From Herbidospora yilanensis (GTDB lineage Bacteria > Actinomycetota > Actinomycetes > Streptosporangiales > Streptosporangiaceae), in NCBI RefSeq assembly GCF_001570565.1, contig NZ_BBXE01000035.1:1-64000 (forward strand): DNA of 64,000 nucleotides, read 5' to 3'. The position numbers were made by a program, and so were the translations under genes. The notes below the pieces were generated by a model, which was not told the origin of the DNA, ran no database searches, and saw only the letters and a program-made list of their open reading frames with translations. Of the stretch, positions 1 through 64,000 are shown piece by piece. Position 1 is the stretch's first letter. Every line of letters begins with the position of its first letter.

Positions 1-1
1 G

Positions 2-1174
2 ACGGCGGTCCGCCCGACCCCGCCGACGACCGGCGGCCCGCCGCCCGGCGGCGACACCAACCTCGCGCTGAACAAGCAGGCCACCGCGAGCAGCACCAAC
101 AACGGCTTCGTGCCCGCCAACGCGGTCGACGGGAACGCCTCCACCTACTGGGAGAGCTCCGGCGCCCTGCCGCAGTGGCTCCAGGTCGACCTGGGGGCGG
201 CGGCCACCCTGGGCCGGGCCGTGCTCAAGCTGCCGCCGAACGCGGCGTGGGGGTCGCGGGTCCAGACGCTCACCCTCGCGGTCAGCTCCAACGGCAGCAC
301 GTGGACGACGGTCACCGGGCCGATCGGCGTCACCTTCAACGCGGCGACCGGCAACCAGGCGACGATCACGATCCCGGCCCTCAGCGCCCGCCACGTGCGG
401 GTCACGATCAGCGGGAACACCGGCTGGCCCGCCGCGCAGCTCTCCGAGCTGGAGGTCTACGCGACCGACACGGTGGAGAACACGCCCCCCACTCCCCCGG
501 GCAACCTGACCGTCACCGGCAAGACCGCGACCAGCGTGTCGTTGTCGTGGACGGCGTCGGTCGACAACGTCGGGGTCGCCGGCTACCAGGTGCTGCGGAA
601 CGGCGAGCCGGTCGCCTCGCCGGCCGGGCTGACCCACACGGTCACGGGCCTGGCCCCGAACACCTCCTACACGTTCACGGTGAAGGCCCGCGACGGGCAG
701 AACGCCTTCTCGCAGCCCTCGAACGCGGTCACGGTGACGACCGATCCGGCCGCGAACGTGAACCTGGCGGCCGGGAAGCCGACCTCCGAGAGCGGTCACG
801 TGCAGAACTACGGGTCGGGCAACGTCGTCGACGGCGACGCGGGCTCCTACTGGGAGTCGCCGAACAACTCCTTCCCGCAGTGGGTCCAGGTCGACCTCGG
901 GGCGGCGACGCCGGTGTCCCGCCTGGTGCTGAAGCTGCCGCCCGCCTCGGCGTGGCAGACCAGGACCCAGACGATCGAGGTCCAGGGCAGCACCGACGGG
1001 TCGGCGTTCTCGACCCTCTCGGCGGCGTCGGGCCGGACCTTCGACCCCGCCACGGGCAACACCGTGACGGTCACCTTCGCCGCGTCGGCGCAGCGCTACG
1101 TGCGGCTGCGGTTCACCTCGAACACCGGCTGGCCGGCGGGCCAGCTCTCGGAGCTGGAGGTCTACTCCTCGTGA
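2..1174 (+). CDS. Secreted protein, 3' end: two F5/8 type C (discoidin) domains around an FN3 domain (partial)
   Basis: The frame is open to the window edge, so the 5' end and any catalytic domain are missing; 390 codons are visible. A Pro/Thr/Gly linker leads into a discoidin-like domain (about residues 18-155 of the visible part), a fibronectin type III domain (about 160-245) and a second discoidin domain to the C terminus. The two discoidin copies share blocks such as VDG..YWES, QWLQVDLG or QWVQVDLG, VLKLPP, and NTGWPA.QLSELEVY, so one is a duplicate of the other. Such modules bind carbohydrate in extracellular glycosidases and lyases. It ends with TGA at 1172-1174 and overlaps the convergent next gene by 13 bases. 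The enzyme activity cannot be named from this fragment. Confidence 0.85.
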   Translation, partial: TAVRPTPPTTGGPPPGGDTNLALNKQATASSTNNGFVPANAVDGNASTYWESSGALPQWLQVDLGAAATLGRAVLKLPPNAAWGSRVQTLTLAVSSNGSTWTTVTGPIGVTFNAATGNQATITIPALSARHVRVTISGNTGWPAAQLSELEVYATDTVENTPPTPPGNLTVTGKTATSVSLSWTASVDNVGVAGYQVLRNGEPVASPAGLTHTVTGLAPNTSYTFTVKARDGQNAFSQPSNAVTVTTDPAANVNLAAGKPTSESGHVQNYGSGNVVDGDAGSYWESPNNSFPQWVQVDLGAATPVSRLVLKLPPASAWQTRTQTIEVQGSTDGSAFSTLSAASGRTFDPATGNTVTVTFAASAQRYVRLRFTSNTGWPAGQLSELEVYSS

Positions 1175-2271
1175 CGTGGCGGGGCCGTGCCGACGCCAGC
1201 CGGCACGGCCCGTCGCGTGAGGCGGATCAGCAGCGGGGCCAGGAAGGCCATCTCGATCAGGCGCAGGCTCTGCACGCTGGAGATCAGCGGCAGATCGGCG
1301 TGACCGGCGGTGGCGGCGGCCAGCACCGCGTTGATGCCGCCGGGAGTGGTGGCCAGGTAGGTGTCGCCGAACGGGATCCGGGTGAGGAGGGAGACCACCC
1401 AGGCCAGCGCGCCGCAGGCGGCGATCACGCCCACGGTGCAGCCCATCGCGACCGGCACGATCCGGCGCAGCCGCCGCACGGCGTGCCGGGAGAAGCGCAG
1501 CCCGACGTCCAGGCCGATCATGGTGAACAGCAGCGAGCGCAACATGCCGTCGGGCGCGAAGCCGTGCGCGAGGCCGGTCGCGCCCGCCGCGGCCGACACG
1601 AGCATGGCGCCCATCAGGGCCGGGCTGGGCAGCCGCAGGAGCGAGCCGACCACCACCCCGGCGACCGCGAGCGCCGCGAGCAGGGCCAGGCCGGTGAGCT
1701 GGTGTGTTCCGGTGACCAGGTGCCAGGCTCCGCCCTCCTCCGCGGCGGATCCCGCCGGAGCCGAGAAGAGCAGGTTCAGCAGCAGCGGCGTGCTGCCCAC
1801 GACGACGCCCAGCCGGAGGTACTGCATGAAGGCCACCTGGCGGCCGTCGGCGTCGAGGTCGCGAGCCGAGGCCACCGCGGCGGCCGAGCCGCCCGCGATC
1901 ATGCCCAGGGTGGCCGTGGCCCGGTCGACGCCGCCGAACCGCACCATGATCCACGCCGCGCCCTGGCAGATGAGCAGGGTGAGCAGCGTCACCACGACCA
2001 GCGGGGCGATCGACCCGCCGAGGTGCCCGAGCGCCGCCACGTTCAGGTACGACCCCATGAGCACGCCGAGCAGCGCCTGCGACCCCTTGTTGAGAACGCC
2101 CGGCGGCGGGCGGCGGACGACCCCGGTCAGGGCCGCGGCCAGGCCGAGCAGAAGCGGGATCAGCATGTGCGGAGAGGGCAGCGCCGGTTCGCCCAGTTCT
2201 CCGGCCGCGACCATCACCGGCAGGATCAGCGCCCACCCGGCGAGCTCGCGGAACTTGGGCAGGTCTCGCAT
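1162..2271 (-). CDS. AbrB-family integral membrane protein (putative transporter)
   Basis: 369 residues, almost entirely hydrophobic, with about ten membrane segments arranged as two similar halves. This is the pattern of the AbrB membrane family, often mislabelled ammonia monooxygenase. Visible family-like stretches include the Pro/Gly-rich RRPPPGVLNKGSQALLGVLM near residue 55-75 and TTPGGINAVLAAA near 315. The function of the family is not established; E. coli AbrB affects aidB expression. It starts with ATG at 2271 and is convergent with the upstream discoidin gene. It is not part of the efe operon, whose last gene ends in the 26-base gap just beyond its start. Confidence 0.8.
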   Translation of the reverse strand: MRDLPKFRELAGWALILPVMVAAGELGEPALPSPHMLIPLLLGLAAALTGVVRRPPPGVLNKGSQALLGVLMGSYLNVAALGHLGGSIAPLVVVTLLTLLICQGAAWIMVRFGGVDRATATLGMIAGGSAAAVASARDLDADGRQVAFMQYLRLGVVVGSTPLLLNLLFSAPAGSAAEEGGAWHLVTGTHQLTGLALLAALAVAGVVVGSLLRLPSPALMGAMLVSAAAGATGLAHGFAPDGMLRSLLFTMIGLDVGLRFSRHAVRRLRRIVPVAMGCTVGVIAACGALAWVVSLLTRIPFGDTYLATTPGGINAVLAAATAGHADLPLISSVQSLRLIEMAFLAPLLIRLTRRAVPAGVGTAPPRHEE

Positions 2272-2297
2272 ATGCCCAGGTTAATGGCGCTTTTTGG

Positions 2298-3512
2298 TCA
2301 AGCGAACAGGGCGCGGCCCCAGTAGTCGCCCGCGTCCACGACCCCGGGCGGGCAGGCGAACAGGCCGCTGGAGACGTGCCGGATGTACTCGTTCAGCGGA
2401 TCGGACTTGGCCAGGCTCGCCTGGATCGGCACGAACTGGGTGCGCGGGTCGCGCTGGTAGGCGATGAAGAACAACCCGGCGTCGAGGCGGCCCAGGCCGT
2501 CGGAGCCGTCGACGTAGTTGTAGCCGCGCCGCAGCAGGTGGGCGTTGCCGTGCGCGGAGGGGTGGGCCAGCCGGACGTGGGCGTCGGGGCGCATCGCGGT
2601 CAGGTCGACGGGGTCGAACTCGTGCTGCTTGCCGACGGGGGCGCCCTCGTGCTTGTCGCGGCCGAAGATCTCCTCCTGTTCGCGCAGCGAGGTGCGATCC
2701 CAGGTCTCGACGGTCATCCGGATCTTCCGGGTGACCAGGTAGCTGCCGCCGGCCATCCAGGCGGCACCGTCGCCGGGGGCGGCCCAGAGCTGCTCGCGCA
2801 GCAGGTCGGCGTCTTCGAGCTTGAGGTTGTTGGTGCCGTCTTTGAAGCCCATCAGGTTGCGGGGCGTGGCCTGGGCCCGGGAGGTCGAGGAGGTGCGGCC
2901 GAAGCCGAGTTGCGAATAGCGCACCGAGACCCGGCCGAAGCCGATGCGGGCCAGGTTGCGGATGGCGTGCACGGCCACCTGCGGGTCGTGGGCGCAGGCC
3001 TGGACGCAGACGTCGCCGCCCGAGATCTCCGGCACCAGCCTCTCGCCGGGGAACTTCGGCAGGTCGGCCAGCGCGGCCGGGCGCTTGGCGGCCAGGCCGA
3101 AGCGGTCGTCGAACAACGACGGGCCGAAGCCGACCGTCAGGGTCAGGCCCGAGGGCGGCAGGCCGAGCGCCTCGCCCGTGTCGTCGGGCGCGGCCTCGCG
3201 GGAGCCGCCGGTCGCGCCGAAGGCGCCCGCCTCCTTGCCCTGGGTGAGGCGGGCGGCGGCGGCCGTCCACTCCTGGAGCAGTTCGGCCAGCTCGGCCCGG
3301 TCGGTGGTGGTGACGTCGAAGGCGACGAAGTGGAGCCGGTCCTGGGCGGGGGTGACGATGCCCGACTGGTGTTCGCCGTAGAAGGGGAAGACCTCCTCGA
3401 CGTGGGCCTGGGCCGCGGGCTCGGCGGGGAGCGCGCGGGCGGCGAGGGCTCCCGCACCCGCCGCCACGGCCCCGGCCGCGCCCAGTCCGAAGACCTGCCT
3501 ACGACTGATCAT
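2298..3512 (-). CDS. efeB: EfeB: Tat-exported DyP-type heme peroxidase/deferrochelatase
   Basis: 404 residues. The N terminus has a twin-arginine signal (SRRQVFGLGAAG then a hydrophobic stretch), so the protein is exported folded with its heme. The body is a dye-decolourising peroxidase with the GxxDG distal motif (GFKDGTNNL near residue 225) and a C-terminal heme-pocket region. EfeB acts with EfeU and EfeO in EfeUOB iron uptake; it oxidises ferrous iron or removes iron from heme. The ATG follows the efeO TAG stop with no gap, so translation is probably coupled. It is the last gene of the operon. Confidence 0.93.
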   Translation of the reverse strand: MISRRQVFGLGAAGAVAAGAGALAARALPAEPAAQAHVEEVFPFYGEHQSGIVTPAQDRLHFVAFDVTTTDRAELAELLQEWTAAAARLTQGKEAGAFGATGGSREAAPDDTGEALGLPPSGLTLTVGFGPSLFDDRFGLAAKRPAALADLPKFPGERLVPEISGGDVCVQACAHDPQVAVHAIRNLARIGFGRVSVRYSQLGFGRTSSTSRAQATPRNLMGFKDGTNNLKLEDADLLREQLWAAPGDGAAWMAGGSYLVTRKIRMTVETWDRTSLREQEEIFGRDKHEGAPVGKQHEFDPVDLTAMRPDAHVRLAHPSAHGNAHLLRRGYNYVDGSDGLGRLDAGLFFIAYQRDPRTQFVPIQASLAKSDPLNEYIRHVSSGLFACPPGVVDAGDYWGRALFA

Positions 3513-4643
3513 CTAGTGGGCCACCAGGGGCGCGATCCTGCTGATCGGCTCGGCCAGCGCGTTGATCACGTCGGAGAGCCGCTTCAGCTCGTCCTTGGAC
3601 AACTCGTCGTGCAGCCGCCAGCCGTCGCCCTTCTGGTGGGTGCCCAGTTCGGCCTCGGCGGCGGCGAACTTCTCGTCGAGCGTCGCGACCAGGGCGGCGT
3701 CGCGCTCCTCCAGCACCGGGCGCAGCGACTGGACGGCGGCCTTCGACCCGGCCAGGTTGGCGGCGAAGTCCCACAGGTCGGTGTGGGACCAGATGTCCTC
3801 CTCGCCGGTGATCTTGCCGGTGGCGACCTCGTCGAGGAGCTCCTTGGCGCCGTTGGCCAGGTTGAGCGGGGTGAGCCCGGCCGCGTTGGCCTTGCCCACG
3901 ATGGTCTTCACGTCGGCGATCAGCTTGTCGGCGACGGGGCCGTCCCGGCTGATGTCCCCGGTGACCCAGAGGTCCTTCTCGATCTTGTGGAAGCCGGTCC
4001 ACTCCTCGCCCTCGGCCAGGTCGGCCTCGCGGGCGTCGATGGCCGGGTCGAGGTCGCCGAAGATCTCGGCGACCGGCTCGATGCGCTCCCAGTAGGTGCG
4101 CGCGACCGGGTACAGCTCCTTGGCCTTCTCGATCTCGCCGGCCTTGACCGCGTCGACGAACTCCTGCGTCTTGACCAGCAGGGTGTCGCTCTGGGTCTTC
4201 ACGTAGCGCTGGTAGCTGGCGGTCGCCTCGGCGAGCGCGGCGTCGGCGGTGAGCGGCTTGTGCTCGCCGGTGACGGTCAGCGCGTTGCGGATGCCCTTGC
4301 CGACCATGCCCGGCTTGCAGGCCGTCTCGTAGGCGCCGGCGGGCAGTTCGGCGATCAGCTCGCGGGTCAGGCCGGGCACGATGTTCTCCACCTCGGCCAT
4401 GACGCGGTCGCCGGGAGCGTAGACGTAGAACTCGGTGACCTTGCTGCCGCTGTTGGTGATGGCGAAGGTGGTGGTGCCCGCGGCGAGTTCCGTGACGCCG
4501 ACCTCGCACGCGGTGTCGCTGGCGGCGACCGTGACCTTGCCCGGCGCCTTGGCGGGGGCGGCGTCTCCCGGTTCCCCGGCCGAGCAGGCCGTCAGGGCCG
4601 CCAGGGCGAGCGCGCCGACGGCGAGACGGGTGATGGCGGACAT
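3513..4643 (-). CDS. efeO: EfeO: lipoprotein iron-binding component (cupredoxin + imelysin M75)
   Basis: 376 residues from ATG 4643. An upstream in-frame start would overlap efeU and lacks a ribosome site, while ATG 4643 has AGGAG five to six bases before it. The N terminus is a lipoprotein signal with lipobox LTAC (residues 17-20). A cupredoxin-like domain follows (about 35-130), then the helical imelysin/M75 domain carrying the HxxE metal motif in GFHKIEKDLW. It is the periplasmic or surface iron carrier of the EfeUOB system. It sits 11 bases after efeU and abuts efeB. Confidence 0.93.
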   Translation of the reverse strand: MSAITRLAVGALALAALTACSAGEPGDAAPAKAPGKVTVAASDTACEVGVTELAAGTTTFAITNSGSKVTEFYVYAPGDRVMAEVENIVPGLTRELIAELPAGAYETACKPGMVGKGIRNALTVTGEHKPLTADAALAEATASYQRYVKTQSDTLLVKTQEFVDAVKAGEIEKAKELYPVARTYWERIEPVAEIFGDLDPAIDAREADLAEGEEWTGFHKIEKDLWVTGDISRDGPVADKLIADVKTIVGKANAAGLTPLNLANGAKELLDEVATGKITGEEDIWSHTDLWDFAANLAGSKAAVQSLRPVLEERDAALVATLDEKFAAAEAELGTHQKGDGWRLHDELSKDELKRLSDVINALAEPISRIAPLVAH

Positions 4644-4654
4644 GGTGCTCCTGT

Positions 4655-5479
4655 TCAGGCCACGCGGGCGGGGGCGAGCTGCGGCCGGGACGGCCGGAGG
4701 AAGAAGTAGAGGGTCGGCGCCAGGTAGAGCAGCCACGCGAGGGTCTCCAGGACGCTGGGCTGCGGCGTGAGGTTGAGCATCCCGGCGAGCAGCGCGCCGT
4801 ACCAGGAGTCGGGCGGCAGGGCGCCCGAGACGTCGAAGGCGTAGGAGGTCAGGCCGGGCAGGATGTTCGCCTCCTGCAGGTCGTGCACGCCGTACTTGAA
4901 GATCCCCGCAGCGACCAGGATCAGCAGCAGGCCGGTCCAGGTGAAGAACGTCGTGAGGTTGATCCGCACGGCCGACCTGTAGAGGGCGTAGCCGAGGACG
5001 ACCGAGGTCAGCAGGCCCAGCGTGATGCCGATCAGCGGCTGCGCCGAGGTGGTCGCGCCCTGGACGGAGGCGAAGAACAGCAGCGCCGTCTCCAGCCCTT
5101 CGCGCGCCACGGCCAGGAACGCCATGACGACGACCGCCAGCGAGCCCAGCTCCAGCGCCTCGGACAACTTGCCGCGCAGCTCACCCGAGAGCATGCGGGC
5201 GGCCCGCCGCATCCAGAAGATCATCCAGGTGACGAAGACGACCGCCAGCAGCGAGGTGACCGCGTCGAAGAGCTCCTGGCCGGTGTGGCCGAGGTTGGCG
5301 GCGGTGAAGGTGAGCACCGCGCCGAAACCGACCGACAGGGCCACCGCCGCGAACACGCCGGCCCAGACGTGCGGCAGCCGGTCGGTGCGGTCGCTCTTGA
5401 CCAGGAAGGCGACCAGGACCGAGACGACGAGGGTCGCCTCCAGCCCTTCGCGCAGGCCGATCAGATAACTCGCGAACAA
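4655..5479 (-). CDS. efeU: EfeU: FTR1-type iron permease
   Basis: 274 residues with seven membrane segments and the two REGLE motifs that mark FTR1/EfeU iron permeases (REGLEA at residues 10-15 and REGLET near 126). It starts with TTG: the only in-frame codon upstream before a TGA stop is CAT, and GGAG lies nine bases before the TTG. It is the first gene of efeUOB. An iron box lies 45 bases upstream, which predicts repression by DmdR/IdeR when iron is plentiful. Confidence 0.93.
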   Translation of the reverse strand: MFASYLIGLREGLEATLVVSVLVAFLVKSDRTDRLPHVWAGVFAAVALSVGFGAVLTFTAANLGHTGQELFDAVTSLLAVVFVTWMIFWMRRAARMLSGELRGKLSEALELGSLAVVVMAFLAVAREGLETALLFFASVQGATTSAQPLIGITLGLLTSVVLGYALYRSAVRINLTTFFTWTGLLLILVAAGIFKYGVHDLQEANILPGLTSYAFDVSGALPPDSWYGALLAGMLNLTPQPSVLETLAWLLYLAPTLYFFLRPSRPQLAPARVA

Positions 5480-5523
5480 ATGTCACTCCAACCGCGGCGA
5501 ACTCCAGCTACACGCGGTAGAAG

Positions 5524-5542
5524 TTAACATAGGCTCACCTAA
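5524..5542 (-). promoter_or_regulatory. DmdR/IdeR iron box upstream of efeU
   Basis: TTAACATAGGCTCACCTAA on the + strand matches the DtxR/IdeR/DmdR 19-base consensus TTAGGTTAGGCTAACCTAA at 15 of 19 positions, including the central TAGGCT and CACCTAA arm. It is 45 bases before the efeU start, overlaps the stop codon of the upstream peptidase gene, and overlaps a possible -10 (TATGTT on the - strand). No other gene starts nearby, so the target should be efeUOB. Confidence 0.85.
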
Positions 5543-6453
5543 CTCAGCCAACCGGCCGCGTGCTCCAGCAGTTCCCGCAGGTCTTCGACGGCCTCGCCGG
5601 TCCACACGACCGTCCCGGCGGCCACCAGGATCGGCAGGAGGGCGGGCAGCGCGGACCTCCGCCGCGCCGGAGCCAGCAGCGCGGCGACCCGCCGGGGCAC
5701 CGCGCCCGCCGCCGCGTGCAGCGTGCCCGGGGTGCGCCCCAGCCCGGGACGGCCCGCCGCCACCAGCGCGGCCTGGCCCACGGCCCGCGCCACCAGCCGC
5801 CGGTCGCCCACCTCGGCCGCCGCCCGCTCGTCGGCCGCCCGTTCCACCAGGAAGCCGACCTGGGCGCTCACCCGGCGCAGCGCCGGATGCGCGGCCCCGG
5901 CCAGCTCCGCGAGCCGCACCAGGCGGTGGTGCGCGCCGTCGAGGTGGGCGCGCTCGTGGGCGAGCAGCGCGGCGTACTGCCGGTCGGTCAGCGCGTCGCG
6001 CATGCCGCGGGTGACCACGACCCAGCCGGGCCGTCCGGGCACCGCGAAGGCCGTCACGGCGGCGTCGTCGACGAGCAGGACGTCGCCGTCGGGGCGTGGG
6101 AACGACCGTCCGGCGCGCAGGTCGCGGCGGTGCCGCCGGTGCGTCCACCCGACCGCGGCGACCACGGCCGCCAGCAGCGGCACCGACCCCCACGACGCCC
6201 ACGGCACGTCGGCGAGGTCGGCCCGGACGATCCGGTCGGACCACCCCATCAGATGGGCCACCACGGGGAGTTCGGCGAGCGCGTGGAGGGCGAACACCAG
6301 CAGGTTCGCGGTCCCGGCCACCGCGACGGCCACGGCCGTCCAGGCCAGCACCCGCGCGGCCAGCGCGGGCGCGAGCCGCCCCGCGACGAGGGCGGCGACG
6401 AGCACGGCGAGCGGCGGCACGACCACCACCGAGACCACGAAGTGATCGAACAT
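5539..6453 (-). CDS. M56-family (BlaR1-like) membrane metallopeptidase
   Basis: 304 residues. Three N-terminal membrane segments and a C-terminal one frame a cytoplasmic zinc-peptidase domain with the HExxH motif (HERAH, near residue 167) and a downstream ERAADERAA stretch that supplies the third ligand. The penicillin-sensor domain of BlaR1 is absent. It is divergent from a BlaI-type repressor, the standard actinobacterial arrangement in which the peptidase inactivates the repressor. The signal sensed is unknown. Its stop codon lies inside the efeU iron box. Confidence 0.88.
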   Translation of the reverse strand: MFDHFVVSVVVVPPLAVLVAALVAGRLAPALAARVLAWTAVAVAVAGTANLLVFALHALAELPVVAHLMGWSDRIVRADLADVPWASWGSVPLLAAVVAAVGWTHRRHRRDLRAGRSFPRPDGDVLLVDDAAVTAFAVPGRPGWVVVTRGMRDALTDRQYAALLAHERAHLDGAHHRLVRLAELAGAAHPALRRVSAQVGFLVERAADERAAAEVGDRRLVARAVGQAALVAAGRPGLGRTPGTLHAAAGAVPRRVAALLAPARRRSALPALLPILVAAGTVVWTGEAVEDLRELLEHAAGWLS

Positions 6454-6534
6454 GCGGGCACCTCCGGGACATCAGCCTGCCACGAGATCCGGAACGTCCC
6501 GATATAGGGTGTGGCCCGATGAACACGGACCCTC

Positions 6535-6927
6535 ATGACCACGGACCCCGGTGACCGCGACGGGCGCCGCCCGCCCGGCGGGCTGGAGGCCGCGATCCTG
6601 ACGGCCCTGCGCGAGGCGGGCCGCTCGCTCACCCCCGGTCAGGTGAGAGACCTGGTCGCCCCGGAGGGCGGGTTGTCCTACAGCGCGGTGGTGACCACGC
6701 TGATCCGCCTGCACGGGAAGCAGGCGGTGACCCGGCGGCGTGAGGGCCGCTCCCACCGCTACAGCGCGCTGGTCGACCCGGCCGACCTGGTCGCCCGGCG
6801 GATGACCGCCCTGCTCCAGGCCGAGCCCGACCGTTCGGGCGTGCTCCGGAGGTTCGTCGGCGACCTGGCCGCCGAGGACGAACGCCTCCTGCGCCGCCTC
6901 CTCGACGACTCCGCCGGCGAGGATTGA
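6535..6927 (+). CDS. BlaI/MecI/CopY-family transcriptional repressor
   Basis: 130 residues with a winged helix (about 17-90: LEAAILTALREAGRSLTPGQV then YSAVVTTLIRLHGKQAVTRRREG) and a short C-terminal dimerisation helix region, the usual BlaI layout and length. It is divergent from the M56 peptidase with 81 bases between starts. No clear SD precedes ATG 6535 and a TATAGG element lies about 30 bases upstream, so a short leader is possible. The family binds TACA/TGTA dyads; I saw no good dyad in the gap. Confidence 0.88.
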   Translation: MTTDPGDRDGRRPPGGLEAAILTALREAGRSLTPGQVRDLVAPEGGLSYSAVVTTLIRLHGKQAVTRRREGRSHRYSALVDPADLVARRMTALLQAEPDRSGVLRRFVGDLAAEDERLLRRLLDDSAGED

Positions 6928-6982
6928 CCGCCTCCGTTCACGCCCCCTTCACCGTTCGATGACACGGGCGGGTTTTGATCAA

Positions 6983-7012
6983 CCTGCCCTCCGGCGCGTG
7001 GCCGGAGGCAGG
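6983..7012 (+). other. Hairpin in the leader of the SGNH hydrolase gene
   Basis: CCTGCC(C)TCCGGC pairs with GCCGGAGGCAGG around the loop GCGTG: twelve pairs with one bulged C. It ends eight bases before the GGAGG ribosome site of the gene at 7030. It could stabilise the leader or be an operator; it has no T-tract, so it is unlikely to be a terminator of the upstream blaI-type gene. Confidence 0.4.
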
Positions 7013-7029
7013 ACACCGGTGGAGGGGCC

Positions 7030-10000
7030 GTGCCCGCATCCCGTTTACGAAGAAGGAGCAGGGTTCTGACCGCCCTGCTCGTCATCCTGTCGACGCTGCT
7101 CCAGATCGGCTTCCAGCCCGTGGCGCGGGCCGCGACGTCGGTCACGCTCGACTTCCCGATGCCCGAGGGGTTCGACCGCGCCGACCTGACCGCGTGGGCG
7201 AGCGAGTTCAACGATCGCAACGACCTGCTGAGCGAGACGATCCAGGAGGAGATCGCCGCGCATCCGGCCGACTTCCCCGGCGCGGAGGACCTGGAACCCC
7301 GCGAGTTCGACGGCGCGTTCACCGTGACCGCCACGGGCCTGTCGGTCACGATCGAGGCCGACGTGCACATCGGCGACCTGACCTGGTGGGAGGAGGTGCT
7401 GATGTGGGTCAGCGTCACCGCCGGCGGGGTCGTGTTCCGGATCGCGTGCGTCCTGACCCTCGTCCCGGTGATGGCGAACCCGAACTTCGCCAAGGGGATC
7501 TGCGCGGGCCTCGCGGTGCTCATCAGCAAGGGACTCGTCCTGCTGATCACCGCCCTCAAGCACGGGCCCTCGGACGACTGGCACTTCTGGGAGCGGGCCC
7601 TGGCGGCGCTCTTGCTGGAGGCCGTCACCGCGGCCATCTGGGACGCCTGGCTCGGCCCCTGGACCGCGAAGAACTCGTGGACCTCGGTCTACAAGACGAT
7701 CGGCGACGGGTTCGAGTCGGTCGCGAACACGGTCGCACGGTGGTGGGGCTCGTCCGCCGGATTCTTCCGCACCCTGGCCCACGTCGTACGCGGACGCGGA
7801 CCCGGAACCACGGCGAGCACCGTGGAGCGGGCCATGGAACTGGGCTGGATGCCCCGCACGACCGCGCTGCGGGTGATGCCGCTCGGTGACTCCATCACCC
7901 ACGGCGTCGGCGGGAACCCCGGCGGCGTCGGCTACCGGGCCCGCCTGTGGGACCTGCTGCAGGACGACACGAGCACCCTCGACTTCGTCGGCTCCGTGGA
8001 CTCCGGGCAGGGCCACCTCCCCGACACCGACCACGAGGGGCATCCCCGCTGGTGGGTCAGCCAGATCGACGCCCTGGCCGCCGAGTGTGCCATCGCCCGC
8101 TATCGGCCCAACGTGGTCGTCCTGCACATCGGGACCAACGACCTGGCGAACGGCCAGGATCATCTGACGACGCTCGCCCGCTTCGGCGATCTGATCAACA
8201 ACATCCACGACGTCGCGCCGCTCACCACGATCATCGTCTCCAGCCTCGTGCCGTCGACGACCGCGGCGACCAACTCGCGGATCGCGCTGTTCAACGCCTA
8301 CCTCGCGACCGCCGTCACCACCTGGCTCGCCGAGGGCAAGCGCGTCCGGCTGGTCAGCAACGGCGAGCTCGAGGTGACCACGGCCGACCTGGCCGACACG
8401 CTGCATCCCAACAACAACGGCTACCGCAAGATGGCCGACGCCTACCACAACGAGATCAGGGCCGCGCTGGCCGCGAACCAGATCATGCCCGCGCTCTCCG
8501 GCGACAACCGGCCGTGCACCCCGGCACCCGGCAACCCGACGCCGCCGCCTCCCCCGGGCCCCGGACCGGCCGGGTGGGACTACGTCGGCAAGATCGCCTC
8601 GGTCCCGGGCGCCACCCGGGCGCAGGTGCGCTTCGCGGACCTGAACGGCGACGGCCGCGACGACTACCTCCTGGTCGGCGACCAGGGCCAGGTCAAGGCC
8701 TGGCTGAACAATCGCGCGGGTCAGGGCGGCGGCTGGAACTACGCCGGTGAGGTCGCCTCCGGCGCGGCCTCGCGCGACCGGGTCAGATTCGCCGACATCA
8801 ACGGCGACGGCCGCGACGACTACCTGTCGGTCGGCGACGGCGGCGAGGTGTCGGCCTGGCTCAACGTCGGCACCGGCAACGCCGTGAGCTGGGCGTCCAA
8901 GGGCGTGGTCGCCACCGGCGTCGGCGCGACCCGCGACCAGGTGCGGTTCGCCGACGTCGACGTCGACGGCCGCGACGACTACCTCGTCGTCGACGGCCAG
9001 GGCAAGGTGCGCGCCTGGCTGAACGGCTACACCGCCGCCGGCGGGGCGTGGACGTTCCGCGGCGAGATCGCGTCGGGCGTCGGCGCCAGCGGAAACCAGG
9101 TGCGGTTCCACGACCTCGACGGTGACGGCGACGACGACTATTCGGTGTTCGACGACTCGGGTTACGTCCGGGCCTGGCTGAACAACGTCGGCGGCAACCG
9201 GCCGTGGATCTACCAGGGCACCGTCGTCGGCGGCGCCGGGGTCGGCCCGGCCGGGCTGCTCATGGCCGACATCGACGGGAACGGCCGCGAGGACTTCCTG
9301 ACCGTCAACGACGCCGGTGAGGTCGCCGCCTGGCTGAACGACCGCTGGGGCCGCCCCGACCCGTGGGACTACCAGGGCCAGATCGCCTCCACCGACGCGC
9401 CCCGCCAGGAGGTCCGCTTCGCCGACCTCAACGGCGACGGCCGCGACGACTACCTCCTCGTGGGCGACCAGGGCCGGGTCCAGGCCTGGCTGAACGTCCG
9501 GGAGGCCGATCGGGTCGGCTGGAACCACCGCGGCGAGGTCGCCTCCGGCTCCGGCCCGCGCGACCACATCAGGTTCGCCGACCTCAACGGAGACGGCCGC
9601 GACGACTACCTCGTCGTCGGCGACCAGGGTCAGGTCACGGCCTGGTTCAACAGCGGCACCGGGGACGCCGTCGCGTGGTCGAGCAAGGGCCGGCTCGCCT
9701 CGGGCTCGGCCCCGCGCGACCAGATCAGGTTCGCCGACGTCGACGGCGACAACCGGGACGACTATCTCGTGGTCGACGACCAGGGCCGCGTCAGGTTCTG
9801 GCGCAACACGGGCACCGGCGACGGCGTCTCGTGGAGCAGTCAGGGCGAGATCGCCTCCGGCGTCGGCGCGGCCGGTGCCACGGTGACCTTCGCCGACGTC
9901 AACGGCGACCGCAAGGACGACTACCTGGTCATCGGCGACTACGGTCAGCTCCGCGCCTGGATCAACAACCGGGGCGGCTCCGGCTCGGCCTGGATCGCGG

Positions 10001-10230
10001 CCGGCGAGATCGCCGCGGGTGTCGGCGCGGCCCGCGCCGACGTCACCCTGGCCGAGATCAACGGCGACCGCCGGGCCGACTACCTCGTCCACGACACCCT
10101 GGGCGGGGTGAAGGCCTGGTTCAACAACGGGGCGAGCGCGCCGTCCGGCTCGGCCACCCCCATGCCGGGCGACCCCCAGCCGGCCTCACCCGGCGACCTG
10201 CCGCTGTGCGTGGCCAACCGATGCCAGTGA
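7030..10230 (+). CDS. Secreted SGNH/GDSL hydrolase with ten FG-GAP-like repeats
   Basis: 1066 residues from GTG 7030, which has GGAGG about eight bases upstream. A signal peptide (RRRSRVLTALL... to AARA near residue 35) is followed by about 240 residues of unrecognised sequence that include two hydrophobic stretches (about 120-185). The SGNH domain (about 280-490) has block I GDSITHG with Ser288, block III GTND with Asn370, and block V DTLHP with Asp456 and His459. A Pro-rich linker (about 497-517) leads to ten repeats of the type VRFADLNGDGRDDYLLVGDQ, probably a calcium-binding beta-propeller. The substrate may be an acylated polysaccharide; this is inference. The gene stands alone. Confidence 0.9.
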   Translation: MPASRLRRRSRVLTALLVILSTLLQIGFQPVARAATSVTLDFPMPEGFDRADLTAWASEFNDRNDLLSETIQEEIAAHPADFPGAEDLEPREFDGAFTVTATGLSVTIEADVHIGDLTWWEEVLMWVSVTAGGVVFRIACVLTLVPVMANPNFAKGICAGLAVLISKGLVLLITALKHGPSDDWHFWERALAALLLEAVTAAIWDAWLGPWTAKNSWTSVYKTIGDGFESVANTVARWWGSSAGFFRTLAHVVRGRGPGTTASTVERAMELGWMPRTTALRVMPLGDSITHGVGGNPGGVGYRARLWDLLQDDTSTLDFVGSVDSGQGHLPDTDHEGHPRWWVSQIDALAAECAIARYRPNVVVLHIGTNDLANGQDHLTTLARFGDLINNIHDVAPLTTIIVSSLVPSTTAATNSRIALFNAYLATAVTTWLAEGKRVRLVSNGELEVTTADLADTLHPNNNGYRKMADAYHNEIRAALAANQIMPALSGDNRPCTPAPGNPTPPPPPGPGPAGWDYVGKIASVPGATRAQVRFADLNGDGRDDYLLVGDQGQVKAWLNNRAGQGGGWNYAGEVASGAASRDRVRFADINGDGRDDYLSVGDGGEVSAWLNVGTGNAVSWASKGVVATGVGATRDQVRFADVDVDGRDDYLVVDGQGKVRAWLNGYTAAGGAWTFRGEIASGVGASGNQVRFHDLDGDGDDDYSVFDDSGYVRAWLNNVGGNRPWIYQGTVVGGAGVGPAGLLMADIDGNGREDFLTVNDAGEVAAWLNDRWGRPDPWDYQGQIASTDAPRQEVRFADLNGDGRDDYLLVGDQGRVQAWLNVREADRVGWNHRGEVASGSGPRDHIRFADLNGDGRDDYLVVGDQGQVTAWFNSGTGDAVAWSSKGRLASGSAPRDQIRFADVDGDNRDDYLVVDDQGRVRFWRNTGTGDGVSWSSQGEIASGVGAAGATVTFADVNGDRKDDYLVIGDYGQLRAWINNRGGSGSAWIAAGEIAAGVGAARADVTLAEINGDRRADYLVHDTLGGVKAWFNNGASAPSGSATPMPGDPQPASPGDLPLCVANRCQ
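8626..10131 (+). repeat. Ten in-frame FG-GAP/VCBS-like protein repeats
   Basis: About 150-base units recur in frame, each encoding a DxNGDGRDDYL-type calcium loop followed by a GDQGQVxAWLN strand. The cores begin near residues 533, 583, 634, 688, 740, 795, 845, 896, 948 and 1001. Several units are nearly identical at the DNA level (for example units 1, 6 and 7), which suggests recent duplication or gene conversion. Units 4 (SVFDDSG), 5 and 10 are the most diverged. Confidence 0.85.
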
Positions 10231-10242
10231 CCTGAGTCCCTC

Positions 10243-11134
10243 TCACAACCGGGCCGCCCTCTCCATCCGCTCGACGAACCCCTCCTCCGTGAGGGTGGCG
10301 TCGTCGAGCACGAAGTCGAGGAACACCTCGTCGATCCCGGCGTCGCGGAAGGCCGCGACGTCGGCCTCGATCTGCGCCCACGTGCCCTGGAAGGGCCGCC
10401 GCCGGGTTCCGGTGAAACGGACGTTGGCCCGCACGACCACCTCCGGCTCCGGCCGCCCCGCCTTCCGGGCGCTCTCGAACAGGGTCTCCCGCAGGGGCAG
10501 CAGCATCTCCAGCGGCAACCCGCCCGGGAGCCACCCGTCGGCCACCCGGCCGGCCCGTTCGATCGCGCGGGGGGGCGTACACCCCCAGATAGACGGGCGG
10601 GGAGGACGCCGGCGTCGGCTCGAAGGCCGTCTCGGGCACGGTGAAGAACTCCCCCGTGTACGCCGTCCTCCCGGCCGCCCACAACCCCCGGAGCACCGCG
10701 ACGAACTCCTCACTGCGCCGCCCCTGGCCCTCGGGTGTGTTCCCGGCCGCCTCGATCTCGTCGAGCGACCAGCCCTGCCCCAGGCCGGCCCGCAACCGGC
10801 CGCCGCTCAGCACGTCGAGCGTGGCCAGTTGCTTGGCCAGTACGACCGGATTGTGCAGCAGCATGCACAGGACGCTCGTGCCGAGCGTGATCCGCGAGGT
10901 CACGGCGGCGGCGAAGGCCAGCGTCGTGACCGGGTCGTAGGAGATCTTCATGGCCTCCGGGAGGCCGCCGTCGCGGGTGCCGGGATAGCGGCTGCGCGGC
11001 CTGACCGGGTCGAGCAGGCGTTCGCCCGCCCACAACGAGTGGTAACCGAGCGCCTCGGCCCGCCGGGCGACCGACGAGACGAAGCCGGGTGAGGCCAGCG
11101 GGCCGATGGACGGCAGGCCGAGTCCTAGTCGCAT
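10243..11134 (-). pseudogene. Luciferase-like (F420-type) monooxygenase, interrupted by a one-base frameshift
   Basis: The first part (ATG 11134, GGAAGG upstream) reads MRLGLGLPSIGPL... through SSPPVYLGVYAP, a typical LLM-class oxidoreductase N-terminal half. The matching C-terminal half (AIERAGRVADGWLPGG ... VFLDFVLDDATLTEEGF) lies in the neighbouring frame and ends at 10243. The switch falls in a run of seven G on the + strand (10569-10575); removing one base restores a continuous protein of about 296 residues, the normal family length. Without the repair the first frame runs into Arg/Gly-rich noise to 10121. The run is a classic sequencing-error site, so the gene may be intact in the organism. 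The likely cofactor is F420 or FMN. Confidence 0.8.
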
Positions 11135-11235
11135 ATCGAGAAACCTTCCACGATCACTCGCCGTTGACGCTGGACGCGGCGTACGCCGACCCCCTACGGT
11201 GCCGTGTGCCTGATGCGTCGACAGAGGGGGACACC

Positions 11236-13341
11236 GTGCGGCGGTGGGCTGCGGGGATGGTCACGGCCATGCTGGTCGCGATCGTGTGGGGGGCGCCGGC
11301 GGCGGCCCGCGCCGACGGCCCCGGGCAGGTGGCGCTCATCGGGGTGCCCGGCCTGATGTGGAGCGACGTCACCGAAAGTGACACCCCCAACCTGTGGCGG
11401 CTGGCCGGCGAGAGCGCCGTCGGGTCATTGTCGGTGAAGGCGGTCGGCACGATCACCTGCCCCTACGACGGATGGCTGACGGTGTCGGCCGGGGTCCGGT
11501 CGGCCGTCGGCTCGCGGTGCGGGCTGCCGCCCGCGCCGGTCGAGGGCACCAACCGGCTGCACGAGTTCGGCTGGTTCGCCTCCGTCGCCGGAGTGCCCAC
11601 CGCCGGATCGGTCGGCGCGCTGCCCGGCACGACGGCGATCGGTCCCGGCGCGGTGCTGGCGCTGTCCGACCGGGAGGGTTCGGTCGACCGCTACCACGCC
11701 ACGGCCGAGGAGGTCGCCGACTGGTCGGCGCCGCTGATCGCGGTCGACGTCGACACGCTGATCCGGCCCTACATCGCCGCCGACGGCAAGGTCTCCCGTG
11801 AGCCCGAGGCGCTCGCCCCGGCCGACCGCGCGGCGGCGGTCCGGCAGGCCGACGCCCAGGTGGGCGCGGTGCTGGCCAAGCTGCCCGCCACGGCGACCGT
11901 GCTGGTCGCGGGGCTGGCCGACCACGGGCCGGTCCCCCACCTGCGGGTGGCGATGATGCGGGCGCCCGGCACGACCGGCACCAGCCTGCTCGGCTCGGGC
12001 TCCACCCACCGCGACGACATGATCATCCTGCCCGACCTGACCGCGACCCTGTTCAGCGCCACCGGCCAGACCGCCGCCATCCCGCCGACGGTCATCGGGC
12101 AGCCGTTGGGCGCGGGCGAGCCGATCCCGCTCGACGAGGCCGTCGACCGGCTCAGGAACGCCGACACGGCCGGGCAGACGATCCGGAACATGGGCGGGAT
12201 CTTCTTCACCACGCTGGCCGTGCTCCAGGTGCTCTTCTACGGCGCGGCGTTCCTGCTGCTGCGCCGCCGGTCGGCGCTGGGCGTGGTCAGGGTGGCCGCC
12301 GTGGCGCTGGCCTCGATCCCGGTGTCGACCTACCTGATCAACCTGACGCCCTGGGAGACCGGCCCCGCGCCGACGCTCACCCTGGTCGGCGGGCTGGCCG
12401 CCTTCGACGTCGTGCTCACCGTGCTCGCCCTGCGCGCGGCCCGGCTCACCCGGCCGGAGAACATCCTGGCGCCGCTCATCGTCGTCGCGGGCGCCACCGC
12501 CGCCGTGCTGCTCGGCGACCTCCTCTCCGGCACGCACCTGCAGCTCAACAGCGTCATGGGCTACACGGGCGTGGTCGGGGCCCGCTACTACGGCCTGGGC
12601 AACATCCCGTTCGCGCTGCTGGCCACGGCGGTGCTGCTGGTCGCCACGGCCGTCGCCGACACGCTGGTCCGGCACGGCCGCCGGCCGCTCGCGGTCGGCC
12701 TCATCGCCGCGCTGGGCGTGTTCGCGATGATCCTCGGCGGCTGGCCCGGGGTCGGCAGCGACTTCGGCGGCGTGATCGCGTTCGTGCCCGGCATCGCGGT
12801 CGCCGCGCTCATCGTGGCCGGGCGGCGGGTGTCGATCTGGAAGCTCGGCCTGTTCTGCGTGGCCGGCGGCGTGACCGTGCTGACCATCGCCTACCTCGAC
12901 TACCGGCGCCCGCCCGGGTCGCAGACCCACCTCGGGCGGTTCGTCGGGCAGATCTTCGACGGCACGTTCTGGCCGGTCATCGCGCGCAAGCTCGACGCCA
13001 TGCTGGGCACCCTGCTCAGCCCCAACCTGATGCCCGTCGTCATCGCCGCCGTGGCGTTCCTGGTGTTCGCGGTGCTGCGGCCCGGCGCGGCGACGGCCGG
13101 GGTGCTGCCGGTGGCGTTCGAGCGGGCGCCCACACTGAAGGCCGGTCTGCTCGGCGCGCTGGTCAGCGGCGGCGTCGGCATGCTGGTGAACGACTCGGGC
13201 GCGGCCGTGTTGTCGATGGCGCTGGCCCTGGCGGTGCCGCTGGTGCTGAGCGCCGGGATCAGGGCCATCCAGCTCGACGGGGCCTCACCCGGCGACGGCG
13301 GCCGTGCGGAGGGCCCGATAGAGCAGTCGCGCGTCGCCTAG
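11236..13341 (+). CDS. Alkaline-phosphatase-superfamily-like extracellular domain fused to a polytopic membrane domain
   Basis: 701 residues from GTG 11236, which has AGGGGG five to six bases upstream; the frame is open further 5' but without a good start. A signal peptide (to ARA near residue 25) precedes a domain with phosphatase-superfamily features: GVPGLMW, a candidate Thr nucleophile in TITCPYDGW, and a metal-ligand-like GLADHGPVPH. From about residue 320 there are roughly eleven membrane segments. The product is a conserved actinobacterial hypothetical protein; a role in envelope phosphoester or glycolipid chemistry is inference. Its 3' end overlaps the convergent nurA-like gene by 57 bases, unusually long for this genome. 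Confidence 0.75.
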   Translation: MRRWAAGMVTAMLVAIVWGAPAAARADGPGQVALIGVPGLMWSDVTESDTPNLWRLAGESAVGSLSVKAVGTITCPYDGWLTVSAGVRSAVGSRCGLPPAPVEGTNRLHEFGWFASVAGVPTAGSVGALPGTTAIGPGAVLALSDREGSVDRYHATAEEVADWSAPLIAVDVDTLIRPYIAADGKVSREPEALAPADRAAAVRQADAQVGAVLAKLPATATVLVAGLADHGPVPHLRVAMMRAPGTTGTSLLGSGSTHRDDMIILPDLTATLFSATGQTAAIPPTVIGQPLGAGEPIPLDEAVDRLRNADTAGQTIRNMGGIFFTTLAVLQVLFYGAAFLLLRRRSALGVVRVAAVALASIPVSTYLINLTPWETGPAPTLTLVGGLAAFDVVLTVLALRAARLTRPENILAPLIVVAGATAAVLLGDLLSGTHLQLNSVMGYTGVVGARYYGLGNIPFALLATAVLLVATAVADTLVRHGRRPLAVGLIAALGVFAMILGGWPGVGSDFGGVIAFVPGIAVAALIVAGRRVSIWKLGLFCVAGGVTVLTIAYLDYRRPPGSQTHLGRFVGQIFDGTFWPVIARKLDAMLGTLLSPNLMPVVIAAVAFLVFAVLRPGAATAGVLPVAFERAPTLKAGLLGALVSGGVGMLVNDSGAAVLSMALALAVPLVLSAGIRAIQLDGASPGDGGRAEGPIEQSRVA

Positions 13342-14241
13342 CCGGTGGCGCAGCAGCTTCTCCAGCCCGCCGATCGGGACGAGGTTCTGCGGCGCCCTCG
13401 GGTCTTTGTAGTCGACCCCGGCCATCGGCGGCAGCGCGAGCGTGACCCGGTCGGCGAGCTCGGCGGCGTCTTCGGCCGACAGGTCGGCGCCCGCCTCGCA
13501 ACGGGCGATCCCGGCCCACGGGGCCGTCGAGATCGTGGGCAGCCGCAGATACCAGGCGTAGCGGCTCCAGTTCGTGCCCATGAAGAAGACCGGGGTGCGC
13601 TGGCCCGGCTTCAGGTCGGACACCACGGCCGACTGGGCCGGCGGCAGATAGGACGTGTGGTGGGTCTTCACGTAGCCGACCGCGTTGGGCAGATGGGTGC
13701 GCCCGCGCAGCGGCCCGTCGACCACCAGCAGCTCGTCGTGCCCGGTCTGCGCGCGATATCTCAGGGCCAGGTCGACTTCGAGCTCGGTCAGTTTCTGCTG
13801 GAGCGCCAGTGACCCGTCGTCGTCGCCGGTCACCTCATGGGAGGTGTACGTCACCGGCCCCGCCACCAGGTCGGCCACACCCTTGGCCGGGCTGAACACC
13901 CCTCTCCTGACCTCGACCGCGACGGGCTCGGCCCCCTCGCCGCACCGGACGATCCCGGCGGCGTAGGAGGCCGCGATGCCGGGCGCGGGCATGCCGCCCC
14001 CGGGGTCGTCGACCCAGACCCGGGCGTCGATCCGGCGCACGCCGTCGGCGACCAGCAGCGTCTCGGGCGCTCTCGTCGCCGCGCCGGGGGTGATCGGCCG
14101 CCACTGCAGGACGGGGATCTCGACGTCGAGGGTGAGGGCGGCGCTGCTGCCCTCCATCTCGGCCTCGAAGGCCAGGCTCGCGCCATAGCCGGGGTCCCAG
14201 GGATCGACGCTGAACCCGGGGGCGTGGTACGTGGTGGTCAC
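13285..14241 (-). CDS. nurA: NurA-like 5'-3' nuclease
   Basis: 318 residues. NurA-type RNase H-fold motifs are recognisable: an Asp in VADGVRR (D66), an acidic helix ELEVDLALR (about 154-162), VVDGPL (D175, the hallmark DG-P/S-L), and the late motifs RYAWYLRL ... WAGIARCEA and RAPQNLVPIGGLEKLLRHRLGD. NurA degrades DNA ends together with the HerA translocase. The GTG start overlaps the sbcC stop by four bases (GTGA), so it is the last gene of herA-sbcD-sbcC-nurA. The family assignment is from motifs read by eye; the operon context strongly supports it. Confidence 0.78.
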   Translation of the reverse strand: MTTTYHAPGFSVDPWDPGYGASLAFEAEMEGSSAALTLDVEIPVLQWRPITPGAATRAPETLLVADGVRRIDARVWVDDPGGGMPAPGIAASYAAGIVRCGEGAEPVAVEVRRGVFSPAKGVADLVAGPVTYTSHEVTGDDDGSLALQQKLTELEVDLALRYRAQTGHDELLVVDGPLRGRTHLPNAVGYVKTHHTSYLPPAQSAVVSDLKPGQRTPVFFMGTNWSRYAWYLRLPTISTAPWAGIARCEAGADLSAEDAAELADRVTLALPPMAGVDYKDPRAPQNLVPIGGLEKLLRHRLGDARLLYRALRTAAVAG

Positions 14242-16811
14242 CGAACCACCTTTCTGACGTGGGAGCCGGAGGCGTCGCGGGAGACCTCGAACCGGACCGG
14301 AACCCGGTCGGCCAGGGCCGGAACGTGGGTGACGACGCCGATCACGCGTTCCTGGCCGGAGGCGAGCTTTTCGAGGGTGGCGGCCACCGTGTCGAGCGTG
14401 GCCGGGTCGAGGGTGCCGAACCCCTCGTCGAGGAAGATCGAGTCGAGGCTCCGGGCGGCCGCCGCCGCGAGCCCGGCGACCTGGTCGGACAGCGCCAGCG
14501 CGAGGGCGAGGGAGGCCTGGAACGTCTCCCCGCCCGACAACGTGCGGGCGCTGCGGCGCAGCCCCGCCTCGGCGTAGTCGACGACCTCGATGTCGCCCCG
14601 GGCGCCGAGCACGAGTTCGTACTGGCCGTCGGACAGATCCTTCAGCGTCTCCGAGGCGGCCGCGACGAGCAGTTCGAGGGCCTCGGCGCAGAGCCAGCGC
14701 TCGAACTGGTTGGCCCGCAGCAGCAGGGCCAGCTCATGGGCGACCCTGGCCTCCCCCTCGTGGGCGGCGACGCGCGCGGCCAGGTCGGCGGCGCGCTCCC
14801 GCGCCTCCCTGACCCGGGCGAGCCGCTCGTCGGCCTGCGCGGCGGCGCGGGCGACCTGCTCGGCGATCCGGTCGCCGGAGTTGACCGTGACACCGTGTTC
14901 GGCGACCCGCCCGGCCAGCGCCCGGCGGGCCTCCTGCGCGCTCCCCCGGGCCTGGTCGAACCGCGCCTCGGCCGCCTCGGCCTCCTGCCGCCGCACGGCC
15001 GCCGCGTCGTCACGCCAGGCCAGCAGGGCGGTCCAGGCGGCGTGGACGTCACCGGGGTCGAGCGGCGGCGGTCCGAACGCGGCGACGGTGTCACGGGCGG
15101 CGTTGAGATCCCGCCACGCCTGCTCGGCCTTGCGCCGGGCCTCGTCGACCGCGCGGGCGGCCTGGGCGGCGACGCGGCGTGCCTCCCGGGCGTCGCGCCG
15201 GATGGCAGCGACCTTCCCGGCGGCCTGGTCGATCGCCGCGAGCAGTTCCCCGATGGCCGCGGCCCTCCCGGGGTCGGGCGGGGCGGTCGTGGCCAGCTCA
15301 CGGGCGCGGGCGGTGAGGAGCTCGGCCTTGGCCGCCAGACCGTCGTGCCGGGTGCGGGCCTGCTGCCCCTTCTCCCGGATCGCGGCGAGGCGACGTTCCG
15401 CGTCGGCCAGCTCGTCGGCCGCGGAGACGGCGTGACGGACACCGGCCCGCTGACCGGCGGACGCGGCCCGCGCCTCGGGGACGCCGCGGCCGGCGCGGGC
15501 CTGCTGACCGGCGGGCAGGTCGGAGCCGTGCGACTCGGGGCCGCCGAGACGCGCGCCGGCTCCGTGGGCGTTCTCCCCCGCGGGCAGGTCGTCCGCGGTG
15601 ACCACCTGATGGCAGACCGGGCAGGGGTCGCCCGGAGTCAGGGTGCGGGCCAGGTCGGCGGCCGTGTGGGCGATTCTCGTCTTCGTGAGGTGGCGGTCGG
15701 CTTCCTCATAGTCGCGGAAGGCGGCGGCGAGTGCCTCGGCGGCTTCGGCCAGTTGGGCGGTGACCGCGTCGGCCTCGGTCCGGGCGGCGTCGGCCTCGGC
15801 GGTGCGGCGTGCGCGGTCGGTCAGGCCGGCGAGTTCCCGCGTCAGGGCGGCCTGGTCGCCCAGGGCTTCGAGTTCGCCTTCGGCCTGCTCTTCCAGCGTG
15901 TCGAGGCGGGCCTGCTCGCCCGCCGCCGCCTCGGCCCGCTCGGTGGCGCGGCGGGCCGATTCGGCCAGGCCGGGCACCTCTCCCGGGAGCGTCAGGGCGC
16001 CGAGCTGGGACAGCGCGCGGAGCACCGTGACCCGGTCGGCGTCGGCGGCCTTGGCGGCCTCGTCGAGGGTGCCCAGTTCCTCCAGGTCGGCGCCGACCCG
16101 CTCCGACAACGCGTGGAGGGCGGCGGCGCGCTCGCGGGCGGTCTCCTCGGCCTTCTCGTCGGCGTCGTGCAGGCGGGCCAGCTCTCCCCTGGCGAACTCG
16201 GCGGCCTGGCCCTGCCTGGTCTCCTCGGCGGCGGCGGCCTTGCGGACCCGCTCGTAGACGTCGGCGTCGAGGAGCTGCACGAGCAGGTCCTGGCGGTCGC
16301 TCGGGGTGGCGTGCAGGAACTCGGCGAAGCGGCCCTGGGGCAGTACCACGCACTGGGTGAAGAACTTGTATTCCAGCCCGGTGACCTGGGCGACCTCGAC
16401 GGCGACCTGTTCGCCTTCGGCCACCGGCCGGGAGGTGGCGGTCAGCTCGATGAGGCCGGACTCGGCGGGGACCGACGGGTCGAGCAGGTCGAGCCGGGCC
16501 TCCTTGGTGCGGACGGTCCCCTTGGCGTCGCGCAGGAGGGTGCGGACGGCGGCGTAGCGGCGGCCCGAGACCTCGAAGACCAGGGCGACCTTGCCGGACG
16601 CGGCGGAGGGGGCCAGCGCGTAGGCGACCACGTTCTCCTTGCCCCATCGGGGCACGCTGCCGTAGAGGGCGAAGCAGATGGCGTCGATCACGGTGCTCTT
16701 GCCCGCGCCGGTCGCGCCGACCAGCGCGAAGTAGTCGACCTCGGCGAAGTCGACGTCGGTGGCGGCCCGGAAGCTGCCGAAGTTCTCCATGTGCAGCCGG
16801 ATGGGGCGCAT
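14238..16811 (-). CDS. sbcC: SbcC/Rad50-type SMC-like ATPase
   Basis: 857 residues. The N-terminal lobe has the Walker A GATGAGKST (about residues 32-40). Long Ala/Glu/Arg-rich coiled coils flank a zinc hook CPVC near residue 397. The C-terminal lobe has the signature LSGGETFQASLALALALSD and Walker B SIFLDEGFGTLD. It pairs with SbcD to open and trim DNA ends and hairpins. ATG 16811 overlaps the sbcD stop by one base (TGATG). It is shorter than E. coli SbcC (1048 residues) but normal for actinobacteria. Confidence 0.95.
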   Translation of the reverse strand: MRPIRLHMENFGSFRAATDVDFAEVDYFALVGATGAGKSTVIDAICFALYGSVPRWGKENVVAYALAPSAASGKVALVFEVSGRRYAAVRTLLRDAKGTVRTKEARLDLLDPSVPAESGLIELTATSRPVAEGEQVAVEVAQVTGLEYKFFTQCVVLPQGRFAEFLHATPSDRQDLLVQLLDADVYERVRKAAAAEETRQGQAAEFARGELARLHDADEKAEETARERAAALHALSERVGADLEELGTLDEAAKAADADRVTVLRALSQLGALTLPGEVPGLAESARRATERAEAAAGEQARLDTLEEQAEGELEALGDQAALTRELAGLTDRARRTAEADAARTEADAVTAQLAEAAEALAAAFRDYEEADRHLTKTRIAHTAADLARTLTPGDPCPVCHQVVTADDLPAGENAHGAGARLGGPESHGSDLPAGQQARAGRGVPEARAASAGQRAGVRHAVSAADELADAERRLAAIREKGQQARTRHDGLAAKAELLTARARELATTAPPDPGRAAAIGELLAAIDQAAGKVAAIRRDAREARRVAAQAARAVDEARRKAEQAWRDLNAARDTVAAFGPPPLDPGDVHAAWTALLAWRDDAAAVRRQEAEAAEARFDQARGSAQEARRALAGRVAEHGVTVNSGDRIAEQVARAAAQADERLARVREARERAADLAARVAAHEGEARVAHELALLLRANQFERWLCAEALELLVAAASETLKDLSDGQYELVLGARGDIEVVDYAEAGLRRSARTLSGGETFQASLALALALSDQVAGLAAAAARSLDSIFLDEGFGTLDPATLDTVAATLEKLASGQERVIGVVTHVPALADRVPVRFEVSRDASGSHVRKVVR

Positions 16812-17983
16812 CAGCGGGTCACCTCGCCGGTGACCTCGCTGGTGACCTCGTCGTGGAGGCGGTCGAAGAGGGCGCCCAGGGCCTCGACGTCCTTGCCCGA
16901 GGCGGCCAGGTATTCGCGGACGAGGTCACGCGGGCCTCTCCCCGCGCCGGTCGCCTGGCGTCTGCGCACGCTCGCGGGCCGGAAGTCGGGATGCAGGTCG
17001 ACCTGGAGCGCCCCCGGCAGCAGCTCCCTCACGGTGTCGGCCAGCCCCGCCCGGGGCTTCTCGGCCACGACCACCCGCAGCCAGGCGTCGCCCAGGTCGG
17101 CGGCCATCGCCTCCAGCCGGTCGAGACTCCCGGTGACGGTCGTCAGCACCTTCGGCTTCTCCAGGGCCACCTCGCGCACCTTCGCCGGCACGCCCGGCTC
17201 GACCTCGACGATCAGCACGCCGGGCTGGTTCTTCTCCTCTCCGAAGTCGACGGCGATGGGCGAGCCGCTGTACCAGATCGGGCACGGCCCCGGCATCTGC
17301 TGCCGCCGGTGGAGGTGCCCCAGCGCGGCGTATTGGGCGGTGGGGGGGAACGCGGTCGACTCGAAGTAGTAGGAGAAGATCGTCTGGGCCTGGCGTTCGC
17401 CGCCGCCCATCTTCCCGCCGGGGAGGGTGCCGTGGGTGGTCACCAGATTGACGGTGTCGCCGGTGAAACCGCCCGTCAGCGCCTCGGCGAGGCGGCCGAA
17501 GCGGTCGGCGTAACTGCGGTTGTGCTCGGCCGTCGTCTCGGAGATCAGCTCGGCGGCCCGCACCACGTGGCGGTGGGACAGGAACGGCAGCACCGCGCAC
17601 TTGACCGGTTCGCCGGTCCGGGCGGTGAACTCGATCAGGCCGCCCTGGTCGGGCCGCCGGAACAACCCCGACACGTGGATGCCCAACGCCCCCAGCACCG
17701 GCCGGTAGACCTCCAGGAGCTGCGCGTTGTCGTGGTTGCCGGCCAGCACGACCACCTCGCGGCCCCCCTCGCGCAACTGCATCAGCGCGTTGACGACCAG
17801 GCCCTGCGACTCGGGCGTGGGCGCCGAGGTGTCGAACAGGTCGCCGGCGACCAGCACCAGGTCGACGTCTTCGCGGCGGGCCACGCCCACCAGCTCCCAG
17901 AGCACCGCGCGGTGCTCGTCGTGGCGCCCCCGGCCCTTGAGGACCTTGCCGACGTGCCAGTCGGCCGTGTGCAGGATCTTCAT
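16811..17983 (-). CDS. sbcD: SbcD/Mre11-type exonuclease
   Basis: 390 residues. It shows the full phosphoesterase motif set: TADWHVG (about 7-13), VAGDLFD (about 45-51), LAGNHDN, TTHGTLPG and GHLHRRQ, which bind the two manganese ions of Mre11/SbcD nucleases. A C-terminal capping region ends in a run rich in VTSEVTGEV. It forms the nuclease of the SbcCD complex. It lies 10 bases after the herA-like gene and shares TGATG with sbcC. Confidence 0.95.
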   Translation of the reverse strand: MKILHTADWHVGKVLKGRGRHDEHRAVLWELVGVARREDVDLVLVAGDLFDTSAPTPESQGLVVNALMQLREGGREVVVLAGNHDNAQLLEVYRPVLGALGIHVSGLFRRPDQGGLIEFTARTGEPVKCAVLPFLSHRHVVRAAELISETTAEHNRSYADRFGRLAEALTGGFTGDTVNLVTTHGTLPGGKMGGGERQAQTIFSYYFESTAFPPTAQYAALGHLHRRQQMPGPCPIWYSGSPIAVDFGEEKNQPGVLIVEVEPGVPAKVREVALEKPKVLTTVTGSLDRLEAMAADLGDAWLRVVVAEKPRAGLADTVRELLPGALQVDLHPDFRPASVRRRQATGAGRGPRDLVREYLAASGKDVEALGALFDRLHDEVTSEVTGEVTR

Positions 17984-17993
17984 GGCACGCCTC

Positions 17994-19733
17994 TCAGAAC
18001 GGGGGGATGTCGTCTTCGGGGGCGGGCAGCCCGGCGAACGGATCTCTGTCGAGACGCGTGGTGACCGGGGCCGCCCCGGCCTCGGAAGGCCGGGTCGCCC
18101 AGGCGGGGAACGGGAAGTTCACGGCCAGCGGCACGGGGATCTCGGGCTGGACGGCGAACATGGTGCCCGGTTTGGCGATGGTGGCCCGGTCGCGGGCGGT
18201 GCCGGTCAGCCAGCCGTATTCCGACCGGGTGGCCTCGGCGGGGTCGAGCCGCCCGGCGATGCGGACCGCGCAGTTGGCGACGATGCGCCGCTCCACCTCG
18301 GAGGCGGTCTGCTGGGCCCCGATGAGGATGACGCCGAGCGAGCGGCCGCGCTCGGCGACGTCGAGCAGGATCTCCTTGATCGGCGAGTCGCCGTCGCGGG
18401 GGGCGTACTTGTTGAGCTCGTCGAGGACCACGAAGAGCAGGGGCCGGGCCGAGCCCGACAACTCCTTGCGGGCGAACTCGCCGCGCAGCACCACGCCGAC
18501 CACGAACCGCTGGGCGCGTTCGGGCAGGTTGTGCAGGTCGACGATGGTGACCTGGGCGTCGGAGACGCCGATGGAGTGGGGCCGCCCGGCCGGGAGGTCG
18601 CCGCGCACGATCGGGGTGAGCGACCTGATCGAGCTGCGCAGCCGCCGCAGGAACGCGTTGACCGTGCCGAGCGAGGCCGGGAAGCCGGTCCAGGCGGCCC
18701 GGCTCGACTCGTCGGCCAGCCGTTCGTCGATCAGGTCGACGAGCTGGGGGTAGGTGCGGCACTCGACGTCGTCGACCTTGACCGCGCCCGAGTCGCCCAG
18801 CGGCTCGGCCAGCACCTTCAGCCGCGCCGCGACCTGGCCGATCAGCAGGCTGTACTGCGCCTTCTCGTCGTCGGCGTCGGCGAACACGTAGCGGAGGAGC
18901 TCGGCGTCGCAGAACTCGGCCAGCGTCCAGTAGAAGGAGCTGACGCCCTTGGTGCGGGCCGTGACGTGGGGCACGCCGTGGACGTCGCCGGGCCTCGGCG
19001 GCGCGAACACGTGGACGCTGCGGAACGGCTGGGCGGGCAGCCCGAGCGTGGCGTAGGCGGCGCGGGCGGTGTCGTCGATCCGGGTGTTGGCGTGGTCGAG
19101 GAACAGCAGGTCCTCGCCCTTGACTGAGAAGATCAGCGCCTTGGTGTTGGCCGCCTCGGGCCCCAGCACGCCGGAGTTGAACACCGAATAGAGCAGGAAC
19201 GTCGCGAACGAGGTCTTGGTCGCCACGCCCGACACCCCGGAGATCGACACGTGGGCGCCGCGGGTGCCGTCGAGGAAGTCGAAGTTGAGGAAGGCCGGTT
19301 CGCCGTCGCGGCCGAGGCCCATCGGCACCCGGCGCTCCATCACGTCGAAGTAGAGCGCCTGGTCGCGGTCGGCCCCCTTGGCCCGGAACGCCGGCGCCCC
19401 CGGCAGCGGCGGCACGAACACCTCGGGCTCGACCCGGGTGACCCGCACCTCCGCGACCTCGACGACGGCCGCCGGCAGCGCGCCCTCGGAGATCAGGAAC
19501 ACGTCGGAGTCGTAGGCCGCGCCCTCGTGCCGGGCCTCGACGTGGGTGACCACCCCGGCGACCAGCACCGGCCCGTGGCCCGGCACCTCGCGCCGCGTCA
19601 CCACCACCTCGTCGAGCTGCACGACCTTTCCCGGCTCCAGGCCGATCCAGAACGACAGGGGCGAGGCGGACTGTGTGCCCAGCACACGGCCGACAGCCTC
19701 CCCAGCAGGGGCACCAGAGAACCCATCCGTCAC
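17994..19733 (-). CDS. herA: HerA-like hexameric DNA translocase
   Basis: 579 residues. An N-terminal HAS-barrel (about residues 10-110: GRVLGTQSASPLSFWIGLEP ... VAGVVTHVEA) precedes a FtsK/HerA-class ATPase with Walker A GVSGVATKTS (about 163-172) and Walker B FVVLDELNKYAP (near 435). A conserved GAQQTASEVERRI (sensor/arginine region) follows. HerA translocates DNA into NurA and works with Mre11-Rad50 in end resection. It starts with GTG 19733, without a strong SD. It is the first gene of the four-gene block and lies 10 bases before sbcD. Confidence 0.88.
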   Translation of the reverse strand: MTDGFSGAPAGEAVGRVLGTQSASPLSFWIGLEPGKVVQLDEVVVTRREVPGHGPVLVAGVVTHVEARHEGAAYDSDVFLISEGALPAAVVEVAEVRVTRVEPEVFVPPLPGAPAFRAKGADRDQALYFDVMERRVPMGLGRDGEPAFLNFDFLDGTRGAHVSISGVSGVATKTSFATFLLYSVFNSGVLGPEAANTKALIFSVKGEDLLFLDHANTRIDDTARAAYATLGLPAQPFRSVHVFAPPRPGDVHGVPHVTARTKGVSSFYWTLAEFCDAELLRYVFADADDEKAQYSLLIGQVAARLKVLAEPLGDSGAVKVDDVECRTYPQLVDLIDERLADESSRAAWTGFPASLGTVNAFLRRLRSSIRSLTPIVRGDLPAGRPHSIGVSDAQVTIVDLHNLPERAQRFVVGVVLRGEFARKELSGSARPLLFVVLDELNKYAPRDGDSPIKEILLDVAERGRSLGVILIGAQQTASEVERRIVANCAVRIAGRLDPAEATRSEYGWLTGTARDRATIAKPGTMFAVQPEIPVPLAVNFPFPAWATRPSEAGAAPVTTRLDRDPFAGLPAPEDDIPPF

Positions 19734-19754
19734 CCGAGGCAGGGTAGTGCAGCC

Positions 19755-20294
19755 TTACGACGTTTTCTCGGGCCATGCCCGCGCGAGCAACTCCCGGGTG
19801 TCCCGGAGCAACTGTGGTAGGACGCGCGTGTGCCCGACGATCGGCATGAAGTTGGTGTCGCCGCCCCACCGGGGCACGACGTGCTGGTGGAGATGGGCGG
19901 CGATGCCCGCGCCCGCGACGTGGCCGAGGTTCATCCCGACGTTGAACCCCTGCGCCCCGCTCGCCTCCCGCAGCGCGACGAGCGCCTTCTGGGTGAACTC
20001 GGCCAGCTCGGCCGTCTCGGCGGCGTCGAGGTCGGTGTAGTCGGGCACGTGCCGGTAGGGGCAGACCATCAGGTGGCCGGAGTTGTACGGATAGAGGTTC
20101 AGGACCGCGTACACGACCTCGCCCCGGGCCACGATGAGCCCGTCGGCGTCGTCCATCTTCGGGATCTCGCAGAACGGGCAGCCGTCGCCGGAACCCGGCC
20201 CGGTCGGCTTGTTCTCCCCCTTGATGTACGCCATCCGGTGCGGCGTCCAGAGCCGTCCGAATGCGTCGGGCACGTCTGTCATGTCGGCCAGCAT
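19755..20294 (-). CDS. HIT-family nucleotide hydrolase/phosphorylase (Ap4A phosphorylase-like)
   Basis: 179 residues. The HIT triad HLHQHVV (HxHxHxx) is near residue 138, and a CPFC pair near residue 39 fits the zinc-site type of HIT proteins. The C-terminal WGGDTNFMPI is typical of actinobacterial members. The closest known relative by pattern is Mycobacterium Rv2613c, an Ap4A phosphorylase, which also lies next to thrS, as here (with Asp23 and MarR genes between). Start may be ATG 20294 or ATG 20282; neither has a good SD. It probably clears dinucleoside polyphosphates, including those made by aminoacyl-tRNA synthetases. Confidence 0.88.
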   Translation of the reverse strand: MLADMTDVPDAFGRLWTPHRMAYIKGENKPTGPGSGDGCPFCEIPKMDDADGLIVARGEVVYAVLNLYPYNSGHLMVCPYRHVPDYTDLDAAETAELAEFTQKALVALREASGAQGFNVGMNLGHVAGAGIAAHLHQHVVPRWGGDTNFMPIVGHTRVLPQLLRDTRELLARAWPEKTS

Positions 20295-20392
20295 AGGGGG
20301 ACCAGGTCACGCGACCCCCGCCGACCGGGCCTAACGCCGGACAAACCCTTCGATCTTCCGGCAGAATCCTGCTGACCTGAGGAGATGATCGT

Positions 20393-20869
20393 GTGACCGA
20401 CGTCGCGTACGAGCACCAGAACGAGACCCCCTCCGAGGAAGAAGCCCCCGCCGCCGAGGAGAGCGCCCCCGCTCCCCAGATCTCCGTCGCGGGCCTGAAA
20501 GGCAAGATCACCGTCGCCGACGAGGTCGTCGAGAAGGTGACCGCCCTGGCCGCCATGCAGGTCCCCGGCGTCGCCGACCTGGGCGGCGACCTGGCCCGCG
20601 CGTTCGAGTCGGTCCGCGACCGCATCGGCTTCGGCTCCAAGCGCGCCAACCAGGGGGTGAAGGCCGAGATCCAGGACGGCATGGTCGCCATCGACATCAC
20701 GATCGTCATCCTCTACGGCCACGTCGTGATGGAGGTCGCCGCCGAGGTCCAGTCGAGCGTGGCCACGTCGGTCGCCCAGATGCTCGGCATGGAGGTCGTC
20801 GAGGTCAACGTCACCGTCGACGACGTGCGCCTGCCGGGCGAGGGCAAGGCGGAGGAGGCCGCCGCCTGA
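20393..20869 (+). CDS. Asp23/Gls24-family protein
   Basis: 158 residues from GTG 20393 with GAGGAG upstream. An acidic, Pro/Ala-rich tail (about 1-30) precedes the compact Asp23 domain: GKITVADEVVEKVTALAA, an amphipathic middle, IDITIVILYGH, and EVNVTVDDVRLP. These proteins attach to the membrane face and are linked to envelope stress in Gram-positive bacteria; the actinobacterial role is poorly known. It has no signal peptide. It is convergent with the marR-like gene, and a shared hairpin separates them. Confidence 0.88.
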   Translation: MTDVAYEHQNETPSEEEAPAAEESAPAPQISVAGLKGKITVADEVVEKVTALAAMQVPGVADLGGDLARAFESVRDRIGFGSKRANQGVKAEIQDGMVAIDITIVILYGHVVMEVAAEVQSSVATSVAQMLGMEVVEVNVTVDDVRLPGEGKAEEAAA

Positions 20870-20878
20870 CCGCCACCC

Positions 20879-20904
20879 GACCGGGCTCCCCGCGGAGCCC
20901 GGTC
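20879..20904. terminator. Bidirectional hairpin terminator
   Basis: GACCGGGCTCC pairs perfectly with GGAGCCCGGTC around CCGC: eleven pairs with a four-base loop. It sits exactly between the stop of the Asp23 gene (20869) and the stop of the convergent marR-like gene (20904), so it can end transcription from both sides. There is no T-tract, as is common in actinomycetes. Confidence 0.75.
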
Positions 20905-21365
20905 TACGCGGGCAGGTTCCCGTCGCCGCCCAGGTTGGCGACCACCCGGCGCAGCACGTTGATGGCCGTCACGTAGTCGTCCGGGTCGACGCCCGCGCGG
21001 GTCTTCTCCAGGACCGGGGCCAGCCGCTCCCACGCCCGCCGCCGCCCGGCCTCGCCGCCCGGGGTCAGGGTCATCGTCCCGCCGTCCTCGGTCAGCCAGC
21101 CCCAGTGGACCAGTTCGTCGAAGACCTCGTCGAAGTCGAGGCCGAGGTCCTCCCACGCCGACAGGCGCTCGGCCAGCTCCGCCCGGGTCCAGCGGCCCGG
21201 TGACCCGGCCGCGTGGTTGATCGTCCACCAGTGGGGCTGGGTCAGGCCCTCGACCGCCAGCTCGGCGCGGATCGCGCCCACCACCCGCCGGTAGGCCTCG
21301 CCCGTCCACGCCCCGAGGGGCTGGCCGTTCAGGACCTCCGGCGGATACTCCCTGATCGTCGTCAT
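20904..21365 (-). CDS. MarR-like winged-helix protein
   Basis: 153 residues from ATG 21365; an in-frame GTG further upstream would overlap the thrS stop region and the inverted repeat described at 21385. The N-terminal part TGEAYRRVVGAIRAEL, WWTINHAAG and ERLSAWEDLGLDF followed by LTEDGGTMTLTPGGEAGR has the helix-wing layout of MarR proteins, though the recognition helix is not textbook. No ligand is indicated. The inverted repeat just upstream suggests autoregulation. Confidence 0.65.
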   Translation of the reverse strand: MTTIREYPPEVLNGQPLGAWTGEAYRRVVGAIRAELAVEGLTQPHWWTINHAAGSPGRWTRAELAERLSAWEDLGLDFDEVFDELVHWGWLTEDGGTMTLTPGGEAGRRRAWERLAPVLEKTRAGVDPDDYVTAINVLRRVVANLGGDGNLPA

Positions 21366-21384
21366 GGCAGACGACGCTAGAACC

Positions 21385-21404
21385 TCAAGCCGACTTGACG
21401 TCAA
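21385..21404 (-). promoter_or_regulatory. Candidate operator upstream of the marR-like gene
   Basis: TCAAG-N4-CTTGA (21385-21398) is followed by a second half site that forms TTGACGTCAA (21395-21404). Overlapping TTGA half sites are common in MarR-type operators. It lies 20 bases before the marR-like ATG and just after the thrS stop. Confidence 0.45.
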
Positions 21405-23369
21405 CTAGGCGAGGCGGCGCTCCACCGCGTCGACGATCTCGGCCACCGCCTGGTCGACGGAGACGCCGTTCTTCTGCTCGCCGTTGCGGTAGCGGAACGA
21501 CACCGCCCCGGCCGCCACGTCGTCGTCGCCGGCGAGCAGCATGTAGGGCACCTTCGACTTCTGGGCGTTGCGGATCTTCTTCTGCATGCGGTCGGCGGAG
21601 GCGTCGACCTCGACGCGGATGCCGTGGGCCTTGAGCTTCTTGGCGACGTCCTGCAGGTAGGCGACGTGGTCGTCGGAGATCGGGATGCCGACCACCTGGA
21701 CCGGCGCCAGCCAGGCCGGGAACGCGCCCGCGTAGTGTTCGGTCAGCACGCCGAAGAAACGCTCGATCGAGCCGAACAGGGCGCGGTGGATCATGACCGG
21801 ACGCTGGCGGGAGCCGTCGGCGGCGGTGTATTCGAGCTCGAACCGCTCGGGCAGGTTGAAGTCGAGCTGGATGGTCGACATCTGCCAGGTGCGGCCGATG
21901 GCGTCGCGGGCCTGGACGGAGATCTTGGGGCCGTAGAAGGCCGCGCCGCCCGGGTCGAGGACCAGTTCGAGGTTCTCGCCCTCGGCCACCTCGCGCAGGA
22001 CCGCGGTCGCCTCCTCCCAGGTCTGGTCGTCGCCGACGAACTTCACCGGGTCCTTGGTCGACAACTCCAGGTAGAAGTCGTTGAGGCCGTAGTCGCGCAG
22101 CAGGTCGAGCACGAAGCGCAGCAGCGAGACCAGCTCGCCGCGCATCTGCTCGCGGGTGCAGTAGATGTGCGCGTCGTCCTGCGTGAGGCCGCGGACGCGG
22201 GTCAGGCCGTGGACGACGCCCGACTTCTCGTAGCGGTAGACCGTGCCGAACTCGAAGGTGCGCAGCGGCAGCTCGCGGTAGGACCGGCCACGGGCCCGGA
22301 AGATCAGGTTGTGCATCGGGCAGTTCATCGGCTTGAGGTAGTAGCGCGCGCCCTCGAGCTCCATGGGCGGGAACATGCCGTCGGCGTACCAGTCGAGGTG
22401 GCCGGAGACCTTGTAGAGGTTGTCCTTGGTGATGTGGGGCGTGTTGACGAAGGAGTAGCCGGCCTCCTCGTGCTTCTTGCGCGAGTAGTCCTCCATCACC
22501 TTGCGGATCACGCCGCCCTTGGGGTGGAAGACCGGCAGGCCGGAGCCCAGTTCGTCGGGGAAGGAGAACAGGTCGAGCTCGGCGCCCAGCTTGCGGTGGT
22601 CGCGCTTCTCGGCCTCTTCGAGGAAGGCGAGGTATTCGTCCTGCTTCTCGCGGGACTCCCAGGCGGTGCCGTAGATGCGCTGGAGCTGCGGGTTCTTCTC
22701 GCTGCCGCGCCAGTAGGCGCCGCCCGAGCGCATCAGCTTGAAGGCGGGGATCACGCGGGTGGTGGGCAGGTGGGGACCCCGGCAGAGGTCCTTCCAGACG
22801 AGGTCGCCGCTCTTGGGGTCGAGGTTGTCGTAGATCGTCAGCTCGGCGCCGCCGACCTCGACGCTCTCGCCCGAGTCGCCGTCGGCCGCGCCGCCCTTGA
22901 GGCCGATGAGCTCCAGCTTGTAGGGCTCGGCCGCCAGCTCCTCGCGGGCGGCGTCGTCGGAGACGGCCCGGCGGGCGAAGGTCTGCCCCTGCTTGACGAT
23001 CTCGCGCATGCGCTTCTCGACGCGCTTGAGGTCGTCGGGGGTGAACGGCGCCTTGACGTCGAAGTCGTAGTAGAAGCCGTTCTCGACGGGCGGCCCGATG
23101 CCGAGCTTGGCCTCGGGGAACAACTCCTGGACGGCCTGGGCCATCACGTGGGCGGTGGAGTGGCGCATGATCGCCCGGCCGTCGTCGCTGCCGATCTCGA
23201 CCGGCTCGACGACGTCGCCCTCGGCGGCCGGGGCGGCGAGGTCCTTGAGACCGGAGGCCACGCGGGCCGCGATCACGGTCCGGCCGTCGGCCTCCAGCAG
23301 CTCGCCGTACGTCGTGCCCTCCGTTACCGAGCGCTCGACCCCTGCGACGGTGACGGTGATAGCGGACAC
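21405..23369 (-). CDS. thrS: Threonyl-tRNA synthetase
   Basis: 654 residues, full length. It has a TGS domain (1-60), the editing domain with HxxxH (HSTAH, about residue 70) and its distant Cys/His, the class II catalytic core ([10 protein letters not shown] with the zinc Cys, [27 protein letters not shown]), and a C-terminal anticodon-binding domain ([15 protein letters not shown]). It starts with GTG 23369 after AGGAG. No T-box leader is visible in the 61 bases upstream. Confidence 0.98.
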
Positions 23370-23430
23370 GATGGTTCTCCTAGGACGACGGGCGCGGATG
23401 TCAGGCCGACTCTACCGGGATTCGCGCGCC

Positions 23431-24024
23431 CTATTTCCCGCGCCGGTCCGGGGCGCCCAGCGCCAGCAGGTCGGCCACGGTGCCCGCGAAGACGTCGAGA
23501 TCGAGCGGGCTGGCGGCGTACTGCTGAATGGCCCAGCCGGACCACGGCGCGGGCACCCTGGGCTCGCCGATCGGGCGGCCCGGGTCGGCGATCCACAGCG
23601 GATAGTCCGCCAGGCCCTCGCAGTTGCCCTCGGCGGCGAAGTGGAGGTGCGTCCAGACGAACGGGAGCAGCCCGCAACGCCGGGTGACCTCGGCGCACCA
23701 CCGGCGGCCGAACTCGGCGACCTCGGCGGCGGGCAGGCCGTCGGTGGCCTTGAACTCCAGCGCGGCCAGGTCGCCGGGGGCGAGCCGGACGGTCTCCAGG
23801 AAGTGCCTGGCCTGGGCGCGGGCGTCGCCCAGCGGCCGGGCCACGTGGTAGGCGCCGCGGACGAAGCCGAACCGGCCCATGGCCGTCCAGTTCTCCGCGA
23901 AACGGGTGTCGGCGAGCCGGTCGCTCTCGGTGGCGCGCGCGAAGGCGAACACCGCGTCGGTCTCGGCCTGGGCCGACCAGTCGACGGGGCCCTGCCAGTC
24001 GGACACGTCGATGCCGTGGATCAC
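23431..24024 (-). CDS. GH25 (lysozyme)-fold protein with altered active site, not exported
   Basis: 197 residues with the GH25 scaffold: HGIDVSDWQG at residues 3-12, FARATES, GAYHVARP, ADYPLWIAD, and WAIQQYAASPLDLDVFAGT at the C terminus. The catalytic LD-x-E strand is replaced by ALEFKA: residue 90 is Glu where Asp is usual and residue 92 is Lys where the catalytic Glu is expected. There is no signal peptide. It may be an inactive, intracellular glycan- or peptidoglycan-binding relative. It starts with GTG 24024 and lies upstream of thrS on the same strand, probably by chance. Confidence 0.8.
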   Translation of the reverse strand: MIHGIDVSDWQGPVDWSAQAETDAVFAFARATESDRLADTRFAENWTAMGRFGFVRGAYHVARPLGDARAQARHFLETVRLAPGDLAALEFKATDGLPAAEVAEFGRRWCAEVTRRCGLLPFVWTHLHFAAEGNCEGLADYPLWIADPGRPIGEPRVPAPWSGWAIQQYAASPLDLDVFAGTVADLLALGAPDRRGK

Positions 24025-24074
24025 CGCTGAAGGGTAATACCGGCGTCATCGGGTCGCGACCGGTTCGTATATTT

Positions 24075-24090
24075 GACCGCTCGTTCCAGA
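24075..24090 (+). promoter_or_regulatory. Candidate TetR operator upstream of the tetR-like gene
   Basis: GACCGCTCGTTCCAGA contains CGTTCCAGA (24082-24090), which recurs inverted at 24696-24704. It is an imperfect version of a GAACGnnCGTTC palindrome, intact on the right half. It lies 18 bases before the GTG start of the TetR gene and overlaps a TTGACC -35-like element. Confidence 0.55.
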
Positions 24091-24108
24091 TAGGCGTACC
24101 GTCCTGGT

Positions 24109-24678
24109 GTGGCACGGATCAGGGAGTTCGACACCGAGGCCGCCGTCGAGGCGGCCATGTGGGCCTTCCGGCGCACCGGCTTCGAGGGCACCTCGATCCA
24201 GGACCTGGTCGAGGCCACCGGGGTCGGCCGGGGTTCCCTCTACGCCGCGTTCGGCAGCAAGGAGGGCCTCTACCTGGCCGCGGTCGACCGCTACCGCGAC
24301 ACCTACGCCGTCCCGCTGATCGAGGAGCTGCGGGCCGGCCGCCCGGCCCGCGACCTGATCCACGGGATCCTGCTCGACCTCGTCGACGAGATCGTCGCCG
24401 ACGGCGACCGCCATGCCTGCCTGTTCGTGAGCGCGGCGGTCGAGCGGGCGCCCCACGACCCCGAGGTGCGGGTGCGCATCAGGGCCACCACCGCCTCCCT
24501 GGAAGACGCGTTCGCCGACCTGATCGGCGAACAGGGCCTCGCGGGCGACCGCGACCCGCGCGACCTGGCCCGCTTCCTGATGACGACCATCCACGGCATG
24601 CGCGTCATGGCGGCCGTCACCCCCGACCGGGCGGCCCTCACGGCGATCGCGGAGGTCGCCCTGGGCTGCCTGGCCTAG
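24109..24678 (+). CDS. TetR/AcrR-family regulator
   Basis: 189 residues from GTG 24109. The N-terminal helix-turn-helix is typical: AMWAFRRTGFEGTSIQDLVEATGVGRGSLYAAFGSKEGLY (about 13-52). The rest is an all-helical ligand domain with VDEIVADGDRHACLFVSAAVE, as in the C-terminal domain of the YcdC/RutR-like and TetR_C_16-like groups. It lies 50 bases upstream of the Gfo/Idh/MocA oxidoreductase, and related operator-like sites precede both genes, so it probably controls itself and that gene. Confidence 0.9.
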   Translation: MARIREFDTEAAVEAAMWAFRRTGFEGTSIQDLVEATGVGRGSLYAAFGSKEGLYLAAVDRYRDTYAVPLIEELRAGRPARDLIHGILLDLVDEIVADGDRHACLFVSAAVERAPHDPEVRVRIRATTASLEDAFADLIGEQGLAGDRDPRDLARFLMTTIHGMRVMAAVTPDRAALTAIAEVALGCLA

Positions 24679-24695
24679 TTCTTTCACGCCCTAAT

Positions 24696-24711
24696 TCTGG
24701 AACGTACAGTC
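24696..24711 (+). promoter_or_regulatory. Second TetR operator-like site, upstream of the oxidoreductase
   Basis: TCTGGAACGTACAGTC carries the exact inverse (TCTGGAACG) of the site at 24082-24090. Read as GAACGTACAGTC it is a GAACGTACGTTC-like palindrome intact on the left half. It lies 18 bases before the oxidoreductase ATG at 24729. Confidence 0.55.
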
Positions 24712-24728
24712 AAGAAAAGGAGCCGTCG

Positions 24729-25823
24729 ATGGACACGATCGGCGTCGGCATCATCGGAGCGAGCCCGGACGGCTGGGCCTCCTTCAGTCACGTCCCCGCC
24801 CTCAAGGCGCTGCCCGGCTACGAACTCCGGGCGGTCGGCACGTCCCGGCGGGCCTCCGCCGAGGCGGCGGCGGAGCGGTTCGGGGTCGCGGCGGCCTTCG
24901 ACGACCACGAGGCGCTCATCGCCCACCCCGGCGTCGACCTCGTGGTGGTGGCCTCCACGGTGACCCGCCACCACGAGCACGCCGCCGCCGCGCTGGCGGC
25001 GGGAAAGATGGTCTACTGCGAGTGGCCGCTGGCCCGCGGGCGGGCCGAGGCCGAAGACCTGGCGGCGCGGGCGGCGGGCCGGCGTACCGTGATCGGGCTG
25101 CAGGCCCGTTACGCCCCGGCGGTCCGGCACGCCCGCGACCTGGTCGCCGGCGGCTACGTCGGCGAGGTGCTGGGCACCACGCTGATCGGGTCGAGCATGT
25201 CGTGGGGCGGCGAGACCGACCGCGCCCACGCCCACCTCTTCGACGCCGCCACCGGCCTGACCCCGCTGACGGTCTCGGCCGCGCACGCGCTGGAGGCGAT
25301 CGAGCACGTGCTCGGCGGCTTCGCCGCCGTGTCGGGAAACCTGGTCACCGCCCGGACACGGACGCGGATCGCCGACGACGACACCACGATCCCGGTCACC
25401 GTCCCCGACCAGGTGTCGGTCACCGGCCGCCTGGCGGGCGGCGCGGCGCTCTCGCTCTTCTACCGGGGCGGGTGGTCGCGGGGCGAGAACCTGCGCTGGG
25501 AGATCAACGGCACCGAGGGCGACCTGGTGCTGCGCGCCTCCGGCCCCAACGGCAACCTCCAGACGCGCGACCTGGTGCTCGAAGGCGGCCGGGGCGGCGA
25601 CGACACCGTCCACGAGATCTCCGTGCCCGGCTCCTACTTCCACCCGGTGCCGCGCGGCCTGGAAGGTCCGGCGCAGAACGTCGCCCAGGTCTACGTGGCG
25701 CTCGCCCGCGACCTGCGCGACGGCACCCGGACCGTGCCCGGCTTCGACCATGCCCTGGAGCGCCACCGCCTCGTGCACGCCCTGGAGCGACAGCAGGTCA
25801 GCGCCGCTCCAGCAGCTCGGTGA
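24729..25823 (+). CDS. Gfo/Idh/MocA-family NAD(P)-dependent oxidoreductase
   Basis: 364 residues. The start is ATG 24729, fixed by AGGAG seven bases upstream. The N-terminal Rossmann fold has GVGIIGASPDGWAS, then VVASTVTRHHEHA and YCEWPLARG, where the EKP motif of the family is replaced by EWP: the usual catalytic-site Lys is Trp, which occurs in some subfamilies (GAL80-like). The C-terminal half is the substrate domain. The GAL80-like look suggests a sugar-binding sensor or an enzyme with altered catalysis. It overlaps the convergent glycosyltransferase by 26 bases. Confidence 0.88.
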   Translation: MDTIGVGIIGASPDGWASFSHVPALKALPGYELRAVGTSRRASAEAAAERFGVAAAFDDHEALIAHPGVDLVVVASTVTRHHEHAAAALAAGKMVYCEWPLARGRAEAEDLAARAAGRRTVIGLQARYAPAVRHARDLVAGGYVGEVLGTTLIGSSMSWGGETDRAHAHLFDAATGLTPLTVSAAHALEAIEHVLGGFAAVSGNLVTARTRTRIADDDTTIPVTVPDQVSVTGRLAGGAALSLFYRGGWSRGENLRWEINGTEGDLVLRASGPNGNLQTRDLVLEGGRGGDDTVHEISVPGSYFHPVPRGLEGPAQNVAQVYVALARDLRDGTRTVPGFDHALERHRLVHALERQQVSAAPAAR

Positions 25824-26931
25824 ACAGGGCCTCCCAGCGCGGCATGATCGAGTCGGCCGTGTAGTTCCGGGCCGTCTCCAGCGCCGCCGCGCCGAGCCGC
25901 TTGCGCAGCGTGTCGTCCTCGATGAGCCGGGTGATGCCCTCGGCCAGCGCGGTGACGTCCTTGGGCGGCACCAGCAGGCCGTTGACGTTGTCGACGATCA
26001 CGTCGCCGGGGCCCGTCGGGCAGTCGAAGCTGACCACGGCGAGGCCGTGGGCCATGGCCTCCAGCATCACCATGGGCAGTCCCTCGAACCGGGAGCTGAG
26101 CACGTAGATGGAGGAGTCGGCCAGTTCGTCCCAGAGCCTCTCGGTGCGGCCGCGGAACCGGATGCGCTCCGCTTCGGTGATCTTGTTGAGCAGCTTGGGG
26201 AGCGAGGAGCCCTCTCCGTACACGTCGAGGGTCCAGTCCTTGTGCGGGACCTGCTCGAAGGCGGGGATCAACAGGTCGAAGCCCTTCTGGGTCTTCAACC
26301 GGCCGGCCGCGATCACCCGGCGGCTGGTCAGCGCCGACTGGCGGCGCCCGGCGATGTGCACCGAGTTGGGCATCAGCCGGGTCTTCACGCCGGGGGCGAG
26401 GCGTTCGTACTCGTTCTTGTCGGTCTTGGTCAGCACGGTGACCAGGTCGAGGCGGCCGTAGTGGCGGGCGATGTCCTGGCGCACCGGCTCCTTGTGGGTG
26501 CGCAGGTTCATGTGCTCCTGGCCGACCCGCACGACGCTCTTGCGGCCGTGCCGGGCGGCGATCAGGTTCAGCCCCGGCCGGGTGGTGACCAGGATGCCGT
26601 CGTCGAGGCTGGATACGTACTCGGTGACGGCCTTCTCGACGTGGGCGGTGAACCAGTGGGCGGCGAACTCGCCCTCGGGCACCGCCTTGCCGCGCAGCCG
26701 CCGCATGACGCGGTCGGTGAAGGTGACGGGCTCGATGCCGCCGCGTTCGTCGACGACGGCGGTGACCTTGACGCGCGGGTCGATCTCGAACTGGGGGCGG
26801 TCGCGGCGCTGGACGGCGCTGACGATCTCGACGTCGTGGCCGCGCTGGGCCATGGCGTTGGCCTGGGTGATGACGGTCCGAATTGTTCCACCCATGCCGA
26901 ACGCGTGGAGGAGCATATAGCGGATCTTCAC
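25798..26931 (-). CDS. GT4-family glycosyltransferase
   Basis: 377 residues with a GT-B fold. The N-terminal GMGGTIRTVITQANAMAQRGH is the acceptor-side glycine loop. The C-terminal half has AAGRLKTQKGFDLLIPAF, DVYGEGS, and the GT4 catalytic block SSRFEGLPMVMLEAMAHGLAVVSFDCPTGPGDVI. It uses an NDP-sugar to make a cell-surface glycan; acceptor unknown. It overlaps the upstream sulfotransferase by four bases (ATGA), so the two form an operon and may act on the same glycan. Confidence 0.92.
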   Translation of the reverse strand: MKIRYMLLHAFGMGGTIRTVITQANAMAQRGHDVEIVSAVQRRDRPQFEIDPRVKVTAVVDERGGIEPVTFTDRVMRRLRGKAVPEGEFAAHWFTAHVEKAVTEYVSSLDDGILVTTRPGLNLIAARHGRKSVVRVGQEHMNLRTHKEPVRQDIARHYGRLDLVTVLTKTDKNEYERLAPGVKTRLMPNSVHIAGRRQSALTSRRVIAAGRLKTQKGFDLLIPAFEQVPHKDWTLDVYGEGSSLPKLLNKITEAERIRFRGRTERLWDELADSSIYVLSSRFEGLPMVMLEAMAHGLAVVSFDCPTGPGDVIVDNVNGLLVPPKDVTALAEGITRLIEDDTLRKRLGAAALETARNYTADSIMPRWEALFTELLERR

Positions 26932-27824
26932 TTGGACAGGTACCCCCAGCTAACGCTCATCGGGCGGAGCACGTCGGGAATCTCGGACTCGTCGGGCAGG
27001 TCGCGCCCCTTCTGGACCTCGCCGGAACGGATCTTGTCCTTCCAGTCGCCCAGGCCCTTCTGCACGACCGTCTGCGCGGAGCCGTAGCGCAGCATGCCGG
27101 CTTCGAAGGGGATGCCGAGGAAGTCGCAGACCGCGCGGATCTGGCCCTCGGGGTCGGCCGTCAGGTCCTCGTAGTGGATCGTGTGACCCTTGAGGCCGTT
27201 GCGGGCGCGCTCGACGGCCTTCATGTAGCGCAGCGCGTCGGCCGCCGCCTCGGTGAAGTCGCGCTTCTCCGGGTCGGCCTCGTGCCACGACCGGGCGATC
27301 GAGACGGGGTGGCGCAGCAGGAAGACGAACCGGGCGTCGGGCCAGCAGGCCGCCAGGCGCTCGAAGGCGAAGGCGTTGGCCGGGGTCTTGTCGACGATGT
27401 GGCTCTTGCCGCTGCGCAGCAGTTCGCGGTGCAGCACCCGGTCCCACAACAGGTGCTCCAGGTCGGCCTGGTTGTGGCCGAGGGCGTGCATCGCCCGTTC
27501 GGCCAGCCCGGTGCCGAAGCCGACGGTCAGGCGGCGGACGTGCAGTTCGTGGGGGGCGTGCAGCAGCGAGTGGGCGTTCAGGATCGAGCGCAGGAGGGTC
27601 GACCCCGACCGGACCGGCGACATCACGAAGATGGGGGCGCGCAGCAAGCGGTCGGTCCGGGCGTCGGCCGGCGGCCGCACCTCCGAGGCGGGCGCGGGGG
27701 CGGGCTTGGCCGCCTTCGCCTTCCCGGCCTTGGGCGAGTTCGCCGGTGCGGACTCGCCCATCTTCGTCAGATGAAACCCGGTGAACTCGCCCAGCGCAAC
27801 GTTCACTCGTTGTTTCCAGTTCAT
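26928..27824 (-). CDS. PAPS-dependent sulfotransferase
   Basis: 298 residues. The 5'-phosphosulfate loop SPVRSGSTLLR (about residues 69-79) and the 3'-phosphate element FVFLLRHPVSIARS (near 166-179) define the sulfotransferase_3 family. A basic, Ala/Pro/Lys-rich tail (about 22-55) precedes the domain and there is no signal peptide. It probably sulfates a glycan or lipid precursor in the cytoplasm, with the co-translated GT4 enzyme as partner. The 273 bases upstream of its start hold no gene that I can support. Confidence 0.9.
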   Translation of the reverse strand: MNWKQRVNVALGEFTGFHLTKMGESAPANSPKAGKAKAAKPAPAPASEVRPPADARTDRLLRAPIFVMSPVRSGSTLLRSILNAHSLLHAPHELHVRRLTVGFGTGLAERAMHALGHNQADLEHLLWDRVLHRELLRSGKSHIVDKTPANAFAFERLAACWPDARFVFLLRHPVSIARSWHEADPEKRDFTEAAADALRYMKAVERARNGLKGHTIHYEDLTADPEGQIRAVCDFLGIPFEAGMLRYGSAQTVVQKGLGDWKDKIRSGEVQKGRDLPDESEIPDVLRPMSVSWGYLSK

Positions 27825-28097
27825 GTGTGGACCTTACGGACTTTCCCTGAGAATTACCTGGAACTGTCCGTAGGTTGGCACATCAATGCCGGTGCGTGTG
27901 ATCGAAAATGGCTGATGTCGCCCGGATGCTCGTAACCGGGCGTTAACACCGCGGCCGCGCAGCGGGCGTCCGCCCGGAGCGCGAACCGCCGCCGCTTCGA
28001 CGGCATCCTGCCGGTCTGTCTCCCGTCGCGGCCGGCCTGACGGTGGTCGCCCGGGACGACGCGGCCATCGGCGACACGGCCACCCCGGTGCGGAAGG

Positions 28098-28496
28098 TCA
28101 CCGTCCCGGTGACGCTCCAGCCCCGGGGCTCGGGCGAGAGACCGCCGAAACGGGCCCGGCCCACGCCCCGATCACCACGACGGCGCAGCAGAGAACGACC
28201 ATCAGGCAACCGTCGACGACCAGGTTGGCGCCGGCCGGGACCAGCTCGCGGGTGGTCCCGTCGGCGTAGCGGCACACGTGGCTCAGGGGCAGCCAGGTCC
28301 AGCTCGTCGCCGGAAAGGCGAGCGGGCCGCCGGTGCAGTACTCCCCGGTGGGCCGAGGTTCCGGGAACGCGCCCCCGGCCATCCCGTACACCCAGGCCGC
28401 GACCGCGACCACCGACGCGAGCAGGGCGCTCACGCCGCACCGGCGGGTGAGCGTCCACCGGTCGTCCACCTGTTGGTCGGTCACGGTGACCATCAT
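28098..28496 (-). CDS. Small two-span membrane protein, unknown function
   Basis: 132 residues. Two hydrophobic segments (about 23-45 and 90-113) flank an extracellular loop of about 45 residues with Cys residues (EYCTGGP, SHVCRYADG) that could form a disulfide. It starts at ATG 28496, four bases after the stop of the Rv2525c-like gene, with GAGG just before it, so it is probably co-transcribed. The C-terminal SRPSPGAGASPGR looks disordered. I do not recognise the family. Confidence 0.6.
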   Translation of the reverse strand: MMVTVTDQQVDDRWTLTRRCGVSALLASVVAVAAWVYGMAGGAFPEPRPTGEYCTGGPLAFPATSWTWLPLSHVCRYADGTTRELVPAGANLVVDGCLMVVLCCAVVVIGAWAGPVSAVSRPSPGAGASPGR

Positions 28497-28500
28497 GGCC

Positions 28501-30831
28501 TCAGGACGGGTTCTCCTCCTCGACTCTGGCCAGAAGGGTCGCCACGAAACCGCTCACGAAGGCGTCGAGCATGGCGGCGGGCAGCGCGAAGGGCGGGATC
28601 GTCGGCACGCCGCCCGTCGTCTCGATCAGGTAGGCGCGGCCCAGCGAGATCACCGGGTCGACGTCGTCGGTGAGGACGCGGCGGGCGAGTTTCGCCACCG
28701 TTTCCGGTTCGCCCATGAACCGGTTCTCGTAGAACTGCGCGAAGCGGGTCACATGACCGCCGTGCAGGTAGTAGGAGCCGGCCGCCTGCGCGATCGACTC
28801 GCCCGAACGCACCCGCACGGCCAGGTTGTAGGCGTCGGCGTCCTCGACCAGGTCGCGGAGCTTGAAGGTGCCCTCGCCCACCGGCTTGGCCAGCCGTTCG
28901 GCGCAGTAGGTGTAGCCCGAGGCGTAGCTGCCGCTGTCGCGCCGCCACTCGCCGTAGAAGGTCATCAGGTCGCCGCCCCAGCCCGCCACGTCGGAGCCGT
29001 TCTCCGCGACGATCGGCAGCGGCGGCGGGGCGACGTGGACGGCGTTGCAGGCGGCGGCCAGGTGGGAGACCTTCAGGCCGATGCCGTGGAAGGGGTCGGT
29101 GAACTCCCGGAGCGGGGTGACGCCCGCGTTCTTCACGAAGCGGACGAACCCCTCGTCGACCCCGCCGATGAGCTGCCGCCACATGACGTCGTCGTAGTCC
29201 TCGTGGCGGAGGAACTCCAGCACCAGCCGGTTCGGGTCGCCGCCTCCGTAGGCGACCGCCAGGCCGTGGAGCGCGGCGAGGTGGGTGACGAAGTCGGCCG
29301 CCGGACGGACGGGGTTGCCCACCGAGGAGACGCCGGGGTCGGCCGCCGTCCTGCGCACGTTCTTGTCGATCTGGATCCGCCCGGCGCCGGCCCCCACCCA
29401 CAGGGTCTGGATCTGGTTGAACGACCAGTTCTCCGGTAGGGCGAACCCCATGTTCCCGGAGAAGCCGCTCGACATCCCCGACACGAACGACCACCGGGCG
29501 AAGGTCTCCCGGGTCACCTGTGCGCAGACGTTCCGCGAGCCGTAGACGCCGTGGACGTATCTCTTCCCCTGGTGGGCGAGCCCGCCGACCACCCCCTTGA
29601 AGTAGGGGATGACGTTCGAGGTGATCTGCGGCCGAGTCGCGTCGAAGTCGACCGCGAAGTAGATGACCGTCCCGGCGTCGAAGCCGTGACCGGCGGCGGC
29701 GGCGTGCGCGCCGAGGGCGTCGAGGTAGCCCTGGGTGTGGGTGAAGTAGGCGGCCGTCTTCCCCGAGTACTGCGAGATCGGGAAGACCCGCAGGCCGCCC
29801 CCGAAGATCGTGGCGAGTTCGCCCGGCTGGATCTGCTTGTGCAACGGCTGCGCGCTCGGCCGCTCGTCGAGGTAGCGGCCCACGATCCGGTAGCCCGCGT
29901 CCCACAGGGCGCGCGCCCGCTCGGCCGTCACGGTCGTCATGCAGTCGGCGGCCGCGCCCGGACGGTCGGGGTCTCCGGTGGAGACCAGGAGCTGACACCA
30001 GGTGGCGTAGTCGGCCGTCCCGGTCACGGGGAGCTCGGAGAACTCCTGGAACGCCCGCAGGTATCCGGCCAGGCCCGCGTCGAAGGTCTCGGTGAACTCC
30101 GCCTCGCGATAGAGGCCGTCGGCACCCGGCACCCGGCCGTTGAACACGCATGCCGCGCTCAGGATCCGCACCCAGATCCCGGTGTCCCCGGGCGCGAGCG
30201 GATGCCCGCGCAGTCCGTCGCGGGTGCCGGGCCCGAAGTTCCCGCCGGCCTGCGCGTCGGACATTCCCAGCTCGAATTGCACGGCGAGGTACAGGGCCCT
30301 CTGCACGTCCCGCGAGAATATCCCGTCACACGGGATGACGAAGAAGTTCGCCCGGTCGGTATAACGGAGATTGAGCCACTGCTGCACCGCCCGGACCTTT
30401 CCCGTCCCACCGGCGACAATGACATAGGCGTCCATTGTGAGAATCGCCTTGAATATCTTCGGCGGCACGTCGCCGTCGGCCGCGCCGAGCCCGGCGTCGG
30501 CCTTGAGTTCCCGCACCGAGGTGTCGGTCGTGGAGTCGTAGACGCCGGCCTGGTCGCCGCCCCAGTAGCCCTTGCAGAACAGCCCGTGCTGGATGATCTG
30601 GACGACGTTCATCCTTGTCGAACCGGTGCCGACGACACCCACCCCGGCCAGCGTGTCCGCCCCGAACACGCCGTCGACCTCGGGCAGGCCGAGCTCGATC
30701 TGCAGGGCGCGGGTGAGGGAGCCCATCGTGGCCCACCCGGTGACGCCGTCCTCCCGGCACCGGACGTACCCGTCGGCCTCCGCGTAGGTGGCGTTGACCC
30801 AGCGTTGCGCCGCCAGCACCTTGTGATCCAT
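28501..30831 (-). CDS. Peptidoglycan-binding repeats + Rv2525c-like glycoside-hydrolase-like domain (DUF1906)
   Basis: 776 residues without a signal peptide or Tat motif. Two or three PG_binding-like segments occur in the first 290 residues (AAQRWVNATYA ... TRALQIELGLPEVDGVFG; VRAVQQWLNLRYTD ... VQFELGM). The GHL/DUF1906 TIM barrel follows (about 297-505: YRIVGRYLDERP, GLRVFPISQYSG, GTVIYFAVDFDA, VYGSRNVCAQV, IQTLWVGAG). The rest is an unrecognised helical domain of about 270 residues. GHL relatives such as M. tuberculosis Rv2525c are Tat-exported envelope proteins, so the missing signal is odd. It starts at ATG 30831 behind a GGGGGG ribosome site. Confidence 0.85.
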   Translation of the reverse strand: MDHKVLAAQRWVNATYAEADGYVRCREDGVTGWATMGSLTRALQIELGLPEVDGVFGADTLAGVGVVGTGSTRMNVVQIIQHGLFCKGYWGGDQAGVYDSTTDTSVRELKADAGLGAADGDVPPKIFKAILTMDAYVIVAGGTGKVRAVQQWLNLRYTDRANFFVIPCDGIFSRDVQRALYLAVQFELGMSDAQAGGNFGPGTRDGLRGHPLAPGDTGIWVRILSAACVFNGRVPGADGLYREAEFTETFDAGLAGYLRAFQEFSELPVTGTADYATWCQLLVSTGDPDRPGAAADCMTTVTAERARALWDAGYRIVGRYLDERPSAQPLHKQIQPGELATIFGGGLRVFPISQYSGKTAAYFTHTQGYLDALGAHAAAAGHGFDAGTVIYFAVDFDATRPQITSNVIPYFKGVVGGLAHQGKRYVHGVYGSRNVCAQVTRETFARWSFVSGMSSGFSGNMGFALPENWSFNQIQTLWVGAGAGRIQIDKNVRRTAADPGVSSVGNPVRPAADFVTHLAALHGLAVAYGGGDPNRLVLEFLRHEDYDDVMWRQLIGGVDEGFVRFVKNAGVTPLREFTDPFHGIGLKVSHLAAACNAVHVAPPPLPIVAENGSDVAGWGGDLMTFYGEWRRDSGSYASGYTYCAERLAKPVGEGTFKLRDLVEDADAYNLAVRVRSGESIAQAAGSYYLHGGHVTRFAQFYENRFMGEPETVAKLARRVLTDDVDPVISLGRAYLIETTGGVPTIPPFALPAAMLDAFVSGFVATLLARVEEENPS

Positions 30832-30928
30832 CGTCCCCCCGTTTCGGTGATTGCCGGAAGGATTGCGATCGTCACGTGTGAATTCCGGCTCCGCAAGGGA
30901 AATCCATGCTTACCCGCGCCCCGGGAAA

Positions 30929-30968
30929 GCCCGCCGGGGCGGCTTTCGCCTCTTCCGCCCCGGCGGGC
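30929..30968 (-). terminator. Hairpin terminator after the BtrH-like gene
   Basis: GCCCGCCGGGGCGG pairs perfectly with CCGCCCCGGCGGGC: fourteen pairs, twelve-base loop. It begins 14 bases after the BtrH-like stop on the - strand. A run of T follows it on the + strand side (30971-30974), so it would also stop transcription from the left. Confidence 0.75.
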
Positions 30969-30982
30969 CCTTTTCTCATTGA

Positions 30983-32233
30983 CTATTCCGCCGGCAGCGC
31001 CTCGCGGAGGGCCGCGACCGCGGCGGTCTCGGCCCGGTGGATCTCGGCGAGCCGCTCGCCCAGCGCGGGGAAGAAGCCGGGCGCAGGCGGCGTCGCCTCC
31101 TCCTTCAGCGCCCACAGTTCCGCGGCCGCCGCCTCGGCGTCCGCCGTCCCCGCCGAGCCCTCGGCCACGGCGGCGCGGACGGCCACCGTGAGTTCGCGCA
31201 GCCGCCGGTTCTCCGCCTCCGGCAGCGCCGCCTCGGCGAAGTCGTGCCACAGGCCGTGAACGCGCCGGAACTCGGCCGCCGGTCCGCCCAGTGGCAGGCC
31301 GAGCAGGCCGGCCGCCTCGTCGAGGCCGTCGGCGAACAGGTCGCGGTGGTTGCCGCCGTCGGTGCCGACCGGTTCGACGGCCTCCCAGATCGACAACATC
31401 GCGCCCGCCAGGCCGCGGCCGTCGGCGAACACCTTCGGCCAGCCCTTCGCCGCCGATCCGTCGGCGACGGTCCGGCTCCACTTGCGCCAGGCCGGCAACG
31501 AGAACGAGTCGGAGGACCCGCTGAGGTGGGCGGCGCAGTCGCGCAACCCGGCCAGCACCGCCTCCTCCAGCCGGGGCCGGGCGGGGGTGACGGCGTGCAG
31601 CATGTTCTTGTACGACCCCACCCGCGCCCGCGCCGCGTCGAGCCGGGCCCGGTCGACGCGCAGCGGCGCGAGGTTGCGGTCGTCGACGTGGACGGCGTCG
31701 CCGTCCTCCCGGTAGACCACGACCGGATGCCCGCCCCGGCCGTCGAGGGCGGCGGGGGCGTGCCAGTAGCCGACGTGGTAGAGGTCGGGCAGCACCACGC
31801 ACGCCCGGCCCGCCGCCAATTCGGCCGACAACCGCGCCGACGCGCCCTTCGCGCCGCCGGTGGTGTGGACGTCGAACGGCACCCCGAGCCGGGTCAGCGT
31901 GGTGTCCATCCACCTCTGCGGGTACTGCCAGCGGTTGCGGAACCCCAGCACGACGGTGGCCGACCCGTGGCGCTTGAACTCCCAGAGGATGTAGCCCGCG
32001 CCGAGCCCTCCCCCGGCCACGTAGACGAGCGGCTCACTGACGGGGAACCCGCCGTTGCGCAGGATGTTGGCCACCGCCGCCGAGGCCGAGTGGCGGCCGC
32101 CGTGGAGGGTCCACCCGTGGTCGGTCTGCGGGCCCGCCGCGCCCGCGACGTGCATGCGTGCGGTGGTGTAGCTCTCGCCCGTCTTGGCCATGCGCGCCCG
32201 GATGCGCGCCTTGAGCTGCTTCTTGCCGGTCAT
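30983..32233 (-). CDS. BtrH-like protein (BtrH N-terminal + DUF4872-type)
   Basis: 416 residues from ATG 32233, which has GGAG six bases upstream. A short basic leader with QLKARIRARMAKTGESYTTA (residues 6-25) precedes the BtrH-like papain fold: LHGGRHSASAAVANILRNGG, GGGLGAGYILWEF, LPDLYHVGYW, GHPVVVYRED. In BtrH-type proteins a Cys follows the His of the first block; here Ser49 takes that place. The second half is a helical DUF4872-like domain. BtrH itself is a peptide acyltransferase of butirosin synthesis. The altered nucleophile means the activity is uncertain. Confidence 0.75.
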   Translation of the reverse strand: MTGKKQLKARIRARMAKTGESYTTARMHVAGAAGPQTDHGWTLHGGRHSASAAVANILRNGGFPVSEPLVYVAGGGLGAGYILWEFKRHGSATVVLGFRNRWQYPQRWMDTTLTRLGVPFDVHTTGGAKGASARLSAELAAGRACVVLPDLYHVGYWHAPAALDGRGGHPVVVYREDGDAVHVDDRNLAPLRVDRARLDAARARVGSYKNMLHAVTPARPRLEEAVLAGLRDCAAHLSGSSDSFSLPAWRKWSRTVADGSAAKGWPKVFADGRGLAGAMLSIWEAVEPVGTDGGNHRDLFADGLDEAAGLLGLPLGGPAAEFRRVHGLWHDFAEAALPEAENRRLRELTVAVRAAVAEGSAGTADAEAAAAELWALKEEATPPAPGFFPALGERLAEIHRAETAAVAALREALPAE

Positions 32234-32393
32234 GACGACTCCATCGCGGCACACGCGGACACCCGGTCCACGCCCGCGATGTTCGCTCCGGCCGCTTCGG
32301 TTGTCGCCGTGCACGGATCCGCCGCGCTCCAGAGGCGATGAGGTCCCCTTTGCCTCCGCGTGCGGCGAGCCGCGTGGAGACCCGCTGAAGGAG

Positions 32394-32423
32394 GTTCGGC
32401 GGTGGAGCCCGCCACCGCCGAAC
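32394..32423 (-). terminator. Hairpin terminator after the NlpC/P60-like gene
   Basis: GTTCGGCGGTGG pairs perfectly with CCACCGCCGAAC around a six-base loop (twelve pairs). It starts directly after the TAA stop at 32424-32426 on the - strand. The remaining 160 bases to the BtrH-like start show nothing else. Confidence 0.75.
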
Positions 32424-33050
32424 TTACACCTTCGGGATGTCGACCGCGATCTCGTCGCCGAGCCGGTATCCGGTGGCCAGGTCGAGCCGGTCGCCGCTCC
32501 AGAAGCGCCCCGGGTCGTACCAGTTGGCCGCCTTCCGGTTGGTCAGCAGGCCCATCGCCTCGTAGGTCACCGCCACCACCTCGGCGCAGTAGGCCGACTC
32601 CAGGGCCATGTCGCGGGCGCGCCGCGACGGCAGCCGCCCGCGCAGCCAGCGGCCGGCCAGGTGGGCGGTCGAGGGGAACGGGGTGCCGTCGAGGCGGGCG
32701 ATCGTCTTGAGGACGGCGTCTTCCATCTCGCGGGTCACGTCGGGCTGGAGCTGGCGCAGCCAGCCGCGCTGGCCGTACTTGTTCGACCAGGTCACCACGG
32801 CCTCGCGCAGGTCGTGGAGCTGCACGCCGCGCTGGCGGGTGCCGGTCCACATGTCGGTGAGGGACCGGCCCAGCTCGGCGTGCCACATCAGCGGCGGCAG
32901 GTCTTCGATCACGACCGACATGCCGACGTGGTTGACCGGGCTGTTGGTCGTCATCTGGATCGCCCGGTCGGGGACCGAACGGCCGCGGAACACCCAGACG
33001 TCACCGGTCCGGGTCTGGGTCAGCGCTTCGTCGAGGGTGATGCCGCTCAT
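32424..33050 (-). CDS. Permuted NlpC/P60-superfamily protein (YiiX/LRAT-like)
   Basis: 208 residues, no signal peptide. The permuted papain-like pattern is visible: a strand with GDVWVFRG, the catalytic His in NHVGMSVV (His41), and the catalytic Cys in SAYCAEVVAVTYEAMGL (Cys155), with His before Cys as in YiiX/YebB/LRAT proteins. Such enzymes hydrolyse amides or thioesters, or transfer acyl groups. It is divergent from a 56-residue membrane protein with 17 bases between starts. The substrate is unknown. Confidence 0.75.
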   Translation of the reverse strand: MSGITLDEALTQTRTGDVWVFRGRSVPDRAIQMTTNSPVNHVGMSVVIEDLPPLMWHAELGRSLTDMWTGTRQRGVQLHDLREAVVTWSNKYGQRGWLRQLQPDVTREMEDAVLKTIARLDGTPFPSTAHLAGRWLRGRLPSRRARDMALESAYCAEVVAVTYEAMGLLTNRKAANWYDPGRFWSGDRLDLATGYRLGDEIAVDIPKV

Positions 33051-33067
33051 ATCGGTAACCTAAGCAC

Positions 33068-33238
33068 ATGCGCTGGTGGAAAATCCTGGGCCTGGCCGCG
33101 TTCGCGGGCGTCGCGGCGACCGGAGTGGTGGCGGTCCGCGCCGAACGGCGTCGCCGGGCCTACACCCCCGAGGAGATCCGCGACCGGCTCCGCGAACGGA
33201 CGGCCGAGATCTCCTCGCAGGGCACGCCTAACCCCTGA
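33068..33238 (+). CDS. Small single-span membrane protein (56 residues)
   Basis: MRWWKILGLAAFAGVAATGV is a clear N-terminal anchor, followed by an Arg-rich stretch and a charged helix with YTPEEIRDRLRERTAEI. This pattern is common in short actinobacterial hypothetical proteins. ATG 33068, stop TGA 33236-33238. It overlaps the 3' end of speE by 11 bases. Start of the permuted NlpC/P60 gene is 17 bases away on the other strand. No SD is visible; a very short leader is likely. Confidence 0.6.
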   Translation: MRWWKILGLAAFAGVAATGVVAVRAERRRRAYTPEEIRDRLRERTAEISSQGTPNP

Positions 33239-34085
33239 CCGATCGGGGCGGCACGGTGTTGCCGGTCAGCGCCGCGTCGTCGATCGAGACGGGGCGGTAG
33301 GGCAGGGTCGCGAGCCGGCGCCGCATCTGGCCGAGGGTGTCGGCGAGGGTGTCGGCGCGGGCGCTGACGAACGCCCACTCGTGCTCGTCGGAGCCGTAGT
33401 AGACGACCGACGGGAACGCCCGGGTGAAACGCTCCCAGGAGCGGCGCAGCGTGTGGTTGCGCCACAGGGTCATGCATCCGGCCTGGGTCGACACGACCCC
33501 GCCGGGGGCCAGCGCCTTGCGGCACATCTCCAGGAACGCGGCGCCGTAGAGGCGGTCGTGCTGGGCGTCTCCCTCGGGGCTCTCGTCGGGCAGGTCGACG
33601 ACGATGACGTCGTAGCCGGCGGCCGACTCCAGGAAGGCGTAGCCGTCTTCGTAACGCATGGTGATCGGGCCGGTGCCCCGCTCGGCGGCGGTGAGCTCGG
33701 CGACGGTGTAGCCGTAGGGCAGGTGGTCGGCGCAGATCCGGACCGCCCGCCGGTCGATGTCGACGTGGTCGACGACCCGGGCGCCCGCCGCGACGAGGAG
33801 CTGGCAGGCCACGCCCTCGCTCGACCCGATGACCAGGCAGCGGTCGAGCCGGTCGGCGAGCAGGGCCGGGGGGATGACCAGGGCCTCGTGGTAGACGAGC
33901 TGGCTGAACTCGGTCGACTGGCGCTCGCCGCCGCAGAACAGGCTCGCGCCCTGCTCTGTGACGGCGACCAGGACGTCTTGGAAGGGGGTCGTCTCCTCGT
34001 GGAGCACGGCGTCGACCCGCCACAGGCGGCGCATGCCGCCGGTCGTCGGCTCATCGATCCACAGGTGACCGTCGTGTTCGATCAA
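33228..34085 (-). CDS. speE: SpeE-like polyamine aminopropyltransferase
   Basis: 285 residues. It has the aminopropyltransferase layout: an N-terminal beta domain with TEFSQLVYHEALVIPP, the SAM-type Rossmann fold, DIDRRAVRICADHL, EDGYAFLES, VVDLPDES (catalytic Asp region) and a GVVSTQAG loop. The family motif GGGDG is replaced by GSSEG (near residue 98), so cofactor or substrate preference could differ. Expected reaction: putrescine plus decarboxylated SAM to spermidine. The start overlaps speD by four bases (ATGA). Confidence 0.85.
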   Translation of the reverse strand: MIEHDGHLWIDEPTTGGMRRLWRVDAVLHEETTPFQDVLVAVTEQGASLFCGGERQSTEFSQLVYHEALVIPPALLADRLDRCLVIGSSEGVACQLLVAAGARVVDHVDIDRRAVRICADHLPYGYTVAELTAAERGTGPITMRYEDGYAFLESAAGYDVIVVDLPDESPEGDAQHDRLYGAAFLEMCRKALAPGGVVSTQAGCMTLWRNHTLRRSWERFTRAFPSVVYYGSDEHEWAFVSARADTLADTLGQMRRRLATLPYRPVSIDDAALTGNTVPPRSVRG

Positions 34086-34462
34086 AGGGTTGCCTCCACT
34101 CGCTGACCGCCTCTCCCGATGATCCTCGTCGTCACCCGGCCGGGTGTCAGCTCGGCGGCCATGACGCTCATGGCCTTGCGGGGGTCGGCCCGGTCACCGC
34201 AGGTGAAGACGTCGACGAAGGCGGCGCGGTGCTGGGGGTAGGTGTGGAGCGAGGCGTGCGACTCGGCCAGCAGGGTCAGCACGGTGACCCCCTGGGGGAC
34301 GAACCGGTGGGAGACCACCTCCATGACGGTCGCCCCCGCTTCCTTCATGGCCCTGGGCAGCAGCGTGCGCAGCAGGGGTTCGTCGTCGAGGAGCGCCGGG
34401 TCGGCGTCCTCGAACTCGACGATGACGTGGATGCCGCTGAACCGGCCGATCTGCGTGGTCAT
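34082..34462 (-). CDS. speD: S-adenosylmethionine decarboxylase proenzyme
   Basis: 126 residues, the size of the short prokaryotic class. The processing site is LLAESHASLHTYP: cleavage between Glu67 and Ser68 would make the pyruvoyl group. His73 and Cys88 (VFTCGD) match the processing and proton-donor residues. It supplies decarboxylated SAM to SpeE. ATG 34462 shares one base with the stop of the upstream decarboxylase (TGATG), so all three genes are translated as a unit. Confidence 0.95.
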   Translation of the reverse strand: MTTQIGRFSGIHVIVEFEDADPALLDDEPLLRTLLPRAMKEAGATVMEVVSHRFVPQGVTVLTLLAESHASLHTYPQHRAAFVDVFTCGDRADPRKAMSVMAAELTPGRVTTRIIGRGGQRVEATL

Positions 34463-35649
34463 CAGCCCGGCACACAGAAGGTCGGCAGCGCCGGCAGGCC
34501 GTTGACCGCCGCGCAGGAGTAGCTGGAGGTGTACGCCCCGGCGTCCATGATCTCGATGGGGTCGCCGGGGGCGAGCGAGAGGGGCATGGCGTAGTCGGTG
34601 TGCTGGTAGAGCACGTCGTCGCCGTCGCTGGTCGGCCCGGCCAGCACGACCGGCCCGTCGGGGCCGAACCCGGCGGGGGTGTGGATGCGGTAGGCGATGG
34701 TGTCGTTCTCGGTCTCGACCAGGCCGTTGTAGCGGCCGACGTCGAGGAACACCCAGCGGCGCGGGTCGGCGGGCACGCCGCCGCGGACCGCCACGACCTC
34801 GGCGCGGATCATGCCAGACGGGCCGACGAGGGATCGGCCCGGCTCGATGACCAGTCGCGGACGGTCGCGGGGTTCGAAGTGGCGGGCGAGCGACAGGTCG
34901 ACCGCGCGGGCGAACTCCTCGGAGGAGGCCGACGGTTCGCGGTAGGAGATCGGGAACCCCCCGCCGATGTCGATGACGGGCAGCCGCACGCCCTCGGGTT
35001 CGAGCATCTTGGCGATCTTCGCGGCGGCGGCGATGCCGGCGTCCCAGGCGGCGAGGTTGCGCTGCTGGGAGCCGACGTGGAACGTGACGCCCTGGGGTCG
35101 CAGGCCCCGGTCGGCGGCCTCGGCGAGCATCTCGGGCGCCGCCTCCTCGGGGCAGCCGAACTTGGCCCCGAACGGCATCGCGGCGGCCGGCGGGGTCACC
35201 TGGATGCGGCAGAACACCTTCGACCCGGGCGCCTCGACGATGATGTTGCGCAGGTCGCCGGGGTTGTCGAAGGCGAAGGTCCGCACTCCGCGCTCGTAGG
35301 CGGCGGCCACGTCGGAGCGCTTCTTCACCGGGTTGCTGAACGACAGCCGGGACGCGGGCACCCCGCGCGCCAGGCAGAGCTCGATCTCGGCGAGGCTGGC
35401 GACGTCGAAGCCGGCGCCTAACCGGGCGAGGGTGGTGATGACGCCGGGTGCGGCGTTGGCCTTGACCGCGTAGAGGATCTCGGCGCCGATGAACGCGAGG
35501 CTCATGGTCCGGTAGGTCGATTCGAGCGTCGGCAGATCGATGAGCAGGCAGGGACTGGGCGTCTCGTGACGGTCGGCGAAGGCGCGCAGCCGCACTGCGG
35601 CCCCCTCCATCGCGCCCTCGACACGTCGAGTGAGAGTCAGGTCTGGCAC
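34462..35649 (-). CDS. Type III PLP decarboxylase (ornithine/lysine decarboxylase-like)
   Basis: 395 residues, alanine-racemase fold. PLP Lys in YAVKANAAP (near residue 63), HVGSQQ, the phosphate loop GGGFPISY, EPGRSLVG, and the C-terminal GAYTSSYS are present. The active-site block is GPTSDGDDVL: Ser341 replaces the Cys of the usual GPTCDSxD. In ornithine decarboxylase that Cys governs product release. Next to speD and speE the likely product is putrescine (or cadaverine). It starts with GTG 35649 behind AAGGGGGAG. Confidence 0.88.
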   Translation of the reverse strand: MPDLTLTRRVEGAMEGAAVRLRAFADRHETPSPCLLIDLPTLESTYRTMSLAFIGAEILYAVKANAAPGVITTLARLGAGFDVASLAEIELCLARGVPASRLSFSNPVKKRSDVAAAYERGVRTFAFDNPGDLRNIIVEAPGSKVFCRIQVTPPAAAMPFGAKFGCPEEAAPEMLAEAADRGLRPQGVTFHVGSQQRNLAAWDAGIAAAAKIAKMLEPEGVRLPVIDIGGGFPISYREPSASSEEFARAVDLSLARHFEPRDRPRLVIEPGRSLVGPSGMIRAEVVAVRGGVPADPRRWVFLDVGRYNGLVETENDTIAYRIHTPAGFGPDGPVVLAGPTSDGDDVLYQHTDYAMPLSLAPGDPIEIMDAGAYTSSYSCAAVNGLPALPTFCVPG

Positions 35650-35659
35650 GGCTCCCCCT

Positions 35660-35691
35660 TACTTTCCGTGGTATATCGCCCACCGAAAGTA
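35660..35691 (-). promoter_or_regulatory. Inverted repeat in the leader of the polyamine operon
   Basis: TACTTTCCGTGG and CCACCGAAAGTA are inverted with one mismatch (11 of 12 pairs) around TATATCGC. It lies directly upstream of the AAGGGGGAG ribosome site of the decarboxylase gene. It may be a repressor operator or an RNA hairpin that controls translation. Confidence 0.6.
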
Positions 35692-35778
35692 GTCACACGG
35701 GAACCCCGATGACCATAACCTGAAGGTGACACGGACCTTACTTAGCGAATTGATAGAGCCCGGCGGTTTTAACTCTGT

Positions 35779-35809
35779 GACGGGAAGGGCAGAAGAGAAG
35801 TTTCCCGTC
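35779..35809 (-). terminator. Possible hairpin terminator after the MOSC fusion gene
   Basis: GACGGGAA pairs with TTCCCGTC across a 15-base loop, 33 bases past the MOSC gene stop on the - strand. The stem is short and the loop large, so the call is weak. The rest of the 192-base gap (35650-35841) is AT-richer than its surroundings and should hold the polyamine-operon promoter. Confidence 0.35.
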
Positions 35810-35841
35810 CGCCCATATGTGGATATTTCACCAATCGTCCG

Positions 35842-37551
35842 CTATAGATCCAGGACGACGTCCTCGCGCACCGGCGCCGAGCAGCAGATGAGCGCGTCCC
35901 CGGCCGCCGGCGGCTCCAGCGGCTCGGTCCGATAGCGGACCTCACCCGCCAGCAGCCCCGTCACGCAGGTGTGGCACACCCCCGTCCGGCACGACCACCG
36001 CACCGGCACGTCGCACGCCTCGGCCAGTTCGAGGAGACTGCCGTACTCCTCGCCCCACCGGACGGTCAGCCCGCTGCGCGCGAAGGTGACCTCCGGGCCG
36101 GTCCCCCGGGACGCCGGCGGATGCGGCCGGACGTGCCGCGCGTCCACCACACCGGGGTTGACAGCGGCCAGTGTGCCGAACAGTTCGGTGTGCACCCGCG
36201 CGGCCGGGAGCCCCGCGCCGGCCAGCGCGTCGGCCATGGCGCCCATGAAGCCGGCGGGCCCGCATATATAGGCGTCGGTGTCGGGCGTGAGCCCGAGTCC
36301 GGCCAGGCCGGCGGCGGTCGGGCGGCCGGTCTCGGCGTGCGGCGGCAGCGGTTCGCCGGGTTCGGGGGCGGTGAAGAAGACCTTCCACCGGGCGCCGGGG
36401 ATGCGGTCGAGCAGTTCGTGCACCTCGTCGGCGAACACCTGCGTCCTGACAGCGCGTGTCACGTGCAGCCACCAGACGGGCCGTTCGGCGCCCGTCTCGG
36501 CCAGGGTGTGGAGCATCGCCAGCACGGGGGTGATGCCGATCCCGGCCGAGATCAGCGCGACCGGTGAGGAGGCGTCGGCCATCGTGAAGTCGCCCCGGGG
36601 CGCGGCCACCTCCAGCGCGTCGCCCTCGGCGACCCGGGAGTGCAGGTATCCACTGACCTCGCCGCCGGGTTCGTGCTTGACGGTGATTCGATAGCCGGAG
36701 GATCCAAGCGACAACGAGTAGCTGCGCACCGAGCCGCCGGGCACCCGTACCGTCAGATACTGGCCCGGCAGGGCCACCGGCAGCGCCGAACCGTCGCCGG
36801 GGGCGAGATAGAAGGAGACGGTGTCCGCACTCTCCCGGCGCACCCGCGTGACGGCGAGCGGCCGGAACCCCGGCCACGCGGGCCGGGCGAGGGGGGCGGC
36901 GGTGAGCAGGTCCCGGAACGAGCCCTGCCAGCCGGGGCTCAGCGCCGGGTTGTCCAGCGCGGCCCGCAACCGGGCGGGGTCGCGCGGGCCGGGGAGGTAG
37001 AGCAGAGCGTCGGCCTCGGCGACCGAGACCTCCCCCGCGCCGACCGACAGGCGCTCGATGTCGTCTCCGGCCTCCACGAACCCCTCGGTGATCACCCGCA
37101 GGTAGAACCCGGGCCGCCGGTGCCCGACGAGCAGCGAGGCCATCTCGGGCACGCCCATCCGCAACCCCACCCGGAAACAGGTGACGCGCGGCTGGGTGAC
37201 CTCGAAGACGGCACCGCCGATCCGGTAGCGGTCGCCGATGCGGACCTCGTCGTCGGGCAGCCCGTCGACGGTGAGGTTCTCGCCGAACTGGCCGTAGGTG
37301 AGGTCGTCGCGGCCGAGGTGACGGCTCCAGTGGGCGTAGGAGTCGATCTGGTAGACCAGCACGGCGCGCTGCTCACCCCCGTGCCCCGCCAGGTCGCCCT
37401 GCCCGTCGCCGTCGATGTTGAGCCGCCGCACCCGCCGCGGCCCCTCGACGCTGCTCTTCCAGATGCCCGTGTGGACGGTGCGGCCCTCCCAGGGCACGTC
37501 CTTGGGCAGGCCCACGTTGACCGACAGCAGTTTTCCGACGATCTCCCCCAT
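35842..37551 (-). CDS. MOSC domain-FAD/NAD reductase-[2Fe-2S] ferredoxin fusion
   Basis: 569 residues in three parts. Residues 1-220: MOSC (YiiM-type) with 3-alpha domain, including QPRVTCFRVGLRMG with the conserved Cys125. Residues 230-460: ferredoxin-NADP reductase fold with RSYSLS (FAD) and ISAGIGITPVLAML (NAD). Residues 490-569: plant-type ferredoxin with Cys521, Cys526, Cys529 and Cys557. YiiM/MOSC proteins carry the molybdenum cofactor and reduce N-hydroxylated compounds; here the electron chain is on the same chain. The pirin gene follows upstream by 19 bases. Confidence 0.93.
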   Translation of the reverse strand: MGEIVGKLLSVNVGLPKDVPWEGRTVHTGIWKSSVEGPRRVRRLNIDGDGQGDLAGHGGEQRAVLVYQIDSYAHWSRHLGRDDLTYGQFGENLTVDGLPDDEVRIGDRYRIGGAVFEVTQPRVTCFRVGLRMGVPEMASLLVGHRRPGFYLRVITEGFVEAGDDIERLSVGAGEVSVAEADALLYLPGPRDPARLRAALDNPALSPGWQGSFRDLLTAAPLARPAWPGFRPLAVTRVRRESADTVSFYLAPGDGSALPVALPGQYLTVRVPGGSVRSYSLSLGSSGYRITVKHEPGGEVSGYLHSRVAEGDALEVAAPRGDFTMADASSPVALISAGIGITPVLAMLHTLAETGAERPVWWLHVTRAVRTQVFADEVHELLDRIPGARWKVFFTAPEPGEPLPPHAETGRPTAAGLAGLGLTPDTDAYICGPAGFMGAMADALAGAGLPAARVHTELFGTLAAVNPGVVDARHVRPHPPASRGTGPEVTFARSGLTVRWGEEYGSLLELAEACDVPVRWSCRTGVCHTCVTGLLAGEVRYRTEPLEPPAAGDALICCSAPVREDVVLDL

Positions 37552-37570
37552 ACCGGGAGACCTACCCAGC

Positions 37571-38494
37571 TCAGCGCACGCGGCCCCGCGGCTTCAGCCG
37601 CAGGGAGGGCAGTTCGGGGGCGCGGAGCGGGTCGCCGTCGTAGCCGGGCACCGGGCCGAGGGCGCCCTCGCCCCAGGAGCGGCGGAACTCGACGATCTCG
37701 TCGTGCGAGCGGCCGACGAAGTTCCACCACATGACGATGCGCTCCTCGAAGGGCTCGCCGCCGAGCAGCAGCAGGCGGGCGTCGCCGCCGAGGTCCACCG
37801 AGGAGCGGCCCGCGCCCAGGTAGAGCAGCGGCCCCGGCTCCAGCGTCGTCCCGGCGACCTGCGCGGTCCCCGACAACACGAGCGCGGCGTACTCCCAGGC
37901 GGGCTTCAGCGGCAGCCGCGACGGCGCGGACACCACGATCTCGGCCCCCGCGATGGGCGTGTGCGCGGTGGCGGGCGAGGTCAGCCCGGCCAGCTCCCCC
38001 AGGAGCACGGTCACCGAGCAACCGGGCTCGGTGAGCTCGGGCAGGTCGGGGTGGTGCTCGAAGGCGGGGGCGGTGTGCCGGGCGCTCTCGGGCAGCGCGA
38101 CCCAGAGCTGCGCGCCGTGCAGCCGCCCGTATTCGGACTCCTCGGAGTGGGCGATGCCGCGCCCGGCGGTCATCAGGTTGAGCTGCCCCGGTTTGATCAC
38201 CTGCTCGCTGCCGAGCGTGTCGCGGTGCAGCACCTCGCCCTCGACGAGCCAGCTCACCGTCTGCAACCCCGTGTGGGGATGGGGCGGCACCGTCATCGTG
38301 GCCGGTTCGGGCCCGTAGGCGTCGGCGAAGCACCACGCCCCGACCATCCGCCGCCCGGCGGTGGGCAGCGTGCGGGTGACCTTCATGCCGCGGGTCCCGC
38401 CCAGCACGACGTCACGGCCGGGCAGCAGCTCCGGTTCGCCCGCGCCCTCGCCGCCGCAGACGGCCTCCCGGGGGTCGCTTTCGAGGTTGCTCAT
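37571..38494 (-). CDS. Pirin-family bicupin protein
   Basis: 307 residues from ATG 38494. The N-terminal cupin carries the pirin metal site: PHPHTGLQTVSWLVEGEVLHRDTLG and GRGIAHSEESEY (His, His, His, Glu). The C-terminal cupin ends with FVGRSHDEIVEFRRSWGEG. Pirins act as quercetinase-type dioxygenases or redox-sensitive regulators. It lies upstream of the MOSC fusion gene on the same strand with a 19-base gap, so the two may be one operon of redox proteins. Confidence 0.93.
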   Translation of the reverse strand: MSNLESDPREAVCGGEGAGEPELLPGRDVVLGGTRGMKVTRTLPTAGRRMVGAWCFADAYGPEPATMTVPPHPHTGLQTVSWLVEGEVLHRDTLGSEQVIKPGQLNLMTAGRGIAHSEESEYGRLHGAQLWVALPESARHTAPAFEHHPDLPELTEPGCSVTVLLGELAGLTSPATAHTPIAGAEIVVSAPSRLPLKPAWEYAALVLSGTAQVAGTTLEPGPLLYLGAGRSSVDLGGDARLLLLGGEPFEERIVMWWNFVGRSHDEIVEFRRSWGEGALGPVPGYDGDPLRAPELPSLRLKPRGRVR

Positions 38495-38532
38495 GTACGG
38501 GAATCTACGCCGACGCCCGTACGAGAGAAGAC

Positions 38533-38564
38533 GAAGGCCCCGCTCGCGGACGAGCGGGGCCTTC
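38533..38564 (-). terminator. Strong hairpin terminator
   Basis: GAAGGCCCCGCTCG pairs perfectly with CGAGCGGGGCCTTC around CGGA (fourteen pairs). On the - strand it lies 14 bases after the SpdB-like gene stop and is followed by GTCTTCTCTCG, a mild T-rich tract. It isolates that gene from pirin. Confidence 0.85.
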
Positions 38565-38577
38565 GGTCGCGGCAGGG

Positions 38578-39807
38578 TCAGCCGGCGTGGGCGCCGTTCA
38601 CCGACAGGACCCGCTCGGCCGGCGGGATGGCCGGGAACTGGCCGGTGTCGACGATGCCGTGCTCCAGGTAGGCGGCCTCGATCAGCGCGTGGGCCTTGGC
38701 CTCCAGCTTCCAGAGCGAGCGGAACTCCTTGGCCATGTCGATCGGGACGCCGGTCTCGCGGGCGATGTCGGCCGCGCGGGGCACGAAGCGCTCCTCGATG
38801 GCCTGGTCCCAGTAGGCGCGGGCGGCCTTGATCCACGACGAGCGCTGCATGATGTCGACCGGGGAGGCGACGGGCCGGCGCTGCTCGTCCTCCTCGTCGG
38901 CCGGGGCCATCAGGGCGCGCACGGCGATGCTCGGCTGCTGGGGCTCGGGCTCCCACGGGACCGGCGGGTGGAGGTCGAGCAGGGCGCTGGTGTTGAACAA
39001 CGCGCCGATCTGCGAGAGCAGCGCCTCCTGGCGCTCGGCGTCGTTGGCCAGGCCGGTGTGCTCGACCGCCTGGTCCATGGCGCGGTCGAGGCGGGCCAGC
39101 GCGGCGCGCATGCGGCGCTCGGAGGCGCCGGTCTCGCGCAGGTGGCGGGCGCGCTTGGCGGCCAGGGCGACCCGGGTGAGGCGGCGGTGGGCGTCGACGT
39201 CGCTGGCGGTGCGGTCGCTCGACTCGGCCAGGCCGAGGCGGACCATCGCGCGCTCGGGGGTGAGCCGCCAGTGGATGCGGCTGCGGCCGGTGAGGCGGAC
39301 CCGCTCGATGGCCATGCCGCGCTCCCAGAGCCACGCGGCGACCAGCGGGGCGGCCAGGCGGAAGATCGCCTCGGCGAGGCTGGCGGCGTCCATCGCCGAC
39401 AACACGGCCGACAGGCCGGTGAGCACCCAGACCGCCAGGCCGTCGATGCCGGCGGCGTAGTTCTCCCGCATGTTGCGGCGGGCCCGGACGGCCGAGGTGA
39501 TGACGGCGACCTCGATGAACGCGAAGAGCAGCAGCCGCAGCGGGCCGTCGAATCCGAGGACGTCTCCGGCGAACTGCCACATGCCCTGGGCGGACACCCC
39601 GGTCGCGATGCTCGCCGCGACGATGGTCAGGATGTCTTCGGTCGGCCGGGGGGCGACGTACTTGGTGAAGACACGGCCGGCTCCGCGCCAGACGGCGCGC
39701 AGGACATAGAGCAGGATGACGAGCGCCACCAGGGCGAAGACGGCGATGATCGCCGCGCCGACCGGGTTCGCGGAGACCCAGGCGGAGACCTCTTCGAATT
39801 CAGGCAT
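38578..39807 (-). CDS. Membrane protein resembling SpdB/DUF2637 spread proteins
   Basis: 409 residues from ATG 39807 (ATG 39816 is possible). One N-terminal membrane span is followed by a four-span block (about 75-190: ILTIVAASIATGVSAQGMW ... LLLFAFIEVAVITSAVRARR ... GIDGLAVWVLTGLSAVLSA), reminiscent of DUF2637/SpdB proteins of actinobacterial plasmid spread. The rest is a charged, largely helical cytoplasmic tail with IHWRLTPERAMVRLGLAE. No plasmid or integration genes are near, so a chromosomal housekeeping or regulatory role is as likely. It is divergent from an ECF sigma factor. Confidence 0.6.
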   Translation of the reverse strand: MPEFEEVSAWVSANPVGAAIIAVFALVALVILLYVLRAVWRGAGRVFTKYVAPRPTEDILTIVAASIATGVSAQGMWQFAGDVLGFDGPLRLLLFAFIEVAVITSAVRARRNMRENYAAGIDGLAVWVLTGLSAVLSAMDAASLAEAIFRLAAPLVAAWLWERGMAIERVRLTGRSRIHWRLTPERAMVRLGLAESSDRTASDVDAHRRLTRVALAAKRARHLRETGASERRMRAALARLDRAMDQAVEHTGLANDAERQEALLSQIGALFNTSALLDLHPPVPWEPEPQQPSIAVRALMAPADEEDEQRRPVASPVDIMQRSSWIKAARAYWDQAIEERFVPRAADIARETGVPIDMAKEFRSLWKLEAKAHALIEAAYLEHGIVDTGQFPAIPPAERVLSVNGAHAG

Positions 39808-39843
39808 ACGAACCATCAATCTCGACGTCCGACGGTATAACGA

Positions 39844-39866
39844 CGCGATCATTCCAGAATGTCGCG
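39844..39866. promoter_or_regulatory. Inverted repeat between the membrane-protein and sigma genes
   Basis: CGCGA-T-CATTC and GAATG-TCGCG are inverted around CA (ten pairs with one extra T). A second smaller dyad, CCCCTGTGACAGCGGGG, follows at about 39885-39901. The 188-base divergent region holds both promoters, so these dyads are candidate operators. Confidence 0.4.
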
Positions 39867-39995
39867 TGCCACGCGCACGAAACCCCTGTGACAGCGGGGA
39901 AATCGGTGATTCCAGCCTCCTGTGGCGGGCACGCTCATCGGGTACCGAACCGGCCCGAATCGTTGTTAGATGGCCCTCGGCGGAGGAGGACACGA

Positions 39996-40556
39996 ATGGA
40001 CGTCGCCGACCTCGTCAAAGGGGCCGCCGGTGGAGACGAGACCGCTTGGAACGCTCTCGTGGCCCGGTTCACCGGGTTGCTGTGGGCGGTGACGGCCGGG
40101 TTCGGGCTGGGCGACGACGACCGGCGCGACGTCGTGCAGGAGGCCTGGTTACGGCTGGCCGAGCGGCTCGACCGGATCGAGCAGCCCGACAAGGTCGGCG
40201 GCTGGCTGGCCACGACCGCCCGGCGCGAGGCGCTGCGGCTGGCGAAGGCGGCGGGCCGGGTGACCCCGGCCGGAGACGGCTTCCTCGCCGACGTCCGCTC
40301 GCCCGACCGCACCCCCGAGCAGGTCCTGCTCGACGCCGAGCAGGCGGCGCTCGACGCCGCGCGGGCGGCCCGGCTGCTGGCGGCGTTCGAGCAGCTCGGG
40401 CAACGCTGCCGCGACCTGCTGCGGATCCTGTCGGCGACGCCGCCGCCCAGTTACCTGGAGATCGCGGCCACCCTCGACATGCCGGTCGGCAGCATCGGGC
40501 CGACCCGGGCCCGCTGCCTGAAGTCGCTGCGCGCCAAACTCGGCGGCCCCGAGTAG
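39996..40556 (+). CDS. ECF-type RNA polymerase sigma factor
   Basis: 186 residues from ATG 39996, fixed by GGAGGAGG. Region 2 (WNALVARFTGLLWAVTAG then DVVQEAWLRLAERL) and region 4 (CRDLLRILSATPPPSYLEIAATLDMPVGSIGPTRARCL, shown here in parts) are complete. There is no adjacent anti-sigma gene. Codon 52 is a rare TTA Leu, so translation may depend on the bldA-type tRNA. The LAL regulator starts 34 bases downstream. Confidence 0.92.
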   Translation: MDVADLVKGAAGGDETAWNALVARFTGLLWAVTAGFGLGDDDRRDVVQEAWLRLAERLDRIEQPDKVGGWLATTARREALRLAKAAGRVTPAGDGFLADVRSPDRTPEQVLLDAEQAALDAARAARLLAAFEQLGQRCRDLLRILSATPPPSYLEIAATLDMPVGSIGPTRARCLKSLRAKLGGPE

Positions 40557-40590
40557 GTATCAGGAGCGGCCGGTCACCCTCCTACCTTCC

Positions 40591-42993
40591 GTGACAATCG
40601 TGTCTGAACTGAGGGCCGCCTTCGTCGGACGTGACCGCGAACGGGCCGCCCTCCACGCGTGCGCCGACCGGGCCCGCTCGGGCCGCCCGGCGCTGGTCCT
40701 GGTCGACGGGCCGCCGGGGGTCGGCAAGACCGCGCTGGTCCGCAGCGCGCTGGAGGGCTTCCGGGTGCTCGCCGCGAGCGGCGATCCCCTCGAAAGCTCC
40801 TTCGATTACGGCTTCGCCCAGCAGTGGCTCCACGACGACGCCTCGGGCGACCCCATGGACGTCGGCGCCCGCCTGCTGGGCGTGCTGACCGGTTCGGCGG
40901 AGCCGGTGGCCCTGGTGGCCGACGACGCGCAGTGGGCCGATCCCCCGTCGGTGCGGGCGCTGGCGTTCGCGCTGCGCCGCCTGCACACCGGCAACGTGCT
41001 GGTCGTCGTGGTCACCCGGGACGAACCGCCCGACGGGCTGCGGCGGCTGTTCCGCGACGCGACCCGGTTGTCGCTGACCGGGCTGAGCGCGGCCGAACTG
41101 GGGGAACTCGCCGCGAACCTGTGCCCGGTGCCCCTGGGGGCGGCGGCGCTGGCCCGGTTGCGGACGCACACCGGCGGTTCCCCGCTGCACGCCGAGGCGC
41201 TGCTCCGGCAGGCCCCGCCCGGCGTGCTGGCCGACCCCATGGGGCCGCTGCCCGCGCCGCGGGGGCACGCGATGGACGTACAGGACCGGCTCGGACGGCT
41301 CGACGAGCGGACCCGCGCGCTGGTCCGGGCGGCGAGTGTGCTCGGCGAGGAGGGCCCGCTCTGGCAGGCCGAACGGCTCGCCGGCACCCCCGGCGCGATC
41401 CTGCTGCTCGACGGGGCGGTGACGGCCGGGCTGCTGGTCCACCGGGTCGGCGGGGAGCTCCTGGTGGGCTTCCCCGATCCGCTGACCAGGGCGGCGGTCT
41501 ACGAGGGGCTGCGGCCGGGCGAGCGGGCGCGGCTGCACCTGGAGGCCGCCGCCATCTGCCCCGACCCGGTCGACCGGCTGCGGCATCGCATCAGCGCGGT
41601 CTCCCGCGCCGACGACGCGTTCGCCCGGGAGGTGGCCGCCTTCGCACGGGAGCAGGGGGCGGCCGGGAACTGGGAGGTGGCGGCCGACCACCTGGAGCGC
41701 GCCGCCCGGCTGACCGCGTCGGCGCGCGAGCGCGGGGTGCCGCGGGCGGAGGCGGTGCACGCGCTGCTGCTCGCCGGGCAGCCCGGCCGGGCCGCCGAGC
41801 TCGCGCGGGAGCCCAACGCCCATCCGGGCGCGCGGGCGTTCGCGGCGGGGCTCGTGGCGGAGGCGTGCGGGGACGGCGGTCGGGCGCGGAGCCTGCTCGA
41901 ACGGGCCTGGCACGACCGGGAGCCGTCCTTCGAGGGCGCGGTCGCGACGGCGCTGGCGCGCCTGCACCTGTCCGACGGCCGGATGCACGAAGGCCATCGG
42001 TGGGCGCTGCGGGCGTCGGGGCCGGGCGCCGGCTTCGTCCAGGCGGTCTCCCGGTTCGCCGCCGGGCGGCAGGACGAGGTCCTGGACCTCCGGCTGCCGG
42101 ACCCGGCGGTGGCCTCGCCCGGGGAGCTCGACCTGCTGACCGGCCGCGCGGCGGCGCGGCTCTGGACGGGCGACGCGTCCGGGGCCCTGGCCGACCTGAG
42201 GGGGGTCCCCGGCGCGGTGGCCGAGACGCTGCGGTGCCTCGCGGAGGTGCGGGCGGGGGCCTGGGACGACGCGCTCTCCCGCCCCCGGGGGACCTGGACC
42301 GCGCCCTACACCGTGGCGGCGCAGGCCATGGTCCACGCCGCGCGGGGCGAGGTCGCGACCGCCCGGACGCTGCTCTCGCACGGGCTGGGCGCCGTGAGCG
42401 GGCTGGCCCGGATGTTCCTCGACGCGGCGGCGGCGTTCGCCGACCAGGTCGAGGCCGGCACCCCCGATCCCGCGATTTCGCCCGACGCCGGATTCGCCGC
42501 TTGCGGGTGGATGTTGCCGATGGCGGAGGGCGGGCCGCGGGTCCGGGCGGGGGTGGCGGCCGCGTGCGGGGAGGGCGCGGCGGCGGCGCCGCTGTTCGAG
42601 GAGGCGGTGCGGTCCCCCGATCCGTTCGAGCGGGCGCGGGCCGAGTTCGCCTACGGCTCGTTCCTGCGCAGGTCGGGGCGGCGCACCGACGCGGCGGTCC
42701 GGCTGCGCGCCGCCCGCGACGGGTTCCGGGCGCTCGGGGCCACACCCTTCCTGGAACGGTCCATGCGCGAGCTGGCCGCGTGCGGGAGATCGAACGACGC
42801 GCTGACGGCCCAGGAGAGCACGGTCGCCGGGCTGGTGGTGGCGGGGCTGACCAACAAGGAGATCGCCCGGCGGCTGACGCTCAGCGTGAAGACGGTCGAA
42901 TATCACCTGTCGAACGTGTTCGCGAAGCTGGGGGTGTCCTCCCGGACCGCTCTGGTGGCGCGGCTGGTGCGGGGTCAGCCCCTGCGGGCGTAG
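40591..42993 (+). CDS. LAL-type LuxR regulator with AAA ATPase domain
   Basis: 800 residues. N-terminal Walker A GPPGVGKTAL (about 41-50) and Walker B VALVADDAQWAD (near 105), a long helical sensor region, and a C-terminal LuxR helix-turn-helix (LTAQESTVAGLVVAGLTNKE ... VKTVEYHLSNVFAKLGVSSR). This is the LAL (MalT-like) architecture, usually a pathway activator. The start is GTG 40591 or GTG 40600; no clear SD. It may be co-transcribed with the sigma factor. The 3' end overlaps the convergent ABC ATPase gene by 19 bases. Confidence 0.92.
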   Translation: MTIVSELRAAFVGRDRERAALHACADRARSGRPALVLVDGPPGVGKTALVRSALEGFRVLAASGDPLESSFDYGFAQQWLHDDASGDPMDVGARLLGVLTGSAEPVALVADDAQWADPPSVRALAFALRRLHTGNVLVVVVTRDEPPDGLRRLFRDATRLSLTGLSAAELGELAANLCPVPLGAAALARLRTHTGGSPLHAEALLRQAPPGVLADPMGPLPAPRGHAMDVQDRLGRLDERTRALVRAASVLGEEGPLWQAERLAGTPGAILLLDGAVTAGLLVHRVGGELLVGFPDPLTRAAVYEGLRPGERARLHLEAAAICPDPVDRLRHRISAVSRADDAFAREVAAFAREQGAAGNWEVAADHLERAARLTASARERGVPRAEAVHALLLAGQPGRAAELAREPNAHPGARAFAAGLVAEACGDGGRARSLLERAWHDREPSFEGAVATALARLHLSDGRMHEGHRWALRASGPGAGFVQAVSRFAAGRQDEVLDLRLPDPAVASPGELDLLTGRAAARLWTGDASGALADLRGVPGAVAETLRCLAEVRAGAWDDALSRPRGTWTAPYTVAAQAMVHAARGEVATARTLLSHGLGAVSGLARMFLDAAAAFADQVEAGTPDPAISPDAGFAACGWMLPMAEGGPRVRAGVAAACGEGAAAAPLFEEAVRSPDPFERARAEFAYGSFLRRSGRRTDAAVRLRAARDGFRALGATPFLERSMRELAACGRSNDALTAQESTVAGLVVAGLTNKEIARRLTLSVKTVEYHLSNVFAKLGVSSRTALVARLVRGQPLRA

Positions 42994-43778
42994 AAGCGGC
43001 CGTCGTGGCGGTCGATGCGCAGCGGGCGGCCGAAGCACGCCGACAGGTGCTCGCCGGTCAAAGTCTCCGCGACCGGGCCGCCGGCCAGCACCCGGGCGTC
43101 GCGCATCAGCAGCGCGTGGGTGGTGGTCGCCGGGACCTCCTCCAGGTGGTGGGTGACCAGCACGGTCGACAGGCCCGGACGGACGGCGAGCTCCTCCAGG
43201 GCCTCGATCAGGTCTTCGCGGGCGGGCAGGTCGAGGCCGGCGAAGGGCTCGTCGAGGAGCAGGATCTCGGGGTCGGCCATGAGGGCGCGGGCCACCCGGA
43301 CGCGGGCCCGTTCCCCCTGGGAGCACACGACGAAGAGCCGATCGGCCAGGTCCTTGCAGCCCAGGTCGGTCAGCAGGGCCTCGGCCTTGGCGTGCTCGGC
43401 GGGGCCGTACTGGTCCCAGAGGGGGGCGCTGGTGCCGGTGTGGCCGGTCAGGACGACCGTCTTGGCGGTCGCGCCCTCCTCCTCCAGCAGGCTCTCGTCG
43501 ACGAGCCGCTGACTGGCCGCCACCAGGCCGATGTGGCGGCGCAACTCCCGCAGGTCGACCTTGCCGAGCTGCTTGCCGAGCACCCGGGCGATGCCGGAGG
43601 TGGGGTGGCGCACGGTCGCGGCGACCGACAACATCGTGGTCTTCCCGGCGCCGTTGGGGCCGAGCACCACCCAGTGCTCGCCCTTCCGGACGGTGAGGTC
43701 CACGTCGGAGACCAGCGCGCGGCCGACGGCGCGCACGCTCACCCCGTGGAGTTCAAGCGCGGAATCGTTCATCCGCAC
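42975..43778 (-). CDS. Stand-alone ABC ATPase
   Basis: 267 residues: Walker A LGPNGAGKTTM (about 39-49), signature region CSQGERARVRVARAL (non-standard: SQGE instead of SGGQ), Walker B ILLLDEPFAGLD and switch His in VTHHLEE. The pattern resembles ModF/YfeD-like ABC proteins of unclear partner. No permease lies next to it. Start ATG 43778 or 43772. It may serve another transporter or a non-transport function. Confidence 0.9.
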   Translation of the reverse strand: MRMNDSALELHGVSVRAVGRALVSDVDLTVRKGEHWVVLGPNGAGKTTMLSVAATVRHPTSGIARVLGKQLGKVDLRELRRHIGLVAASQRLVDESLLEEEGATAKTVVLTGHTGTSAPLWDQYGPAEHAKAEALLTDLGCKDLADRLFVVCSQGERARVRVARALMADPEILLLDEPFAGLDLPAREDLIEALEELAVRPGLSTVLVTHHLEEVPATTTHALLMRDARVLAGGPVAETLTGEHLSACFGRPLRIDRHDGRFYARRG

Positions 43779-43794
43779 AGCATGTCAGGGTGTT

Positions 43795-45810
43795 TCAGGA
43801 CACCCGGAACTGCCCTCCCACGCGGTCGAGGTCGGCCGGGTGGTCGGCGATGTGGATGCGGTCGCCGTGCTTCACCCCGGCGGGCACGGCCGAGTCGAGG
43901 TAGGTGTTGATCCCCTTCACCAGGAAGTCGTCGAGTTCGCCGTCGACGAGCCGCAGCAGCGCCGCGCCGCCCTTGGCGGTGATCAGCTCGATCGGCCGGC
44001 CGTCGAGTTCGAGGCAGACGGCGCCCTCGTGGTCGCTCTGGGTCAGCACGGTCAGGTAGGCGACGTCGCGGTCGGGGTGGACGCGCAGGTAGGCGTCGGC
44101 GTGGCCGTGGGTGATCCGGACCCGCGACGCCGCGGCGGCCGGGGCGGAGGGGAGGGCGTCGGCGAGGACCGTACAGGGACGGAGGTCCTCGTCGAGGGCC
44201 GGCGCCGGGCCGTCGACCACGACCGAGCCGCCGGCCGCGATGTGCGCGGCCAGCAGCGCCTGCACGTGGCGGTGCATGAACGGCCCGCCCGGCACGGTCA
44301 CGCTCCCGTGGACGGCGAGGTCGTCGACGGTGGCGCTCTGGAGTTCGACCAGCGCGTAGTCGGCGCCCTCGGCGCGGCAGCGCTCGTGGTAGGCGCGCAG
44401 CGACCGGCCCAGCCGCGGGGCGTCGGAGCCCTCGGGCGAGAAGGCGGCGATCCCGGCGTAGGGGAGGTAGAGGCCGTAGGCGCCGGCGCGCTCGGGGCGC
44501 GACTCCAGGAACTCGGCGCCGTGCAGGGTGAGGAAGTCGGACATCGACTTCAGCGTGTGGGCCTTCGGGGTGGCCGCGCCGTTCTCGTCGATCGGGGCGC
44601 AGTCGGGGTAGGGCGACTCGTGCAGGTCGTCGAGTTCGGTGGTCCAGCCCGAGGTGTTGACGCCGGTGTAGACGTTGAACCCGGTCGCGCCGGCCGCCAG
44701 CGCGAGCAGCGTCTGGTGGTAGGAGGTGGTGCCGTCGGCGTAGGCGGGGTCGTAGAGCTTGGAGAAGCCCCAGTTCTCCTCCAGGTTCGGGCCCGGGGCC
44801 CGCTTGGCGGCCGTCACGTAGCGGGCGTGGGAGTCGCGGTTGGCCGAGACGACGCCCATCCAGTTGGTGAAGCCGTAGTGGATGCCGTCCCAGATCTCCG
44901 GGCGGACCCGGGCCAGCCAGTCGTCGAACGAGTGGTGGTGCTCGGCGGGCGGGTTGAGGTTGACCACGACCGGGACGCGCGCGGCGACGGCGGCGCTCCA
45001 GCGGTGGTAGACCTCGGCCAGGTACTCGGCGTGGAAGCGCCCCCAGTCGGCGTAGGACTGCAGCTCCTCCGATCGCGCAGGCCCGGTCCACTCCCTCGGG
45101 GGCTCGATGTCGGACCAGTCGCCGATCGCGGTGCCGTGGAGGCGGTCGTACTCCTCGACGGTGCCGTACCAGTCCTTCAGCCGGTCGCGGTAGAAGGCCA
45201 GCGCCGAGGCGCTGTAGTCGTAGGCGCTCAGCGGGAGCGCGCCGCTGGTGTAGATGCCCTCGTTGGCGATCTGCATCAGGATGATCGGCCCGTCCGGCCA
45301 GGTCGCGGGCTCGATGACCTCCTTGCCGGTGGCGTTGAGCCACTGGGTGACCATGCCGTCGAACAGCGGCGCGAGCGGTGCGGGCAACGGGTCGCCGAGC
45401 CAGTTCGAGGCCTCGCCGGCGGCGTCGAGCACGGCCTCGATCGCCGAGTTGTTCTTCGGGCACACCCAGTCGGGCAGACCGCCGTAGTTGGTCTCGGCGT
45501 GGATGAACGGCCCGGGTTTGGCCACCACCTGGAGCCCGAGCTCGTGGCAGAGCGCCAGGAATCCCACCACGTCACGGTTCCCCTGGCTCTCCCCCGAGAA
45601 GTCAGGCGGACCGTCCGGGGTCGGCTGGTGGTGCCGCCACGGGAGATAGCACGTGATCACGCGGATGCCCAGCTCGTCTCGGATCGCGATGAGCCGGTCA
45701 CGCCACACGGAGGGGTCGTCCCGGTAGTAGGGGTAGTCGGCCGTCACGAGCACCTGCGGCTCGCCGTCGATGACGGTAACACCGTCGCGGACCTCGATGG
45801 CCACGCTCAC
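43795..45810 (-). CDS. GH35-like beta-galactosidase family protein
   Basis: 671 residues, no signal peptide. The TIM barrel has the GH35/GH42 clan pattern: ITCYLPWRHHQPTPDG, VVAKPGPFIHAETNYGGLPDW, MQIANEG with the acid/base Glu (about residue 184) and EENWG (about 344) as a possible nucleophile site. A beta-rich C-terminal part follows. It should cleave beta-galactosides or related glycosides inside the cell. It is divergent from a ROK repressor, the probable regulator. Confidence 0.88.
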   Translation of the reverse strand: MSVAIEVRDGVTVIDGEPQVLVTADYPYYRDDPSVWRDRLIAIRDELGIRVITCYLPWRHHQPTPDGPPDFSGESQGNRDVVGFLALCHELGLQVVAKPGPFIHAETNYGGLPDWVCPKNNSAIEAVLDAAGEASNWLGDPLPAPLAPLFDGMVTQWLNATGKEVIEPATWPDGPIILMQIANEGIYTSGALPLSAYDYSASALAFYRDRLKDWYGTVEEYDRLHGTAIGDWSDIEPPREWTGPARSEELQSYADWGRFHAEYLAEVYHRWSAAVAARVPVVVNLNPPAEHHHSFDDWLARVRPEIWDGIHYGFTNWMGVVSANRDSHARYVTAAKRAPGPNLEENWGFSKLYDPAYADGTTSYHQTLLALAAGATGFNVYTGVNTSGWTTELDDLHESPYPDCAPIDENGAATPKAHTLKSMSDFLTLHGAEFLESRPERAGAYGLYLPYAGIAAFSPEGSDAPRLGRSLRAYHERCRAEGADYALVELQSATVDDLAVHGSVTVPGGPFMHRHVQALLAAHIAAGGSVVVDGPAPALDEDLRPCTVLADALPSAPAAAASRVRITHGHADAYLRVHPDRDVAYLTVLTQSDHEGAVCLELDGRPIELITAKGGAALLRLVDGELDDFLVKGINTYLDSAVPAGVKHGDRIHIADHPADLDRVGGQFRVS

Positions 45811-45857
45811 TCCTTCGCTGGTACACCGTATTGCTCTAATACATAGTCTATATCTTG

Positions 45858-45915
45858 AAAAAAGTCACCCATGGCTCGTTGGTAACGCTCCGACCACGTC
45901 GGATGACTTATTTTT
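45858..45915. promoter_or_regulatory. Paired A-tract motifs between GH35 and ROK genes
   Basis: AAAAAAGTCA (45858-45867) and its inverse TGACTTATTTTT (45904-45915) lie 36 bases apart in the unusually AT-rich 148-base divergent region. ROK/NagC-type repressors commonly bind AT-rich inverted sites. A partial dyad ATACATAGTCTATAT lies at about 45839-45853. Confidence 0.45.
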
Positions 45916-45958
45916 GGCTCTGATCTAACATGGGCGCAGACATGGGGGAAGGAAGATC

Positions 45959-47155
45959 ATGGTGAGGCCCGAGCGACGTACCGTCCGCGATCTCCGAAGG
46001 GGGAACCGGGCGGTCCTGTTGCGCGCTCTCTATTTCGCGGGCCCGACGAGCCGCCACGAGCTGACCGCCCTGACCGGCCTCAGCGCGGCCACCGTCAGCA
46101 ACGTGACCGGCGACCTGCTCGCCGACGACATCATCGTCGAGGCAGGGCTGGTCGACAGCGACGGCGGGCGTCCGCGTGTACTGCTGCGCGTCAATCCGAC
46201 CTACGGTTTCGCGATCGGCGTCGACGTGGGCGAGACCCACGTGCGCGTCGAGTTGTTCGACCTCGACATGAACGAACTGGCCAAGAGCGAGTTCGCGCTG
46301 CGCCCGGGCGCCCACGACGTCGACGTCGTCGTGCGCCACGTGCTGTCGGGCATCGACGCCGTCGTGGCCGACAGCGGGGTGCCGCCGTCGAAGGTCCTGG
46401 GCGTGGGCGTCGGCGTGCCCGGCATCGTCGAACGCGGCCCCGAGGCGATGATCCACGCGCAGACCTTCGGGTGGCACTCGGTCCCGCTCGGCAGCCTCCT
46501 GCGCGCCGGCACCCCGTTCCCGCTGCACATCGACAACGGGGCCAAGACGATGGGCCAGGCCGAGATGTGGTTCGGCGCCGGGCGGGGTTCCCGCCACGCG
46601 GTGATCGCGCTGATCGGGTCGGGCGTCGGCGCCAGCATCATCGCCGACGGCGTGACCTACCGGGGCGCCAACAGCTCCGCCGGCGAGTGGGGCCACACCA
46701 AGATCGCCATCGGCGGCCGGGGCTGCCGATGCGGCGGCCGGGGCTGCCTGGAGGCCTACATCGGCGCCGAGGCCGTGCTGGAACGTGCCGGAATCGACGT
46801 CGACACCTCGACCGAGCAGGCGGCCTTCGCCGAACTGGTGACCTCGGGCTCCCCGGTGATCGACGAGACGGTCGAATACCTCGGGGCCGGCCTGGCGAAC
46901 CTGATCAACCTGTTCAACCCGGAGCGGATCGTCGTCGGCGGCTGGGCCGGCCTGCTGCTCGGCCAGCACCTGCTGACCACGATCAAGCAGAGAGCCGCCG
47001 AGAACTGCCTCACCCAGCCCTATTCGACGGCCTCGATCGTGCTCGGCCGCCTCGGCCCCGACGCCGTCGCCCTGGGCGCGGCCACCCTCGTGGTCGACGA
47101 ATTCCTCCTCAGCACCACCTCGTCGTCAGTGTCGCGGGAGCCCGCCGTAAGCTAG
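45959..47155 (+). CDS. ROK-family transcriptional repressor
   Basis: 398 residues from ATG 45959, with GGAAGG upstream. The N-terminal winged helix (RGNRAVLLRALYFAGPTSRHELTALTGLSAATVSNVTGDLL in the range 14-54) precedes the ROK kinase-like fold: GVDVGETHVRVELFD, GVGVPGIV, EWGHTKIAIGG and the zinc motif CRCGGRGCLE. It probably binds a sugar released by the divergent GH35 enzyme and controls both genes. Confidence 0.93.
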   Translation: MVRPERRTVRDLRRGNRAVLLRALYFAGPTSRHELTALTGLSAATVSNVTGDLLADDIIVEAGLVDSDGGRPRVLLRVNPTYGFAIGVDVGETHVRVELFDLDMNELAKSEFALRPGAHDVDVVVRHVLSGIDAVVADSGVPPSKVLGVGVGVPGIVERGPEAMIHAQTFGWHSVPLGSLLRAGTPFPLHIDNGAKTMGQAEMWFGAGRGSRHAVIALIGSGVGASIIADGVTYRGANSSAGEWGHTKIAIGGRGCRCGGRGCLEAYIGAEAVLERAGIDVDTSTEQAAFAELVTSGSPVIDETVEYLGAGLANLINLFNPERIVVGGWAGLLLGQHLLTTIKQRAAENCLTQPYSTASIVLGRLGPDAVALGAATLVVDEFLLSTTSSSVSREPAVS

Positions 47156-47245
47156 TTCGGCGCGCTGACCTTACGGATTTCCGTCGCGTGAGGGAGCGCA
47201 TACCGCAGAATGGCGTCAAACCCCCCACTGGCCGAGGAGATCACT

Positions 47246-47467
47246 TTGGGCACTTCACGCGACATCCTGGACCTCGCCCTCAGCGCCCGCGAACTGGCCG
47301 ACAACCAGCCCGCCGGCACGTTGGAACACGCGGCCGCCACCTCCGTGGCGATCACCTGCGCGACCACACGGGACGAGGACCAGGCCCGATCGGTGCTGGA
47401 GGGGGTCTCGCCGGAGGAGGTCAGGGCCGCGGCCCTGGAACTCTTCGAACGGCTCGCCCAGCAGTAA
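47246..47467 (+). CDS. Small acidic protein, unknown (73 residues)
   Basis: The start is best placed at TTG 47246: GAGGAG lies six bases before it, whereas the in-frame ATG 47210 has no ribosome site. The protein is an all-helical acidic product (TSRDILDLALSARELADNQ ... GVSPEEVRAAALELFERLAQQ) without Cys or membrane segments. I do not recognise it. An inverted repeat ACGGA-TT-TCCGT at 47174-47185 lies in the upstream gap. Confidence 0.6.
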   Translation: MGTSRDILDLALSARELADNQPAGTLEHAAATSVAITCATTRDEDQARSVLEGVSPEEVRAAALELFERLAQQ

Positions 47468-47481
47468 GAGACGGCGGCACG

Positions 47482-47507
47482 GCTCCGGCCTGTGGGGGCG
47501 CCGGAGC
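47482..47507 (+). terminator. Hairpin after the 73-residue gene
   Basis: GCTCCGGC pairs with GCCGGAGC around a ten-base loop, 15 bases after the stop at 47467. Moderate stem; no T-tract. The remaining bases to the convergent recQ stop (47656) hold no further feature I can support. Confidence 0.5.
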
Positions 47508-47655
47508 TTGAGGTCGTGTACGTCCTGAGCACGGCCCCGGCGGACACCGCACCCGGGACCGCCTCTCATGTGACCGGCTGCGGCCACCAGCGGCCAGCGG
47601 ATCCGACCGGCGCCGTGACGAACGCTCAGATCACGCTTTCCCCCCTTGCGTCGCT

Positions 47656-49596
47656 TCACTCTGCGGCGTCGGCGGTCTCCCCCGCCACCACCTCAAGAAC
47701 CGAGTCGCCGTATTTGGCCAGTTTGTTCTCGCCGATGCCGCTGATCGTGCCCAGTTCGGCGAGGGTCGACGGCAGGCGGGTGGCGATCTCCTTCAGGGTC
47801 GCGTCGTGGAAGACGACGTAGGCCGGCACACCCTGTTCCTTCGCGGTGGCGGCACGCCAGGCCCGGAGGCGTTCGAACAGCGGCTTGGCCTCGGAGGACA
47901 GGTCGGCCGCCGGCGGCGCGGACTTCGCCACGGCGACCCTGGCCCTGCGCTCCGGGTCTTTGCGCATGGTGATGGTCCGCTGACCGCGCAGCACGTCGGC
48001 GCTGGCGTCGGTGAGGATCAAGGTCGGGTAGTCGCCGCCCTCGACGTCGAGGATGCCCAGGGCCAGCAACTGGCGGATGACCGCGCGCCATTCGGGCTCG
48101 CGCAGATCGGTGCCCACGCCGTAGACGCTGAGCGTGTTGTGGCCGTATTGGCGGATCTTCTCGTTGTCGCGGCCGAGCAGGATGTCGGTGATGTGGGCGG
48201 CGCCGAACTTCTGGCGGCGTTCGCGGTGCAGGCGCAGGATCGTCGACAGGACCTTCTGGGCGGCGACCGTGCCGTCCCACGACTCGGGCGGGGTCAGGCA
48301 GGTGTCGCAGTTGCCGCACGGCCCGGCCTGCTGGCCGAAGTAGTCGAGCAGGCCGACGCGGCGGCAGCCGACCGACTCGCACAGGGCCAGCATCGCGTCG
48401 AGATGGCGGGAGAGCCGCCGCCGGTGGGCGTCGTCGCCCTCGGAGGTGTCGATCATGCGGCGCTGCTGGACGACGTCCTGCAGCCCGTAGGCCATCCACG
48501 CCGTGGACGGCAGCCCGTCGCGCCCGGCGCGGCCGGTCTCCTGGTAGTAGCCCTCGATCGACTTCGGCAGGTCGAGGTGGGCGACGAACCGGACGTCGGG
48601 TTTGTCGATCCCCATCCCGAACGCGATCGTCGCCACCATCACCAGGCCCTCCTCCCGGAGGAAGCGTGACTGGTGGGCCGCCCGCGTGCGGGCGTCGAGA
48701 CCGGCGTGGTAGGGCAGCGCCGGGATGCCGTTCTGGGCGAGGAAGGCGGCGACCTGCTCCACCGAGTTGCGCGACAGGCAGTAGACGATGCCGGCGTCGC
48801 CCTTGTGCTCGTTGCGCAGCAGGTCGAGCAGTTGCTTCTTCGGCTCGTTCTTGGGGACGACCCGGTATTGGATGTTGGGCCGGTCGAAGCTGGCGACGAA
48901 GTGGCGGGCGTCGTCGAGCTTGAGCCGGGTGGCGATCTCGGTGTGGGTGGCCGGGGTCGCCGTGGCGGTGAGCGCCACCCTCGGCACGTCGGGCCACCGC
49001 TCGTGGAGGGCCGACAGCGCCAGGTAGTCGGGCCGGAAGTCGTGCCCCCACTGGGACACGCAGTGGGCCTCGTCGATCGCGAACAACGAGATCTTCGCCC
49101 GGTCGAGCAGGTTCATCGTCTGCTCCGACCGCAACCGCTCGGGCGCGAGATAGAGCAGGTCGAGCTCACCGGCGACGAACAGCGCCTCGATGGCCTGCCG
49201 CTCCCCCATGTCCTGCGTCGAGTTGAGGAACCCGGCCCGGACGCCGAGCGCGGTCAGCGCGTCGACCTGATCCTGCATCAGCGCGATCAGCGGCGAGACG
49301 ACCACGCCGACCCCGGGCCGCACGAGGGCGGGGATCTGGTAGCAGAGCGACTTCCCGCCCCCGGTCGGCATCAGGACCAGCGCGTCACCACCCGCGACGA
49401 CGTGATCGATGATCTCCTGCTGGCCGTCGCGGAAGGTGTCGTAGCCGAACACCCGGCTCAGCACGTCGTGGGGGTCGGTGAACCGGGTCTCCTCGACCCA
49501 GGGGGCCGTTTCGAGCCGGGGTTCGTCTTCGTCGTCCCAGTCGGGGGCCTCGGCGTCGGGCCAGGGAACGAGTTCGTCGGGGGAAGCCACCCGCAC
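47656..49596 (-). CDS. recQ: ATP-dependent DNA helicase RecQ
   Basis: 646 residues. SF2 helicase motifs: [57 protein letters not shown], and [13 protein letters not shown]. The RecQ zinc site is in [14 protein letters not shown] with GNCDTC, and a C-terminal HRDC domain starts near 565 ([20 protein letters not shown]). It unwinds DNA in recombination and fork repair. A 40-residue acidic extension precedes the domain. GTG 49596 or GTG 49590 is the start. Confidence 0.97.
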
Positions 49597-49628
49597 ACCC
49601 TAACGAGCCCGGACGACAAACCCGCCCC

Positions 49629-50339
49629 TCAGCGGCGGGCGGCCCGGACCGTGTCCGCGAAGGACACGACCGCGCGCAGGTCCGCCGCGCTCCACGGCAT
49701 GCGGGCGCTGATCTCCTCGCTGTTCTCGTCCCACATTCTGCGGGTCGCCGCTTCGGTCCCCGCGCCCGCCGTGTGGAACGCGGCGCCGAGGGTGTCCCAT
49801 CGGGCGACCGCGTCGCGCGCCTCGGCCGAGTCGGGGGCGACGTCGTCCCGCACGCAGGCGAGCAGGGTTTCGACCAGGGTGCGGAACTCCCGTTTGGCCG
49901 ATTCGACGGCCTCGGGGCCGAGGGCCTCGCGGCGGGCGGTCAGGGAGTCGCGTTGTTCGGGGGTGAAGTAGGCGTCGAACATGGCCATCATCTCCAGGGC
50001 CTTCACGTAGTCGTCGGGGTCGTCGTGGGCGAGCAGGCGGGTGAGCTGTGCCCTCAGCGCGTCGAGTTCGGCGGCGCGTTCCGACAGGGCCGCCAGTTGC
50101 GCGCGCAGGAGGGCCTCCATGGTTCCCGGGGCCTCCAGCGATGCGGCGATTTCCTCCAATGACATGCCGAATGTCCGCAATGACCGGATGCGATAGAGTC
50201 GCCGAAGATCTTCCGGCCCGTAGCGGCGGTGGCCGTTGGGGGTTCTCTCCGTCGGGCGCAGGAGACCGATTTCGTCGTAGTGGCGCAGCGCGCGTACGGT
50301 CGTTCTGGTCGCCTGCGCAAGTCGGCCGATCGTCCACAT
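49629..50339 (-). CDS. MerR-family regulator of the TipA type
   Basis: 236 residues. MerR helix-turn-helix and wing (MWTIGRLAQATRTTVRALRH, YDEIGLLRPTERTPNGHRRY), a coiled coil, then a TipAS-like domain starting at AYFTPEQRDSLTARREALG (about 130-236). TipAS-like domains trap thiopeptides or other drugs and switch on multidrug genes. It is divergent from the zinc dehydrogenase with 49 bases between starts, and may control it. Confidence 0.93.
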   Translation of the reverse strand: MWTIGRLAQATRTTVRALRHYDEIGLLRPTERTPNGHRRYGPEDLRRLYRIRSLRTFGMSLEEIAASLEAPGTMEALLRAQLAALSERAAELDALRAQLTRLLAHDDPDDYVKALEMMAMFDAYFTPEQRDSLTARREALGPEAVESAKREFRTLVETLLACVRDDVAPDSAEARDAVARWDTLGAAFHTAGAGTEAATRRMWDENSEEISARMPWSAADLRAVVSFADTVRAARR

Positions 50340-50388
50340 GCGGCAACCGTACGACCTGCCGTGACGTCCGATTCAAGGGGAGATTCCC

Positions 50389-51336
50389 ATGCTGGTGGCA
50401 CGACTCCACGGCGCGGCCGATCTGCGGGTTCACGAAGAGGCCGATCCGGTGGCCCAGGCCGGGGAGACGGTCGTCAGGGTGACCTCGGTCGGGGTGTGCG
50501 GGTCGGATCTGCACTGGTTCGGCGAGGGCGGCATCGGCGACGCCCAGTTGACGCGGCCGCTCGTGGTCGGGCACGAGTTCGCGGGGGTGACGCTCGACGG
50601 GCGGCGGGTGGCCGTCGATCCGGCCGTGCCGTGCGAGGAGTGCCCGTCGTGCCTGCGCGGCTACCGGAACCTGTGTCCTCATGTGCGGTTCGCCGGGCAC
50701 GGGCAGACCGACGGCGGGCTGCGGGAATACATGGCCTGGCCGAGCGCCTGCCTCCACCCGCTGCCCGACTCGGTGTCCGACCTCGAAGGGGCGCTGCTGG
50801 AGCCGCTGGGGGTGGCCATCCACGCGTTCGACCTGGGGCATCTCCCCCTCGGCGGGACCGCCGGCGTGGTCGGGTGCGGGCCCATCGGGCTGATGCTCAT
50901 TCAGTTGCTGCAGATCGCGGGGGCCTCGACGGTCGCCGCGGTGGAGCCGCTGCCCCATCGGGCCGCGAAGGCGCGGGAGCTGGGGGCCTCCACCGACCCC
51001 CACGGCGACCTCGACGTGGTGTTCGAGGTGGCCGGCACCGACCAGGCGGTCGACACGGCCTTCGAGATGGCGCGGCCGGGCGGCCGGGTCGTGCTGGCCG
51101 GGATTCCAGACGAAGACCGCACTGTTTTCCGGGCCTCGACCGCGCGGCGCAAGGGGCTGACGATCGCGATGGCGCGGCGGATGAACGACGTCTATCCGCG
51201 GGCGATCAAGCTGGTGGCCCAGGGCCGGGTCGATCTGGTCTCGCTGGTGTCGGGGCGGTTCGCCCTGCGGGACGCGGCGAAGGCGTTCGCCGAGGCGCAG
51301 TCACGGCAGGGTCTCAAAATCGTTATCGAGCCCTAA
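50389..51336 (+). CDS. Zinc-dependent MDR-family dehydrogenase (sorbitol/threonine DH-like)
   Basis: 315 residues; GGGGAG precedes ATG 50389. Catalytic zinc ligands in GVCGSDLHWFG and GHEFAG, structural-zinc lobe CEECPSCLRGYRNLC, cofactor loop GVVGCGPIGLMLIQLL and NAD-binding VEPLPHRA. The family oxidises polyols or amino alcohols. It lies upstream of the sugar importer operon on the same strand, separated by 247 bases with a promoter, so it may act on the same class of substrate. Confidence 0.92.
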   Translation: MLVARLHGAADLRVHEEADPVAQAGETVVRVTSVGVCGSDLHWFGEGGIGDAQLTRPLVVGHEFAGVTLDGRRVAVDPAVPCEECPSCLRGYRNLCPHVRFAGHGQTDGGLREYMAWPSACLHPLPDSVSDLEGALLEPLGVAIHAFDLGHLPLGGTAGVVGCGPIGLMLIQLLQIAGASTVAAVEPLPHRAAKARELGASTDPHGDLDVVFEVAGTDQAVDTAFEMARPGGRVVLAGIPDEDRTVFRASTARRKGLTIAMARRMNDVYPRAIKLVAQGRVDLVSLVSGRFALRDAAKAFAEAQSRQGLKIVIEP

Positions 51337-51349
51337 ATCGCGATTTGGG
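51332..51349. promoter_or_regulatory. CG-centred palindrome at the end of the dehydrogenase gene
   Basis: CCTAAATCGCGATTTGGG: a perfect 12-base core AAATCGCGATTT, 16 of 18 positions symmetric. It covers the TAA stop of the dehydrogenase gene. CG-centred palindromes of this size are the form bound by LacI-family regulators, and a LacI gene lies at the end of this locus. Confidence 0.45.
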
Positions 51350-51461
51350 CCATACCTAAACAAGGCTACGGTCCGCTCGTTAGAGCCTTGAACTAACTCC
51401 TAAAATACCTGGCGCGTTCCACCCGTTCCGATCGCCCACGTCAGTTTCGATTGTCAACCCG

Positions 51462-51564
51462 CAAAAGTCCGACAGAACCGCGCGCCACGCGCCGAACGGC
51501 ACTCGAAAGCACCCCTAAAAAGGTTATTGACGTGCCGACTTTTGCCTTGCAGCCGTCAAAAGTC
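51462..51564 (+). promoter_or_regulatory. Three CAAAAGTC sites upstream of the sugar importer
   Basis: CAAAAGTCC at 51462-51470, GACTTTTG at 51537-51544 and CAAAAGTC at 51557-51564. The last two form an exact 8-base inverted repeat with a 12-base spacer that brackets the -35 of the predicted promoter. This is the layout of a repressor operator. Confidence 0.5.
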
Positions 51565-51575
51565 CCGCTTAACAT
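51547..51575 (+). promoter_or_regulatory. Predicted promoter of the sugar importer operon
   Basis: TTGCAG (51547-51552), a 17-base spacer and TAACAT (51570-51575). A start site near 51582 would place the ATG at 51584 at or next to the mRNA 5' end, so the first gene is probably leaderless; there is no SD upstream of it. Confidence 0.5.
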
Positions 51576-51583
51576 CCGGCAAT

Positions 51584-53077
51584 ATGGAGGACATAAACCA
51601 GAAACCCGCTGAGTCCGCGCAGGTCATCCTGCGTATGACTGGCATCGGCAAGAGTTTTCTGGGGATCCGCGTCCTGCGCGGGATCGACCTGTCGGCGACC
51701 GCCGGAGAGGTGCACGCCGTCGTCGGCGAGAACGGCGCCGGCAAATCCACGTTGATGAAGATCCTCGCCGGGGTGCACCAGCCCGACGAGGGCACCGTCG
51801 AAATCGGCGGCACGACGCGGGCGTTCGCGCATCCCGTCGAGGCGCAGCGGGCCGGGGTCGCGATCATCTACCAGGAGTTCAACCTGCTGCCCGAGCGCAG
51901 CGTGGCCGACAACGTCTTCCTCGGCCGCGAGCCCACCCGGCGCGGGCTGCTCGACCGGGCCGCGATGGACGCGGCGACCTCCCGGCTGCTCGACGAACTC
52001 GACGAGCACTCGTTCGGCCCGCGCGACCTGGTCAAGGACCTGTCGGTGGCGCAGCAGCAGGTCGTCGAGATCGTCAAGGCCCTCAGCGTGGACGCCCGGA
52101 TCGTCGTCATGGACGAGCCCACCGCCGCCCTGGCCGAACACGAGGTCGACCTCCTCTACCGGCTGATCCGGCGTCTCCAGGCACGCGGGATCGCCGTCCT
52201 CTACATCTCCCACCGGCTCCGGGAGGTGTTCGACCTGGCCGACCGGGTGACCGTCCTGAAGGACGGCGCGCACGTCGCGACCGTGGCGGCCGGGGACGTC
52301 ACGGTCGCCGAACTGGTGAAGATGATGGTCGGACGGGAACTGGACGCCTACTTCCCGCCCAGGGCGGCCGAGCCGGCCGCCGGGGAGGTCCGGCTGACGC
52401 TCGCCCAGGCCGGCAACGCCAAGCTCGACGGGATCGACCTCGAACTGCGGGCCGGCGAGATCGTCGGGGTCGCCGGCCTCCAGGGATCGGGCCGGTCGTC
52501 GCTGGCCAAGGCCATCTTCGGGGCCGAGCCGTTCACCCGCGGCGAGATGACGCCGGTGCGGCCCGCCAGCGTCCGCGAGGGCGTGGCCGCCGGAATCGGC
52601 CTGGTCACCGAGGACCGCAAGGCCGAGGGCCTGGCGCTCAACCAGCCGGTCAGGGACAACGCCCTCCTGGTGGCCCGCGCGATCGGGCACCGCTCCCGCG
52701 CCGCCGTCTCCGACCTGCTGCGCCGCGTGCAGCTCTCACCACCCCGCGAGGAGACCGAGGTGAAATACCTGTCCGGGGGCAATCAGCAGAAGGTCGTGCT
52801 GGCCAAGTGGCTGACCGTCGCCCCCAGGGTCCTGCTGTTCGACGAGCCCACCCGGGGGGTCGACGTGGGCGCCAAGGCGGCGATCCACGACCTCATGCGG
52901 GAACTCGCCGACTCCGGAACCGCGATACTCGTGATCTCCTCCGAGTTACCCGAGCTCATCGGCATGAGCGACCGCATCGTCGTCCTGCGGGACGGCCGCG
53001 TGGCCGGTCATCTGCCGGCCGGGGCGACCGAGGAGGCCGTCATGGCGCTGGCCGCGGCCGACGAGGCCGCCGCATGA
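51584..53077 (+). CDS. Sugar ABC transporter ATPase (RbsA/MglA type, two nucleotide-binding domains)
   Basis: 497 residues from ATG 51584; an upstream TTG in frame would lie inside the promoter. Domain 1 has Walker A GENGAGKSTLMKIL, signature LSVAQQQVVEI and Walker B IVVMDEPTAAL. Domain 2 has the degenerate P-loop GLQGSGRSSLAKAIFGAEP, YLSGGNQQKVVLAKWL and LLFDEPTRGVDVG. This two-domain form drives CUT2-class importers for monosaccharides. Codon 455 is a rare TTA. It overlaps the first permease by four bases (ATGA). Confidence 0.96.
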   Translation: MEDINQKPAESAQVILRMTGIGKSFLGIRVLRGIDLSATAGEVHAVVGENGAGKSTLMKILAGVHQPDEGTVEIGGTTRAFAHPVEAQRAGVAIIYQEFNLLPERSVADNVFLGREPTRRGLLDRAAMDAATSRLLDELDEHSFGPRDLVKDLSVAQQQVVEIVKALSVDARIVVMDEPTAALAEHEVDLLYRLIRRLQARGIAVLYISHRLREVFDLADRVTVLKDGAHVATVAAGDVTVAELVKMMVGRELDAYFPPRAAEPAAGEVRLTLAQAGNAKLDGIDLELRAGEIVGVAGLQGSGRSSLAKAIFGAEPFTRGEMTPVRPASVREGVAAGIGLVTEDRKAEGLALNQPVRDNALLVARAIGHRSRAAVSDLLRRVQLSPPREETEVKYLSGGNQQKVVLAKWLTVAPRVLLFDEPTRGVDVGAKAAIHDLMRELADSGTAILVISSELPELIGMSDRIVVLRDGRVAGHLPAGATEEAVMALAAADEAAA

Positions 53078-54039
53078 CCGGCCGTGTGGTCGCCCTGGTC
53101 GCCAACCCCACCCGGGCGGTGTACGCCGCCCTCCTCGCCACCCTCGCCATCGGCTGGGCCCTGGTCGCCTTCGACGGCGGCACCTTCACCCTCAACGACC
53201 TCGTCGGCATCCAGCAGCGGTCGGCCGCCCTGGGCATCGTCGCGGTCGGCCAGACGCTGGCCATCCTGGCCGGGTCGCTGGACCTGTCGGTGGCGTACCT
53301 GATCAGTCTGGTCTCGCTCGTCGCGGCCGAGACGATGGCCGGGCAGTCGTCCAACATCCTGACCGCCGTCGTCGTCGCGCTCGGGGTGAGCGCGCTGGTC
53401 GGGCTGGTCAACGGCGTCGTCATCACCAAGCTGAAGGTGCACGCCTTCATCGCCACCCTCGGGGTGGCCCTCGTGATCAGGGGGGTGCTCGACCACCTCT
53501 ACGACGGGCCCGCCGGGCGGGTGCCGGTCGACTTCCAGCAGCTCGGGTACTCCCGGATCGGGCCGGTCCCGGTCGCGGCGATCCTGTGGGCGGCGGTCGC
53601 GGTCGGCGTCTGGTTCCTGCTGCGGCGCACCCGGTTCGGCAACCGCGTCTACGCCGTCGGCGGCGACGTCGAGGTGGCGCGGCTGTCGGGGGTGCGGACC
53701 GACCGGGTGGTGATCGCCGCGCACGTGTTGTGCTCGCTCTGCGCGGGCGTGGCCGGGCTGCTGCTGGCGAGCCGTCTCGGCGCCGGGGCGCCCACGGTCG
53801 GCACCGACGGCGGCTACGACCTGGAGTCGATCGCCGCGGTGGTCCTCGGCGGCACCGCGCTGGCCGGCGGCCGGGGCGGGGTGGCCGGGACCGTCGGCGG
53901 GGTGCTGCTGCTGGCGGTGCTCGACAGCGTCTTCAACCAGCTTGAGGTGAACTCGTTCTTCAAGGACGTCGTGCGCGGCGTCGTCATCGTCGTCGCGGTC
54001 GCCGTCTACGCCCGCCGGACCGGCAGGAGGGCGTCGTGA
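53074..54039 (+). CDS. Sugar ABC transporter permease (CUT2, first)
   Basis: 321 residues, BPD_transp_2 family with about nine membrane segments and the CUT2 coupling motif GLVNGVVITKLKVHAFIATLG. A late ...YDLESIAAVVLGGTALAGGRGG block is typical. ATG 53074 overlaps the ATPase stop. Forms a heterodimer with the next permease. Confidence 0.93.
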   Translation: MTGRVVALVANPTRAVYAALLATLAIGWALVAFDGGTFTLNDLVGIQQRSAALGIVAVGQTLAILAGSLDLSVAYLISLVSLVAAETMAGQSSNILTAVVVALGVSALVGLVNGVVITKLKVHAFIATLGVALVIRGVLDHLYDGPAGRVPVDFQQLGYSRIGPVPVAAILWAAVAVGVWFLLRRTRFGNRVYAVGGDVEVARLSGVRTDRVVIAAHVLCSLCAGVAGLLLASRLGAGAPTVGTDGGYDLESIAAVVLGGTALAGGRGGVAGTVGGVLLLAVLDSVFNQLEVNSFFKDVVRGVVIVVAVAVYARRTGRRAS

Positions 54040-54959
54040 AACGGGCCATTCCGATCTTCGTCGTGCTGGCCGGGCTGCTGGTGGCCATCGCCGCCGCCAA
54101 CCCTTTCTTCCTCGAACCGGCCGGGTTCCTGGCGTTCCTCAAGCGGGTCGCGCCGCTGGCCATCCTGGCCGCCGGGCAGTACTTCGTGATCGTCTCCGGG
54201 GAGTTCGACCTGTCGGTCGGGTCGCTGGTCACCGTCGAGGTGGTGGTCGCGGCGCGGCTGATCGACGGCGACGAGGCGATGACCTGGCCGGTGCTGGTGC
54301 TGCTCGTCGTGATCGGGCTGCTGGTCGGCCTGGTGAACGGGCTGGTCACCACCAAGCTGCGGGTGCCCTCCTTCATCACCACGCTGGGCGCGATGCTCAT
54401 CCTGTCGGGCGCGGTCTTCCTGTGGACGGGCGGCGCCCCGCGCGGCGCGTTGTCGCAGGGGTTCCGGGTGTTCGGCCGCGAGGGCGTCTGGGCGGTCGCG
54501 ATCCTGGCCATGGTCGTGGTCGCGGCCGTGCTGCTGATGCGGGCCGACTTCGGGCGCACCCTCGTCGCCACCGGTGACAACGAGAAGGCCGCGCGGCTGA
54601 GCGGGGTCCGGGTCGACCGGGTGCGGGTGTTCGCGTTCGTGCTCTCCGGCCTGTCGGCCGCGGTCGCCGGGATCCTGCTCGGCGGGTTCGCCGGGGTGTC
54701 GGCGCAGGTCGGCCAGAGTCTTGAGTTCCAGGCGATCACCGCCGTCGTGCTCGGCGGGGTCGTGCTCGGCGGCGGGCGCGGTCACGTCGTCGCCGCCATC
54801 GCGGGGGCGTTCACCCTCGAAGCCCTCTTCACCCTGCTCAACCTGCACGGGATCTCCGGCGCGCTGGAGTATGCCGTGCAGGGAGTGATCATCATCGCCG
54901 CCGTGGCGGTCGGGGGCCTGCGGCTCCCGGCCCTGCGGTTGACACCTTCGAAAGTGTAA
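54036..54959 (+). CDS. Sugar ABC transporter permease (CUT2, second)
   Basis: 307 residues, BPD_transp_2 family; GLVNGLVTTKLRVPSFITTLG and ITAVVLGGVVLGGGRG match the first permease. GTG 54036 overlaps the upstream stop (GTGA). Membrane-embedded half of the importer. Confidence 0.93.
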   Translation: MKRAIPIFVVLAGLLVAIAAANPFFLEPAGFLAFLKRVAPLAILAAGQYFVIVSGEFDLSVGSLVTVEVVVAARLIDGDEAMTWPVLVLLVVIGLLVGLVNGLVTTKLRVPSFITTLGAMLILSGAVFLWTGGAPRGALSQGFRVFGREGVWAVAILAMVVVAAVLLMRADFGRTLVATGDNEKAARLSGVRVDRVRVFAFVLSGLSAAVAGILLGGFAGVSAQVGQSLEFQAITAVVLGGVVLGGGRGHVVAAIAGAFTLEALFTLLNLHGISGALEYAVQGVIIIAAVAVGGLRLPALRLTPSKV

Positions 54960-54971
54960 GGAGTGACGTCC

Positions 54972-56183
54972 ATGCGTCGTTTACTGGTGGCGGTCGCCGC
55001 CTTGGCACTGGCCGCCGCGGGGTGCGCCAGTGACCTGCCGCCGACCGGGGCGAGCGCCCAGCCGAGCGCCGCGCCCGCCACGTCGGCCCCGGCCTCCGAG
55101 GCGGCCTCCGCCGGGACCGGCGCGCAGTCGGACTTCTTCGTCCAGGCCGACTACGACGCCCAGCTCGCGATGCGGACGCAGACGGCCGAGGGGCCGGCCG
55201 ACAAGCCGTGGGAGCAGGCGATCGCGCCGCAGATGGTCGACACGGCCAAGTACAAGAAGGACGGCCCCTACCACCTGTGCTTCTCCAACGCCGCGGTCAA
55301 CAACCCGTGGCGGCAGGTCGGCTGGACGACCATGCAGGAGGAGGTCGCGCTCCACAAGGAGATCAAGGAGTTCACCGCTCTCGACGCCGAGGGCAAGGAC
55401 GACAAGCAGATCTCCGACATCGCCGAGCTCCAGTCCAAGGGCTGCGACGCGCTGATCATCTCCCCCAACACGACCGCGACGCTGACCCCGGCCGTCTCGG
55501 GCGCCTGCCCCGAGGTCCCGGTCATCGTCTTCGACCGCGGCGTCGAGACCGATTGCCCGGTCACCTTCATCAAGCCCATCGGCGGGTACGCCTTCGGCGC
55601 CGACGGCGCCGAGTTCCTGATCGAGAAGGTGCCGGCCGGCGGCAAGATCCTGGCCCTGCGCATCCTCCCGGGCGTCGACGTGCTGGAGACCCGCTGGTCG
55701 GCCGCCAAGGTGGCCTTCGACAAGTCCCAGCTCCAGGTGATCGGCGTGGAGTTCACCGACGGCGACGCCGCCAAGACCAAGAGCATCGTGTCCGACTACA
55801 TCGCCCGCCACGGCACGATCGACGGCGTCTGGATGGACGCGGGCGCGACCGCCGTGGCCGCCATCGAGGCGTTCGAGGACGCCGGGGTGCCCGTCCCCGC
55901 CTTCGTCGGCGAGGACCAGCAGGACTTCCTGCAGAAGTGGAAGGACGGCAACCTGACCGCCGTCGCCCCCACCTACCCGACCTACCAGTGGCGGACCCCG
56001 ATCATCGCCGCGCTGAAGATCCTCAAGGGCGAGGAGGTGCCGAAGATGTGGAACCTGCCGCAGCCGAAGATCACCCAGGAGACCCTCGGCACCTATCTGC
56101 AGCCTGACATGCCGCTGCTGCACTACGCGCTGTGCGGCTGCGAGTCCATGCCCGGCTTCCCCGGGAAGTGGGGCGGGAAGTAG
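54972..56183 (+). CDS. Sugar-binding lipoprotein of the ABC importer
   Basis: 403 residues from ATG 54972: AAGGAG lies eight bases upstream, better than the in-frame GTG 54963. Lipoprotein signal with AAAGCAS lipobox (Cys about residue 20), a Ser/Ala/Pro linker, then a type I periplasmic-binding fold (Peripla_BP_4) with HLCFSNAAVNNPWRQVGW, IISPNTTATLTPAV, VIVFDRGV and VWMDAGATAVAAIEAF. Codon 4 is a rare TTA. Substrate unknown; probably a monosaccharide or polyol. Confidence 0.93.
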   Translation: MRRLLVAVAALALAAAGCASDLPPTGASAQPSAAPATSAPASEAASAGTGAQSDFFVQADYDAQLAMRTQTAEGPADKPWEQAIAPQMVDTAKYKKDGPYHLCFSNAAVNNPWRQVGWTTMQEEVALHKEIKEFTALDAEGKDDKQISDIAELQSKGCDALIISPNTTATLTPAVSGACPEVPVIVFDRGVETDCPVTFIKPIGGYAFGADGAEFLIEKVPAGGKILALRILPGVDVLETRWSAAKVAFDKSQLQVIGVEFTDGDAAKTKSIVSDYIARHGTIDGVWMDAGATAVAAIEAFEDAGVPVPAFVGEDQQDFLQKWKDGNLTAVAPTYPTYQWRTPIIAALKILKGEEVPKMWNLPQPKITQETLGTYLQPDMPLLHYALCGCESMPGFPGKWGGK

Positions 56184-57017
56184 ATGTTCCCCATCGGCGT
56201 CAACACCTGGGTCTGGGTGTCGCCGCTGACCGACGGCGACCTGGCGGCGCTCGCGCCCCGGGTCGCCGGCTGGGGGTTCGACGTGCTCGAACTCCCCGTC
56301 GAGAACCCCGGCGACTGGGATCCCGGGCGGGCCGCCGACGTGCTGGCCGAGCACGGCCTGCGGGCGTCGGTGGCGCTGGTGATGCCGCCGGGCCGCGAGC
56401 TGGTGGACGCCTCGGCCGACGTGGTCCGCGAGACCCAGGACTACCTGCGGCACGTCGTCGACGTGGCCGTCAGGGTGGGCGCCCCGGCGATCGGCGGCCC
56501 CGCCTACTCCTCGGTCGGCCGCACCTGGTCGTTGTCCGCCGGGGAGCGCCGGGCCGCGTACGCGGAACTGCGCGAGAACCTCGCGCCGGTCGTCGACTAC
56601 GCCGCCGAACGCGGCGTGCGGGTCGGGGTCGAGGCGCTGAACCGGTACGAGACCAGCCTGGTCAACACCGTCGAGCAGGCTCTTGAGGCCATCCCGGACA
56701 ACTGCGGGATCATGCTCGACTCGTACCACATGAACATCGAGGAGAAGAGTCCCGCCGAGGCGGTCCGCCTCGCCGGTGAGAGGGTCGCGCACATCCAGGT
56801 GTGCGGGACGGACAGGGGGACGCCCGGAGACGACCACTTCGACTGGAAATCCTTCATCGAGGCGGTGACCGACATCGGATATTCAGGACCGCTCGTGATC
56901 GAGTCCTTCACCGCCGAGAACCGCACGATAGCCACGGCCGCCTCCATCTGGCGGCCACTCGCCCGGAGCCAGGACGCCCTGGCAACCGACGGGCTCACGT
57001 TCCTCCGGGCTCTCTGA
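56184..57017 (+). CDS. Sugar isomerase/epimerase, TIM barrel (xylose isomerase-like, psicose 3-epimerase group)
   Basis: 277 residues, immediately after the TAG of the binding-protein gene. AP-endonuclease-2 fold: GVNTWVWVSPLTDGD, GGPAYSSVGR, GVEALNRYETSLVN (Glu metal ligand), IMLDSYHMNIEE (Asp), AHIQVCGTDRGTPGDDHFDW (His) and VIESFTAENR (Glu). This metal quartet is that of D-tagatose/D-psicose 3-epimerases. It would act on the imported sugar. Confidence 0.92.
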   Translation: MFPIGVNTWVWVSPLTDGDLAALAPRVAGWGFDVLELPVENPGDWDPGRAADVLAEHGLRASVALVMPPGRELVDASADVVRETQDYLRHVVDVAVRVGAPAIGGPAYSSVGRTWSLSAGERRAAYAELRENLAPVVDYAAERGVRVGVEALNRYETSLVNTVEQALEAIPDNCGIMLDSYHMNIEEKSPAEAVRLAGERVAHIQVCGTDRGTPGDDHFDWKSFIEAVTDIGYSGPLVIESFTAENRTIATAASIWRPLARSQDALATDGLTFLRAL

Positions 57018-57045
57018 ACCATCCCGCACCCTCCCAGGGAGCGCC

Positions 57046-60000
57046 ATGCGCAGGTACCTCATCGCCCTCTTGACCCCGCTTCTACTTTTGTTAGCGCTAC
57101 CAGCCCCGGCCGCGGCGGCGCCCGTCTTCCGGGCGCTGCTGTTCACCGAGACGGCGGGCTACGTCCACGACTCGATCGCCGCGGGCGTCACGATGGTCAA
57201 CAACATGGCGGCCGCGAACAACTTCGAGGTCGTCCAGAGCAACAACTCCAGTTCGTTCACCGACGCCAACCTGGCCACCTTCGACGTGATCATCATGCTG
57301 CAGAACTCCGGCATGGTCTGGGACAACGACTCCCAGCGCCAGGCCCTGCAGCGGTACGTCGAGGGCGGCGGCGGCATCGTCGCCATCCACAACGCCACCG
57401 ACATGGGGATCGAGTCGACGTTCCCCTACTGGGACAACCTCATCCAGGCCGGCGCCCACATGCCGGCCCACTCCGCGATCGTCCAGGGCACCGCGAAGGT
57501 GGCCGACGACGTTCATCCCTCCACGTCCGGGTTGCCTGACCGCTGGACGCGGACCGAGGAGTGGTACAACTTCGACCGCAGCATCCGGGGTGACGCGCAC
57601 ATCCTGGTGACGGCCGACGAGACGACCTACTCCCCCGGCGGCAACGCCATGGGGCACGACCACCCGATCTCGTGGTGCCGTGAGGTCGGCACGGCCAAGG
57701 TCTGGGCGACGGCGATGGGGCACACCGCCTCGACGTACAGCGAGCCCTACTTCCAGCAGCACGTGCTGGGCGGCATCCGCTGGGCCGGCGGCGAACTGGC
57801 CGGCGGCTGCGGCGGCACCGTCTGGAACCGTTTCCAGAAGGTGACCCTCGACTCGGCCCCGAACCAGCCGATGGAGCTCGACATCGCGCCCGACCGGACG
57901 GTGTTCTACATCAGCCGGGCCGGCCAGCTCAAGACGATCAACCCGTCGAACGGGCAGATCGCGACCGCGCACACCCTCAACGTCTACACCGGCGGTGAGG
58001 ACGGCCTGGTCGGCCTGGCCCTGGACCCGGCGTTCGCGTCGAACCGCTATCTCTATCTCTACTACTCCCCGGCCGGCAGCCAGTCGATCGTGCGGGTGTC
58101 GCGGTTCACGTACACCGCGTCGGCCGCGCCCACCGCGCTGAGCGACGAGCGGGTCCTGCTCACCATCCCGGCCGAGCGCATCGACGAGCCGGGCCACACG
58201 GGCGGCTACCTGACGTTCGGCCCGAACGGCAACCTGTACATCGGCGTCGGCGACGACGTGAACCCGAACGCCTCGTCCGGCTACGCGCCGATCGACGAGC
58301 GCTCGGGCCGCGCCCACTTCGACGCCCAGCGCACCGCGGCCAACACCAACGACCTGCGGGGCAAGATCCTGCGCATCCACCCGGAGGCCAACGGCACGTA
58401 CACGATCCCGAGTGGGAACATGTTCGCGCCGGGCACCGCGCAGACCCGGCCCGAGATCTACGCCATGGGCTTCCGCAACCCGTTCCGGTTCGCGGTGAAC
58501 AAGGAGAACGGCTGGATCTCGATGGCCGACTACGGCCCCGACGCGGGTTCGGCCAACTCCAGCCGAGGCCCGGCGGGCACGGTCGAGTACAACCTGATCA
58601 AGTCGCCCGGCTTCTACGGCTGGCCCTACTGCACCGGCAACAACACCCCGTACAACGACTTCAACTTCGCGACCAACACGTCGGGCGCCCTGTTCAACTG
58701 CTCGTCGCCGACCAACACCTCGCCCAACAACACGGGTCTCCAGACGCTGCCGGCCGCGCGGGCGGCCAACGTCTGGTACACCTACAGCGGCGCGGCCCAG
58801 TGGCCCGAGATGGGCAACAGCGGCGGCGCGGCCCCGATGGGCGGCCCGTTCTACCACTTCGACCCGAACAACACCTCCGAGACCAAGTTCCCGCAGTACT
58901 TCGACGACACCCCGTTCTTCTACGAGTGGAGCCGGAACTTCCTCGCCGAGATGCGGCTGGACAACTCCGGCAACCTGCTGAAGATCAACCGGTTCCTGTC
59001 GTCGATGCAGTTCCGCTCGCCGATGGACATGAAGTTCGGCCCCGACGGGTCGCTCTACATGATCGACTGGGGCACCGGCTTCGGCGGCGCCAACACCGAC
59101 GACGGCGTCTACCGGATCGACTACATCAACGGCTCCCGGGCGCCGATCGCCAGGGCGTCGGGCACGCCGACCTCCGGTCAGGCCCCGCTGACGGTGCAGT
59201 TCTCGTCGTCGGGCTCGGCCGACCCCGACGGTGACGCCATCACCTACGCGTGGGACTTCACCGACAACGGCTCGGTCGACTCGACGTCGGCCAACCCGAG
59301 CTTCACCTACACCTCCAACGGCAACTACACCGCGCGCCTGACCGTCAGGGACGCCGGCGGCAAGACCGGCACCGCCACCGTGCCGGTCGTCGTGGGCAAC
59401 ACGGCGCCGACCCTCCAGTTCTCGGCGCCGCCGAACGGAGGCGCGTTCGACTTCGGCGACACGATCTCGTACACGATCACCGGCAGCGACCCCGAGGACG
59501 GGTCGATCGACTGTTCACGGGTGCAGGTCATCATCGCCCTCGGTCACGACACGCACAGCCACGACGTCGAGCAGCGCACCGGCTGCTCGGCCACGATCAC
59601 GACCGGGCAGTCGGGCCACGAGCCGACCCAGAACGTGTTCTACGTGTTGTCGGCGACGTACACCGACAGCGGCGGCCTCACCAAGGGCGCCGAGCTGATC
59701 CTCCAGCCCAAGCAGAAGCAGGCCGAGCACTTCACGAACTCCTCCGGGGTCCGGGTCGTGGCGCAGTCGGCGGCGGAGAACGGCAACCGGGTCGGCGACA
59801 TCTCCAACAACGACTGGATCTCGTTCGCGCCCATGGCGACGCAGGGGGTGACCGGCATCTCCTACCGGGTCTCCTCGATCTCCTCGGGCGGTTCGATCGA
59901 ACTGCGGGCCGGCTCGGCGACCGGCACCCTGCTCGCGACGACGTCGGTGCCCTCGACGGGAGGCTGGGACACCTACGTCTCGACGCCCGTCAGCAGCGTG

Positions 60001-60549
60001 ACGGGGGTGAACGGCAGCCAGACGTTCTACCTGGTGTTCAAGCACTCGACGGCCAACCAGTTCGACCTCGACTCCTTCACCCTCCAGGGACAGGGGGTCG
60101 GCGGCACGACGACGACCACCGGCCCGGTGGCCAACGGGGTCTACCAGATCGTCAACGTCGGTTCCAGCAAGGCGATGGACATCGAGAGCGCGTCCACGGC
60201 CGACGGGGCGAGGGTCGTGCAGTGGGCGGCCGGCAGCGGGACCAACCAGCGGTTCCGGTTCGTCGACGCGGGGAACGGGGCGTTCCGGCTCCAGGCGACG
60301 CACTCCAGCAAGTGCGTCGACGTGTCGGGCGCGTCGACCGCGGCGGGCGCGCTCCTGGTCCAGTGGACCTGCCACACGAACGCGAACCAGTCGTACCGGT
60401 TCACGGCGCAGGGGTCGAACTGGCGGATCCAGGCCGGGCACAGCAACCTGTGCCTGGAGCTGCCCGACTCGGCCGACCTGACCCAGGTGCGGCAGCAGAC
60501 CTGCTCCACGGCCGGTAGCCAGCAGTGGCGGCTGACCCGGATCAGCTAG
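57046..60549 (+). CDS. Secreted ThuA-glucose/sorbosone dehydrogenase-PKD-CBM6-ricin protein
   Basis: 1167 residues; GGGAG precedes ATG 57046, 28 bases after the isomerase. Signal peptide 1-25. ThuA domain (about 27-265: ALLFTETAGYVHDSI, GGGGIVAIHNATDMGIE, HPISWCREVG). PQQ-type sorbosone/glucose dehydrogenase beta-propeller (about 270-697: PDRTVFYISRAGQLK, LVGLALDPAFA, GKILRIHPE, AMGFRNPFRFAV). PKD (about 700-785), an unassigned beta domain (to 885), CBM6-like (about 888-1015), ricin-B lectin (about 1025-1167). It is a carbohydrate-binding extracellular oxidase. Codon 16 is TTA, in an AT-rich operator-like stretch. Confidence 0.93.
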   Translation: MRRYLIALLTPLLLLLALPAPAAAAPVFRALLFTETAGYVHDSIAAGVTMVNNMAAANNFEVVQSNNSSSFTDANLATFDVIIMLQNSGMVWDNDSQRQALQRYVEGGGGIVAIHNATDMGIESTFPYWDNLIQAGAHMPAHSAIVQGTAKVADDVHPSTSGLPDRWTRTEEWYNFDRSIRGDAHILVTADETTYSPGGNAMGHDHPISWCREVGTAKVWATAMGHTASTYSEPYFQQHVLGGIRWAGGELAGGCGGTVWNRFQKVTLDSAPNQPMELDIAPDRTVFYISRAGQLKTINPSNGQIATAHTLNVYTGGEDGLVGLALDPAFASNRYLYLYYSPAGSQSIVRVSRFTYTASAAPTALSDERVLLTIPAERIDEPGHTGGYLTFGPNGNLYIGVGDDVNPNASSGYAPIDERSGRAHFDAQRTAANTNDLRGKILRIHPEANGTYTIPSGNMFAPGTAQTRPEIYAMGFRNPFRFAVNKENGWISMADYGPDAGSANSSRGPAGTVEYNLIKSPGFYGWPYCTGNNTPYNDFNFATNTSGALFNCSSPTNTSPNNTGLQTLPAARAANVWYTYSGAAQWPEMGNSGGAAPMGGPFYHFDPNNTSETKFPQYFDDTPFFYEWSRNFLAEMRLDNSGNLLKINRFLSSMQFRSPMDMKFGPDGSLYMIDWGTGFGGANTDDGVYRIDYINGSRAPIARASGTPTSGQAPLTVQFSSSGSADPDGDAITYAWDFTDNGSVDSTSANPSFTYTSNGNYTARLTVRDAGGKTGTATVPVVVGNTAPTLQFSAPPNGGAFDFGDTISYTITGSDPEDGSIDCSRVQVIIALGHDTHSHDVEQRTGCSATITTGQSGHEPTQNVFYVLSATYTDSGGLTKGAELILQPKQKQAEHFTNSSGVRVVAQSAAENGNRVGDISNNDWISFAPMATQGVTGISYRVSSISSGGSIELRAGSATGTLLATTSVPSTGGWDTYVSTPVSSVTGVNGSQTFYLVFKHSTANQFDLDSFTLQGQGVGGTTTTTGPVANGVYQIVNVGSSKAMDIESASTADGARVVQWAAGSGTNQRFRFVDAGNGAFRLQATHSSKCVDVSGASTAAGALLVQWTCHTNANQSYRFTAQGSNWRIQAGHSNLCLELPDSADLTQVRQQTCSTAGSQQWRLTRIS
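57089..57102. promoter_or_regulatory. LacI-type operator inside the signal-peptide code
   Basis: TGTTAGCGCTACCA is symmetric at 12 of 14 positions around GC|GC and resembles the actinomycete LacI-family operator TGGGAGCGCTCCCA (CebR/CelR). It lies 43 bases after the ATG of the ThuA fusion gene. The codons here (CTA CTT TTG TTA GCG CTA CCA) are unusually AT-rich for this genome, as if constrained by the DNA site. Confidence 0.55.
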
Positions 60550-60557
60550 CGTGAGCG

Positions 60558-60585
60558 ACCGGCCCCCGGACCACCGGGGGCCGGT
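60558..60585 (+). terminator. Hairpin terminator of the sugar operon
   Basis: ACCGGCCCCCGG pairs perfectly with CCGGGGGCCGGT around ACCA (twelve pairs), nine bases after the stop of the ThuA fusion gene, then TCCCGTTCT. Confidence 0.85.
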
Positions 60586-60611
60586 TCCCGTTCTCCGGTG
60601 ACCGGATCAGA

Positions 60612-60689
60612 ACGTTTCAATCCCGCTCAGCCACACGATGGGCAGAGCGGCCGGCCCGTTGCTCCTGGCAGGCTTGCTACGTTTTAATC
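60612..60689 (+). promoter_or_regulatory. Repeated half sites upstream of the lacI-type gene
   Basis: ACGTTTCAATC (60612-60622) and ACGTTTTAATC (60679-60689) match at 10 of 11 positions and are 67 bases apart. ACGTTTCA is the half site of LacI-family TGAAACGTTTCA operators. The second copy lies seven bases before the lacI-type ATG, suggesting autoregulation. Confidence 0.5.
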
Positions 60690-60696
60690 GACGTCC

Positions 60697-61683
60697 ATGA
60701 GTGACGTGGGCATCAAGGATGTCGCCGCGCGGGCCGGAGTGTCGCCGGGCACCGTGTCCAACGTGCTCAACCGGCCCGAGAAGGTGTCGCCGGCGACCCG
60801 GGAGAAGGTCGAGGCGGCCGTCCGGGAGCTGGGGTTCGTGCGCCACGGGTCGGCCTCCACGCTGCGGGCCGGGCACAGCAAGACCATCGGCCTGTCGGTG
60901 ATCGACATCGGCAACCCGTTCTTCACCGACGTCACGGCCGGCGTGGAGGAGGTCGCCAGCGACCTCGGCTACGCCGTCATCCTCAGCAACTCGGCCGGAT
61001 CCCGGGCCAAGGAGGAGCGTAATCTGCTCGTGCTGGCCGAGCAGCGGGTGCGCGGGGTGCTGATCACCCCGTCCGACGAAGACCCGGCGCGGCTCGACCG
61101 GCTGCGCGAACGGGGCATCAGCGTCGTCCTGGTCGACCATCCGGCCCACCGCCCCGACCAGTGCTCGGTCGCGGTCAACGACATCGGCGGGGGCATGACG
61201 GCGGTGCGCCACCTCATGGAAAGGGGCGCGAAGTCGATCGTGTACGTCACGGGCCCCCTCACCATCCGCCAGTGCCTCGACCGCAGGGCGGGCGCCGAAC
61301 GCGCCTACGGCCGCCCGCTGCGGGTCGTCGAGATGGGCACGATGAACCCCCGCGCCGGCCAGCAGGCCGCCGAGAAGCTGCTCTCCGAGGGCGACCTGCC
61401 CGACGCGGTCTTCTGCGCGAACGATTTACTGGCCCTCGGCCTGATGCGCGACCTCACCCACGCGGGCGTCCGGGTGCCCGACGACGTCGCCCTGGTCGGC
61501 TACGACGACATCGACTTCGCGGCCGCCTCGGCGGTGTCGCTGACCTCGGTCCGCCAGCCCACCCACCAGCTCGGCCGGGTGGCGACCGAACTCCTGCTCG
61601 ACGAGTGCGACAACCCGGCCACCCACGCCCACCAGCAGATCATGTTCCAGCCCGAACTGGTGGTCCGCGAGTCGACCCGGTGA
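60697..61683 (+). CDS. LacI-family regulator
   Basis: 328 residues. Helix-turn-helix and hinge are classic: IKDVAARAGVSPGTVSNVLN (5-24), then LRAGHSKTIGLSVIDIGNPFF. The ligand domain ends with ALVGYDDIDFAAASAVSLTS and VRQPTHQLGRVATELLLDE. Codon 244 is a rare TTA. It follows the importer/isomerase/oxidase operon on the same strand and is its probable regulator. Its stop is four bases from the convergent GGCT gene. Confidence 0.94.
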   Translation: MSDVGIKDVAARAGVSPGTVSNVLNRPEKVSPATREKVEAAVRELGFVRHGSASTLRAGHSKTIGLSVIDIGNPFFTDVTAGVEEVASDLGYAVILSNSAGSRAKEERNLLVLAEQRVRGVLITPSDEDPARLDRLRERGISVVLVDHPAHRPDQCSVAVNDIGGGMTAVRHLMERGAKSIVYVTGPLTIRQCLDRRAGAERAYGRPLRVVEMGTMNPRAGQQAAEKLLSEGDLPDAVFCANDLLALGLMRDLTHAGVRVPDDVALVGYDDIDFAAASAVSLTSVRQPTHQLGRVATELLLDECDNPATHAHQQIMFQPELVVRESTR

Positions 61684-61687
61684 GCCC

Positions 61688-61996
61688 TCAGGCCGACTCG
61701 CGGGACAGGTAGACCCACGCGGTGACGCCCGACTTGAGGGTGACGAGACGGCGGGCGTACTCGACGCCCTCATAGGCGTCGGCGGCGGCCAGCTCCTCGG
61801 CGCCGAGCTGGTAGATCACGCCCAGCACCTCCTCACCGGGCGAGCGCTGGACGATCGGGACCGTGCCGCCGGGCATCTTCACCGTGGTCAGGCGATGGTT
61901 CGGCAACGCGTCGGGGCGACCTTCCAGGCGGCGGCCGAACCGGGCGAGCTGGACCCGTTCGAGCTGGAGGCTGCCGTACGAGAAGAGAAAGATCAC
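61688..61996 (-). CDS. Gamma-glutamylcyclotransferase-like (GGCT/AIG2) protein
   Basis: 102 residues. The GGCT fold shows IFLFSYGSLQLERVQ (glycine loop), PGEEVLGVIYQL with a conserved acidic pair, and DAYEGVEYARRLVTL (the DxYEG motif). The acidic active-site Glu is probably in GEEVLGV or YEGVEY. It may act on gamma-glutamyl amines or peptides. GTG 61996 start; the rpmG-rpmE2 terminator lies just upstream. Confidence 0.85.
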   Translation of the reverse strand: MIFLFSYGSLQLERVQLARFGRRLEGRPDALPNHRLTTVKMPGGTVPIVQRSPGEEVLGVIYQLGAEELAAADAYEGVEYARRLVTLKSGVTAWVYLSRESA

Positions 61997-62024
61997 CCGC
62001 CCAGTGTGCCAGCGAGCACAAAGA

Positions 62025-62057
62025 AAGAGCCGGCCGGGCAGGGCCCGGCCGGCTCTT
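62025..62057 (-). terminator. Intrinsic terminator of rpmG-rpmE2
   Basis: AAGAGCCGGCCGGGC pairs perfectly with GCCCGGCCGGCTCTT around AGG: fifteen pairs. On the - strand it is followed by TTTCTTTG, a good U-tract, nine bases after the rpmE2 stop. Confidence 0.92.
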
Positions 62058-62065
62058 CGAGAAGA

Positions 62066-62308
62066 TCACTTGCTGTAGCGGCGGCGGAACCGCTCGACGC
62101 GCCCGGCGGAGTCGACCACGCGGCTCTTGCCCGTGTAGAACGGGTGGCTGGCGGAACTGACGTCGACGTCGACGACCGGGTAGGTCTGGCCGTCCTCCCA
62201 CTCCACCGTCTTGTTCGACCGCACCGTCGACCTGGTCAGGATCGCGAAGCCCGCGCTCGGGTCGCGGAAGACCACGGGACGGTACTCGGGGTGGATGCCC
62301 TTCTTCAT
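62066..62308 (-). CDS. rpmE2: Ribosomal protein L31 type B (zinc-independent)
   Basis: 80 residues: [40 protein letters not shown] and [20 protein letters not shown]. The four Cys of zinc-binding L31 are absent. The type B paralogue replaces the zinc form under zinc starvation. It starts three bases after rpmG. Confidence 0.97.
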
Positions 62309-62311
62309 GCG

Positions 62312-62476
62312 CTATCGCTCCTCTCGGAAGGTCACGTGCTGCCGGACGACGGGGTCGTACTTGCGCAACTCCATCCGGTCTGGGTCGTTGCGGCGGTTCT
62401 TCCTGGTCACGTAGGTCACACCGGTGCCCGCGGTGGACCGGAGCCGGACCAGCGGGCGGAGGTCACTTCGCTTCAT
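62312..62476 (-). CDS. rpmG: Ribosomal protein L33 (Cys-free, zinc-independent)
   Basis: 54 residues from ATG 62476: [40 protein letters not shown]. The CxxC pairs of zinc-binding L33 are missing. There is no SD; the ATG lies seven bases from a Zur-box palindrome and is probably leaderless. An in-frame ATG at 62497 would lie upstream of the Zur box and is unlikely. Confidence 0.95.
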
Positions 62477-62482
62477 GGGATC

Positions 62483-62495
62483 GAAAACCGTTTTC
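62483..62495 (-). promoter_or_regulatory. Zur box controlling rpmG-rpmE2
   Basis: GAAAACCGTTTTC is a perfect palindrome around the central C, and T/A flanks give TCGAAAACCGTTTTCAA. It matches the actinobacterial Zur-box form TGAAAATCGTTTTCA closely. Seven bases separate it from the rpmG ATG. Zur would repress these Cys-free ribosomal proteins when zinc is present. Confidence 0.85.
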
Positions 62496-62523
62496 AAAGC
62501 GGGGATATTCCCCCGGTTCTACC

Positions 62524-62637
62524 GTGCCGGACACCGCGCTCCTCGGGAACGGCGACGGCCTGGCGCCGTCGGTGAGCAACGATGTCATCACTTTCTCCGC
62601 TGTTGCGGGGGCGACCTACTCGATCACACCTATCTAG
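62524..62637 (+). pseudogene. Remnant: C-terminal end of a secreted glycosidase-like protein
   Basis: A frame here reads VPDTALLGNGDGLAPSVSND followed by VITFSAVAGATYSITPI and a TAG at 62635-62637. The VxFxAxAGATYxxTP ending is typical of the C-terminal beta-sandwich of large actinobacterial glycosidases (GH95-like and others). Upstream the frame runs into the Zur box, so only the tail remains. A hairpin with T-tract follows directly. The match is by eye and the stretch is short. Confidence 0.45.
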
Positions 62638-62646
62638 ATCACCCGG

Positions 62647-62677
62647 AAGGCCGGTCACCACGCGTGGCCGACCTTTT
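62647..62677 (+). terminator. Hairpin with T-tract after the glycosidase remnant
   Basis: AAGGCCGGTCA pairs with TGGCCGACCTT (one mismatch, one wobble) around CCACGCG, followed by two more T (TTTT in all). It is nine bases after the remnant's stop and looks like that lost gene's own terminator. Confidence 0.55.
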
Positions 62678-62750
62678 GTGTCTGCAAAAACGACAAACTA
62701 ACACGCAAGATTCGGATCACCTTGCAAGAAAATCCCTCCAGACACGACAA

Positions 62751-62772
62751 AAGCCCCAAACAGCAGGGGCTT
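62751..62772 (-). terminator. Hairpin with T-tract on the - strand, no gene in front
   Basis: AAGCCCC pairs with GGGGCTT around AAACAGCA; on the - strand GGGGCTTTTG follows the T-rich form of an intrinsic terminator. No - strand gene precedes it, only 73 bases back to the IclR start. It could end a short antisense or leader RNA, or be a leftover of a deletion. Confidence 0.4.
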
Positions 62773-62829
62773 GACAGGATTTGAGGGCAATGCAACTCTC
62801 GCAAGCATGTTACAAGAATATGAAAATAG

Positions 62830-62846
62830 ATTCGAGTAACTCGAAT
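62830..62846. promoter_or_regulatory. Operator-like palindrome over the IclR start codon
   Basis: ATTCGAG-TAA-CTCGAAT is a perfect 7-base inverted repeat with a 3-base centre. Its last two bases are the first two of the IclR ATG (62845). The 80 bases upstream are AT-rich. Binding here would block transcription or a leaderless start. Confidence 0.6.
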
Positions 62847-63627
62847 GCAGAGTGGTCGTAAATCAGCAAGCGTCGACAAAGCCTTCGAGCTGGTGCACGC
62901 CGTCTCCGACGCCGGTCGCGACGGGATCACCCTGGGCGCGCTCGCGAGCCGCGCCGGGGTCGCCGTCAGCACCGCCCACCGGTACGTGACGTCCCTGCTC
63001 GAACTCGGAGTGCTCGACCGTGACCCGGCCGGGTCCTACCGGCTCGGGGTCACCCTGATCATGCTGGCCGGGCAGTACCTCGACGAGGACGGCCTGCGCG
63101 CCGCCGCCCGGCCCTACCTGGCCGAACTGGTGGAGCTGAGCGGGGAGACCGTGCACCTCGGGGTGCTGGTCGGCGAACAGATCGTGTACGTCGACAAGGT
63201 CGAGAGCGCGAAGTCGATCCGCCTGGTGTCGCACATCGGGAAGCGGGCGCCGCTCCACTGCACCGCCATGGGCAAGGCCATGCTCGCCCTGCTCGACCCC
63301 GCCCGTCGCGACGAGATCCTCTCGGGACCTCTCGACGTGCGCACGCCCAGGACCCTCACCGGGAACGCCCTGCTCGCCGAGCTGGGCGTGGTGCGGGACC
63401 AGGGCTTCGCGATCGACGACGAGGAGAACGAGGAAGGGGTGCGCTGCGTCGGCCTGGCGATCATGAACGCCTCCGGCGAGCCGGTCGGCGCGTTCAGCGT
63501 GTCGGCCCCGGCCGCGCGGTTCAGCCGCGACGACTGCCACCGCCTCGCCCCCAAGGCCCGCGCGATGGCCGCCGACATCAGCAAACGCATCGGCGGGCGA
63601 ACCCCCTATCGAAGGAGCAGCAGATGA
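62845..63627 (+). CDS. IclR-family regulator
   Basis: 260 residues. The N-terminal winged helix (SVDKAFELVHAVSDAGRDGI then LGALASRAGVAVSTAHRYVT) and the effector domain (TVHLGVLVGEQIVYVDKVES, LHCTAMGKAMLALLD, FAIDDEENEEGVRCVGLAIM) are complete. It overlaps the aldehyde dehydrogenase by four bases (ATGA), so it probably controls and is co-translated with that gene. Confidence 0.95.
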   Translation: MQSGRKSASVDKAFELVHAVSDAGRDGITLGALASRAGVAVSTAHRYVTSLLELGVLDRDPAGSYRLGVTLIMLAGQYLDEDGLRAAARPYLAELVELSGETVHLGVLVGEQIVYVDKVESAKSIRLVSHIGKRAPLHCTAMGKAMLALLDPARRDEILSGPLDVRTPRTLTGNALLAELGVVRDQGFAIDDEENEEGVRCVGLAIMNASGEPVGAFSVSAPAARFSRDDCHRLAPKARAMAADISKRIGGRTPYRRSSR

Positions 63628-64000
63628 CCATTCTCGTGCGGAATCCGGGGACCGGTGAGCCTCTCGGCGAGGTGCCCGACCTGGACGCCGACGCGGTCCT
63701 GGCCGCCATCGCGGACGCGCAGAAGGGGCAGCGCGCGATGGCGGCCATGCCCGGCCACGAACGGGCGGCCCTGTTACGCCGGGTGGCCGACCTGATCGAG
63801 GGTGAGATCGAGTCGCTGGCGAACCTGCTGGCGAGCGAGAACGGCAAGCCCCTGACGCAGTGCCGGGGTGAGGTCGAGGCCGCGATCCGGATCTGGCGCG
63901 GCTACTCGGCCGAGGCGACCCGCCTGTTCGGGCGGCAGACGCCGATGGACGCCGTGCCCGGCATGGAGCGCCACCTGGCCGTGACGATCCGCGAGCCGCT
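63624..64000 (+). CDS. Aldehyde dehydrogenase (partial, 5' end)
   Basis: The first 125 residues of an ALDH: MTILVRNPGTGEPLGEVPDL, the helix AAIADAQKGQRAMAAMPGHE, RRVADLIEGEIESLANLLAS ENGKPLTQ and FGRQTPMDAVPG. The catalytic Glu/Cys region lies beyond the window. Resembles succinate-semialdehyde or lactaldehyde-type enzymes. GGAG lies before ATG 63624. Codon 51 is a rare TTA. Confidence 0.92.
   Translation, partial: MTILVRNPGTGEPLGEVPDLDADAVLAAIADAQKGQRAMAAMPGHERAALLRRVADLIEGEIESLANLLASENGKPLTQCRGEVEAAIRIWRGYSAEATRLFGRQTPMDAVPGMERHLAVTIREP

Follow-up and report, generated by a model that had tools for sequence, protein, structure and literature searches.

The archaea Sulfolobus and Pyrococcus carry an operon for HerA, Mre11, Rad50 and NurA, and the cooperation of HerA-NurA with SbcCD has so far been studied mainly in hyperthermophiles and Deinococcus. 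In Deinococcus radiodurans, HerA and NurA form a 6:2 complex that performs 5'-end resection (PMC9960219). The nurA-herA genes of this species do not cluster with Mre11/Rad50 homologues (PMC8708640), whereas those of Herbidospora do. Deleting herA or nurA in D. radiodurans and Thermus alters damage resistance only modestly, or even in the opposite direction (PMC9960219). Within the Thermales, a HepA (HerA)-SbcD-SbcC cluster has been described in Oceanithermus profundus from gene context only (PMC5448004); judged by description rather than sequence, it resembles the Herbidospora locus in placing SbcD and SbcC downstream of a bacterial HerA. HerA-NurA has already been reported in bacteria, Actinobacteria included (PMC8708640, PMC9960219), and a search of the literature on actinomycete HerA/SbcCD found nothing further.

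The window analyzed here is a stretch of 64,000 nucleotides from the soil actinomycete Herbidospora yilanensis (NZ_BBXE01000035.1:1-64000). The genome measures 7.85 Mb, and its closest named relatives are Herbidospora spp. The window contains a cassette of four minus-strand genes (13285-19733) encoding HerA, SbcD (Mre11), SbcC (Rad50) and NurA (Table 1). A gap of 10 nt separates herA from sbcD, while sbcD and sbcC overlap by 1 nt (TGATG) and sbcC and nurA by 4 nt (GTGA). When the ORFs were re-derived, coordinates, strand, overlaps and motifs all agreed with a preliminary description of this DNA; its naming of the four genes is also borne out, by profile or sequence matches for all and by fold and catalytic residues for NurA. 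Based on sequence matches, a structural model and analogy with D. radiodurans, the cassette is likely to be a four-gene operon for double-strand-break end resection, of bacterial HerA-NurA type and with its own SbcCD. In the proposed mechanism, SbcC-SbcD (Rad50-Mre11) would recognize and open a blocked or fresh DNA end, and a HerA hexamer loaded on that end would pump duplex into a NurA dimer, which would split the strands and cut the 5' strand, yielding a 3' single strand for RecA. We infer that HerA-NurA cooperates with the cassette SbcCD and, from the D. radiodurans system, that the two proteins form a complex and catalyze resection here.

Table 1. Features of the cassette and its borders (positions counted from the first nucleotide of the window)
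Feature	Position	Strand	Product or extent	Assignment	Basis
herA	17994-19733	-	579 aa, GTG start	Predicted hexameric dsDNA translocase/ATPase, HAS-barrel and RecA/FtsK-like domain, Deinococcus type	phmmer against 7f6d_B
sbcD (bacterial Mre11)	16811-17983	-	390 aa, ATG start	Calcineurin-like nuclease	TIGR00619, PF00149
sbcC (bacterial Rad50)	14238-16811	-	857 aa (short), ATG start	CPVC zinc hook	TIGR00618, PF13476, PF13558
nurA	13285-14241	-	318 aa, GTG start	Predicted RNase H-fold nuclease, bacterial type	AlphaFold2 model, match to drNurA, residues
Candidate promoter	19741-19763	-	ACGTCGTAAGGCTGCACTACCCT; ends 7 nt before herA GTG	RecA-NDp/PafBC spacing, GTCG-N11-TANNNT	
HIT-domain gene	19755-20294	-		Flank outside the cassette, marks insertion site	PF01230, E = 1.3e-13
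Convergent membrane-protein gene	11089-13341	+		Flank outside the cassette, marks insertion site	

Four proteins of bacterial type

HerA matches D. radiodurans HerA (7f6d_B) over nearly its full length (phmmer, E = 2.9e-139, residues 5-552), while in a Pfam scan no family reached an E-value of 1. The protein, which is 99% identical to HerA of H. solisilvae, is by sequence a bacterial-type (Deinococcus) HerA translocase. Equivalents of drHerA K175/T176, D220, D487/E488, R495 and R552 are all present in the alignment, a set that covers the Walker A lysine, the Walker B DE, the catalytic aspartate and the pore residues R495 and R552; of these, D220, D487/E488, R495 and R552 matter for ATPase activity or translocation in D. 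radiodurans, where mutation of K175, D487/E488, R495 or R552 abolishes activity (PMC9960219). The two species differ at the HerA-NurA contacts, which Herbidospora keeps only in part: of the acidic patch D78, E80 and D81 that binds NurA in D. radiodurans (PMC9960219), one of three residues is retained by alignment. The Walker A motif (GVSGVATKTS, residues 166-175) is unusual in having T before the lysine, where G is usual; the same motif occurs in D. radiodurans HerA (SGVATKTS), where K175, the lysine in question, is in contact with the phosphate of ADP (PMC9960219).

SbcD is recognized by TIGR00619 (171.7 bits, E = 2.5e-50, above the cut-off of 77.65) as well as PF00149, and contains the motifs HTADWHVG, AGDLFD, AGNHD and GHLH. 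SbcC matches PF13476, PF13558 and TIGR00618, the last with E = 3.9e-71 and 240.3 bits against a cut-off of 478.5; the second SbcC of the genome scores likewise on this model (241.5 bits). Its motifs comprise a Walker A at 32-40, the CPVC hook at 397-400, the signature LSGGE at 758 and the Walker B SIFLDEGFG at 791. Archaeal-type Mre11 and Rad50 were considered and rejected, the best archaeal models giving 49.6 bits for Mre11 and 64.8 for Rad50.

NurA was the doubtful call of the four. The preliminary description had proposed a search against the Pfam NurA family; as a single sequence the protein scores 17.3 bits (E = 0.0034) on it, below the cut-off of 21 bits. A plain Pfam scan would therefore miss it, and neither Pfam nor NCBIfam models were enough to establish its identity. 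Among 40 orthologues, seven reach E <= 0.001 on this family, the best at 8e-6. D. radiodurans NurA was matched much more strongly, at E = 1.9e-21 by the single sequence and at 1.2e-40 once a 40-row profile was used; for Thermotoga NurA (1zup) the E-value was 2.7e-9. The AlphaFold2 model (pLDDT 88.1, pTM 0.86) has the RNase H-like NurA fold, whose absence the preliminary description had named as grounds for refutation, superposing on 1zup with Z 23.4 (266 residues, rmsd 3.0) and on Deinococcus NurA (7f6d_G) with Z 22.6 (283 residues, rmsd 2.9). Archaeal NurAs follow at Z 14.0 (2ygk) and 11.3 (3tai), alongside TdpB of the TdpAB system (Z 14.4); the best match outside NurAs and TdpB is EndoV (Z 11.6).

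The catalytic residues point the same way. In drNurA, each of the substitutions D53A, K201A and R309A abolishes nuclease activity (PMC9960219), and these positions align with D66, K192 and R282 of the Herbidospora protein; the mapping assumes a 20-residue offset between the numbering of the paper and the PDB chain, with which the alignment is consistent at all three. Together with D175, the aspartate of the DGP motif (VVDGPL, 173-178; a further motif, ELEVDLAL, lies at 153), they are invariant across 40 actinobacterial homologues. By sequence and model, the last gene of the cassette encodes a NurA nuclease of bacterial type, with predicted activity. W15 is invariant in the same 40 sequences and by position may match drNurA W8, in a region outside the alignment; W8 sits beside the strand-splitting pin of the Deinococcus enzyme (PMC9960219).

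Herbidospora and D. radiodurans are thus alike in HerA and NurA family, Walker A motif, catalytic and translocation residues and predicted NurA fold. Like the archaeal operon, the Herbidospora operon unites these four functions, whereas its proteins belong to bacterial branches and archaeal NurA is reached by fold only. The preliminary suggestion of an archaeal-type pathway is not supported in detail: HerA and NurA group with the Deinococcus type, SbcD and SbcC score as bacterial, and only the grouping of the genes is archaea-like.

Conservation and relocation of the block

Across a phylum sample of 296 genomes, HerA was found in 83 and NurA in 80, with both in 74 (Fisher p = 7e-52, without correction for relatedness); 58 of the 83 HerA genomes have SbcD next to HerA, downstream and in the same orientation. 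Two gene orders occur in this sample, HerA-SbcD-SbcC-NurA (n = 18) and NurA-HerA-SbcD-SbcC (n = 50). Among 80 named actinobacterial loci found via HerA, 63 have a complete nurA ORF and most others run off the contig; the order is HerA-SbcD-SbcC-NurA wherever all four genes are visible. Even in the distant family f19, where HerA is ~30% identical, both genomes examined keep NurA, HerA, SbcD and SbcC in a span of no more than 13 kb. HerA-SbcCD-NurA is a compact, conserved block common to many actinobacteria. That four unrelated genes became neighbors by chance is scarcely credible given the conservation of order and strand across families, in two arrangements, the translational overlaps and the relocation of the block described below.

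The cassette is patchily distributed (HerA in 45 of the 201 genomes of the order sample) and so is dispensable. The block of Herbidospora and Acrocarpospora is bordered on one side by a HIT-domain gene, itself downstream of ThrRS, and on the other by the convergent membrane-protein gene, which in the window overlaps nurA at its 3' end by 57 nt. Twenty-three relatives from the same order have an empty site, where the HIT and membrane-protein genes adjoin directly with no cassette between them, and some of these genomes (G307, G344, G358 and G387) carry the cassette elsewhere; the four genes therefore move as a unit. Within the family, HerA proteins are 79-82% identical and products of the HIT gene 82-86%; such similar values speak more for old inheritance, with relocation and loss, than for recent import.

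Patchy distribution and block-wise relocation would also suit an anti-phage system, in which HerA and a NurA-like nuclease destroy foreign DNA (compare TdpAB and HerA-Sir2) with SbcCD as sensor. HerA and SbcC show weak similarity to the PADLOC models HerA, mad8 and mad3, and TdpAB is among the fold matches of NurA. Nonetheless, these PADLOC matches are partial and low, with none for NurA, and the fold similarity to TdpAB falls well short of that to the repair NurAs (Z 22-23). The flanks are housekeeping genes (ThrRS, HIT), and the similar identities of HerA and the HIT gene fit old inheritance better than frequent exchange. Taken with the promoter evidence below, this makes an anti-phage role very unlikely, and end resection remains the preferred reading.

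Other repair enzymes in the genome

The preliminary description placed the cassette alongside or instead of AdnAB/RecBCD. The genome encodes an AdnAB-like pair, comprising two adjacent proteins that each have UvrD helicase and PDDEXK nuclease domains, as well as a second, separate SbcD-SbcC pair (C14); RecC was sought in the same genome without a match. The cassette would therefore work alongside these enzymes, and the first half of the proposal stands while replacement does not apply here. Herbidospora differs in this respect from the Deinococcus-Thermus phylum, which is said to lack RecBCD/AddAB (PMC9960219). Replacement of AdnAB-like nucleases by the cassette is possible in other lineages, a lead provided by several f19 genomes of the phylum sample that have no PDDEXK_1 match and carry HerA or NurA.

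The two SbcCD pairs share the SbcD and SbcC families and differ in that the stand-alone pair falls in a separate SbcD tree branch and has an SbcC of 1266 rather than 857 aa and its own perfect RecA-NDp motif. By tree position, most cassettes, including that of Herbidospora, have an SbcD from a dedicated branch, though not all do. A single clade of cassette SbcCD is not borne out, as the tree needs four changes between cassette and stand-alone forms, at least two of them forced by well-supported branches; these changes run via two deep f19 rows and one mixed group of three.

Given that AdnAB and a second SbcCD are present and that repair is only weakly affected in HerA-NurA mutants of Deinococcus and Thermus, general break resection could fall to AdnAB, with the cassette serving other end-processing, such as at stalled forks, hairpins, chromosome ends or conjugative DNA. 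This is unlikely, as what the closest homologue studied biochemically carries out is 5'-end resection (PMC9960219), in keeping with double-strand-break resection as the function of the cassette. The archaeal-style HerA/NurA/Mre11/Rad50 grouping is widespread across a major phylum of bacteria, where it forms a single movable block and coexists with AdnAB and ordinary SbcCD; tractable mesophiles (Micromonospora, Nonomuraea, Herbidospora) would allow genetics of the proposed cooperation between HerA-NurA and SbcCD.

A candidate DNA-damage promoter motif upstream of herA

The DNA-damage promoters termed RecA-NDp/PafBC have the consensus TTGTCRGTG-N8-TANNNT. PafBC, the regulator of these promoters, is activated by ssDNA (PMC8223512, PMC11804915). 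Within the ~130 nt scanned upstream of herA, TGTCR-N11-[TC]ANNNT, which has the layout of these promoters, occurs in 46 of 81 loci where chance would give 0.45, spanning 11 of 24 genera, four families and 23 different spacers. The spacing of the two halves is specific, with 11 nt in the 46 loci, 14 in five and 6-10, 12, 13 or 15 in none. The same pattern was found upstream of no sbcD or nurA gene and of one of 67 sbcC genes. The window's own copy is weak, keeping only GTCG, the spacing and TACCCT (four of nine positions in the 5' half), and taken alone would prove nothing. In many relatives, the motif indicates that the cassette is probably induced by DNA damage via PafBC, giving a concrete prediction for experiment; a promoter of this type also speaks against the anti-phage reading. 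No earlier description of the movable block and its promoter pattern was found in the literature searched.

A broader proposal, put forward tentatively and with more doubt than confidence, is that the actinobacterial block is a self-contained, relocatable, PafBC-regulated and damage-inducible resection module with a short-armed SbcCD, which may serve as the main resection machine in some AdnAB-less lineages. Such a module would form a positive feedback loop because ssDNA activates PafBC and resection makes ssDNA.

LexA-type SOS boxes (GAACN4GTTC, one mismatch allowed) were considered as an alternative form of control and are about as frequent in the window as chance predicts (24 found, 20 expected); a perfect box lies upstream of herA in only one of 81 loci. 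The full RecA-NDp consensus occurs 14 times in the genome against zero for the reversed pattern, and one perfect copy is located 8 nt upstream of the second sbcD.

Insertion site of the cassette

In 23 relatives (L155-L178, compared with window positions 11089-20294), the membrane-protein gene directly adjoins the HIT-domain gene and the cassette is absent there; this junction is an empty site. The 3′ end of nurA overlaps that of the convergent membrane-protein gene (11089-13341, +) by 57 nt (13285-13341).

SbcC length and candidate promoters

Cassette-encoded SbcC is short (median about 824 aa; window copy encoded at 14238-16811), compared with 1266 aa for the other SbcC of this genome. A candidate motif with RecA-NDp/PafBC spacing, a DNA-damage promoter layout, precedes herA in 46-52 of the 81 loci (L012-L091 and the window), with the window copy a weak match. 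A perfect RecA-NDp motif (G000 C14:204465-204487) lies 8 nt ahead of the SbcD start in the second SbcCD operon, suggesting a leaderless, damage-inducible transcript.

Candidate promoter and second SbcCD operon
Feature	Position	Strand	Location
RecA-NDp/PafBC-spaced candidate promoter motif	19741-19763	-	herA upstream
Second SbcCD operon	L107:4497-9385		G000

Diverged cassettes in family f19

Two cassettes of the distant family f19 (L118 and L119) are strongly diverged, with HerA identity of about 30%. Many genomes of this family lack any PDDEXK_1 match, and HerA-NurA may therefore substitute for AdnAB there.

What the first reader, a model, noticed from the sequence alone, without database searches (positions are those of the whole stretch)
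35660..35691. 12-base inverted repeat beside the polyamine operon ribosome site
Seen: 11 of 12 paired positions around TATATCGC, just before AAGGGGGAG and GTG. A polyamine-sensing RNA hairpin or a repressor site would both fit. No sequence like this is visible elsewhere in the window.
Basis: inference. Interest (0 to 1): 0.5.

Follow-up and report, generated by a model that had tools for sequence, protein, structure and literature searches.

The report
Conserved palindrome at spermidine operon start
Just before the genes that make spermidine, a soil bacterium carries a perfectly preserved mirror-image DNA sequence that is probably an on/off control site, though what it senses, and whether it works as DNA or RNA, is still unknown.

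Summary
The inverted repeat is real (35660-35691; 12+8+12, 11 of 12 paired). It ends on the base before the ribosome site AGGGGGAG of an ornithine-decarboxylase / AdoMet-decarboxylase / spermidine-synthase operon on the minus strand. It is unlikely by chance there: 3 of 2000 shuffles of the 192-bp gap gave as much. The genus is Herbidospora. All 7 held genomes have it letter for letter, once each. It lies in the longest invariant run of a 4.2-kb alignment. Nothing in it varies, so covariation cannot be tested. No Rfam family matches. The same genomes carry a second such decarboxylase operon whose leader shares only the left-arm motif TGACTACTYTCGG. That motif contains a TANNNT -10 hexamer (TACTTT/TACTCT). 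If it is the promoter, transcription starts inside the repeat and the dyad acts as a DNA operator over the -10 and start site. I favour that (0.42) over an RNA hairpin (0.27). Nothing here shows that it responds to polyamines. It is a lineage-specific regulatory site of an ordinary kind.

The parts
35660..35691 (-). Inverted repeat: left arm 35680-35691, spacer 35672-35679, right arm 35660-35671 (minus-strand sense)
   Evidence: Sequence; exact in 7 of 7 Herbidospora genomes, one copy each
35683..35695 (-). TGACTACTTTCGG, motif shared with the leader of the second ODC operon
   Evidence: Exact form of TGACTACTYTCGG only at the two ODC leaders of the own genome; invariant-column comparison, 1-5 of 3000 shuffles as high
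35686..35691 (-). Candidate -10 hexamer TACTTT (inferred)
   Evidence: TANNNT scan; a strict sigma-70 scan found none
35710..35715 (-). Candidate -35 hexamer TGGTCA, 18-base spacer (inferred)
   Evidence: 4 of 6 matches to TTGACA; 10 of 18 spacer positions vary, both hexamers invariant
35709..35746 (-). Second invariant block of the leader (-97 to -60)
   Evidence: 38-base invariant run in 7 genomes
35652..35659 (-). Ribosome site AGGGGGAG, directly after the right arm
   Evidence: Sequence; invariant in 7 genomes
34462..35649 (-). Ornithine/arginine-type PLP decarboxylase gene, GTG start (in-frame ATG at codon 14, 35608-35610)
   Evidence: Pfam Orn_Arg_deC_N 8.7e-53
34082..34459 (-). S-adenosylmethionine decarboxylase gene (speD)
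   Evidence: Pfam AdoMet_dc 2e-35
33228..34085 (-). Spermidine synthase gene (speE)
   Evidence: Pfam Spermine_synth 3.2e-15

Best explanation
The repeat is a DNA operator that overlaps the core promoter of the Herbidospora speC-speD-speE operon. The left arm begins with the -10 hexamer (TACTTT), so RNA polymerase would start about 7 bases further on, inside the repeat. A dimeric regulator, probably a repressor, that binds the two 12-base half-sites (centres 20 bp, two helical turns, apart) would then block initiation. The mRNA would carry a leader of about 30 bases with the ribosome site but without the left arm, so no full hairpin would form. Shown: the dyad, its invariance, the genes, the shared left-arm motif. 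Inferred: the promoter, the start site, the existence of a regulator, and the signal (polyamine level or otherwise).
For: Dyad locally unlikely by chance (3 of 2000 shuffles). 0 of 32 positions vary in 7 genomes against 42 of 160 in the rest of the gap; spacer and mismatch are as fixed as the arms, more like a sequence-specific site than a stem. The left arm lies in TGACTACTYTCGG, shared with the second ODC leader, and this holds the only TANNNT common to both leaders; in the window leader it has the best -35 (4 of 6, spacer 18) of three candidates. Variable positions concentrate in the presumed spacer (10 of 18). The second leader keeps the left-arm motif but not a matching right arm, and would-be pairings are broken in two species.
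Against: A strict promoter scan finds no promoter, and a 4-of-6 -35 over five spacings is weak. No regulator gene adjoins the operon among the neighbours I scanned. No second site exists at up to 3 mismatches, so no autoregulated repressor gene shows itself. Invariance extends past the dyad into the gene (37 of 40 first third-codon positions), which an operator alone does not explain.
Confidence: 0.42

Rival explanations
1. RNA hairpin: the operon is transcribed from further upstream (candidates TATGGT at -68, TAAGGT at -91, or read-through from the upstream same-strand gene), and an 11-pair hairpin ending one base before the ribosome site modulates translation initiation or mRNA decay, perhaps with a protein or ligand.
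For: The hairpin is in the predicted fold of the leader, abuts AGGGGGAG, and all 11 pairs are kept in 7 genomes. Single-copy cis elements are normal for RNA. Two upstream TANNNT sites exist.
Against: Folding energy is only about 1.2 sd below shuffles. No covariation, since nothing varies; the 8-base loop is as invariant as the stem. The ribosome site itself is not paired. The second leader has no conserved equivalent stem.
Confidence: 0.27
2. An invariant promoter and translation-start region in which the dyad has no role of its own.
For: Invariance runs from -46 to +19 and on into the gene, beyond the dyad; dyads of this size are frequent in the window overall.
Against: Local chance of the dyad is 3 of 2000, and conserved promoters rarely hold 32 invariant bases from -10 to the ribosome site (general knowledge).
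Confidence: 0.2
3. A larger structured RNA leader (riboswitch-like) shared by both ODC operons, with a GUCA/UGAC stem in front of the dyad.
For: Both leaders carry GTGTCA and TGACTACTYTCGG in the same order with very different spacing (7 versus 31 bases between GTCA and TGAC, read), which suits a stem with a variable loop; the pattern is found only in Herbidospora, twice in each of 7 of 345 genomes.
Against: One pair of that stem is broken in 2 of 6 distinct sequences and no pair covaries. The fold of the second leader is no better than shuffles (z 0.32). No Rfam match. Unmasked similarity of the two leaders is weak (184 of 2000 gapped, 117 of 2000 ungapped shuffles as good).
Confidence: 0.06

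Closest known systems
Palindromic repressor operators overlapping a bacterial promoter (general class)
   Same: Dyad with 20-bp centre spacing placed over a candidate -10 and start region
   Different: No protein, binding data or mapped promoter; only one site per genome; no adjacent regulator gene found
Spermidine riboswitch (variant SAM-I aptamer; PMC10853860, abstract and passages read)
   Same: Would control polyamine-synthesis genes in cis
   Different: That class keeps the four-stem SAM-I architecture and terminates transcription; here no SAM-I or other Rfam match and no terminator
speF leader control in Salmonella (PMC6386406, search listing only) and the E. coli SpeFL leader peptide (named from memory; one search shows only papers mentioning it)
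   Same: Cis control in front of an ornithine decarboxylase gene
   Different: No conserved separate leader peptide seen in the window operon; the second operon has a 14-codon frame overlapping its ATG, of unknown meaning
EpuRII and GlnR control of polyamine utilisation in Streptomyces coelicolor (PMC9397018, passages read)
   Same: Actinobacterial transcription control of polyamine genes
   Different: Those act on utilisation genes; no link to this site was tested

Membership tests
Spermidine / SAM-I riboswitch | SAM-I-like four-stem aptamer in the leader | tested here: not met
   No Rfam match at gathering and only an unrelated E=2 match up to E 10 in 35600-35850. The variant class itself is not known to me to have its own Rfam model.
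Spermidine / SAM-I riboswitch | Intrinsic terminator as expression platform | tested here: not met
   No terminator-like site in 34000-38000
Ligand-sensing RNA leader | Compensatory changes in the stem | tested here: inconclusive
   11 of 11 dyad pairs never vary in 7 sequences, 6 distinct
Ornithine-sensing leader peptide (speF type) | Separate, conserved leader ORF before the decarboxylase gene | tested here: inconclusive
   By eye a 7-codon ATG frame before the dyad changes its residues between species; no systematic leader-ORF search was made
Promoter-overlapping operator | Near-symmetric half-sites | tested here: met
   11 of 12 symmetric positions, exact in 7 of 7 genomes
Promoter-overlapping operator | Overlap with a functional promoter | tested here: inconclusive
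   TANNNT with a 4-of-6 -35; strict scan negative; no start-site data
Promoter-overlapping operator | A regulator that binds it | not testable with these tools
   Needs binding experiments; no adjacent regulator gene among those scanned

The most novel reading that the evidence does not exclude
Both spermidine operons of Herbidospora carry a shared, undescribed RNA leader element that senses a polyamine or precursor and controls translation, with the window's hairpin as its expression platform.
Probability: 0.06. Interest if true: 0.6.

Novelty: new member of a known kind. Interest (0 to 1): 0.25.

Why it matters
If right, it is the control site of a complete ornithine-to-spermidine operon in an actinomycete genus that carries that decarboxylase twice, so it is a handle for finding a polyamine-synthesis regulator in this group. 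Searches for Herbidospora with polyamine or with spermidine found no paper in the held library. As a type of element it is ordinary.

Tried and rejected
Rfam at gathering and permissive thresholds on the window and related leaders: no convincing family. Other copies of the dyad: none at up to 3 mismatches in the own genome or in the genus; a 10-8-10 form gave one weak extra site. A wider motif AGTAGTCAC / GTGTGACTACT: seen upstream of two distant ODC genes (L037, L140), but AGTGTGACTACT gave 3 matches in 79 class genomes against 20 for the reversed control (my sum), and one of the three own-genome matches to RAGTAGTCAYA is the end of a reading frame that looks like a histone-like HU gene (by eye), so I dropped it. 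Three single-mismatch copies of TGACTACTYTCGG in the own genome (against 8 in the control) were only read by eye. Palindrome GTCAAGNNNCTTGAC of the second leader: 2 sites in the own genome, no enrichment over the control. Conservation outside the genus: one search looked at 16 of the 80 loci (2 Herbidospora, 14 other actinobacteria), at 9 of 9 non-Herbidospora loci, and one search printed two more (L032, L033). No leader outside Herbidospora showed the motif in forward orientation. The other 64 loci were not examined. Pairings ACUACU/AGUAGU and GACU/AGUC in the second leader were dropped because L010 and L011 break one or both.

Full report
What is there. On the minus strand the sequence is TACTTTCGGTGG-GCGATATA-CCACGGAAAGTA, followed directly by AGGGGGAG-CC-GTG. 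The gene that starts there is a PLP-dependent ornithine/diaminopimelate/arginine-type decarboxylase. The next two genes are AdoMet decarboxylase and spermidine synthase (Pfam). They nearly touch or overlap, so they probably form an ornithine-to-spermidine operon (inference from order). The upstream same-strand gene, with MOSC and ferredoxin-reductase domains, ends 192 bases before the GTG.

Chance. Three of 2000 dinucleotide shuffles of the 192-base gap contain an equally good dyad. Across the whole window such dyads are common (31 hits; six shuffled windows 3-16 hits). So the place matters more than the dyad as such.

Which organism. Two of the six same-genus genomes have contigs with the lengths and coordinates of named Herbidospora records, H. 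daliensis and H. sakaeratensis. The ODC is found at 96-98% identity in the other six held genomes of the genus. Of 200 sampled family genomes nine have an ODC at E <= 1e-100, seven of them Herbidospora.

Conservation. In the seven genomes (89-95% identical over 4.2 kb) the stretch from -46 to +19 has no change at all; at 66 bases it is the longest such run in the alignment. A second invariant block runs from -97 to -60. 42 of 192 gap positions vary, none of them among the 32 of the repeat. The repeat occurs once per genome, without mismatch, in 7 of 7 genomes. The constraint also runs into the gene: 37 of the first 40 third codon positions are invariant against 0.70 on average, so it is not confined to the dyad. 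No pair of the stem varies, so covariation speaks neither for nor against.

A second operon. Each of the seven genomes has a second ODC at 67-68% identity. In H. daliensis (L034) it too is followed by AdoMet_dc and Spermine_synth genes; the genes downstream of the other six copies were not checked. Its leader lacks the dyad but shares TGACTACTYTCGG, which occurs exactly twice in the own genome, at these two leaders. GTGTCA-N5-35-TGACTACTYTCG gives two matches in each of the seven Herbidospora genomes and none in the other 338 genomes of the order, with one hit of the reversed control. These patterns were made after seeing the similarity. Tested on invariant columns only, 1-5 of 3000 shuffles score as high, though the next-best tile of the same locus scored 9 against 10. 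On single unmasked sequences 117-184 of 2000 shuffles do as well. The homology of the leaders is therefore likely but not certain.

DNA or RNA. TGACTACTYTCGG contains TACTTT or TACTCT, a TANNNT -10 hexamer. In the window operon it is the start of the left arm and has the best -35 (TGGTCA, 4 of 6, 18-base spacer) of three TANNNT candidates in the leader; in the second leader the -35 at the same place is poor (2-3 of 6). Variable positions concentrate in the window operon's presumed spacer (10 of 18). If this is the promoter, the transcript begins inside the repeat and cannot form the hairpin, and the dyad is an operator spanning the -10 and start site. Against it: a strict promoter scan finds nothing, no regulator gene adjoins among those I scanned, and there is no second site. 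For the RNA reading: the local fold is the hairpin and it abuts the ribosome site. Against it: the folding z-score is about -1.2, the loop is invariant too, and the shared left arm has no conserved partner in the second leader.

Comparison. A spermidine riboswitch class exists, a variant SAM-I aptamer that ends transcription early (PMC10853860, abstract and passages). Neither its parent aptamer nor a terminator is found here. Salmonella speF is controlled through a leader (PMC6386406, search listing only). In Streptomyces coelicolor EpuRII and GlnR act on polyamine utilisation genes (PMC9397018, passages). Library searches for Herbidospora with polyamine or spermidine returned no paper.

Verdict. 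A real, strongly conserved, genus-specific regulatory site of a spermidine operon, most likely a DNA operator at its promoter. Response to polyamines is unproven.

Noticed in passing
L034 5939-5983, and the same place in L009-L015: The second ODC gene is preceded by a 14-codon reading frame with its own GGAG that overlaps the ODC start (ATGA). In the window operon the matching 13 codons are in frame with the ODC (GTG start, ATG at codon 14), so the two operons differ in how the leader frame joins the enzyme.
   Followed up: partly
window 35530-35649: The first 40 codons of the window ODC have 37 invariant third positions in 7 genomes against 0.70 on average, a hint of constraint on the nucleic acid within the gene.
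   Followed up: partly
L034, frame ending at 5721: An MmyB-like helix-turn-helix regulator with ligand-binding domain lies just upstream of the second spermidine operon in H. daliensis; it could be a regulator candidate.
   Followed up: no
window 30983-33050: Downstream of speE on the same strand lie a 208-aa protein without Pfam match and a BtrH_N/DUF4872 protein, possibly using the polyamine product.
   Followed up: no
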